Positions 1 through 33,703 of a stretch of DNA of 33,703 nucleotides are shown in pieces (within the stretch, counting starts at the first letter, position 1; each line of letters opens with the position of its first letter). The notes beneath the pieces were generated by a model. That model saw only the letters and a program-made list of their open reading frames with translations. It did not search any database and had not been told where the DNA came from. The DNA comes from Longimicrobiales bacterium (GTDB lineage Bacteria > Gemmatimonadota > Gemmatimonadetes > Longimicrobiales > RSA9): positions 1-33,703 of the forward strand of contig DASTYK010000003.1 of assembly GCA_035764935.1 (NCBI GenBank), in the 5' to 3' direction. A program made the position numbers and the translations under genes.

Positions 1-1394
1 GTGGGGCCCGCGAACGAGTCTGCCGGATCCGTGCCGATCGGCGCCGTGCCGAGCAGGTGGCTGCCCGCCGCGAACTGCGCGTTCGGCTGCACGCTCTTCA
101 GCGTGATCTTCGTCTGGATGTCGCTCTCGTTGCGGACGACCGTGCCGTACACGTCCGGGATCCAGACCTCCTGCGCGCCCGCCGCGAGGAAGATGCGGCT
201 CGCGTTCTTCAGGTAGTCGACCGCCTTGAGCCGGTCCACGCCCTTCAGCTCGAACTCCGTGCGGCGGATCCCGTTGTCGTCGAGGAAGACGCGGCCCGGG
301 TGCTCCTCGTCGATCACGCTCATCACCGAGCCGAGCTGGTGGTACTTCCGCATGCGCTCGGCGTGCTTCGGCCCGATCTCCGACAGCATGGTCGCGAAGA
401 TGCCGGGCGACTGGTGGTTGGTCAGCATGATGTAGCCGCCACCCGCGTACTCGCCCTTCGCGTCGTACTCGACGATGCGCTTGCCATCCACTGCGTACGC
501 GGTCGGGATGCCGGTGGTGTTGTCGATGCGCCTGCCGAAGTCTGCCCACACGAAGTAGTGCGGGTTCATGTAGAAGCGGCGTCCGACCGTCGGGTCCTGA
601 ACGTTGCGCAGCAGGAGCTCCGCAGTGCCGAGCGCACCACCCGCGAGGACGACGTACTGTGCGTCCACCTGCAGCCGCCCGCGTTCCTGCTTCGTCGCGC
701 GATCCAGCAGCACGCCGCGCACGCCGCGCGCGCGGCCGTTCTCCATCAGGATGCGATCGACGCGCGCATCGCTGTAGATTCGGCCGCCCACCTTGGAGAC
801 ACGCGGGAGCGTGGTGATGTGCTGCGACGATTTCCGGTTGTACGCGCAGCCGAACTGCGTCCAGCCGCACGCGATGCAGTTCACGCGCGCGGTCGGCACG
901 GCGTGGCCTGCAATGCCCGTCGCCTCACAGCCAGCGCGCACCAGCCGGTTGTTCTCGTTGAACAGCTCCTCGCCCGCGATGTGGATGCCCAGCTCGCGCT
1001 CGATCTCCGTGAAGTGCGGGTCGAGCTCCGCTTCGTGCATCCAGTCGAGGCCGAGCTGCTCGCGCCAGCGCTGCAGCCGGTCGGTGGGTGTGCGGAACGA
1101 GTCGCCCCAGTAGTGCACCGTGCAACCGCCGATCGCTTCGGCGTAGTTCAGGAAGTACGCATTGTCGACGGTCGAATCGAGCCCGCGGCGCCCGTTGAAG
1201 TCGGCCATGCCGTCTTCTTCACGCTGCGTGAAGTCCTCAGCGCGGAAGAAGCCGCCTCGGTCGAGCATGACCACGTCCCAGCCGCGCTCGGCCAGGTAGA
1301 CACCGAGAGTGCCACCGCCCGCGCCGGTCCCGACGATCACGACGTCGCACGTCTCGCGGACATCGCCCTGCCGGTTCGTCCCCTGGATGATCAT
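1..1394 (-). CDS. GMC-family FAD-dependent oxidoreductase (partial, C-terminus beyond left edge)
   Basis: Flavoprotein of the glucose-methanol-choline family, which oxidises an alcohol or sugar. The reading frame starts at an ATG at 1394 (minus strand) and is still open at base 1. Near residues 18-36 it has the Rossmann FAD motif VVIVGTGAGGGTLGVYLAER, followed by the adenine-ribose-binding LDRGG. A cysteine-rich segment NCIACGWTQFGCAYNRK sits mid-protein, as in GMC dehydrogenases of the gluconate/fructose dehydrogenase type. The last visible stretch, GSHLLGTAPIGTDPADSF, is the start of the C-terminal GMC domain, so probably only some tens of residues are missing. Its ATG overlaps the stop of the upstream subunit-3 gene (ATGA), so the two are translationally coupled. 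It lacks its own signal peptide and may be co-exported with the Tat-bearing partner. The substrate cannot be told from the sequence. Confidence 0.9.
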   Translation of the reverse strand, partial: MIIQGTNRQGDVRETCDVVIVGTGAGGGTLGVYLAERGWDVVMLDRGGFFRAEDFTQREEDGMADFNGRRGLDSTVDNAYFLNYAEAIGGCTVHYWGDSFRTPTDRLQRWREQLGLDWMHEAELDPHFTEIERELGIHIAGEELFNENNRLVRAGCEATGIAGHAVPTARVNCIACGWTQFGCAYNRKSSQHITTLPRVSKVGGRIYSDARVDRILMENGRARGVRGVLLDRATKQERGRLQVDAQYVVLAGGALGTAELLLRNVQDPTVGRRFYMNPHYFVWADFGRRIDNTTGIPTAYAVDGKRIVEYDAKGEYAGGGYIMLTNHQSPGIFATMLSEIGPKHAERMRKYHQLGSVMSVIDEEHPGRVFLDDNGIRRTEFELKGVDRLKAVDYLKNASRIFLAAGAQEVWIPDVYGTVVRNESDIQTKITLKSVQPNAQFAAGSHLLGTAPIGTDPADSFAGP

Positions 1395-1960
1395 ACGACC
1401 TCGCCGTAGTCCACCGGCATTACCGGCAGGTCGAAGCGCTCGGGCCAGGGACCTTCGAATCCGGTCATCTCGCGCGTGCGGTCGTCGTAGTACGCGAGGA
1501 AGTGCGTGAACCCCTTGAGCGCCTGGAACGCCGCACGTCGCAGGTCGAAGCGGCTGCGGGCCCAGCCTTCGAGGTACCGGAGCCGGTCGGCGGGCGTGAG
1601 CGCGGTGTAGCGGCGCAGGTGCCCGCCCAGCGGCGTCGCATGCTGCATGATGCGGAGCACGGTCTTCATGTCGGTCCGCACCGGCTCACCCACGGCCGCG
1701 AGCTCGGTGTCGACCCGCTGCGCGACGAGCGAGGGCTCCACGGGAATCCCCTCGAGCAGTGCCTCCGCCGTGGCACGCATGACCGCGTACTCCTTGGGCG
1801 TGAGCGCCAGCAGGGTGTAGCCGTCGCTGTCCGCTTCCGGGTAGTCGCGCGAGCAGCCGGCCGGCAGCAGCGACGCGGCCGCGATCGCAGCGGTGCCACC
1901 CGCGGTGGTGCGCAGGAACGAGCGGCGGTCCATGCCGGGGCGTGATTCGGGCAGGTTCAT
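1391..1960 (-). CDS. Gluconate 2-dehydrogenase subunit 3 family protein (Tat signal)
   Basis: Small accessory subunit (about 189 aa) of a periplasmic membrane-associated dehydrogenase. In the known family it carries the Tat signal and escorts the large flavin subunit across the membrane. The N-terminus has a twin-arginine motif, MDRRSFLRTT, followed by a hydrophobic Ala/Gly-rich stretch ending LLPAGCS. The mature part, LTPKEYAVMRATAEALLEG, matches the usual start of the domain. I chose the ATG at 1960 because the frame further upstream (to 2074) encodes no plausible signal. The ATG at 1933 directly before the RR motif is an alternative. The stop overlaps the start of the downstream GMC gene by 4 bp. 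No cytochrome c subunit is visible in the window. Confidence 0.85.
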   Translation of the reverse strand: MNLPESRPGMDRRSFLRTTAGGTAAIAAASLLPAGCSRDYPEADSDGYTLLALTPKEYAVMRATAEALLEGIPVEPSLVAQRVDTELAAVGEPVRTDMKTVLRIMQHATPLGGHLRRYTALTPADRLRYLEGWARSRFDLRRAAFQALKGFTHFLAYYDDRTREMTGFEGPWPERFDLPVMPVDYGEVV

Positions 1961-2151
1961 AGGAGCCCGCAAGTTAGACGCGCCCGCGGGCACCGTAAAG
2001 CGGCCGGCGGAAAAAACCGCCGCTGCACGGCCGGAACAAGGGTCCGGTGCCAGTGTCCGAAGCGGTTTTGCCATTTTCGCCCGCGCCAGGTGAGGTTAGA
2101 TTGGATGATTCCGTTCACCGCGTGTGACCGACGCAGGCAGCCTACGGACCA

Positions 2152-3375
2152 TTGCGAGCAGTCCGCTTTCACTATCGTCCCGTCCGGTACCTCCTGACCC
2201 GTGCTGCCTCCAGGCGACGCCCGGGCATGGCGCTCGGCCCTCTCGGCTGCGTCACACTGGACGAGATCGAAGCGCCAGCGCTGCCCGGCAACGACTGGGT
2301 GCGCGTCCAGACGACGCTGAGCGGGATCTGCGGCAGCGACCTGTCCGCGGTCACCGCCCACGACTCGTTCACGCTGGAGCCGTTCGGCGCTTACCCGTTC
2401 GTCTTCGGCCACGAGAACGTGGGACGCGTCGCCGAGGTGGGTCCGGGCGCAGACGGCTGGCAGCCGGGTGACCGGGTGATCGTCAACCCGATGCTGTCCT
2501 GCCTGCAGCGCGGCCTGGAGCCGTGTGCGGCGTGCGCGCGGGGCGAGTACGGGCTGTGTCGCAGGACCAACGAGGGAGTGGTCGGGCGCGGGCCGATGAT
2601 CGGCTACAACCCGCGCACCGGGGGCGGCTGGTCGGGCGGCTTCGTCGCGCACTCGTCACAGCTGCACCGCGCTGACGGGCTGAGCGACGAAGTCGCCGTG
2701 CTGGCGGACCCTTTCGTGTCCGCGCTCCGGCCGGTGCTGCTGCACCCGCCCGCGGACGACGACGTCGTGCTCGTGATCGGAGCCGGTTCCATCGGGCTCC
2801 TCACGATCGTCGCACTCCGTGCGGCAGGCTTCGAGGGGACCATCGCCGCGCTGGGCCGCTACGGCTTCCAGTTCGAGAAGGCGGAGGCCGCGGGCGCGGA
2901 CGTGCTGCTGCGCAACCGCGAGGAGCTGTACCAGTGGGCGGGCGGGCTGCCGGGCGCAGTCGCCTACAAGCCCACACTGGCGGGCCGCTTCGTCGAGGGC
3001 GGGCCGTCGATTGTATACGATACGGTCGGCAGCGAGACCACGATCGGTGACGGCGTCGCACTCACCCGCGAGGGCGGAAAGCTCATCCTCGTCGGTGGCG
3101 CGGCGAAGACCAGCGTCGACTGGACGCGTGTCTGGTACCGCCAGATCACGCTGGCCGGTATCTTTGCCTACGGCCTGGCGCCCTTCGAGGGCGAGAGGCG
3201 GGACATCTACGAGACCGCAATCGAGCTGCTGCGCCGTCGCGACTACGGTGAGCTCGGGCTGCTGACTCACGTGTTTGAACTGGAGGACTATCGTGCAGCG
3301 CTTCACGCCGCCCTCAGCAAAGGCGGACACCGCTCCATCAAGGTCGCCATCCGTCCCGATGTCAGCGGGCGCTGA
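2152..3375 (+). CDS. Zinc-binding medium-chain alcohol dehydrogenase
   Basis: NAD(P)-dependent medium-chain dehydrogenase/reductase of about 407 aa, longer than the usual 340-380. Catalytic zinc ligands are visible as Cys60 in GICGSD and His87-Glu88 in FGHENVGRV. A structural-zinc-like cysteine set occurs as CLQRGLEPCAACARGEYGLC, with wider first spacing than the classic C-x2-C-x2-C-x7-C. The Rossmann segment VLVIGAGSIGLLTIVALRAAG lies near residue 205, and the protein ends with a normal ADH tail. The start is a TTG at 2152; no better in-frame start with a conserved N-terminus is visible, and MRAVRF is a typical opening for this family. It runs into the downstream oxoamine synthase gene, overlapping by about 17 bp, so a shared pathway is likely. 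A threonine dehydrogenase-like role is possible but not shown. Confidence 0.85.
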   Translation: MRAVRFHYRPVRYLLTRAASRRRPGMALGPLGCVTLDEIEAPALPGNDWVRVQTTLSGICGSDLSAVTAHDSFTLEPFGAYPFVFGHENVGRVAEVGPGADGWQPGDRVIVNPMLSCLQRGLEPCAACARGEYGLCRRTNEGVVGRGPMIGYNPRTGGGWSGGFVAHSSQLHRADGLSDEVAVLADPFVSALRPVLLHPPADDDVVLVIGAGSIGLLTIVALRAAGFEGTIAALGRYGFQFEKAEAAGADVLLRNREELYQWAGGLPGAVAYKPTLAGRFVEGGPSIVYDTVGSETTIGDGVALTREGGKLILVGGAAKTSVDWTRVWYRQITLAGIFAYGLAPFEGERRDIYETAIELLRRRDYGELGLLTHVFELEDYRAALHAALSKGGHRSIKVAIRPDVSGR

Positions 3376-4687
3376 GGACCTGGAGCTGGCGGTGGTCCCG
3401 TCGGCGAACGGCGCGGGCGACCTGGCCGGGTACACGCGTGACCCGTTTGGCGGCTGGATGGACGGCCGGACGGTGGACGACCTGGTCGAGCCCGGCTCGC
3501 TGCTGGATGTCCCCAACGTCCGGCGCTGGTTCGAGCTGTTCGCGATGGGCCTGCCCGAGTCGCTGTACACGTACCAGCTGCCGCTCTCGCGCAAGGCCGG
3601 TCCGGAGACCGAGGCGCTGGGCGAGCAGCTCATCATGTTCTCGACGTACAGCTACCTCGGCCTGATCGGCAATCCGCGCATCCAGAACGCGGTCAAGGCG
3701 GCGATCGACCGGTACGGCACGTCGACCGGTGGCGTGCGCCTGCTCACGGGCACCCTGCAGCTCCACCACCAGCTCGAGCGTGAGCTGGCGCGCTTCCTCG
3801 GCCAGGACGGCGCGGCGGTGTTCGCCAGCGGGTACGACGCGAACATCGCGGCGATCACGTCCCTGTTCGGCGCGGACGACGTCGCGATCCTGGACCAGTA
3901 CGCGCACCAGAGCATCCACGACGGCGTGCGCATGGCGCACTGCGACGTGCGGCGCTTCAAGCACAACGACATGGGAGACCTGGAGCGGCGGCTGCGCCAG
4001 GCGCAGAACCGCGGCGCCCGCCGCATCCTGATCGCCGTCGACTCGGTGTTCAGCATGGACGGCGACCAGGCGCCGGTCGCGGACATCATCGCGTTGAAGA
4101 AGAAGTACGGCGCCTTCCTGCTGGTGGACGAGGCACACTCGATCGGCGCGCTCGGCCAGACCGGCCGGGGCGTCTGCGAGGCGCAGGGCATCGATCCGCA
4201 GGACATCGACATCCTGACCGGCTCGCTTTCCAAGGCCATCCCGTCCTCGGGCGGGTTCGTCGCCGGCTCGCTGGGCCTCAAGTACTACATCCAGCACGGT
4301 TCTGCGCCGTACATGTTCAGCGCGGCACTGACCCCGGCCAACTCCGCCGCGATCCTGGAAACGCTCCGCATCCTGCAGGAGGAGCCGGATCACATGGAGC
4401 GGCTGCGCGAGAACACGCGTGTCCTGATCGACGGCCTCCATGCGATCGGCCTGGAAACGCCGCCCACCACCACGCCGGTCGTACCGGTGCTGCTGGGCGA
4501 CGAGTTCAAGGCCTACCGCTGGGCTCGCCGGCTGCTGGACCGCGGCATCTTCGTTTCGGCGGTCGTCTACCCGGCGGTCTCGCCCGGCCAGGCGCGACTG
4601 CGGCTGTGCGCGACCGCCGCGCACCGGCCGGAGCACTTCGAGCGGCTGTTCGAGGCGCTGCAGGAGTGCCAGGAGATGGAGCCGTAG
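3359..4687 (+). CDS. PLP-dependent alpha-oxoamine synthase (aminotransferase class I/II fold; KBL/BioF/SPT-like)
   Basis: Fold-type I pyridoxal-phosphate enzyme of the alpha-oxoamine synthase family. Known members condense an amino acid with an acyl-CoA and release CO2 (2-amino-3-ketobutyrate CoA ligase, 8-amino-7-oxononanoate synthase, serine palmitoyltransferase). Visible signatures are STGGVRLLTGTLQLHHQLE, the cofactor motif VDEAHSIGALGQTGRG (Asp257, His260) and the Schiff-base lysine in GSLSKAIPSSGGFVAG (Lys292). The roughly 60-residue N-terminal extension before the conserved core is longer than in BioF or Kbl. I use the ATG at 3359, which overlaps the dehydrogenase stop by 17 bp; a TTG at 3275 would overlap by about 100 bp and is less likely. 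Order and overlap with an MDR dehydrogenase recall kbl-tdh, but the substrate is undetermined. Confidence 0.85.
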   Translation: MSAGAEDLELAVVPSANGAGDLAGYTRDPFGGWMDGRTVDDLVEPGSLLDVPNVRRWFELFAMGLPESLYTYQLPLSRKAGPETEALGEQLIMFSTYSYLGLIGNPRIQNAVKAAIDRYGTSTGGVRLLTGTLQLHHQLERELARFLGQDGAAVFASGYDANIAAITSLFGADDVAILDQYAHQSIHDGVRMAHCDVRRFKHNDMGDLERRLRQAQNRGARRILIAVDSVFSMDGDQAPVADIIALKKKYGAFLLVDEAHSIGALGQTGRGVCEAQGIDPQDIDILTGSLSKAIPSSGGFVAGSLGLKYYIQHGSAPYMFSAALTPANSAAILETLRILQEEPDHMERLRENTRVLIDGLHAIGLETPPTTTPVVPVLLGDEFKAYRWARRLLDRGIFVSAVVYPAVSPGQARLRLCATAAHRPEHFERLFEALQECQEMEP

Positions 4688-4715
4688 GGCTTCAGCCAGG
4701 GCGCAGCAGCAAGGC

Positions 4716-4753
4716 GGGCCGCATGCCGGAAGGTGTGCGGCCCGGTTTCGTTC
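4716..4753 (+). terminator. Candidate intrinsic terminator after the oxoamine synthase gene
   Basis: A perfect 8-bp stem (GGGCCGCA at 4716-4723 with TGCGGCCC at 4736-4743) with a 12-nt loop lies 28 bp after the stop codon. The following tract is only weakly T-rich (GGTTTCGTT), so termination may be inefficient or Rho-assisted. Confidence 0.45.
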
Positions 4754-5015
4754 CGGGCGAGACCGCTCACCGGGCGCCTACTGATCGCCCGGTGGCCCGA
4801 TCCATGCCGCCACTTGCTGCGCACGCGTTCATGTGCTAACAACAAGAGAGGACCGTCGCGCCCGTCCGTTACGCCGGCGCAGATGTCCGGCCCTTCCGAA
4901 AGCCCGCCGCTTCCGACCGCCGCGCCTCGCCAGGGGTGTGGACGCCCTGGCCTCCGGCCGGATCGGCTGACGTCTTCCGTCATGCGATGCAGTTGCCCAG
5001 TGCCCGGAGGTTCTC
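4754..5015. other. Intergenic leader region upstream of the plug-like lipoprotein
   Basis: Together with the terminator, this forms a 328-bp gap. It holds a 7-bp hairpin (GCCAGGG at 4929-4935 with CCCTGGC at 4945-4951). Short open frames here have no protein-like composition. I see no convincing -35/-10 pair. The region ends in a strong ribosome binding site, GGAGG at 5006-5010, five bases before the ATG at 5016. Confidence 0.4.
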
Positions 5016-5453
5016 ATGTGTCGGTGCATCAAGCTCGTTGTGGCCGCCGTCTCCTTCGGAACGGCTTTCGGTTGCTCCAGCAATTCGAGCCCGGGCAGTG
5101 CGCCGGAGGCGCGTGAAGAGAGCACCGCCATGGTCATCGATGAGCACGAGCTCGAACATGCCGCGGGAAACGTGCTCAACATCCTGCCGAGTCACGTTGC
5201 CGGCATGCGCATAAAACGAACGGACAGTTGTCCGGAGATCCTGATGCGCGGCACGCGCAGTCTGATGAGCTCCAACGATCCAGTCGTCTACGTTGACGGT
5301 ACGCGAAGCGGAAACACCTGCATCCTCGAGACGCTGGTGCCGAGCGAGATCCATCGTATTGAGGTCTATCCCATGGGCGTTACTCAGCGGCCAGGGTACC
5401 GGAACAGCCCGAATGGCCTGATTCTGGTCTTCATGAAAACATCAGATCTGTAG
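5016..5453 (+). CDS. Small secreted/lipoprotein carrying a TonB-receptor plug-like domain, no barrel
   Basis: A 145-aa protein. Its first 20 residues form a short basic and hydrophobic signal ending TAFGC, a weak lipobox, followed by a Ser/Glu-rich linker. The rest resembles the plug domain of TonB-dependent and SusC-type receptors. It has VLNILPSHVAGMRI, then PEILMRGTRSLMSSNDPVVY, which corresponds to the R-G...P-x-x-Y-V-D-G region, then VPSEIHRIEVYPMG (plug I-x-x-I-E-V-x-x-G) and SPNGLILVFMK (corresponding to xNGVIxIxTK). No beta barrel follows; the gene stops cleanly. The start is fixed by GGAGG five bases upstream. It faces the susD gene across a shared terminator. The plug assignment comes from pattern reading; the function is unknown. 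Confidence 0.8.
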   Translation: MCRCIKLVVAAVSFGTAFGCSSNSSPGSAPEAREESTAMVIDEHELEHAAGNVLNILPSHVAGMRIKRTDSCPEILMRGTRSLMSSNDPVVYVDGTRSGNTCILETLVPSEIHRIEVYPMGVTQRPGYRNSPNGLILVFMKTSDL

Positions 5454-5502
5454 CTCCATGTGGGCGAGCGATGTTGCTCGCAACAACGACAGGAGCTCCG
5501 AT

Positions 5503-5543
5503 ACGCAAAACGCCCCCGGCAGAAATGCCGGGGGCGTTTGCGT
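5503..5543. terminator. Bidirectional intrinsic terminator (plug lipoprotein / susD)
   Basis: The perfect core stem CGCCCCCGGC (5511-5520) with GCCGGGGGCG (5527-5536) has a 6-nt loop. It is flanked by A and T runs that extend the pairing, AAAA at 5507-5510 and TTT at 5537-5539. On either strand the hairpin is followed by T residues, so it can end both the lipoprotein transcript (plus) and the susCD transcript (minus). Confidence 0.85.
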
Positions 5544-5585
5544 CCGAACTGACCAGCTGACTGGTTACTGCACCAGCTCCGTACG

Positions 5586-7031
5586 TCAGTTTACATCCCA
5601 CCACACAGGATCGAACACGGTCAGATCCGCGAACGCCGCGTAGTTGTCCGGATTGTACAGGTTCTCGTTCGGCGAGATCGGCAGCCGTCCCGGGATCTCC
5701 GCTGCGCCATCCGCCGGCGTAAGCACCGGGTGTCCGGTCCGCCGCACCAGCGACCACGCCTCGTTCCCGTTGAGGTAGAGCGCGATCCACTGCTGCGTCC
5801 AGATGCTCTCGAGGCCGTTGTACGTCAGGCCTGCGATGTAGGCATCGATCTCGGCCTGCGGGATGTTGTACTGCTCCATCGAAGCCTCGATGCCCTGCTG
5901 CCAGAGCGACTCGGCGTCGGCCGCAATCCAGCCGCGTTCTGCAGCCTCTGCCTGCAGCAGCAGCACCTCTGCGTACGTGAAGACGAACGCCGGAGCGTCA
6001 GGCTCACGATAATAGGTGCTGATGGGCGAGAAGTGCGGGAAGCCCGCCACCGAGTCCGGATGCGGATTCGTCGGGCTCGGAAGCTCCGTCGCCTCGAAGC
6101 CGTTCGGCAGCCCGTTGTACGTCCCGAGTGCCGGTGCCGGATCCGCGTAGAACGGTAGACGCGGGTCATCGTTGTTCATCAGGGTATCCACCATGGCCTT
6201 GCTCACGGCGAAGTCCGCGAGGGGCCGCGACGTGAAGTGCAGGTGGATCGGGTTACGGCTCGGACCCGTGGCCCCGTACTGGAGCACCGCGTTGTCGGCA
6301 TTGCTCTCGAAGCCGCCGGCAGCATACGCCGCTGCGAACTCGGCCTCAGCGGTGGCGGGAGCGACTTCGGACAGCCGCATTGCGGCCCGCATCCGGAGCG
6401 AGTTGGCGAACTTCGTCCACTTCTCCAGATCACCGTTGTAGAAGAAGTCGCCACCTGCCCAGGACACGCTGGCGGACGGATCGATCTGCGCAACAGCCGC
6501 CTCGAGATTGTCGAAGATGCCGTTGTACACCGTCTCCTGCGAGTCGTAAGCCGGGCTGTTGATCCCCTCGTCAGCCCGCAACGCCTCCGTGTACGGAATG
6601 GAGCCGTACACGTCCGTCAGGATCTGGAACTGCCAGTGCATCAGGATGTTCGATACTGCATCCAGATTCTCGTCACCCGATGCAGCAGCCATGTTGCGCA
6701 GCACGTTGAGGTCTGCGAGCGGGCCGGTGTAGGCACTCTCCCAGACGCCATTGAGCTGAGCGATGCGCGGGAGGTAATCGTCCTCCGTCCCGTATGTCGG
6801 CTGTGCCAGGTGCTGCGACCACAGATTCGACAGGTACATGCCGAACCACTCGCTGTGCGAGCCGTAGGCACCACCCACCGCATCCATGATGGCATTACCG
6901 AGCAGGTTGGCCGGAGGCACATCCTCCGGCGCATTGGGATTCTGGTTGATCTCGGTCAGGCCTTCGTCGCACGCACCGAGCACTGCGAACAGTGCCAGTG
7001 CGGGAACGGCCTTGAGGAATCTCTTTGTCAT
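5586..7031 (-). CDS. SusD/RagB-family nutrient-binding outer-membrane lipoprotein
   Basis: Surface lipoprotein of about 481 aa that forms the lid over a SusC channel. The N-terminus MTKRFLKAVPALALFAVLGAC is a clear lipoprotein signal with lipobox LGAC, followed by EINQNPNAPEDVPP, typical of the SusD-like family. A TPR-like helical body follows (SEWFGMYLSNLWSQHLAQP, TDVYGSIPYTEAL). The ATG at 7031 is chosen because AAGGGAAAAGG precedes it and the signal peptide begins there; the longer frame to 7100 adds only a basic non-signal segment. It lies 28 bp downstream of susC in the same operon. No glycosidase, peptidase or regulator is next to it, so the imported nutrient cannot be predicted. Confidence 0.92.
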   Translation of the reverse strand: MTKRFLKAVPALALFAVLGACDEGLTEINQNPNAPEDVPPANLLGNAIMDAVGGAYGSHSEWFGMYLSNLWSQHLAQPTYGTEDDYLPRIAQLNGVWESAYTGPLADLNVLRNMAAASGDENLDAVSNILMHWQFQILTDVYGSIPYTEALRADEGINSPAYDSQETVYNGIFDNLEAAVAQIDPSASVSWAGGDFFYNGDLEKWTKFANSLRMRAAMRLSEVAPATAEAEFAAAYAAGGFESNADNAVLQYGATGPSRNPIHLHFTSRPLADFAVSKAMVDTLMNNDDPRLPFYADPAPALGTYNGLPNGFEATELPSPTNPHPDSVAGFPHFSPISTYYREPDAPAFVFTYAEVLLLQAEAAERGWIAADAESLWQQGIEASMEQYNIPQAEIDAYIAGLTYNGLESIWTQQWIALYLNGNEAWSLVRRTGHPVLTPADGAAEIPGRLPISPNENLYNPDNYAAFADLTVFDPVWWDVN

Positions 7032-7059
7032 GTCTATGCCTTTTCCCTTGCGCAACCGC

Positions 7060-10000
7060 TTACGGCCGCACGGTGACGGTGAAGCCGATGCTGCGCGCAC
7101 TTGGCATCGCTCCGTACTCGAAGCCCTGTGCGTTGCTCGCGTCGTATGCCGTTTCCGGATCGACGTCGAGGTCTTCGTGCACGCCCCACGTCGCCAGGTT
7201 ACGCCCGATCAGACCGAGCTGGATACCTGACAGGCTGAGGCGGCTCGCCCACTCCTGCGGCACATCGAACGTCAGCGAGAGCTGACGCAGCTTCACGTAG
7301 CTAGCATCGAACGTGTGCGCCTCCGTCGTCGCGTAGTAGCCGCTGCTGTGATACAGCGCCTGCGCACTCGTCACGATGTCGTTCGGGACGGTGTCACCGT
7401 CTTCCGTCACCTTCACACCGTCGAAGATGATGCCATTGATCGTGCCGTCCTCTTCCACACAGGGGGGCAGGTTGGCACCCGCCTGTCCGGGAAGCAGGCA
7501 GCGACCCTCTGCGGTCGGCTCGAGCACGCCGGCGTACATGCCGAACATGTGCGTAACCGAATAGATGTCACCACCCTGGCGGATGTCGACCAGGAAGTTC
7601 AGATCGAAATTCTTGTAGCTGAAGTCGTTGTTCCAGCCGCCCAGCCAGTCGGGGTTGTAGTTGCCGACAACACCCTGGGGGCCGAGCAGCGGACGACCGT
7701 TGCTACCGACGACGATGCGGCCCTGCGAGTCACGGACATACGTGTAACCGAAGATCTGGCCGTAAGGCTCACCTTCACGTGCCCAGATCGAGCCGTACCA
7801 CTCGCCACCGAGCGACAGGCCCTCGACGCCCTCTGCCAGCTCCACGACCGTGTTGTCGTTCTTCGAGAAGCTGAACGAGGAGCGCCACCGGAAGTCCTCG
7901 GTCTGCACGGGGACCACATTCAGCAGCAGCTCGACGCCCTTGTTCTGGGTCGTGCCGGCGTTGACGATCCGCGAGGTGTAGCCCGTAGCGCGCGAGATCG
8001 AGACCGGCATGATCAGGTCGAACGTCTTGGTGTTGTAGTACGTCGCGTCCAGCCCCAGGCGTCCGCCCAGGAAGCCGAGCTCCGCGCCGAACTCCCACGA
8101 CTCCGTCGTCTCCGGCTCCAGCTCCGAGTTCGGAATCTGGTTGGGCTCGGCGAACGTCGGGAACCCGTTGAAGATGTCGCTGGCCGCAAACGCGCCGCGC
8201 AGCTGGTACGGGTCGGTGTCGTTGCCGACGCGCGCCCAGCTCGCGCGCAGCTTGCCGTAGTCCATCCAGTCCTGGTTCATGTTGAACGCATCCGAGAAGA
8301 CGAAGCTTCCCGACACGGACGGATAGAAGTACGAGCGGTTGTCTTCCGGCAGCGTGGAGGACCAGTCGTTACGACCGGTCACCGTCAGGAACGCATAGTT
8401 GTTGTAGCCGACTTCCACCTGCCCGAGCAGGCTGTTCACCCGCTTGCGCGAGGTGTTGTCCGTCGAGATCGGCGCAACCGCCGCGTTCTCGACCGAGAAG
8501 ATCCACGGCGTGATCAGGTCCGTCACCGTGTTTCCGCTCGTTACCCGACGGTAATCGCGACGCGCCGCACCAAGGAACCCGGTGACCGAAACCGGCCCCT
8601 CGAGATCCGGGGCGATGTTCGCGAGCACCTGGCTGTTCACTTCACGGAAGCCGATGTCGGAGTTGACCAGACCACCGGTCGCGCCGATCGGCGAACCGTC
8701 CGAGAGCGTCACGCCGAGCAGGTTCGGTGCATACGAACGCAGCCGATTCTCGTCGTACCAGTCCATGCCGGTCATGCCGCTCAGCGACAGCCAGCTGGTC
8801 AGGTCGTAGTCGACCGTGACATTACCGATGAGTCGGTTACGGTCCTGCGTGCTCCCGTTCGCGAGCTGAAGGTAGTACGGATTCGTGTGGTAGCTGCTGT
8901 TCCAGCTGTACGGGAGACCGTTCTCTGCACGGATGGAATCGAAGTTCGCCTCGAGGTCACGCATGTCGACCTGGCGGCCGAACCAGATCATCTGCGACAG
9001 CGGGTTCGTGCTGCCGTAGCCCATGCCGGGGCGTCCGTTCGCATCCGTCTTCGAGTACTGCACGGACGTCGAAGCCCTGAGCCGATCCGTCACGTCCACG
9101 CCACCGCTCAGACCGAGCGTCAGGCGGTCCATGTCGAAGCCAGGAATCATGCCTTCCTGGTCGAAGCGCGTCGCAGAAAAGCGCAGGTTGTACGTGTCGC
9201 CCGACTTCGCGAACGCGGCGTTCGTCGTGAGCGTCTGACCGCCCTTGAAGAAGTACTCGACGTTGTCAGGATTCGAGACCCACGGCGTCGGCTGACGCAC
9301 ACCGTCCGCTCCGACAGGGCTGTTGAACTGCGGGATCATGAGCCCGGCGTCGAGCGGTGGGCCCCAGCTCTCGTCCACGCCATCGTTGGTGCCGCCACCC
9401 TCACCATCGACGTATGCGAACTGGCCGTTGTAGCCCTGCCCGTATGCGTTCTGGTACTTCGGCAGCATTGTCGGGTCTTCCCACGTGACCTGCTGACTGA
9501 CGGTCACCTGGCCCTGGCCCGCTGCCAGACCCGACTTGGTCGTAATGATGACCGCGCCATTGGCGGCACGCGAGCCGTACAGTGCCGCGGCATTCGGGCC
9601 CTTCAGCACCGTGATCGATGCGACGTTGTTCGGATCGACGTCCGCTGCCGCGTTGCCCCAGTTCAGGTCGTCGGAGAACACGCGCGACGAGCTGTTGTCG
9701 ATCGGCACACCGTCGACGATGAACAGCGGCTGGTTGTTGCCAGTGATCGAGTTCGCGCCGCGGATCACGATACGGGACGAGCCGCCGGGGCTCGCCGCCT
9801 GCGTGATGTTCACACCCGCAACCTGTCCAGCAAGCGCCTGCACGAAGTTCGGCTCGATGGTCGACAGCTCGTCACCACCGATCGTCTCCGTCGCGACACC
9901 GAGCGCAGCCTCCTGCCGCTCGACGCCCAGCGCCGTGACCACGATCCGGTCCAGGCTGACCGCCGTCTCCTCCAGCGCGAAGTCCGCCGAAACCGCCTCA

Positions 10001-10284
10001 CCCGCCACCACCGTCACGGTCTGGCTCGCCTGGCCATACCCGATGATCTGCACCTGCACGGTGTGCTGCCCCGCAGGCACGTTCAGGATCTGATAACGAC
10101 CCCGCGCGTCCGTCAGGGCACCCAGCCCCGTTTCCCCGATGACCACCTGCGCGCCCGGCAGGGGGCGGGTGGTCGACTGCTCGATCACTGAGCCCGTGAC
10201 CGTGCCTGTCCCCTGGGCTTCCAGCGCCACCGGGGCAAACACCGCCAGGAGCGCAAGCGCGATCCCGCAGCGAAGTGTGTTCAT
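7060..10284 (-). CDS. SusC/RagA-family TonB-linked outer-membrane transporter
   Basis: TonB-dependent channel of about 1074 aa. The signal peptide is near residues 1-24 (MNTLRCGIALALLAVFAPVA...EAQG). A carboxypeptidase-regulatory-like Ig domain follows at roughly 27-110 (TGSVIEQSTTRPLPGAQVVI, LNVPAGQHTVQV). The TonB-box/plug start is IVVTALGVERQEAALG, and the SusC-signature plug reads GSSRIVIRGANSITGNNQPL, then NVASITVLKGPNAAALYGSR and GAVIITTKSG. A long beta barrel ends SIGFTVTVRP. The start at 10284 has AGGAG nine bases upstream. It is the first gene of a two-gene operon with susD. Length and domain order are standard for the family. The substrate is unknown. Confidence 0.95.
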   Translation of the reverse strand: MNTLRCGIALALLAVFAPVALEAQGTGTVTGSVIEQSTTRPLPGAQVVIGETGLGALTDARGRYQILNVPAGQHTVQVQIIGYGQASQTVTVVAGEAVSADFALEETAVSLDRIVVTALGVERQEAALGVATETIGGDELSTIEPNFVQALAGQVAGVNITQAASPGGSSRIVIRGANSITGNNQPLFIVDGVPIDNSSSRVFSDDLNWGNAAADVDPNNVASITVLKGPNAAALYGSRAANGAVIITTKSGLAAGQGQVTVSQQVTWEDPTMLPKYQNAYGQGYNGQFAYVDGEGGGTNDGVDESWGPPLDAGLMIPQFNSPVGADGVRQPTPWVSNPDNVEYFFKGGQTLTTNAAFAKSGDTYNLRFSATRFDQEGMIPGFDMDRLTLGLSGGVDVTDRLRASTSVQYSKTDANGRPGMGYGSTNPLSQMIWFGRQVDMRDLEANFDSIRAENGLPYSWNSSYHTNPYYLQLANGSTQDRNRLIGNVTVDYDLTSWLSLSGMTGMDWYDENRLRSYAPNLLGVTLSDGSPIGATGGLVNSDIGFREVNSQVLANIAPDLEGPVSVTGFLGAARRDYRRVTSGNTVTDLITPWIFSVENAAVAPISTDNTSRKRVNSLLGQVEVGYNNYAFLTVTGRNDWSSTLPEDNRSYFYPSVSGSFVFSDAFNMNQDWMDYGKLRASWARVGNDTDPYQLRGAFAASDIFNGFPTFAEPNQIPNSELEPETTESWEFGAELGFLGGRLGLDATYYNTKTFDLIMPVSISRATGYTSRIVNAGTTQNKGVELLLNVVPVQTEDFRWRSSFSFSKNDNTVVELAEGVEGLSLGGEWYGSIWAREGEPYGQIFGYTYVRDSQGRIVVGSNGRPLLGPQGVVGNYNPDWLGGWNNDFSYKNFDLNFLVDIRQGGDIYSVTHMFGMYAGVLEPTAEGRCLLPGQAGANLPPCVEEDGTINGIIFDGVKVTEDGDTVPNDIVTSAQALYHSSGYYATTEAHTFDASYVKLRQLSLTFDVPQEWASRLSLSGIQLGLIGRNLATWGVHEDLDVDPETAYDASNAQGFEYGAMPSARSIGFTVTVRP

Positions 10285-10757
10285 GCCTTGGTTCTCCTGT
10301 GTGGAACGGATAAGAACGACTCCAGCGTGGACCAACAGCGGCGCCGCATTCCGTGCGAACGTCCGTTCGATCCTGACTCTTCGCGATTCCGGCAGGGGGC
10401 ACACGCCCGCCTGCAGGTACGGCGACTTGCCTGGATGAGAGGTGCAACCAGAAGAGATGGAAGCAGATCCTGCTGGCCTGCGACAGACCCGCGACTACTC
10501 GACATCTATCCATTCGCCGCCAGCCCCTTGGCATGCGACGCAGTCACCCAGCTGATCCGGGCGGCGGAATCAGTGCCGCCTGCGGATGCGACACCCACCT
10601 CCTTCCGGGAAGTACGTGGTTTCCAGGGCCGTCTCCAGCCATTACATGCGAAAGGGAACGAACACGGTAGGTTGAGTGTGACACCGGCCTGACGCAAGAC
10701 GTCCCACCAATTTGGCTTACTGATCCCCTCTGGACCCTATTTCGTCCCAGTGAGAGG
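10285..10757. other. Intergenic region between susC and trpE (susC promoter region)
   Basis: 473 bp between the susC start and the trpE stop, both on the minus strand. It must contain the susC promoter. A weak minus-strand candidate is TTGGTC with TATCCG 17 bases later (about 10304-10332), but this lies very close to the ribosome binding site. A short palindrome CGAAC-GTCC-GTTCG at 10356-10369 could be an operator. No terminator for trpE is obvious. Open frames of 60-134 codons on both strands look non-coding. Confidence 0.4.
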
Positions 10758-12296
10758 TCAGTCCTCCGTCCCGCCAGGGTTTCGTGGGTTGCCCGCCCGG
10801 TCCGGTGCCGGCGGGCATCGCCGCAGCGCCTCCACCAGCGCCCCGGCCTTTGCCACCGTTTCCTCGAACTCCCTGTCCGGCAACGAGTCGGCGACGATCC
10901 CGGCGCCTGCCTGGAGCCAGGCGACGTCGTCTTTGGCGATCAGGGTCCGGATCGCGATGGCCGTGTCCATGGTCTGGCCGCCGTAGGCGAAGTAACCGAC
11001 GGCGCCGGCGTATGGGCCGCGCCGGACGGGCTCCAGCTCGTCGATGATCTCCATGGCCCGGATGCGCGGGGCGCCGGATACGGTCCCGGCCGGGAAGCAG
11101 GCGCGCAGGGCGTCGAATGCGTCCAGCCCTGCCCTGAGGTCCCCTTCCACCCTGCTGACCATGTGCAGCACGTGGCTGTAGGTTTCGACCGCCATCAGCT
11201 CCGTGACGTTCACGCTGCCGTACTCGGCCACGCGACCGACATCGTTGCGGCCGAGGTCGACCAGCATGAGGTGCTCGGCGCGCTCCTTGTCGTCCGCCAT
11301 GAGGTCCTCGGCGCGCGCACGGTCCTCATCTGCACTGCCCGCGCGCGGCCGCGTGCCCGCGATGGGGCGGACGACGACGCGGCCGTCCTCGACGCGTGCG
11401 AGGGCCTCGGGCGATGAGCCGAGGATGGTCAGGTCGTCGAGCTCGAGGAAGAACAGGTACGGCGAGGGGTTCAGGGATCGCAGCACGCGGTAGACGTCGA
11501 ACGGCCGGGCGTGCAGCGGCATCTCGAGCTGGCGGCTGAGCACGACCTGGAAGGCGTCGCCGTCCACGATGTACTGCTGGATCCGGCGCACGTGATCTTC
11601 GAACTGCTCACGCGAGTACGCGGACGTGGCGGCAGGCGCTTCACCCTCGCGCGTTTCCAGCGGCGCGAGCGGTGGTGCCTCGGTCAGTCGCTCCAGCAGG
11701 GCATCGATCCGCGCCTCCGCGGCATCATAGCGCGCGAGCAGCTCCTGTTCGCCCCGGGCTCCTGCGGGATCCACGAGCGCGATCACGCTGGCGCGGCCGA
11801 ACAGGTTGTCGATCGCGACCACGAGGTCGGTGAAGAGGAAGAGCGCATCGGGCAGCCCGCGCGTGTCGGGCGGCGCGTCGGGCAGGCGCTCGATGTAGCG
11901 GACGGCGTCATAGCCGAGATAGCCGACCGCGCCACCGATGAAGCGCGGAAAGCCGGGAAGCGGTATCGTTTCGCGCGCGCGTACCAGGTCGGCGAGCTCC
12001 GCGATCGGATCTTCGGGCTGGTGTGGCGTGCTCCATCCTGCCCCGGGAGACCACCGACTGGTGGTCCCGTCGGTGTGCAACCGCCAGGCGGCGTGCGGCT
12101 CCGTGCCCAGGAAGGTGTAGCGAGCCCAGGTCTCGCCGCCCTCGACGGATTCGAGCAGGAAGCCGAATGGCGGGCGCGCGAGCTTGGCGTATGCGCCGAC
12201 GGCGGTATCGGTGTCGAACAGGATTTCGCGACGCACCGGAACGAGCCGGCCGTCGCGGGCATGGCGGAGAAACGCCGCCCGATCAGGAATGAGCAT
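10758..12296 (-). CDS. trpE: Anthranilate synthase component I
   Basis: Catalytic subunit that aminates chorismate to anthranilate, the first step of tryptophan synthesis. From the ATG at 12296 the protein is about 512 aa, normal for TrpE. The N-terminal tryptophan-feedback motif LLESVEGGE is present, followed by RYTFLGTEP. The chorismate-binding half shows VVLSRQLEMPL, SSPEALARV, PIAGTRPRAG, DLGRNDVGRVAEYGSV, FPAGTVSGAPRIRAMEIIDE and QAGAGIVADSLPDREFEET. These features favour TrpE over PabB. ATGs at 12338/12341 would add a short non-conserved leader and overlap the divergent gene; no clear Shine-Dalgarno decides between them. No trpG, trpD or other trp gene is adjacent, so the amidotransferase partner must be elsewhere. 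Confidence 0.93.
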   Translation of the reverse strand: MLIPDRAAFLRHARDGRLVPVRREILFDTDTAVGAYAKLARPPFGFLLESVEGGETWARYTFLGTEPHAAWRLHTDGTTSRWSPGAGWSTPHQPEDPIAELADLVRARETIPLPGFPRFIGGAVGYLGYDAVRYIERLPDAPPDTRGLPDALFLFTDLVVAIDNLFGRASVIALVDPAGARGEQELLARYDAAEARIDALLERLTEAPPLAPLETREGEAPAATSAYSREQFEDHVRRIQQYIVDGDAFQVVLSRQLEMPLHARPFDVYRVLRSLNPSPYLFFLELDDLTILGSSPEALARVEDGRVVVRPIAGTRPRAGSADEDRARAEDLMADDKERAEHLMLVDLGRNDVGRVAEYGSVNVTELMAVETYSHVLHMVSRVEGDLRAGLDAFDALRACFPAGTVSGAPRIRAMEIIDELEPVRRGPYAGAVGYFAYGGQTMDTAIAIRTLIAKDDVAWLQAGAGIVADSLPDREFEETVAKAGALVEALRRCPPAPDRAGNPRNPGGTED

Positions 12297-12327
12297 AGGC
12301 GCGGGAATGTCGAGCAGCCGCAGAGGC

Positions 12328-14289
12328 GTGTCAATCATCATTGCGGTGGATACGGGCGGGACGTTCACCGATGCCGTGGCGCTTTCCGGTGGAATGCTCC
12401 GTGTTGCCAAGGTGCCGTCGACGCCGGAGGACCCGGCGCGCGCCGTCGCCGCCGCGCTCGAAGCTGCCGGCGGCGGCAGCGACGTCGGGCTGCTGGTGCA
12501 CGGCTCGACGGTCGCGACCAATACTTTGCTCGAGCGCAGCGGGGCGCGCGTGCTGCTCATCACGAACCGCGGCTTCGAGGACGTGATCGAGATCGCGCGA
12601 CAGGACCGGCCGCAGCTCTACGCGCTGCACGGCACCCGCCCGCCGCCGCTCGTCGCGCGGGAAGACCGCATCGGCATCGAGGGACGACTCGACGAGCGCG
12701 GACGCGAGCTCGTTCCGCTCGACCGCGACGCCGTCCGGGCGCTGCAGGAACGACTTGCCGCTACGGAATCTGTTGCGGTCTGCCTGCTGCACAGCTACGC
12801 GGACGACGTTCATGAGCGTGCGGTCGCCGCGCTCCTCGAGACCGATGCACCCGTGACGCTCTCGAGCGCACTGCTGCGGGAGTACCGCGAGTACGAGCGC
12901 TGCGCGACGACGGTGGTGAACGCGTACGTCGCACCGCGCATGGGCGGCTACCTCGAGCGGGTAGACGCCATGGCCGGGCGCGTGCGCGTGATGGGCTCCG
13001 GCGGTGGCGCACTGCGCGTCGAGCGCGCGCGGCGCGAGCCGGTGCACACGGTGCTCTCCGGGCCGGCCGGCGGGATTGCCGGCGCACGCGCGATCGCGGC
13101 ACGCGCAGGACTCGAGCGCATCATCACCTTCGACATGGGCGGCACCTCGACCGACGTCGCGCTCTGTCCCGGCGCACCGCTGCACACGCGCGAGCTGCGC
13201 ATCGACGGCGTGCCCATCGCGATCCCGGTGCTCGACATCCATACGGTCGGTGCGGGCGGCGGCTCGATCGCGCACGTCGATGCGGGTGGCGCGCTGCGCG
13301 TGGGGCCGCGCAGCGCGGGCGCAGCGCCAGGACCGATCTGCTACGGTGCGGGCGGCACGGACGTGACCGTGACCGATGCGAACGTGTGGCTCGGGCGACT
13401 GCCTGCAGCGGCATGGGCACACGCGCGGCCGCTTTCGCGCGAGGCGATCGCGGCGCCGCTCGGGCAGCTGGCGGACCAGCTCGGTGGCAGTCCGGACGCG
13501 GCGGCGGAAGGCGTCATCGACGTGGTGAACACGTCGATGGAGGGCGCCCTGCGGGTCATCAGTGTCGAACGTGGCTACGAGCCAACGGATTTCACACTGG
13601 TCGCCTTTGGCGGTGCAGCCGGTCTGCACGCATGCGAGCTGGCACAGCGGCTGGGCGTGCCGCGCGTGCTCGTTCCGCCGGCGCCGGGCGTGCTCTCCGC
13701 GTTCGGAATGCTCGTCGCGCCCGTGCTGAAGCAGGCGGCGCGGACAGTGCTCGCGCGCGGGCGCGCCCACGCCGATTTCCTGCTCGCGGACGCGTTCTCG
13801 GTGCTGGAGGCGGAAGCGCGCGCGGAGCTGGCGGAAGAGGACGTCGCATACGAAACGGTGGTCGTGCGCCACGCCGTGGACGCGCGCTACCGCGGGCAGA
13901 GCTACGAGCTGACCGTCAGCGCGCAGGGCGACTGGGTGGGCCGCTTCCACGAGGCGCACGCCCGCCGCTTCGGCCATTCCCGACCGGGTGCGGAGGTCGA
14001 GGCGGTAACGCTGCGCGTGGAGGCGGAAGCACCAGCACCGCTCGATCCGGCGGCCGCAGTCTTTCCTGCCAGTGGCGCACCACGGCTCCCGACGCCGACG
14101 CGGCTCGTGTTCGGTGGCGCAGCGACGGACGCGCGACTGCTTGCACGGGCCCACGTCGGGGCGGGCCTGGAGGGGCCGGCAGTGATCGTGGAATACAGTG
14201 CGACCACGCTGCTTCCGCCCGGCTGGCGGGTGGAGGACATCGCCGGCGGGGCGCTGCTGCTCGGCCGCAGCGATCCGGCAGTGCCTTGA
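12328..14289 (+). CDS. Hydantoinase/oxoprolinase subunit A-type ATPase (HyuA-like)
   Basis: Member of the ATP-dependent hydantoinase/5-oxoprolinase/acetone carboxylase alpha family, about 653 aa. The N-terminal phosphate-binding motif IIIAVDTGGTFTDAVAL is followed by VHGSTVATNTLLERSGARV. The second ASKHA-fold motif, FDMGGTSTDVALC, is near residue 268, with GAGGGSIAHVD after it. The C-terminal segment VDARYRGQSYELTV is typical of HyuA. The GTG at 12328 puts the conserved core right at the N-terminus; in-frame ATGs at 12307 and 12289 are alternatives. In many genomes HyuA is followed by HyuB; here the next gene is an unrelated membrane protein, so this is either a lone A subunit or its partner is distant. 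It is divergent from trpE with at most 31 bp between starts. Confidence 0.87.
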   Translation: MSIIIAVDTGGTFTDAVALSGGMLRVAKVPSTPEDPARAVAAALEAAGGGSDVGLLVHGSTVATNTLLERSGARVLLITNRGFEDVIEIARQDRPQLYALHGTRPPPLVAREDRIGIEGRLDERGRELVPLDRDAVRALQERLAATESVAVCLLHSYADDVHERAVAALLETDAPVTLSSALLREYREYERCATTVVNAYVAPRMGGYLERVDAMAGRVRVMGSGGGALRVERARREPVHTVLSGPAGGIAGARAIAARAGLERIITFDMGGTSTDVALCPGAPLHTRELRIDGVPIAIPVLDIHTVGAGGGSIAHVDAGGALRVGPRSAGAAPGPICYGAGGTDVTVTDANVWLGRLPAAAWAHARPLSREAIAAPLGQLADQLGGSPDAAAEGVIDVVNTSMEGALRVISVERGYEPTDFTLVAFGGAAGLHACELAQRLGVPRVLVPPAPGVLSAFGMLVAPVLKQAARTVLARGRAHADFLLADAFSVLEAEARAELAEEDVAYETVVVRHAVDARYRGQSYELTVSAQGDWVGRFHEAHARRFGHSRPGAEVEAVTLRVEAEAPAPLDPAAAVFPASGAPRLPTPTRLVFGGAATDARLLARAHVGAGLEGPAVIVEYSATTLLPPGWRVEDIAGGALLLGRSDPAVP

Positions 14290-14326
14290 GCCGGCCGCCG
14301 GCCGGCGTGTAGCTTACGCGGTTTCC

Positions 14327-14352
14327 GGGTCGGCCCCTGCCGACCCGACATT
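14327..14352 (+). terminator. Candidate terminator between the HyuA-like gene and the DUF2723 gene
   Basis: A perfect 8-bp stem, GGGTCGGC (14327-14334) with GCCGACCC (14339-14346), has loop CCCT and is followed by GACATTTTC. It lies 38 bp after the hyuA stop and only 24 bp before the next ATG. It may therefore attenuate rather than fully separate the two genes. Confidence 0.45.
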
Positions 14353-14370
14353 TTCTGGAGAGGGGCCCGG

Positions 14371-16770
14371 ATGGAGCAGGCAGTGATCGAGAAGCCGGCG
14401 GACGGCGCGGCGGCGGAGAACGTGTACCGCGCGCCGTACCTCGCCGCAGCACTGACGACGCTCGGCGTGTTTCTGCTGTATGCGCTGACGCTCAGTCCGA
14501 CCACCTGGTTCTGGGACACGAGCGAGTATATCGCGACGGCGCACATCCTCGGGATCCCGCACCCCCCGGGCAACCCGCTGTTCGTGCTGCTCGCGCGCGC
14601 GTGGGAGCTGCTGCTCGCGCCCTTCGGCCTGACGCCCGCCGTGCGCGTCAACCTGTTCAGTGCGACGATGAGCGCGCTGGCGCACGGGTGCTGGTTCCTG
14701 ATCGTGCACCGCGTGCTGTCCTATATGACGGCGAGCCGCCGCATCCGCCTGGTCGGCGCGATTGCCGCGGTGCTCGTGAGCGCGACGGCATACACGGTGT
14801 GGAACCAGTCCAACGTGAACGAGAAGGTCTACACGGTCTCGCTCTTCACGATCGCGCTGCTCTCGTGGATCACGTTCCGCTGGCGTGACCACGTGGGTGA
14901 GGGCAAGGACGACAACCTGATCATCCTGGCCATCTTCATCCTGGCGCTCTCCGTCGGCAACCATTTGATGGCGTTTCTCGCCGCACCCGCGATGCTCATC
15001 TACCTGCTCATGGTGAATGCGCGTGCGCTGGCGAACTGGCGGCTCTACGTCTTCGGCGTGCTGGCCGTCGTGCTCGGCCTGTCCGTGCACCTGTACCTGC
15101 CGATCCGCGCCGGGCTGGATCCCGTGATCAACGAGGCCGACCCGAGCTGTCCGACGCTCGGCTCCGCCGTGACCAGCGTTCTCACACTGGGCGCGACGGG
15201 GTGCGACAACCTGTCGGCGGCGCTGCAGCGCGAGCAGTACTCCAAGCCGTCGGTCATGAGCGACCCCGTTGCCGCCGGGTTCGGCCGCGATGCGCCGCGC
15301 GGGCCGGACCTGATCGGTGCACAGTTCGCCAACTACCTGCAGTACTTCGACTGGCAGTGGGCGCGCTCGGTCGGGGGGCTCGACAACTGGTTCGGCGGTG
15401 CGCGACCGGTCTTCACGATCCTGTTCATCGCGCTCGGGCTGTACGGTGCTGCCCGCCACTATCGGGCAGACAAACCGAGCTGGGCCTACGTACTCGTGCT
15501 CTTCGCGACACTGTCGTTCGGCCTGACGTTCTACCTGAACTTCCGCTACGGCTACACGTATCCTAGCGACGCGTCGATGGAGATGCGCGAGGTGCGCGAG
15601 CGCGACTATTTCTTCATCGTCGGCTTTTCCGTGTGGGCCCTGTGGGCCGGCATCGGCATCACCGCGCTCTGGCAGCGCCTGGCGGAGCGGTTCCAGGAGA
15701 GCGGTCGCGAGCGCTCCTTCGCGGAGATGGCGGCCGCGCCCGTGCTGCTGCTCGCGCTGATCCCGCTGGTCTTCAACTGGAGCTGGGCCTCGCGGCGCAA
15801 CGACTACACGGCACGTGACTGGGCGTACAACCTGCTCATGAGCGTGGAGCCGTACGGGCTGCTGTTCACGAACGGCGACAACGACACGTTCCCGCTCTGG
15901 TACCTGCAGGAGGTCGAGGGCATCCGTCGCGACGTCACCGTCATGGTGATGAGCTACCTGAACACGCCCTGGTACGTCGAGCAGATCAAGGGGCTGACGA
16001 CCCCGTGCGCGCCGGGCGAGGATCCGCTCGAGGATCCCACGCGCATCATCTGCCAGCGGCCGTTCCAGCCCGAGAACAGCGCGCAGTTCTACGCGAACTG
16101 GGCGGCACCGACCGGTGGCGACACGAGCGGTGTGCGCATCTCGCAGGGGAGACCCGGCACCTTCGTGCCGACGGAATCGATCGTGCCGCTGGAGCTCCAG
16201 CAGATCCACGACGTCGCCAACACGCGCCCGTACCAGCTCCAGGAATCCCTGGTCTACCGCGCCGGCAATATCGAGACGGTGCTGCCGCAGGGCTCCTGGA
16301 TGGTGCCCTCGCGCGTCTTCCTCGCCGCGATGATCACGACCGCGATCGACGACCGGCCGATCTACTTCGCAATGACCACGCAGGCGTACGACGATCTCAG
16401 CCTGCGGCCGTACCTGATCCGGCAGGGCCTTGCGTTCAAGCTGAACAACGGCCCCGTGCAGCCGGATCCCGCGCGCGGCATCTACGAGGTGCCCGACGAC
16501 GGCACCGGCTTCACCAACATGGTGGGCCCGTACCTCGACCTGCCGCGCACCGAGCGGTTGCTCGACGAGGTGTTCGTGCACCGCGGCGGATTCCCCGACG
16601 AGTGGGGCCACTGGGCCGACAGGGCGACGACCGGCATCCCGAACTACTACGGCATCGCCCATTACGGCGCGGCACTGGTCAACTCGCTGCAGGGGGATAC
16701 GACGGCCGCGGACCGCCACCTCGAGCGCGGCGCGGCATACATCGACCTGGCGAACGGCCGGCGTCGCTGA
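14371..16770 (+). CDS. DUF2723 (TMEM260-like) integral membrane protein, probable GT-C glycosyltransferase
   Basis: Polytopic membrane protein of 799 aa. Residues about 26-46 form the first helix, followed directly by the family signature WFWDTSEYIATAHILGIPHP with PGNPLF; the acidic residues resemble the catalytic loop of GT-C glycosyltransferases. Around ten further hydrophobic helices follow up to about residue 480 (for example VGAIAAVLVSATAYTVW, VFGVLAVVLGLSVHLYLPI). A soluble part then begins near LLFTNGDNDTFPLWYLQEVE and ends in a TPR-like helix pair. Eukaryotic TMEM260, from the same family, is a protein O-mannosyltransferase; transfer of a sugar to exported protein is an inference here. 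The start is supported by GGAGAGGGG upstream. The stop is 2 bp before the EamA gene. Confidence 0.85.
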   Translation: MEQAVIEKPADGAAAENVYRAPYLAAALTTLGVFLLYALTLSPTTWFWDTSEYIATAHILGIPHPPGNPLFVLLARAWELLLAPFGLTPAVRVNLFSATMSALAHGCWFLIVHRVLSYMTASRRIRLVGAIAAVLVSATAYTVWNQSNVNEKVYTVSLFTIALLSWITFRWRDHVGEGKDDNLIILAIFILALSVGNHLMAFLAAPAMLIYLLMVNARALANWRLYVFGVLAVVLGLSVHLYLPIRAGLDPVINEADPSCPTLGSAVTSVLTLGATGCDNLSAALQREQYSKPSVMSDPVAAGFGRDAPRGPDLIGAQFANYLQYFDWQWARSVGGLDNWFGGARPVFTILFIALGLYGAARHYRADKPSWAYVLVLFATLSFGLTFYLNFRYGYTYPSDASMEMREVRERDYFFIVGFSVWALWAGIGITALWQRLAERFQESGRERSFAEMAAAPVLLLALIPLVFNWSWASRRNDYTARDWAYNLLMSVEPYGLLFTNGDNDTFPLWYLQEVEGIRRDVTVMVMSYLNTPWYVEQIKGLTTPCAPGEDPLEDPTRIICQRPFQPENSAQFYANWAAPTGGDTSGVRISQGRPGTFVPTESIVPLELQQIHDVANTRPYQLQESLVYRAGNIETVLPQGSWMVPSRVFLAAMITTAIDDRPIYFAMTTQAYDDLSLRPYLIRQGLAFKLNNGPVQPDPARGIYEVPDDGTGFTNMVGPYLDLPRTERLLDEVFVHRGGFPDEWGHWADRATTGIPNYYGIAHYGAALVNSLQGDTTAADRHLERGAAYIDLANGRRR

Positions 16771-16772
16771 GG

Positions 16773-17735
16773 ATGGCGGAGTCGACGCGGCACGCCGGGA
16801 TCGACGGCGTGCCGCATGCACACCAGAAATCGACGCGACTCCTCGGTGCGCTGCTCGTCGTGCTGGCGGCAGCGCTCTGGGCCACGTTCGGGCTCTTCGC
16901 CAAACGCCTCTACGACGCCGGCTTCACACCGCTGGAGCTCGCAAGCATCCGCAACTGGGTCGGCTTCACGGGCATCGCGCTGCTCGCGCTGCCACGCCCG
17001 TCGCGGCTCCGCATTCGACCGCGCGACCTGCCGTTCTTCGCGGCCTACGGAATACCGGCCTTCGCGCTCTTCGCGCTCATGTTCCTGCTGACGCTGCAGC
17101 AGACCAGTGTGGCGATCGCCGTGTCGCTGCTGTACACGGCACCGGCGTTCGTCGTGGTGCTGTCCGCACTGATCTGGCGCGAGCGCCTGCCGCGCGCGCA
17201 CATCCTGGCGCTGGCGCTCGTGCTCGGGGGTGTACTGCTCGTGACGGGCGCCGTGAGCGCGCTCCAGGCGGGCGTCGCTTCACTGAGCGGCGCTGCACTG
17301 CTCACGGGCCTGCTGTCCGGCCTGACCTACGGCCTGTACACGCTCTTCAGCAAGTCCGCGACGGAGCGCTACCCCGACCCGATCGCGCCCGTGTTCTGGA
17401 TGTTCGCGTTCGCGATGCTGGCGCTCACGATCGTGCAGCCGCCGTTCGAAGCCATGGCACGCCCGCATGGCGAGTGGCCGGCACTGATTGCGCTCGGCAT
17501 CGTGCCGACGCTGCTGCCCTACCTGCTCTATCTCCAGGCACTGCGCTGGCTGCCAGCGAGCACGGCTGCGATGCTCGCGTCCGTCGAACCCGTGATCGCC
17601 GCACTCCTCGCCGCGACACTGCTCGGTGAGGGGCTCGATGCGACGCGCATTGCAGGCATCGCGATGATCGCGACTGCGGCGGCCATGCTGGCTCGGGAGA
17701 AGCCGGCGGTGCAGGATGCCAAGGTGATCATGTAG
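16773..17735 (+). CDS. EamA/DMT-superfamily transporter
   Basis: Inner-membrane permease of about 320 aa with ten predicted helices in two EamA repeats. The first repeat starts LLGALLVVLAAALWATFGLF, a classic EamA opening with GLFAKRLYDAGFTPLELASIRN. The second starts LLTGLLSGLTYGLYTLFSKS. The final helices include PVIAALLAATLLGEGLDATR, the conserved SLEPV-like region of this family. Known relatives export amino acids or other small metabolites; the substrate here is unknown. Start ATG 16773 lies two bases after the DUF2723 stop (CTGAGGATG), so the two are probably co-translated. It converges on the DUF2267 gene across a 45-bp gap containing a short repeat. Confidence 0.9.
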   Translation: MAESTRHAGIDGVPHAHQKSTRLLGALLVVLAAALWATFGLFAKRLYDAGFTPLELASIRNWVGFTGIALLALPRPSRLRIRPRDLPFFAAYGIPAFALFALMFLLTLQQTSVAIAVSLLYTAPAFVVVLSALIWRERLPRAHILALALVLGGVLLVTGAVSALQAGVASLSGAALLTGLLSGLTYGLYTLFSKSATERYPDPIAPVFWMFAFAMLALTIVQPPFEAMARPHGEWPALIALGIVPTLLPYLLYLQALRWLPASTAAMLASVEPVIAALLAATLLGEGLDATRIAGIAMIATAAAMLAREKPAVQDAKVIM

Positions 17736-17741
17736 CGGCTG

Positions 17742-17774
17742 TTTTACCACGGAGCGCACGGAGAGCACAGAGCT
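17742..17774. repeat. Short 9-bp-periodic intergenic repeat (CACGGAGCG type)
   Basis: Between two convergent genes lie three degenerate 9-bp units, CACGGAGCG, CACGGAGAG and CACAGAGCT (17748-17774), after TTTTAC. The same C-R-C-x-GAG periodicity appears in the terminal repeats at 26498-26534 and 26754-26790, suggesting one dispersed repeat family. Confidence 0.55.
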
Positions 17775-17780
17775 CCCGGG

Positions 17781-18200
17781 CTACACGCTCCAGAAGTCTG
17801 CGGCCTCCGGCGGCATGCGGGCGAGAACACGCTCGAGCGCCTGCTGGTCCACGTGCTTGCGCACTGCTCGCGCGACGTCGCTGATCGCCGAGTCCGGTGA
17901 GTAGTTGTGGTTCGGGCGCAGGGACTGGATCTCCCTGGTCATCGTCGCACGGTCCGTGAACTCCAGGCGCGGCTCCTCCGGATCCCAGTCGGCCACGAAG
18001 AGCGCTCGCAGGCCGGCCGGCAGCACGGTGGCAAAGCGGATCGCGTCCGCGATGGAGACGCGCCGGCGGAACGTGCGGAAGACCGCCTCCGTCGCCGTGT
18101 ACGCGGGGTTGGTGGTGGTGAAGCCGATGATGTCACGGAGGTCGACCAGATAATCGTAGAAATGGTCAGTAGCTCGCTGGTATTCCTGTGGAGCGGTCAT
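17781..18200 (-). CDS. DUF2267 domain-containing protein
   Basis: A soluble 139-aa protein. The core TATEAVFRTFRRRVSIADAI, followed by ATVLPAGLRALFVADW, matches the repeated unit of DUF2267, a small helical domain of unknown biochemical role seen in many bacteria. A second, shorter half follows (SDVARAVRKHVDQQALERVL, RMPPEAADFW). Its ATG at 18200 overlaps the stop of the upstream SDR gene by 4 bp, so it is the third cistron of an operon with the flavin reductase and the SDR fusion. Nothing suggests catalysis. Confidence 0.78.
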   Translation of the reverse strand: MTAPQEYQRATDHFYDYLVDLRDIIGFTTTNPAYTATEAVFRTFRRRVSIADAIRFATVLPAGLRALFVADWDPEEPRLEFTDRATMTREIQSLRPNHNYSPDSAISDVARAVRKHVDQQALERVLARMPPEAADFWSV

Positions 18201-19492
18201 TCTCTCCCATGTGTTGAGGCGCTACCAGCGGCATCCCGCATTTCCGCCGTCACCCGCACCACCTCGCCCGTCACCCCGCTCGCCGCGTCGGACAGCAGGA
18301 ACAGCACGACGTCCGCGATCTGCTCGCGCTTGACCCAGCGCTGTCGCGTCGGCATGTCGTTGCGGTTCTGGACCGTATCCACCATTCCGGGCGCGACCGC
18401 ATTCACGCGTACGCCGCTTTCCCGCTCCTCGGCAGCCAGCGCCTGTGTGAGCGCGACGACACCGGCCTTGGCCGCTGCGTACGCCCCGAGGTTCGCGGGC
18501 GCGGAGTCCGCCGCGGGCGATGCGAAGTTGACGATCGCGCCCCGCGACTCGCGCAGCAGCGGCAGCGCCGCGCGGGTCATGCAGGCCGCGGTTGCCACAT
18601 TGCGTGCATGCTCGTCGCGCCAGTCGGCGTCGCTCGTCTCGGAGACGGGTCCGGTCACACGCAGTCCACCCGCTGCGTTCACGAGTGCATCGAGACGACC
18701 GAACGAATCACGCGCAGCGGCGACGACGCGCTCGGCGCCGTCGTCGAGCGTGAGGTCCGCCTCGACCGCGATCACGCGCTCATCGCTGCCGAGGGACGTC
18801 GCATGCTGCTGCACGCTGCTGCTGCGCGCCGTGATGACGACACGCGCGCCCGCAGCGAGCAGTCGTGCTGCGATCGCATAGCCGACCTGGCCGGCATCAC
18901 CGACGCCGGTCACGATGACGACCCGTCCGTCCATGTCGTTTCTTCCTCTGCGTGTTCCTGTTTCCCCGGGCGCGAGTGGCCCGACCAGCCCGACCAGGCT
19001 GCCGGCGAGGAGCAGCGCACTCCAGGGCTGGAGGAGGGGGACGAATGCATTGGATGCGAACAGCACGCCGATGGCGGCACCGCCGATCGCCAGCGGCGCG
19101 ATGGAGGGGCCGCGCATTCCGAGTGCAACGAACAGCGAACCGGCCATGTAGGCGGGTGCCGCGAGCATGAGCATGGCGCCGAGCGCGCCCGCGCCGGACG
19201 TGGCGTTGTCGCTCACCGCGCCGCGCCACAGTCCTGCGAACGCGGCGGCCACGGCGAGCGCGAGGGCGAGCGCCAGGGCGCGCACGCGCGGATTCGCGTC
19301 CGGGTTCAGGAGGGGATCGCCGCCCCATGCGCCGGCTCCGAGCGCCGCCAGCGTCAGCGCGACGAGCACACCGGTCGCGCCGAGGAAGCCGCCGCCGGCG
19401 TACACGAGGCGCGCGGTCCCGACGGTGAGCGTGATGCCGAGTGCAATGCCACCCGCGAGTGCGACGGCTGCGATGCGCGACTGTCTCGTCAC
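18197..19492 (-). CDS. Six-helix membrane module fused in frame to a short-chain dehydrogenase/reductase
   Basis: One uninterrupted frame encodes two modules. Residues about 1-180 are a membrane domain with six hydrophobic segments (for example IAAVALAGGIALGITLTVGT, LGAMLMLAAPAYMAGSLFVA, SALLLAGSLVGLVGPLA). From residue 187 a classical SDR follows: nucleotide motif VVIVTGVGDAGQVGYAIAAR, NAAGG, the catalytic serine in IVNFASPAAD and YAAAKAG (Y-x3-K), ending around 431 aa. The GTG at 19492 overlaps the flavin-reductase stop (GTGA); a GTG at 19498 is an alternative. An ATG at 18934, with AGAGGA nine bases upstream, could start the SDR alone, so the locus may make a fusion, two proteins or both. 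Substrate unknown. Confidence 0.75.
   Translation of the reverse strand: MTRQSRIAAVALAGGIALGITLTVGTARLVYAGGGFLGATGVLVALTLAALGAGAWGGDPLLNPDANPRVRALALALALAVAAAFAGLWRGAVSDNATSGAGALGAMLMLAAPAYMAGSLFVALGMRGPSIAPLAIGGAAIGVLFASNAFVPLLQPWSALLLAGSLVGLVGPLAPGETGTRRGRNDMDGRVVIVTGVGDAGQVGYAIAARLLAAGARVVITARSSSVQQHATSLGSDERVIAVEADLTLDDGAERVVAAARDSFGRLDALVNAAGGLRVTGPVSETSDADWRDEHARNVATAACMTRAALPLLRESRGAIVNFASPAADSAPANLGAYAAAKAGVVALTQALAAEERESGVRVNAVAPGMVDTVQNRNDMPTRQRWVKREQIADVVLFLLSDAASGVTGEVVRVTAEMRDAAGSASTHGRE
18944..18949 (-). promoter_or_regulatory. Internal ribosome binding site before the SDR module
   Basis: On the minus strand AGAGGA lies nine bases before the ATG at 18934, exactly where the conserved SDR fold begins (MDGRVVIVTG). 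This is a better initiation signal than the one at the head of the long frame. It supports independent translation of a soluble dehydrogenase. Confidence 0.5.
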
Positions 19493-19971
19493 GGGCACAC
19501 GCGATGATAGCCGCCGCGGTAGTAGAGCAGCGGCTCACCCTCCACCGCATCTCCTGCCACGACCCGGCCGATGAAGATCGTGTGATCGCCGGCGACATGC
19601 TCCGTCGCGACGTTGCAGTCGACCCACGCCAGTGCGTCATCGAGCACGGGCGACCCTGTCACGGATTCGCGCCAGGCGACGCCCTCGAACTTGTCGGTGC
19701 CGTCGGCCTCGCCCGCGAAGCGTCGCGCGGTGCGCTCGTCGTCCGCGGCCAGCACGCTGATCGCGAAGGCACCCGCGTCACGGATGCAGTCGTGGGTGTC
19801 GGCGGAATGCTCGACGCAGACGAGCACGAGGGGCGGCTGCAGCGAGAGGGAGCTGAACGCGTTGGCGGTGAGCCCGCAGAGGGAGCCGTCGGACGCGCGG
19901 GCGGTGACCACCGCGACGCCCGTCGACCAGTGGCCCAGGATCCTGCGGAACTCGGCGGATTCGATCGGCAT
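19489..19971 (-). CDS. Flavin reductase family protein (FMN-binding split barrel)
   Basis: NAD(P)H:flavin oxidoreductase-like protein of about 160 aa, the normal family length. It opens with EFRRILGHWSTGVAVVTA and shows the FMN-binding segment GLTANAFSSLSLQPPLVLVC, followed by DCIRDAGAFAISVLA and HTIFIGRVV near the C-terminus, all typical of HpaC/RutF-like reductases. Such proteins supply reduced flavin to a partner monooxygenase; none is adjacent, so the partner is unknown. The ATG at 19971 is preceded by GCGAGG; longer frames upstream read through the divergent lipoprotein gene and are rejected. It is the first gene of a minus-strand operon with the SDR fusion and DUF2267 protein. Confidence 0.88.
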   Translation of the reverse strand: MPIESAEFRRILGHWSTGVAVVTARASDGSLCGLTANAFSSLSLQPPLVLVCVEHSADTHDCIRDAGAFAISVLAADDERTARRFAGEADGTDKFEGVAWRESVTGSPVLDDALAWVDCNVATEHVAGDHTIFIGRVVAGDAVEGEPLLYYRGGYHRVCP

Positions 19972-19993
19972 GGACCTCGCATCGGCGACCGCA

Positions 19994-20023
19994 TTGCGGG
20001 GGCCCATCGCCTTTCCGTAAACT
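19994..20023 (+). promoter_or_regulatory. Candidate sigma70-type promoter for the lipoprotein at 20057
   Basis: TTGCGG (19994-19999) and TAAACT (20018-20023) are separated by 18 bases, about 34 bases before the ATG at 20057. Placement in a divergent gap fits. The match is by eye only. Confidence 0.4.
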
Positions 20024-20056
20024 TGCCCGACCCTCAGGCTTGAGACGGACGGACGA

Positions 20057-21088
20057 ATGACGCGAGCGAGTCGGTACGCCCGGGCCGCGGCCCTCCTGAT
20101 TGTAGCGTTCCTCCCTGCATGCGACAACGTGAGCTGGGGCGGCGCGGACATCGCCGTGGTGCCACCGCCACCGCAGGCGACGGCCGCACCGGACACGCTC
20201 TCCCCGGACGCACCCGTCAATGAGCGGATGCCGACCGGTCCCGTGCTCTTCCACGTGATCCGCGACAGCGCGAGCGCGACCATGGTGCCGGTCGGCGAGG
20301 TGAGCGGCGACTCGCTGCTGCCCGTGCGTGCCGAGGGTGACGCGGGTGCGTACGGCCGTCGCCTGATCGCGGAGCAGATGCGCCAGGGTGCGGAGTTCGC
20401 CCTCTTCGCGGACGGGGTGAGGGCGGGCACGTTCGTCGTGAACAGCGCGGAGGTCCCGGAATCGCCCGATCCCTGCCTGCAGCAGCCGGTCGCGACCGGC
20501 TCGCTGGAGCTGGGTGCGGCAGCGGCCGGCGTGCGCGAGTTCATCGGCATCGCCAAGACGCATGCGCCCACGGTTGCCCGCCGGATCGATGAGCAGCTCG
20601 AAGTCTCCCGCACCATGCAGGTCGTGGGGCCGATCCTGGCCGAGCGCATGATCCGCGCGCGCGGGGCATCGCTGCCCGGCAACTGGCAGCGGGCGATGGA
20701 GCAGGTCACGCCCTTCCCTGCCGCGAACCAGCAGAGCGCCGCATTCGCGACCACGTTCCTGGTCGGCGACACGCTCGGGCCCGGCCTGGACAATGACGGC
20801 TACTCCCTGTTCTTCGTCGCGATCCCCGCGCTCGCCAGCTTCGATACCGTGTACGTCGACTACCGCGACTACGCAGAGGCCGGCAAGCAGGCACCGCGCG
20901 TCATCGACTTCATCGACTGGAACCGCGACGACCAGGTCGACCTGCTGATGGAGGTTTACGGCGTCAACGATCGCTGGTACGAGGCCGTGAGCCGCGGCGC
21001 CGACGGAAGCTGGCGCCGCGTGCTGCGCGATCGCTGCGAGCGGACGGCCGCACCCGTTGCGGAGGAAGCGCCCGACACCGTCGGCTGA
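20057..21088 (+). CDS. Uncharacterised lipoprotein
   Basis: A 343-aa protein not assigned to a known family. The N-terminus MTRASRYARAAALLIVAFLP followed by AC is a lipoprotein signal with lipobox LPAC, then a Pro-rich linker (VVPPPPQATAAPDT). The body has mixed alpha/beta composition without membrane segments. Its C-terminal part, VIDFIDWNRDDQVDLLMEVY followed by GVNDRWYEAV, resembles the calcium-loop-like D-x-N-x-D-D-x-D pattern of FG-GAP or VCBS-like repeats, and the preceding segment gives a value and its time course. It stands alone between the divergent flavin reductase and the cobalamin operon. Likely location is the outer or inner membrane surface; function unknown. Confidence 0.8.
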   Translation: MTRASRYARAAALLIVAFLPACDNVSWGGADIAVVPPPPQATAAPDTLSPDAPVNERMPTGPVLFHVIRDSASATMVPVGEVSGDSLLPVRAEGDAGAYGRRLIAEQMRQGAEFALFADGVRAGTFVVNSAEVPESPDPCLQQPVATGSLELGAAAAGVREFIGIAKTHAPTVARRIDEQLEVSRTMQVVGPILAERMIRARGASLPGNWQRAMEQVTPFPAANQQSAAFATTFLVGDTLGPGLDNDGYSLFFVAIPALASFDTVYVDYRDYAEAGKQAPRVIDFIDWNRDDQVDLLMEVYGVNDRWYEAVSRGADGSWRRVLRDRCERTAAPVAEEAPDTVG

Positions 21089-21180
21089 GGCGGCCGGCGC
21101 CGCGACCTGCTGCGAGCGGATCACCGCCACAGCTGCACGAGCGCTCCAGCTCACGATCCGCGGGACCGGCTGTGCTGCCC

Positions 21181-21209
21181 TTGCTCCGCCGCCGCACCGA
21201 GTCTAGACT
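21181..21209 (+). promoter_or_regulatory. Sigma70-like promoter of the cobalamin operon
   Basis: TTGCTC (21181-21186) and TAGACT (21204-21209) are separated by exactly 17 bases. The predicted start near 21216 lies just before the first paired base of the riboswitch aptamer at 21221. Position relative to the aptamer makes this the most credible promoter in the window. Confidence 0.65.
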
Positions 21210-21220
21210 CAATCCACATA

Positions 21221-21384
21221 CACGAACGGGGCCTTCCGGAAGTCCGGTGAAAAACCGGCGCGGCCCCGCCACTGTGAGAGGCCCGACCGCACGCGGTCGG
21301 TGTGGAACACCCGAAGATGCCACTGGGCTTTGCCCGGGAAGGCGGGTGTCTCTGCCTCGAGCCAGGAGACCGGTTCCGTTCGTG
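21221..21384 (+). ncRNA. Cobalamin riboswitch aptamer
   Basis: The classic B12 element is readable end to end. P1 pairs CACGAACGG (21221-21229) with CCGTTCGTG (21376-21384). Inside are GTCCGGTGAAAAACCGGCG, the invariant GCCACTGTGA (21268-21277), a P7-like hairpin CCGACCGCACGCGGTCGG, then GATGCCACTGGGC with GCCCGGGAAGGC, and the B12 box AGCCAGGAGACC (21360-21371). Known members bind adenosyl- or methylcobalamin and repress uptake or synthesis genes. Downstream are btuF, btuC, btuD and btuB, which confirms the role. Confidence 0.96.
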
Positions 21385-21452
21385 CCCGAGAGCAACCCCT
21401 TCGCGGGAAGGGTCCGGGTGCGAGCGTCGGCTGCAGCAACAGCCGTTCGTGC

Positions 21453-21486
21453 GCCCGCCCTTCCCACATGGAAGGACGGGCTTTTT
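21453..21486 (+). terminator. Riboswitch-controlled intrinsic terminator
   Basis: A stem of GCCCGCCCTTCC (21453-21464) with GGAAGGACGGGC (21470-21481) has one C/A mismatch, loop CACAT, and is followed by TTTTT (21482-21486). The segment GGAAGGG (21406-21412) can pair with CCCTTCC of the left arm as an antiterminator. The local hairpin CCCTT-CGCGGG-AAGGG (21397-21412) can sequester that antiterminator. This layout implies transcriptional OFF control when cobalamin is bound. Confidence 0.85.
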
Positions 21487-21520
21487 GTTCGCCAGAACTT
21501 CCGGGCGCGCACGCGCGGGT

Positions 21521-22594
21521 GTGCGCACCGACACTCACCGGAACGGCGCGGCTGCTGCCCTGCGCGCGCCGCACCTGCTGCTCGGGCTCGCACTGCCCCT
21601 GGCGGCAGCATGCGACGCACCTGTCGCACGCGACGTCGCACCGTCCGCGATCGTGGTCGTCGATGATGCCGGCGATACGCTGCGTCTCGACGCTCCCGCG
21701 ACGCGCATCGTCTCGATCGTTCCCGCACAGACGGAAATTCTGCTGGCGCTCGGCACCGGTGACCGCATCATCGCGCGCACCGATTTCGACACGCAGCCGG
21801 AGCTGGCGCACCTGCCCTCCACCGGCAACGGTCTCACGCCCAACGTCGAATGGATCGCCGCGCGTCGCCCTGACCTCGTGATCTCGTGGGCGGACGCGCA
21901 GTCGCGCTCCGTCGTCGCACGACTGTCCGCGCTCGGCATTCCCGCATACGCATCATCCGTCGAAACGATCAGCGACATGGTGCACAGCGTAGAACGCCTG
22001 GGCGCGCTCACCGGCCGCGCGGCCGCGGCCGACTCGATCGTGCGCGGCATCCGCGATACGCTCGCTGCAGTCGAGCGCGACGTCGCCCGACGTACACGCC
22101 CGCGCGTGATGTACGCGATCGGTGTCGACCCGCTCATGGTCGCGGGTCCCGGCACCTTCGTGCACGAGGCGCTCACCATCGCGGGCGGCGACAACGTCTT
22201 CGACGACACCCGCGCACGCTGGCCGGTGGTCAGCATCGAGGAAGTGATCCGCCGCGATCCCGACGTGATCGTGGTCGGCCTCGGGCGTACGCGTGCGGAG
22301 GCGGACTCGCTGATCGCCCGCCTGAGCGACACACCGGGGTGGCGCGAGCTGCGCGCCGTGCGCGAAGCACGTATCCACTGGGCAGATCCGTACCGGTTCA
22401 ACCGGCCGTCGCCCGACATCGGGGGGAACGCGCGGCGGCTGGCTGCGATGCTGGTGGAGGGTGGGCCGGCGGGGCCGGCGGGGCCGTCAGGGCCGGCGGG
22501 GCGAACGGCGGGAACGACAGCGGGATCGGGTGCGGCTCGCCCCGCCGGCCCCGACGGCCCCGCCGGCCCCGACAGCCCGAGTCCCCGCCGATGA
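21521..22594 (+). CDS. btuF: Cobalamin ABC transporter substrate-binding lipoprotein
   Basis: Periplasmic (lipid-anchored) vitamin B12-binding protein, about 357 aa. The GTG at 21521 is the first in-frame start after the riboswitch terminator. It gives a signal peptide LRAPHLLLGLALPLAAAC with lipobox AAAC. The class III binding-protein fold is clear: TRIVSIVPAQTEILLALGTG, IARTDFDTQPELAHLPSTG, VEWIAARRPDLVISWADAQS, VSIEEVIRRDPDVIVVGLG and the C-terminal SPDIGGNARRLAAML. An unusual 40-residue tail rich in Gly-Pro-Ala (GGPAGPAGPSGPAG, GPDGPAGPDSPSPRR) follows, encoded by an inverted repeat. The stop overlaps btuC by 4 bp (ATGA). Confidence 0.92.
   Translation: MRTDTHRNGAAAALRAPHLLLGLALPLAAACDAPVARDVAPSAIVVVDDAGDTLRLDAPATRIVSIVPAQTEILLALGTGDRIIARTDFDTQPELAHLPSTGNGLTPNVEWIAARRPDLVISWADAQSRSVVARLSALGIPAYASSVETISDMVHSVERLGALTGRAAAADSIVRGIRDTLAAVERDVARRTRPRVMYAIGVDPLMVAGPGTFVHEALTIAGGDNVFDDTRARWPVVSIEEVIRRDPDVIVVGLGRTRAEADSLIARLSDTPGWRELRAVREARIHWADPYRFNRPSPDIGGNARRLAAMLVEGGPAGPAGPSGPAGRTAGTTAGSGAARPAGPDGPAGPDSPSPRR
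22471..22570. repeat. 34-bp near-perfect inverted repeat in the 3' end of btuF
   Basis: The arms 22471-22504 and 22537-22570 match at 33 of 34 positions (single A/C mismatch at 22489) around a 32-nt loop. Each arm is itself built of 9-bp GGGCCGGCG-like tandem units (or their complement), which read as Gly-Pro-Ala/Asp in the btuF frame. The structure ends 20 bases before the btuC ATG. In the mRNA it would be a very stable hairpin. Confidence 0.92.
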
Positions 22595-23616
22595 CGCCCA
22601 CCCAGCTCGAGCTGCCCGCCGCGCACACTCGCGGCCGCACGCTGCCACGCCTGCTCATCATGCTCGCGCTCGCGGTCGCCTCGCTGCTCATCGCGATCGC
22701 CGCAGGCGCGGCCGCGATCCCGCTCGCGGACGTCGTACGCGCGCTGTTCGGTGCCGGTGATGCGACGACGCGCGCAATCGTGCTCGAGCTGCGGCTGCCG
22801 CGCGCCGCGCTCGCCTTCGTGGCCGGCGGTGGCCTGGCCGTCAGCGGCGCCGTGTTCCAGGCACTGCTGCGCAATCCGCTCGCTGACCCGTACGTGCTCG
22901 GCGTCTCCGGCGGCGCTGCCGTCGGCGCGATCGGCTGGATCGTGCTCGGTGCAGGCGCATACTCCGCCGGTGTGCCACTGGCTGCACTGCTCGGCGCCGT
23001 CGCTGCGGTGCTGCTCGTGTATCGCATCGCGCGCGGCGTCGGCGGCGCACTCGATACGCGCGTGCTGCTGCTCGCCGGTGTGGTCGTCGGTGCGTTCTGC
23101 AATGCCCTGATCATGCTGCTGCTCACGCTGGCCGACATGGAGAGCTTCCGCTCCGCCGTCTTCTGGATGATGGGCAGCCTCGCGGCGGCGCGCTGGGACA
23201 CGACACTGTTGCTGGCGGCGTACATGCTGCCCGGCCTGGTCGTGCTCATGGCGCAGGCGCGGGCGCTCGATCTGCTGCTGCTCGGCGAAGAGACCGCGCT
23301 GTTCCTGGGCACGCGCACGGAGCGGGTGAAGCTGATCGGCTACGGCGTTGCATCGCTGCTCGTCGCTGCGTCCGTTGCCGTGTGCGGCGTGATCGGCTTC
23401 GTCGGCCTGATCGTGCCGCACGCGGTGCGGCTCGCGTGGGGCAGCGAGCACCGGCTGCTGCTGCCCGCGTCGTTCCTGGGCGGTGGCGCACTGCTGCTGC
23501 TCGCCGACACGGGCGCACGCGTGCTCGCCGCGCCCTCCGAGCTGCCGGTCGGCGTCGTGACCGCGCTGGTCGGTGTGCCGCTGTTTGTCCTGCTGCTGAT
23601 GCGGGGGCGCGCATGA
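22591..23616 (+). CDS. btuC: Cobalamin ABC transporter permease
   Basis: FecCD/BtuC-type inner-membrane permease of 341 aa, the normal length, with about ten hydrophobic segments. Diagnostic stretches are LRLPRAALAFVAGGGLAVSG, VFQALLRNPLADPYVLGVSG, FWMMGSLAAARWD, VCGVIGFVGLIVPHAVRL (the coupling region to the ATPase) and LADTGARVLAAPSELPVGVV with TALVGVPLFVLLL at the end. Its ATG at 22591 overlaps the btuF stop, and its own stop overlaps the btuD start, both as ATGA. It moves cobalamin from the binding protein across the inner membrane. Confidence 0.95.
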   Translation: MTPTQLELPAAHTRGRTLPRLLIMLALAVASLLIAIAAGAAAIPLADVVRALFGAGDATTRAIVLELRLPRAALAFVAGGGLAVSGAVFQALLRNPLADPYVLGVSGGAAVGAIGWIVLGAGAYSAGVPLAALLGAVAAVLLVYRIARGVGGALDTRVLLLAGVVVGAFCNALIMLLLTLADMESFRSAVFWMMGSLAAARWDTTLLLAAYMLPGLVVLMAQARALDLLLLGEETALFLGTRTERVKLIGYGVASLLVAASVAVCGVIGFVGLIVPHAVRLAWGSEHRLLLPASFLGGGALLLLADTGARVLAAPSELPVGVVTALVGVPLFVLLLMRGRA

Positions 23617-24440
23617 GCAGCACGTTCACTGCGCACGACGTCGCATTCCGCTACCGCGGCGCATCGCGCGATGCGGTTGCCGGATTGGCCATGACGGTTT
23701 CGCGCGGCTCGTTCTACGCGCTGCTCGGACCGAACGGCTCCGGCAAGTCGACCGCCATGCGGCTGCTGCTGGGTGCACTCGAGCCGCAGCAGGGTGACGT
23801 CAGGTTCGAGGGCAAGCGTGTGCAGGAATGGTCGCGCCGCGAGCTCGCTCGCCGCATCGGCGTCGTCTCGCAGCACGAGGAGCTGCCGTTTCCGATGACG
23901 GTGCGCGAGCTGGTCGCCCTCGGCCGCTACCCGCACCTGGGCGCATGGCACCGCGAGTCGGACGCGGACCGCAGTGCCGTGCAGCGCGCACTCGAGCGCT
24001 GCGAGCTGACCGACCTGGTCGCGCGTCCCGCCTCCGCGCTGTCTGGCGGGGAGTTGCAGCGGGCGCGCATCGCGCGCGCCCTCGCGCAGGAGCCGCGCAC
24101 CCTCGTCCTGGACGAACCGACTGCGTCGCTCGACATCGCGCACGAGATGGCGATTTTCGAGCTGCTCGCCGGGCTCGTCGCCCATGATGGCACCACCGTC
24201 GTCGTCATCACCCACAACATCAACCTCGCCGCGCGCTACGCCGACCGCCTGCTGCTCCTGCACGGGGGACGGATCGCGGCAGAGGGCAGTGCGGCGCAGG
24301 TGCTCACGCGCCAGCGGCTCGAGCACGTGTACGGGTGGCCGCTGCACGTTCATCCGCATCCCGGACCCGGCCCCGATACCGGCGCGCCCCAGGTCGTGCC
24401 GGTCGCGCGCGGGGACGCGGCAGGCAGACCGAATGACTGA
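23613..24440 (+). CDS. btuD: Cobalamin ABC transporter ATP-binding protein
   Basis: ABC ATPase of 275 aa energising the BtuC permease. Walker A is LLGPNGSGKSTAMRLLLGAL, the Q-loop VVSQHEELPFPMTVRELVAL, the signature ALSGGELQRARIARALAQEP, Walker B TLVLDEPTASLD, and the switch histidine is in VVVITHNINLAARY. The A-loop aromatic is in VAFRYRGAS. The tail after residue 250 is Pro/Gly-rich and not conserved in the family. It starts at the ATG at 23613, overlapping the btuC stop by 4 bp. The FecE-type sequence alone would also fit siderophore uptake; the riboswitch and BtuB settle it as cobalamin (or cobinamide). Confidence 0.93.
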   Translation: MSSTFTAHDVAFRYRGASRDAVAGLAMTVSRGSFYALLGPNGSGKSTAMRLLLGALEPQQGDVRFEGKRVQEWSRRELARRIGVVSQHEELPFPMTVRELVALGRYPHLGAWHRESDADRSAVQRALERCELTDLVARPASALSGGELQRARIARALAQEPRTLVLDEPTASLDIAHEMAIFELLAGLVAHDGTTVVVITHNINLAARYADRLLLLHGGRIAAEGSAAQVLTRQRLEHVYGWPLHVHPHPGPGPDTGAPQVVPVARGDAAGRPND

Positions 24441-24470
24441 ACACACCAGCTCCCGAACATGGAGTCAGCC

Positions 24471-26474
24471 GTGAACCGATACATCCGTCGCCGCACAGCA
24501 CTCGCCGCCGTTGCCGCGGTGCTTACGTCGTTCGCCGCCGACACGGCTGCAGCGCAGGAGCCCGTCGACACGATTCCGCTGGACAGCCTGGTCGTCACCG
24601 CGACCCGGCAGCCTCTCCCGCGCGACGCCGTGCCCGCTGCGGTCAGCGTGATTGCCGGCGACGAGCTGCGCGCGCGTGGAGAACGCCTGCTCGTGGATGC
24701 ACTGCGCCTCACGCCGGGCACGGCGATGGTGCAGTCCGGGCCGCAGGGGGCGCTTGGCGCCGTCTACCTGCGCGGGGGCGAGAGCGACTACGTGCGCGTG
24801 CTCGTCGACGGCGTGCCCGTGAATCAGCCGGGCGGCTCCTTCGACTTCGCGCACCTGCGCACGGAGGACGTCGAGCGCATCGAGATCGTGCGCGGGCCGG
24901 TCAGCGTGCTGTACGGCTCCGACGCGGTGACCGGCGTGATCCACGTGATCACCCGGCGCGGCACGGGCGCTCCACGCATCACGGCAGCGATCACCGCGGG
25001 CAGGTCGGACCGGGTCGGGCCCGAGGCGGACGGCGCATCCGACGCGCTCGGCTTCGATGCCGGCATTGCCGGCGCGGCCGGCAGCTTCGATTACGCCGCA
25101 ACCGCGGCGCGCTACACGACCGACGGCGCCTACGCCTTCAACAACGACTATCACAACAACAGCGCCAGCGCGCGACTCGGCTGGTCGAACGTGACGAGCG
25201 GCATCCGACTGAACGCACGCTACACGGACGGCGAATACCACTATCCGACCGACGGTTCGGGGGTGTTGTCCGACTACAACGCATTCCGCACGTCGCGGGC
25301 GCTGACGCTCGGCGCGAGCGTCACACACGCGCTGACGCAGCGCACCCGTGCCAGCATCGACGTCGCGCTGCACGATGACGAGGCCGACGAGGACGACGCG
25401 CCCGACTCTGCCGCGGACACGCTCGGCTTCTACGCGTTCCAGGGCACGACGAACGCGCAGCGTCGCAGCATCGACGGCCGCATCGACATGGACGCGGGCA
25501 TCGCGCAGCTCACCGTCGGCGCTGCCGCCGAGGAGCAGGACGGCGACACGTGGTCCAGCAGCATGAGCCAGTTCGGCCCCTGGGCCGATTCCGCCGAGTA
25601 CTCGCGCTCCTCGCGCGCTGCATACGCCCAGGTCGTGTCCACTCCCGTGCAGCGCGTTACGCTGACGGCCGGCAGCCGCATCGACGACGGCGAGTACGGC
25701 ACCTTCGCGACCTGGCGAGCCGGCGTGAGCGTGCGACCCGGCGCGTGGGTCCTGCGCGCCGCTGCCGGCAGCGCGTTCAAGGAGCCGACGTTCTACGAGA
25801 ACTACGCACGCGGTTTCGTCACCGGAAACCCCGACCTCGACCCCGAGCGCTCACTCAGCTACGAGGTCGGCGTCGAGCGCACGCTGTTCCGGGATCGCGC
25901 GCGCATCGCCGCAACGGCGTACACACAGGAGTTCGAGGACCTGATCCAGTACACCAGCACACCGGCCGAGCCCGGCGCGCCCAACTATTTCAACCTCGGC
26001 GCTGCGCGCGCCCGCGGGCTCGAAGTCAGCGCAAACGTTTCACTGCCCGCGAACCTGCGGCTGGACGTCGCATACGACTGGCTGGACACCGAGGTCACAT
26101 CATCGGGCACGGAGGGAGACCTGACGTTCCTCGAGGGGGAGCGCCTGCTCCGCCGCCCCGAGCACCGCATCGCCGGCTCGCTGCAGTGGACCCGCGGCGC
26201 CGCCAGCGCATGGCTCGGCGTCTCGCATGCCGGCGAACGCATCGACCTCGACTTCAGCAATCCCGACGCGCCGAACGGCGAGCGCATCACGCTCGGCGGC
26301 TACACGCTCATCAATTCATCCGCCACGGTGCCGATCACACGCAGCGGCTGGGGCGATGTTGCGGCGACGTTGCGCATCGAGAACGTGCTGGATGAAAGGT
26401 ACGAGGAGGTGCTGGGGTTTCCGGCGCGTGGACGTGCGGTCTTCGTCGGTGCGAAGGTGTCGCTCGGAGGTTGA
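24471..26474 (+). CDS. btuB: TonB-dependent cobalamin receptor
   Basis: Outer-membrane receptor of about 667 aa for vitamin B12. The GTG at 24471 is preferred because GGAG lies six bases upstream and the signal peptide (MNRYIRRRTALAAVAAVLTS...AAAQ) begins there; an ATG at 24459 is the alternative. The TonB box DSLVVTATR is followed by a plug domain (VYLRGGESDYVRVLVDGVPV, VERIEIVRGPVSVLYGSDAV, GVIHVITRRG). A 22-strand-type barrel follows, with the typical FKEPTFYENYARGFVTGNPD and LDPERSLSYEVGVER segment and NVLDERYEEVLGFPARGRAV near the end. It is the last gene of the riboswitch operon, 30 bp after btuD (18 bp if the ATG is used). Its plug is canonical, unlike the orphan plug at 5016. Confidence 0.92.
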   Translation: MNRYIRRRTALAAVAAVLTSFAADTAAAQEPVDTIPLDSLVVTATRQPLPRDAVPAAVSVIAGDELRARGERLLVDALRLTPGTAMVQSGPQGALGAVYLRGGESDYVRVLVDGVPVNQPGGSFDFAHLRTEDVERIEIVRGPVSVLYGSDAVTGVIHVITRRGTGAPRITAAITAGRSDRVGPEADGASDALGFDAGIAGAAGSFDYAATAARYTTDGAYAFNNDYHNNSASARLGWSNVTSGIRLNARYTDGEYHYPTDGSGVLSDYNAFRTSRALTLGASVTHALTQRTRASIDVALHDDEADEDDAPDSAADTLGFYAFQGTTNAQRRSIDGRIDMDAGIAQLTVGAAAEEQDGDTWSSSMSQFGPWADSAEYSRSSRAAYAQVVSTPVQRVTLTAGSRIDDGEYGTFATWRAGVSVRPGAWVLRAAAGSAFKEPTFYENYARGFVTGNPDLDPERSLSYEVGVERTLFRDRARIAATAYTQEFEDLIQYTSTPAEPGAPNYFNLGAARARGLEVSANVSLPANLRLDVAYDWLDTEVTSSGTEGDLTFLEGERLLRRPEHRIAGSLQWTRGAASAWLGVSHAGERIDLDFSNPDAPNGERITLGGYTLINSSATVPITRSGWGDVAATLRIENVLDERYEEVLGFPARGRAVFVGAKVSLGG

Positions 26475-26497
26475 TGCGGTTGCGATCTACCGCGAAT

Positions 26498-26790
26498 TTA
26501 TTTCACCGCTGAGGCGCGGAGGGCGCTGAGGAACAACCCGCCTTCGTGATCGCTGGATAGCTGCGCATTTTACGCTCGCGGCATGCGCAGCTATCCGGAT
26601 GATTATGGTTGAACTCACGGCCACGAGGATTCGAGGATGTCTTCAACTGCGCCGCCACGCCACCCCGTGGAAGGCATGGAAGCGCGCGCGGCGAGGGGTG
26701 CCCAGGCGCAGTGCGGGATCCATCGCGGCGAAAAAGCCAACTACAACTACTTCGTTCCTCTGCGCTCTCCGCGCCTCAGCGGTGAAATAA
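26498..26790. repeat. Foldback element with 37-bp imperfect terminal inverted repeats (MITE-like)
   Basis: The terminal arms 26498-26534 and 26754-26790 are inverted copies that differ at about two to three positions; both contain TTATTTCACCGCTGAGGCGC. Inside are a perfect 13-bp stem (GGATAGCTGCGCA at 26555-26567 with TGCGCAGCTATCC at 26584-26596, 16-nt loop) and a second hairpin domain (CTGCGCC at 26647-26653 with GGCGCAG at 26705-26711, plus CACCCC with GGGGTG). No open frame looks coding. It fills the 332-bp gap between the convergent btuB and rsgA genes. No clear target-site duplication was seen. Confidence 0.75.
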
Positions 26791-26806
26791 TGCGACCGGG
26801 ATACAA

Positions 26807-27838
26807 TCACTCGTCCGTGAGCAACGCCCGATAGCTCTGGTACCGCTCTGAGGACACTTTGCCCTCGTCGACGGCCGACTGCACCGCGCAATCCGGCTCG
26901 TGGGTATGCGTGCATGATCCGCCGAAGCGGCACTGTCCGAGGTACGGCCTGAATTCCGGGAACGCCTCGTCCAGCCGCTCCGGGTCCATGCCCCAGAGAC
27001 CGACCTCGCGCAGGCCGGGTGTGTCCACGACATGGCCGCCGCAGTCGAGCCGGATGAGTCGGGCGGAGACCGTGGTGTGGCGCCCCTTGTTCACTGCCTC
27101 GCTGACCGCGCCCACACGCAGGGACAGCCCCGGCTCGAGCGTGTTCAGCAGGCTCGACTTGCCCACACCGGACGGACCTGCAACCACACTTTCATGCCCG
27201 CAGAGCAGCGCGCGGAAGCGGTCGAGGTTGATGTCCTGCTTCGTGCTCGTGAACAGGACGTCGTAGCCGGCCGCGGTGTATGGAGCGAACTGCGCTGACA
27301 GGGCGTCGGGGTCATCGACCGCGTCGCTCTTGTTGATCACGATCCGAGCAGCCAGGCCATTCAGCTCGGCGAGGACGAGGAAGCGGTCGAGCATGCGGAG
27401 GCGCGGCTCCGGGCTGGCCGCGGCGAATACCACGACGACCTGCTCGACATTTGCGACGATGACCTTGGCCTTGCGCGCGTTGCGGCCGGGCGCGCGGCGC
27501 GCCAGCTCCGTGCGCCGCGGTGCGACGTTCTCGATCGTCGCTTCCTCACCCTCACGCTCGGCGACGTCGACGATGTCCCCTACCACCACGCGGTCGCCCG
27601 TTCGCTGCTCCAGCTTCAGCCGCCCGCGCAGCCGTGTCGGCAGCTCGCGGCCCTGGTCCAGCTCGACCGTGTAGACGCCGCCCACGGTCTCGATCACGCG
27701 ACCGCGCAGCAATCGTGGAGAGGCTTCGGAGTCCGAAGGCGCGGATCGAGAGTGGGGGTTCAGTGGGTCGCCGTTCTTTCGTATGGACGCAGAAGCGCCG
27801 CGCACTTCGCTCTCGCGATGCACGCGGCGCTCACTCAT
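26807..27838 (-). CDS. rsgA: Ribosome small subunit-dependent GTPase A
   Basis: Circularly permuted GTPase that acts in late maturation of the 30S subunit. An OB-fold lies near residues 42-115 (LLRGRVIETVGGVYTVEL, RTGDRVVVGDIVDV). The G motifs appear in permuted order: G4 INKSD, then G1 GPSGVGKSSLLN, G2 GRHTT and G3 DTPGLREVG. The C-terminal zinc knuckle CRFGGSCTHTHEPDC is present. The protein is about 343 aa including a roughly 40-residue non-conserved N-terminal extension; no good Shine-Dalgarno marks the ATG at 27838, so a downstream start is possible. It lies 18 bp after the sigma factor gene on the same strand and is probably co-transcribed with it. Confidence 0.95.
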   Translation of the reverse strand: MSERRVHRESEVRGASASIRKNGDPLNPHSRSAPSDSEASPRLLRGRVIETVGGVYTVELDQGRELPTRLRGRLKLEQRTGDRVVVGDIVDVAEREGEEATIENVAPRRTELARRAPGRNARKAKVIVANVEQVVVVFAAASPEPRLRMLDRFLVLAELNGLAARIVINKSDAVDDPDALSAQFAPYTAAGYDVLFTSTKQDINLDRFRALLCGHESVVAGPSGVGKSSLLNTLEPGLSLRVGAVSEAVNKGRHTTVSARLIRLDCGGHVVDTPGLREVGLWGMDPERLDEAFPEFRPYLGQCRFGGSCTHTHEPDCAVQSAVDEGKVSSERYQSYRALLTDE

Positions 27839-27856
27839 GGACGAGCGGTGCGGCCG

Positions 27857-28759
27857 TCAGGCCGCGAAGCTCTCGAGCGCGCTGCCGAGATCGCCCTCAC
27901 GCAGCCGCTTCAGTGCACGGTCGCGCAGCTGGCGCACACGCTCGCGCGTGACACCCAGCATGTTGCCGATCTCTTCCAGCGTGTGCTCACGGCCGCCGTC
28001 CAGGCCGAAGTAGAGACGCACGACCTTGGCGTCACGCGGCTGCAGCGTCTCGAGTGCCTTCTCGATGTGCTCGCTCAGCAGCCGCTCCTCGACCTGCTCT
28101 TCCGGCTCGTACGCCTCGTCGTGCATGAACCGCTCGACGAGCTGGCTGTCGTCGCTGTCACCGATCGGCGCGTCCAGCCGGATCTCCGCCGCGTTCAGCG
28201 TCGACAGCGACGTCACCACTTCCGGCGTCAGCGCCGCCGCACCCGCGACCTCCTCGATCGTCGGGTCACGACGCAGCTCCTGCTTCAGCCGCTCCCGCTC
28301 GCGGAAAATGCGCGCGAGGTCGCTCGCACGATTCAGCGGCACGCGCACCGCACGCCCCTGGTTCGCCAGCGACGCGAGGATCGCCTGCCGGATCCACCAT
28401 ACCGCGTACGAGATGAACTTCACCCCCTGATCCGGATCGAACTTGCGCGCCGCCGTCACCAGCCCGACGTTGCCCTCCTGGATCAGGTCGATCAGCGAGA
28501 CACCCCGATTCTGGTACTTCTTGGCCACACTGATCACGAAACGCAGGTTCGCACGCACCAGTGCCTGCACTGCATCCTCGTCACCGGCCAGCGCACGGTG
28601 ACCCAGCTCGATCTCCTGCTGCGGCGTCAGCAGCTCGTGCCGGCTGACTTCACGCAGGTACTGATCGAGTGCCGAGCGCTCTTCGCTGGCGCCCGCGAAC
28701 CCTTCTACCTCTATGTTGTGCCGCCGGCCGCGCCGACGCGCCTCGGTCACGCTTGCCAT
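27857..28759 (-). CDS. RpoD/SigA-family RNA polymerase sigma factor (group 1/2-like, lacks region 1.1)
   Basis: A 300-aa sigma70-family factor. Region 1.2 is seen as LDQYLREVSRHELLTPQQEI. Region 2 is highly conserved (LRFVISVAKKYQNRGVSLID, LIQEGNVGLVTAARKFDPDQ, KFISYAVWWIRQAILASLAN). Regions 3 and 4 end with the helix-turn-helix LEEIGNMLGVTRERVRQLRD. The WWIRQAI and GNxGL motifs show full -10 recognition like RpoD. Region 1.1 is absent, as in short primary sigmas of some phyla or in group 2 factors; sequence alone cannot say which. A 9-bp inverted repeat (28801-28809 with 28828-28836) lies in its leader. rsgA follows 18 bp downstream. Confidence 0.9.
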   Translation of the reverse strand: MASVTEARRRGRRHNIEVEGFAGASEERSALDQYLREVSRHELLTPQQEIELGHRALAGDEDAVQALVRANLRFVISVAKKYQNRGVSLIDLIQEGNVGLVTAARKFDPDQGVKFISYAVWWIRQAILASLANQGRAVRVPLNRASDLARIFRERERLKQELRRDPTIEEVAGAAALTPEVVTSLSTLNAAEIRLDAPIGDSDDSQLVERFMHDEAYEPEEQVEERLLSEHIEKALETLQPRDAKVVRLYFGLDGGREHTLEEIGNMLGVTRERVRQLRDRALKRLREGDLGSALESFAA

Positions 28760-28800
28760 TTAGACCGCTCGCCTGCTGAATTCGACAGTACTGCACGTGC

Positions 28801-28836
28801 GGCAGACTCTCATCGCAACACTGCAAGGAGTCTGCC
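28801..28836 (-). promoter_or_regulatory. Inverted repeat in the sigma-factor leader
   Basis: GGCAGACTC (28801-28809) is the exact complement of GAGTCTGCC (28828-28836), with an 18-nt loop, 42-77 bases before the sigma ATG. It could be a binding site or an RNA hairpin affecting translation. It is not followed by a T run, so it is not a terminator. Confidence 0.4.
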
Positions 28837-29004
28837 CCCTCGACCGCTTCCGTGTCTGTCGGGAATACCCCGCCGCGCGTACCTGAAACCCCGTCGCACG
28901 ACAAGTAGTTCCGCGCGCGCGAGGGCGAGGAAGTTGCACTCGCAGAGCGCGCAGTCAAGAGTGGTGTGGCCGGGTATCCCGGCAGCGGGACGAGTCGTCT
29001 CGTC

Positions 29005-29538
29005 CTACTCCTCGGGCTCCGGCGGCGGTTCGTCCCGCCCCTGTCCGGCCGTGTCGCCCGCCAGCAGCTGCTCCAGCGACGGCGGCGCCGCCGTTCCCGG
29101 GCGCGTCAGGTCCTCGCGCAGGCCGGCCACCTCGGCAGCCAGCGCGCGGATGGCAGCCAGCACCGTGTCCCGGGGCACCCCACTCTGGAACTGGGCCAGA
29201 ATCCGGTCCGCCTCCGCCTGGATCTGCCGCAGCCGGGAGTCGACCAGGTACCGTTCGTCGGGGATCCACTGGAACGGGCGGCGTGTTTCGAGGAGCCGGT
29301 CCGTGATGGCCTCGGCGCGGAGGATGCCGGCGCCGCCGTCGCCCAGCTCGTTCTGGAGCGCGGTGTCCAGTTCCCGGGCGAGCAGCTCGAGGGCCTGCTC
29401 GACGCCGTGGTCGCTGCTGAGGGGCGCGAGAGCGGCGGCCGGCGGCGGCGTCGCCGGCTGGGCGATCGCTTCATCCGGCGAGCGTCCGCAGGCGGGTGCG
29501 GCGACGAGAACCAGGGCGATGAAGGAGCGAATGCGCAT
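29005..29538 (-). CDS. Uncharacterised lipoprotein with helical domain
   Basis: A 177-aa protein with signal MRIRSFIALVLVAAPAC (lipobox APAC), then an Ala/Pro linker and a helical, charged body. Segments such as VEQALELLARELDTALQNEL, VDSRLRQIQAEADRILAQFQ and VLAAIRALAAEVAGLREDLT suggest long helices or coiled coil. The C-terminus is Pro/Glu-rich. No family is recognised. It is divergent from the PP2C gene with only 27 bp between starts, so expression is probably linked. Two small hairpins directly after its stop (28988-29005 and 28969-28983) may end or process the transcript. Confidence 0.75.
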   Translation of the reverse strand: MRIRSFIALVLVAAPACGRSPDEAIAQPATPPPAAALAPLSSDHGVEQALELLARELDTALQNELGDGGAGILRAEAITDRLLETRRPFQWIPDERYLVDSRLRQIQAEADRILAQFQSGVPRDTVLAAIRALAAEVAGLREDLTRPGTAAPPSLEQLLAGDTAGQGRDEPPPEPEE

Positions 29539-29565
29539 TTCCGGTCACGTGACGAGGCAATCCAT

Positions 29566-30327
29566 ATGCCGGCGGATGCTGCCGCGGGAGCAGTCGTGCG
29601 ACTGACCAGCGGAGCGTGCAGCCACCTCGGGCTGCGCCGGCGACGCAATGAAGATGCACTGCTGGACGCGCCGCGGCACGGGGTGTTTGCGGTCGCGGAT
29701 GGAATGGGCGGCCATCCTGCCGGCGATGTGGCGAGCGGGATCGCAATCGATACGCTGCGTGAGCGGGTCGTGGCCGCAGGCGACGTCTCCACGCCGGAGC
29801 AGTTGCTCGAGCACGCCTTTGCCGCCGCCAACGACGCGCTCCTCGCCCACGCCCTGGCGCGGCCGGATCACAGCGGACTGGGCACGACGATGACGGCGCT
29901 GCTGGTGCAACCGCGCGCTGCGGTGGTCGGGCACATCGGCGACTCCCGCCTGTACCTGCTGCGCGGCGGGGAGTGGCGCCAGCTCACGACGGATCATACG
30001 TGGGTCGAGCGAGAGGTCGCGCACGGGCGCCTGACCCGTGAGGCTGCGCGCAACCACCCGCACGCCGCGGTGCTGCTGCGGGTTCTCGGCGGCGCCGATG
30101 CCGCAATCGACCGGTTCCACCTGGAGCTGCGCCCGGGTGATCGGCTGCTGCTCTGCACGGACGGTGTGTCCAACGCCGTGCAGCCGGCCGACCTCGCCGC
30201 TATCGTGCGGCAGCCGCTCGCGCCGGCCGAGATCGCGCGCCACCTGTGCGAAGCGGCGGACGCCGCGGGTGGGTTCGACAACAGCACAACGGTCGTGATC
30301 GACGTCGCATCCACTGAACAGACCTGA
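29566..30327 (+). CDS. PP2C-family serine/threonine phosphatase
   Basis: A soluble metal-dependent protein phosphatase of 253 aa, typical of bacterial Stp/PrpC. Metal-binding aspartates sit in RRRNEDALLD, VADGMGGHPAGDVASG, LCTDGVSNAV and FDNSTTVVIDV. The motifs GLGTTMTALLV and HIGDSRLYLLRGGEWRQLTT are also canonical. The ATG at 29566 has GAGG nine bases upstream. A longer frame from 28966 would run through the opposing lipoprotein gene and is rejected. No partner Ser/Thr kinase lies in the window. The mscS-type gene follows after 24 bp, likely in the same operon. Confidence 0.92.
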   Translation: MPADAAAGAVVRLTSGACSHLGLRRRRNEDALLDAPRHGVFAVADGMGGHPAGDVASGIAIDTLRERVVAAGDVSTPEQLLEHAFAAANDALLAHALARPDHSGLGTTMTALLVQPRAAVVGHIGDSRLYLLRGGEWRQLTTDHTWVEREVAHGRLTREAARNHPHAAVLLRVLGGADAAIDRFHLELRPGDRLLLCTDGVSNAVQPADLAAIVRQPLAPAEIARHLCEAADAAGGFDNSTTVVIDVASTEQT

Positions 30328-30351
30328 CCACCCCGACAAGACAGCGAGGCA

Positions 30352-31419
30352 ATGGAAGGACTCTTCGCAACCGACACCGTATTCCTGGGCAATCCTCTGC
30401 GCACGTGGCTCCTGGCCGCTGCCACGGCGCTGATCGTCTACATCGGGCTCAAGCTGCTGCGGCGCGTCCTGATCCGGTACGTAAGCCGGCTTTCGCGCCG
30501 TACGGCCACATACGCCGACGACGTCATTCGCGAGACGATCTCGCGAACCCGCGTATTCTTCATCGTCTTCGCCTCGCTGTATGCGGGTTCGCGCGTGCTC
30601 CTGATGACGCCCGACGTGCAGGGCGCGGTCAAGTTCCTCGGCGTCGTCGTCATCACGCTGCAGATCGCGATCTGGGGCAACGCCATCCTGACGGGTGTCG
30701 TCGAGGGCGAGACCAGGAAGCGGCTCGCTGCAGACCCCAACAGTGTCACCACTCTCGGTGCGCTGTCCTTCATTGGTCGCGTCCTGCTCTGGACGGTGCT
30801 GCTGCTGGTCGCGCTCGAGAATCTCGGGGTCGACGTCACGGCGCTGCTCACGGGGCTCGGCATCGGCGGCATCGCCGTCGCTCTCGCCGTGCAGAACATC
30901 CTGGGCGACCTGCTGGCTTCGTTGTCGATCGTGCTGGACAAGCCGTTCGAGGTGGGCGACTTCATCGTCATCGACGACAAGTCGGGGACCGTCGAGCGCG
31001 TGGGTCTCAAGACGTCGCGCATCCGTGCGCTGTCCGGCGAGCAGCTCGTGTTCTCGAACAGCGACCTGCTGAGCGCGCGCATCCAGAATTTCAAGCGGAT
31101 GTACGAGCGCCGTATCGTGTTCTCGGTGGGTGTGACCTATGCCACGCCACGCGAGCGGCTGCAGCAGATCCCGGACATCATGCGCGCAGCGATCGAGGCG
31201 CAGGAGCACGCGCGCTTCGACCGCGCGCACTTCGCGAAGTACGGCGACTTCGCCCTGCTGTTCGAGGCCGTCTACTACGTGAAGGTGCCGGAGTACAACG
31301 TGTACATGGACGTGCAGCAGGCGATCAACCTGCGCATGCACGAGGTGTTCGAGGCGAGCGGCATCGAGTTCGCGTTTCCGACGCAGACCATCATTCTGCA
31401 GCAGCAGACCGCGCAGTAG
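30352..31419 (+). CDS. MscS-family mechanosensitive ion channel
   Basis: Small-conductance-type channel of 355 aa that opens on membrane tension to release solutes. Helices lie at about 17-36 (WLLAAATALIVYIGLKLLRR), 66-84, 92-116 and 134-156. The pore helix, GLGIGGIAVALAVQNILGDL, is followed by the signature SIVLDKPFEVGDFIVIDD, which opens the cytoplasmic beta domain. RIQNFKRMYERRIVFSVGVT is the next conserved stretch, and the C-terminal alpha/beta domain ends before QTIILQQQT. It has one more helix at the N-terminus than E. coli MscS. It is preceded by GCGAGGC close to the ATG and ends before a strong terminator. Confidence 0.93.
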   Translation: MEGLFATDTVFLGNPLRTWLLAAATALIVYIGLKLLRRVLIRYVSRLSRRTATYADDVIRETISRTRVFFIVFASLYAGSRVLLMTPDVQGAVKFLGVVVITLQIAIWGNAILTGVVEGETRKRLAADPNSVTTLGALSFIGRVLLWTVLLLVALENLGVDVTALLTGLGIGGIAVALAVQNILGDLLASLSIVLDKPFEVGDFIVIDDKSGTVERVGLKTSRIRALSGEQLVFSNSDLLSARIQNFKRMYERRIVFSVGVTYATPRERLQQIPDIMRAAIEAQEHARFDRAHFAKYGDFALLFEAVYYVKVPEYNVYMDVQQAINLRMHEVFEASGIEFAFPTQTIILQQQTAQ

Positions 31420-31439
31420 GACAGCGGGCAACAACAGGG

Positions 31440-31482
31440 AAACGAAGCGGGCCGCTCCAGTCCGGAGCGGCCCGCTTCGTTT
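31440..31482. terminator. Bidirectional intrinsic terminator (mscS / outer-membrane protein)
   Basis: A perfect 19-bp stem, AAACGAAGCGGGCCGCTCC (31440-31458) with its complement at 31464-31482 and loop AGTCC, ends in TTT on the plus strand and TTT on the minus strand. It lies between two convergent genes, 20 bp after the mscS-type stop. Confidence 0.92.
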
Positions 31483-31504
31483 CGGTTGTGCGCAGCCGAA
31501 CAGC

Positions 31505-33703
31505 TTACCAGCTCACCCAGAGATCGAAGCGCCAGTTTTCCGGACCGTCCAGTGCGCGGGCGAGGTCCGCGCGCACGAGCCCATCCAGGAACGTCGCGCC
31601 GACGCCCAGCGAGCGAAGCGCGCCATCGGTCGTGAAGCTGTTCCGGTCACCGGCCCATGCGACGTCGCCGAACAGCGCGAAGCGAGCGACCGGCCAGCCG
31701 CGCGCGACCTCGGCACGCGCCCGCCAGAAGGAGTTGCCGACGGCGGAGCTGCCGTCGTAGCCGCGCAGCGTGGCCGGACCGCCGAGGTAGAACAGGCGCT
31801 GCGCCGGCACGTCGCCGGTCGATGTGCCTGCCGCACCCTCCACGGATGCGCGCAGCTTCGCGAACAGCGGGAAGCCCGCGCGCAGCGTGAGCGCTGAGCG
31901 TCCGAACTGGAAGTCACCGCCCGCGCCATCGAGCGCGAGCGAGGCGCGCGCCTGCCAGCCGGCGGGGTCGCGGCCGACGCCGCCGTGCAGCTCGAGCTCC
32001 CCGCCCAACAGGTCCGCCTCGTCGGCCACGATGTTCGGCCGGAACGTGCGGCCATCGTCGAATACCTGCGGCAGGCTGAAATCTGTTTCCGTCTCGACGG
32101 CGTCGTGACGCTCCGCGTACAGCCGCAGCCCGTACCACTGCGCCCGGGTGGCGGAGGGCACCACCTCGATGGATGCGCCGAGCGCCTCGTAGTACTCGCC
32201 GTCGTCGCGGCCGAGCACGAGTGCATTGAACGAGTTGCCGATGCCGAACGGCCGGGTCGCCGGGTCGACCGCGCGTACGCCGTTGTAGAGCGAGAGACGG
32301 TAATCGCGCGCCAGGGTCGGGCGGGTAATACCGAGCTCCACGTCCGGCCGCGGCTCCGCGAGGGCGAGGCGGGCAGTGGCGTCCAGCCGCAGCCGGCCCA
32401 GGTCCAGCTCGCTGCGCGCGCCGATCGACAGCCCTTCCACCCGGTTGTAGCGCAGCAGTCCCGGCGCGCCGAGCCCCCACGCGAACGTCGGTCGCGGTGC
32501 CTGCCAGGGCGCCTCGTCGATGTCGCCGAGTCGCTCCGCCAGCTCACGCACGCGCCGCAGATCGGCATCCCAGTCGGCGTCGTTCTCGTAGATCGACGGT
32601 GGCAGGTACTCGCTCGCGAGCAGCTCCGCAGAATCGGGCAGCTCCACGATCAGCTCGCGCCCGCACGCGTCGGTGCCGCGCCCCGTCTCCTCATCCATGG
32701 TGAACCGCCGCGGCTCGTCGTCAGACGTGGTGTCCGCGTCCACGCCCGGCGTCGTGTCGCCGGGCGTCGTCGGCGACGATGTGCTGTCCGCGCGCGTGCG
32801 ACGCTCGCGGCGTGCGTCGTCGGTGTCCACCGCGACAGTCATCCGCACCGCCGGCGTGCACCGCTGCCGCTCCGTGACCGAGTCCGGCATCACGATGCGC
32901 GGTCGCGTCGGATCGCCCTCGACGTCGTAATCGGTGTAGCTCAGGCTGTAGCTGAACGGCATTCGCAGCAATGAAGTGACCTGCAGCACGCCTTCCGCGG
33001 CGACCGTGCGTGGCAGCCACCACCGGAAATCCCAGTAGGCATACTCCAGCGTCACATACTCCAGCTCGAAGCGGATCGGCTTGAGCAGGCCGGGCACGTC
33101 GTCGCCGTCCTCGTCGTCCTCTTCGATGTCGAAGGCGCGCGCCGGCCGGAACACCGCCTGGACCACGGCATTGGTTTCCTGCTCGATCCAGAACGAGCCC
33201 GTCACGAGCCGGAAGTCGGAGCGTCGCGGCACCACGCGCAGCTCGACCAGGCGGACCGTGCGCCCGTCCGGCAGGCGGATCTCAGTGGTATCACCCGATT
33301 CGTAGCGGTAGTCGCGCTCGGCGCCGGGCGCGAGCGGGTTGCGCCAGCCGTCGTTGTTCAGGCGCATCAGCATCTCGCTGTCCACCGGGTCGAACGCGAG
33401 GTGGGGAACGAAGCTGCGAAGGTCGTCGGGGATCTGCGGTGCACCTTTGACGGGCGGGATCACCTCGCGCGAGCCGAGCACCTCCAGCCGGATCGGCCCT
33501 TCGCGTCGCCACTCGATCTGCGTGGCGGTTTCCCGCCGGTACAGCGTCCGGTCCCGACCGGGAAGACGAAGACCCGCCGCGATGCGTTCGCGGGCCAGGG
33601 CGTCGTAGGCATCGATCGAGGTGTCCACGGTGCGGCGCCGGCTGCGCGCCCGCTCGACCAGGTCGCGCGCGACTTCGTCGCGGTAGGCATCGGCGAGCTG
33701 CGC
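31505..33703 (-). CDS. Large outer-membrane protein, DUF5686-like domain with Omp85-type barrel end (partial, N-terminus beyond right edge)
   Basis: The frame is open at base 33703 and stops at 31505 with ...FDLWVSW, an aromatic C-terminal residue typical of outer-membrane barrels. The N-terminal part visible (ARERIAAGLRLPGRDRTLYR, LPDGRTVRLVELRVVPRRSD, AYWDFRWWLPRTVAAEGVLQ) resembles the non-barrel domain of Bacteroidota DUF5686 proteins. A low-complexity acidic/Thr linker follows at roughly the middle (SSPTTPGDTTPGVDADTTSD). The last about 330 residues are a beta barrel with the Omp85-like motif LFYLGGPATLRGYDGSSAVG. A GTG at 33628 is in frame, but upstream codons look equally coding, so the true start lies outside. 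The function is unknown; family assignment is by pattern. Confidence 0.8.
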   Translation of the reverse strand, partial: AQLADAYRDEVARDLVERARSRRRTVDTSIDAYDALARERIAAGLRLPGRDRTLYRRETATQIEWRREGPIRLEVLGSREVIPPVKGAPQIPDDLRSFVPHLAFDPVDSEMLMRLNNDGWRNPLAPGAERDYRYESGDTTEIRLPDGRTVRLVELRVVPRRSDFRLVTGSFWIEQETNAVVQAVFRPARAFDIEEDDEDGDDVPGLLKPIRFELEYVTLEYAYWDFRWWLPRTVAAEGVLQVTSLLRMPFSYSLSYTDYDVEGDPTRPRIVMPDSVTERQRCTPAVRMTVAVDTDDARRERRTRADSTSSPTTPGDTTPGVDADTTSDDEPRRFTMDEETGRGTDACGRELIVELPDSAELLASEYLPPSIYENDADWDADLRRVRELAERLGDIDEAPWQAPRPTFAWGLGAPGLLRYNRVEGLSIGARSELDLGRLRLDATARLALAEPRPDVELGITRPTLARDYRLSLYNGVRAVDPATRPFGIGNSFNALVLGRDDGEYYEALGASIEVVPSATRAQWYGLRLYAERHDAVETETDFSLPQVFDDGRTFRPNIVADEADLLGGELELHGGVGRDPAGWQARASLALDGAGGDFQFGRSALTLRAGFPLFAKLRASVEGAAGTSTGDVPAQRLFYLGGPATLRGYDGSSAVGNSFWRARAEVARGWPVARFALFGDVAWAGDRNSFTTDGALRSLGVGATFLDGLVRADLARALDGPENWRFDLWVSW

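Follow-up and report, generated by a model that had tools for sequence, protein, structure and literature searches.

The window analysed here, comprising 33,703 nucleotides of contig DASTYK010000003.1 from a Longimicrobiales bacterium, carries a small gene that runs tail to tail towards an operon encoding a SusC-SusD pair (Table 1). The product, for which the label MEM is used here (protein and family alike), is predicted to be a TonB-plug lipoprotein without a barrel. Its open reading frame is complete, with an ATG start and with the stop codon immediately after the plug, and the ribosome-binding site GGAGG or a comparable AG-rich site is found at the same position in the MEM homologues listed. 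The lipobox of the window protein is a loose A-F-G-C, the cysteine itself being invariant among the 23 aligned homologues. With its signal peptide and lipobox cysteine, MEM is, as judged from sequence and prediction, exported and lipid-anchored; it would be placed in the periplasmic leaflet of the outer membrane because of the lipobox and the +2 residue, the sole basis for this assignment. The linker varies in length and sequence, and no TonB-box-like segment is conserved in it among the 23 members; likewise, no conserved export signal follows the lipobox cysteine in the family. The motifs RG (residues 78-79), VVYVDG, IHRIEVYPMG and SPNGLILVF are all present, in agreement with the first-pass annotation of this DNA, which had described an exported stand-alone plug with a signal ending in cysteine, its own ribosome-binding site and stop, and no barrel, facing a SusCD operon. 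A second TonB-dependent receptor in the window (24459-26474, forward strand) is an ordinary one with both plug and barrel.

Table 1. Features of the MEM locus, with positions in the window.
Feature	Position	Strand	Evidence
Ribosome-binding site GGAGG	5006-5010	+	5 nt ahead of the MEM ATG; read from sequence
MEM, predicted TonB-plug lipoprotein without barrel, 145 aa	5016-5453	+	ORF, Pfam Plug, 24 intact copies, fold
MEM lipoprotein signal peptide, ending in lipobox Cys20 (codon 5073-5075)	5016-5075	+	Cys20 invariant in 23 aligned members
MEM linker, about residues 21-37, variable, without conserved TonB box	5076-5126	+	Low pLDDT; poor conservation
MEM plug core (predicted), residues 38-145	5127-5450	+	pLDDT >90 over most of 39-145; VIA Z 9.6
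MEM invariant core cysteines Cys72 and Cys102	5229-5231, 5319-5321	+	23-member alignment
GC-rich inverted repeat, probable bidirectional terminator	5503-5543		-37 kcal/mol, z -6.9; between MEM and SusD 3' ends
SusD-like_2 lipoprotein, second gene of the partner operon	5586-7031	-	PF12771, E 3.7e-104; orthologues adjoin MEM homologues
SusC/RagA TonB-dependent transporter, complete with CarboxypepD_reg-like domain, plug and barrel	7060-10284	-	PF13715, PF07715, PF00593; TIGR04056, 603 bits

The assignment of MEM to the plug fold was approached from profiles and from a predicted structure. The Pfam Plug profile (PF07715) matched MEM marginally but above the cut-off, at 24.2 bits against a gathering threshold of 23.9, and it was matched independently by 17 of 23 homologues (E <= 0.01). 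The SusC/RagA model TIGR04056 aligned over its plug part only (E 4.6e-8), and the full-length match including the C-terminal beta-barrel was not obtained, the score of 31.9 bits lying below the cut-off of 368.25. By sequence alone, the MEM family profile reached solved plugs (FyuA, E 3.6e-5), and it matched the plugs of the partner SusC proteins with an E-value of 4e-10. The AlphaFold2 model, for which 23 homologues were used, is of high confidence across most of residues 39-145 (Table 1); the top 50 rows of a Foldseek search with it were all TonB-dependent transporters, and VIA-align gave as the best solved match the plug of the levan SusC (6z9a_B, residues 99-206; Z 9.6 over 102 residues). 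Residues 39-145 are thus predicted, both from profiles and from the model, to adopt the TonB-receptor plug fold; a fold other than a plug, which the first-pass annotation had named as refuting its reading, was not obtained.

A search of 61 related genomes with the single sequence returned eight close homologues, and a single-sequence scan of the genome contigs with MEM returned only general plugs. The profile search of 395 Gemmatimonadota genomes separated 23 genomes, at 109-206 bits, from the next scores of 68 and 51. The 24 intact copies come from six families (f1, f2, f3, f4, f5 and f9), and all of them are barrel-less proteins of 144-160 residues that have the lipobox cysteine and end at the plug, so that plug-only lipoproteins do recur as a family, with none continuing into a barrel. 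Invariant positions of the alignment include Cys20, Cys72, Arg78, Gly95, Cys102, Glu116, Tyr118, Pro119 and Gly134, and a disulfide between the two core cysteines probably staples the fold. The C-terminal consensus VEVYPxGVTxRPGYxxxxxGLILVF stands where ordinary SusC plugs have KGPNAAALYGSRAANG, and the KGPNAAALYGSR motif, invariant in the plugs of the partner SusC proteins, is lost from MEM. Four further copies are degenerate: that of G074 is interrupted by an in-frame TAG, those of G058 and G388:C236 each have an internal deletion, and the frame of the G218 copy is split; a TAA flagged in the G191 copy is the ordinary terminal stop. These decaying copies and the barely sufficient Pfam score are what could be said for a decaying receptor fragment or a chance reading frame, an explanation that is ruled out for practical purposes, as the first-pass annotation had held, by 24 intact homologues from six families, in which start, lipobox, stop and core are all conserved.

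As shown by gene calls and tblastn, the common arrangement is MEM on the forward strand followed tail to tail by SusD and SusC on the reverse strand. Two of the 24 intact copies (G023 and G370) lie at contig ends and were left out; in 21 of the remaining 22 loci MEM converges on a SusD orthologue (identity about 35-47%), and an orthologous SusC (36-51% identity, or a fragment) lies beyond it wherever the contig extends that far. The one exception is G015, in which the SusD orthologue is nearby and on the same strand as MEM. The gap between MEM and SusD is usually 57-132 bp, with another small gene inserted in a few loci, and the genes upstream of MEM are variable. The SusC orthologue is present in 91 of the 395 genomes and in all 22 sampled genomes with an intact MEM. 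The genome with the stop-bearing copy (G074) is without this orthologue, and the SusCD there is unrelated (27% and 24%). Among 16 loci, the distances of MEM correlate with those of SusC (Mantel r 0.85) and SusD (0.83), the value for SusC with SusD being 0.95; shared ancestry contributes to this tracking. The co-occurrence with SusCD for which the first-pass annotation had asked is therefore much stronger than a single locus could show. In the full-length partner SusC proteins compared, the plug and the segment preceding it are intact; MEM is therefore an extra plug and not one half of a split receptor.

Two further observations concern this neighbourhood. A second pair of the same SusCD clade in the genome of the window (G000:C9:10507-15068, locus L145; 46% and 45% identity) has no free plug adjoining and constitutes a natural paralogue control. 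Between MEM and SusD, a family of lipoproteins of 183-189 residues was found in three genomes (L077:4793-5344, L080:3255-3824 and L084:8889-9455).

A bidirectional terminator shared by MEM and susCD had also been claimed from the sequence. The hairpin itself was recovered between the convergent 3' ends, and in the other short-gap loci examined the corresponding gap also contains strong GC-rich hairpins; the hairpin of the window was not listed by a simple terminator scan because its T tracts are short, and its function as a bidirectional terminator is probable, not proven. Since MEM usually has its own convergent transcript outside the operon, its expression need not be coupled to that of susCD.

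MEM is absent from about three quarters of the genomes with this SusC clade. On the clade tree, its presence requires 7-8 changes, compared with 15 under shuffling, and hence it has been lost or gained repeatedly and is not essential for SusCD everywhere. Forty MEM-less loci of the same clade were read, of which 38 extend past the end of SusD and could be tested. In 16 of these 38, a different barrel-less plug protein lies within 1.7 kb downstream of SusD, compared with about one locus expected from control stretches (0.025 per 1.7 kb), a count to be read with the caveat that some of these loci had served as seeds for the profiles used and that the loci are related by descent. These replacement plugs are either type 2 plug lipoproteins (A4) or type 3 proteins combining a CarboxypepD_reg domain with a plug (A5). 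Among the 40 loci, G218 holds a MEM remnant, and in L154 and L156 the match belongs to the next transporter. A type 3 gene (G074:C4:111116-112309, locus L134) directly precedes the stop-bearing MEM copy, beside the non-orthologous SusCD.

The retention of MEM beside one intact SusCD across Gemmatimonadota suggests a part of the importer without earlier description. The reading we favour, tentatively and at slightly less than an even chance, is that MEM, having originated from a SusC-type plug, serves the convergent SusCD as a dedicated accessory lipoprotein, docks at the periplasmic mouth of SusC and stabilises or reseals the pore. Anchored by its lipid in the periplasmic leaflet of the outer membrane and stapled by a probable Cys72-Cys102 disulfide, it would sit beside the native plug, or in its place while TonB displaces the latter, and would complement the TonB-driven gate as a static stopper or clamp; having no TonB box, MEM itself would not be pulled by TonB. 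Counted in favour of the accessory role are the plug fold, the intact barrel-less copies, the convergence with SusD and the tracking of SusC and SusD in the Mantel comparisons, together with the stop-bearing copy beside a non-orthologous SusCD and the replacement plugs in MEM-less loci. The docking on SusC is itself an inference. The absence of the KGPNAAALYGSR motif speaks against a drop-in replacement of the native plug, and with the KGP..LYG motif of ordinary plugs lost, a docking position next to or beneath the native plug is favoured over its simple substitution. Such docking has a precedent in Llp of phage T5, a disulfide-bearing lipoprotein that binds FhuA from the periplasmic side and makes contact with the FhuA plug (PMC9586334).

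The main rival to docking, itself unlikely, is that MEM acts as an assembly factor in a manner similar to LptE for LptD, holding the barrel of SusC while it is folded with the help of BAM and departing when the native plug has taken its place. A lipoprotein with a dedicated barrel partner, strictly co-inherited with SusCD and made from a separate transcript as would suit a sub-stoichiometric helper, fits this role, but SusC is itself equipped with a plug, and MEM is dispensed with by most SusC proteins of the same clade. LptE is a lipoprotein that plugs its partner barrel LptD; it is the only plug of that barrel, whereas the SusC beside MEM has one of its own.

It is rather less likely that the MEM plug serves as a periplasmic cargo receptor, a lipid-anchored pocket that takes over the substrate leaving SusC. 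The plug fold contributes to ligand binding in TonB-dependent transporters, MEM is linked to one transporter clade, and the isolated plug of FepA weakly binds ferric enterobactin, but the same isolated plug is unfolded (PMC11658791), and the apical loop of MEM, from VYVDG to the helix, is much shorter than in SusC plugs and so leaves little pocket. A two-plug SusCD, in which the disulfide-stapled, lipid-anchored second plug would enter or cap the barrel while the TonB-driven plug is pulled out, so that the pore would never be open, and in which free plugs would have diversified into several Gemmatimonadota families, is improbable on our estimate.

Of the roles suggested in the first-pass annotation, a lid or surface anchor would have MEM work with SusD outside the cell. 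Extra surface lipoproteins are frequent in SusCD systems (PMC11658791), but with no conserved export signal after the MEM cysteine, and a plug fold that has no obvious role outside a barrel, we hold this to be distinctly improbable; the data are accommodated at least equally well by docking on the partner SusC. Still harder to credit is a receptor guard that jams SusC from inside against the entry of phage or bacteriocins, like Llp or Cor. It could appeal to a small lipoprotein with a candidate disulfide that adjoins a TonB-dependent transporter, to the Llp precedent and to the patchy occurrence of MEM within the SusC clade, but it is opposed by the long vertical co-inheritance with SusCD, by the cost of a permanent jam, which would deprive the importer of its function, and by the viral contigs, in which a scan found no relative. 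The synteny of MEM is chromosomal, and a phage origin was rejected. The single match in a phage record (MT836283.1, locus L237, filed as 'Bacteriophage sp.') is a full Bacteroidales-type SusC, and the record is probably a mislabelled bacterial contig. A decoy competing for TonB, the remaining earlier suggestion, would make use of the plug fold of TonB clients, but it is very hard to sustain because no TonB box is conserved in MEM.

The plug fold itself is known, and MEM shares with the SusC/RagA plug (PF07715, TIGR04056) the fold and the RG...VYVDG...IEV...G.I core. It differs from that plug in being free-standing and, as predicted, lipid-anchored, without barrel or TonB box, as well as in its two core cysteines, its short apical loop and the lost KGPNAAALYGSR motif. 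The superinfection-exclusion lipoproteins Llp and Cor are small like MEM and act on a TonB-dependent transporter; they are phage-encoded, of about 60 residues and with no plug fold reported, whereas MEM is chromosomal and inherited with the transporter. In the open-access literature, no account was found of a family of barrel-less plug lipoproteins linked to an intact SusCD, which is weak evidence of absence, and the family is apparently undescribed, although some short proteins are already labelled plug-domain-containing in public annotation. Given the unfolded behaviour of the FepA plug in isolation (PMC11658791), the conservation of a free plug that has two invariant cysteines in its core is the more notable. 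It has long been asked how a TonB-dependent transporter can open a large pore and yet not leak, and a free plug inherited with an intact transporter offers a natural test case. MEM would further reveal the plug as a protein module in its own right, with an evolution of its own, and would provide a function for a class of small 'plug domain-containing' proteins, of which an abundant soil phylum has many copies.

Types 2 and 3 resemble MEM in being exported and barrel-less, in having related plug profiles (E 6e-14 and 6e-12, respectively) and in lying sometimes beside the same SusCD clade. Type 2 was found in 136 of 200 genomes; it is mostly borderline to Pfam Plug, with a predicted model that is also plug-like, and unlike MEM it is without the two core cysteines and mostly unlinked to SusCD. 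Type 3, found in 137 of 150 genomes and often ten or more times in each, though some matches may sit in larger proteins, differs in its CarboxypepD_reg domain, the lack of a consistent lipobox and cysteines at other positions. A rule that every free plug adjoins a SusCD was rejected, since, of 40 sampled type 2 loci, only about 8 have a recognised SusC or SusD at a distance of up to about 7 kb (1 of 19 controls). Another barrel-less architecture has a glycine-rich membrane segment, probably of two helices, fused ahead of the type 2 plug; such fusions adjoin MEM at L083:8427-9092, L124:8952-9629 and L127:2961-3833, and one lies beyond SusC at L122:13499-14947. Finally, a TGA is flagged inside the type 3 match beside SusD at G101:C7:142968-143702, G132:C269:805-1548 and G143:C398:26015-26755, and may represent a terminal stop, decay or an unusual reading.
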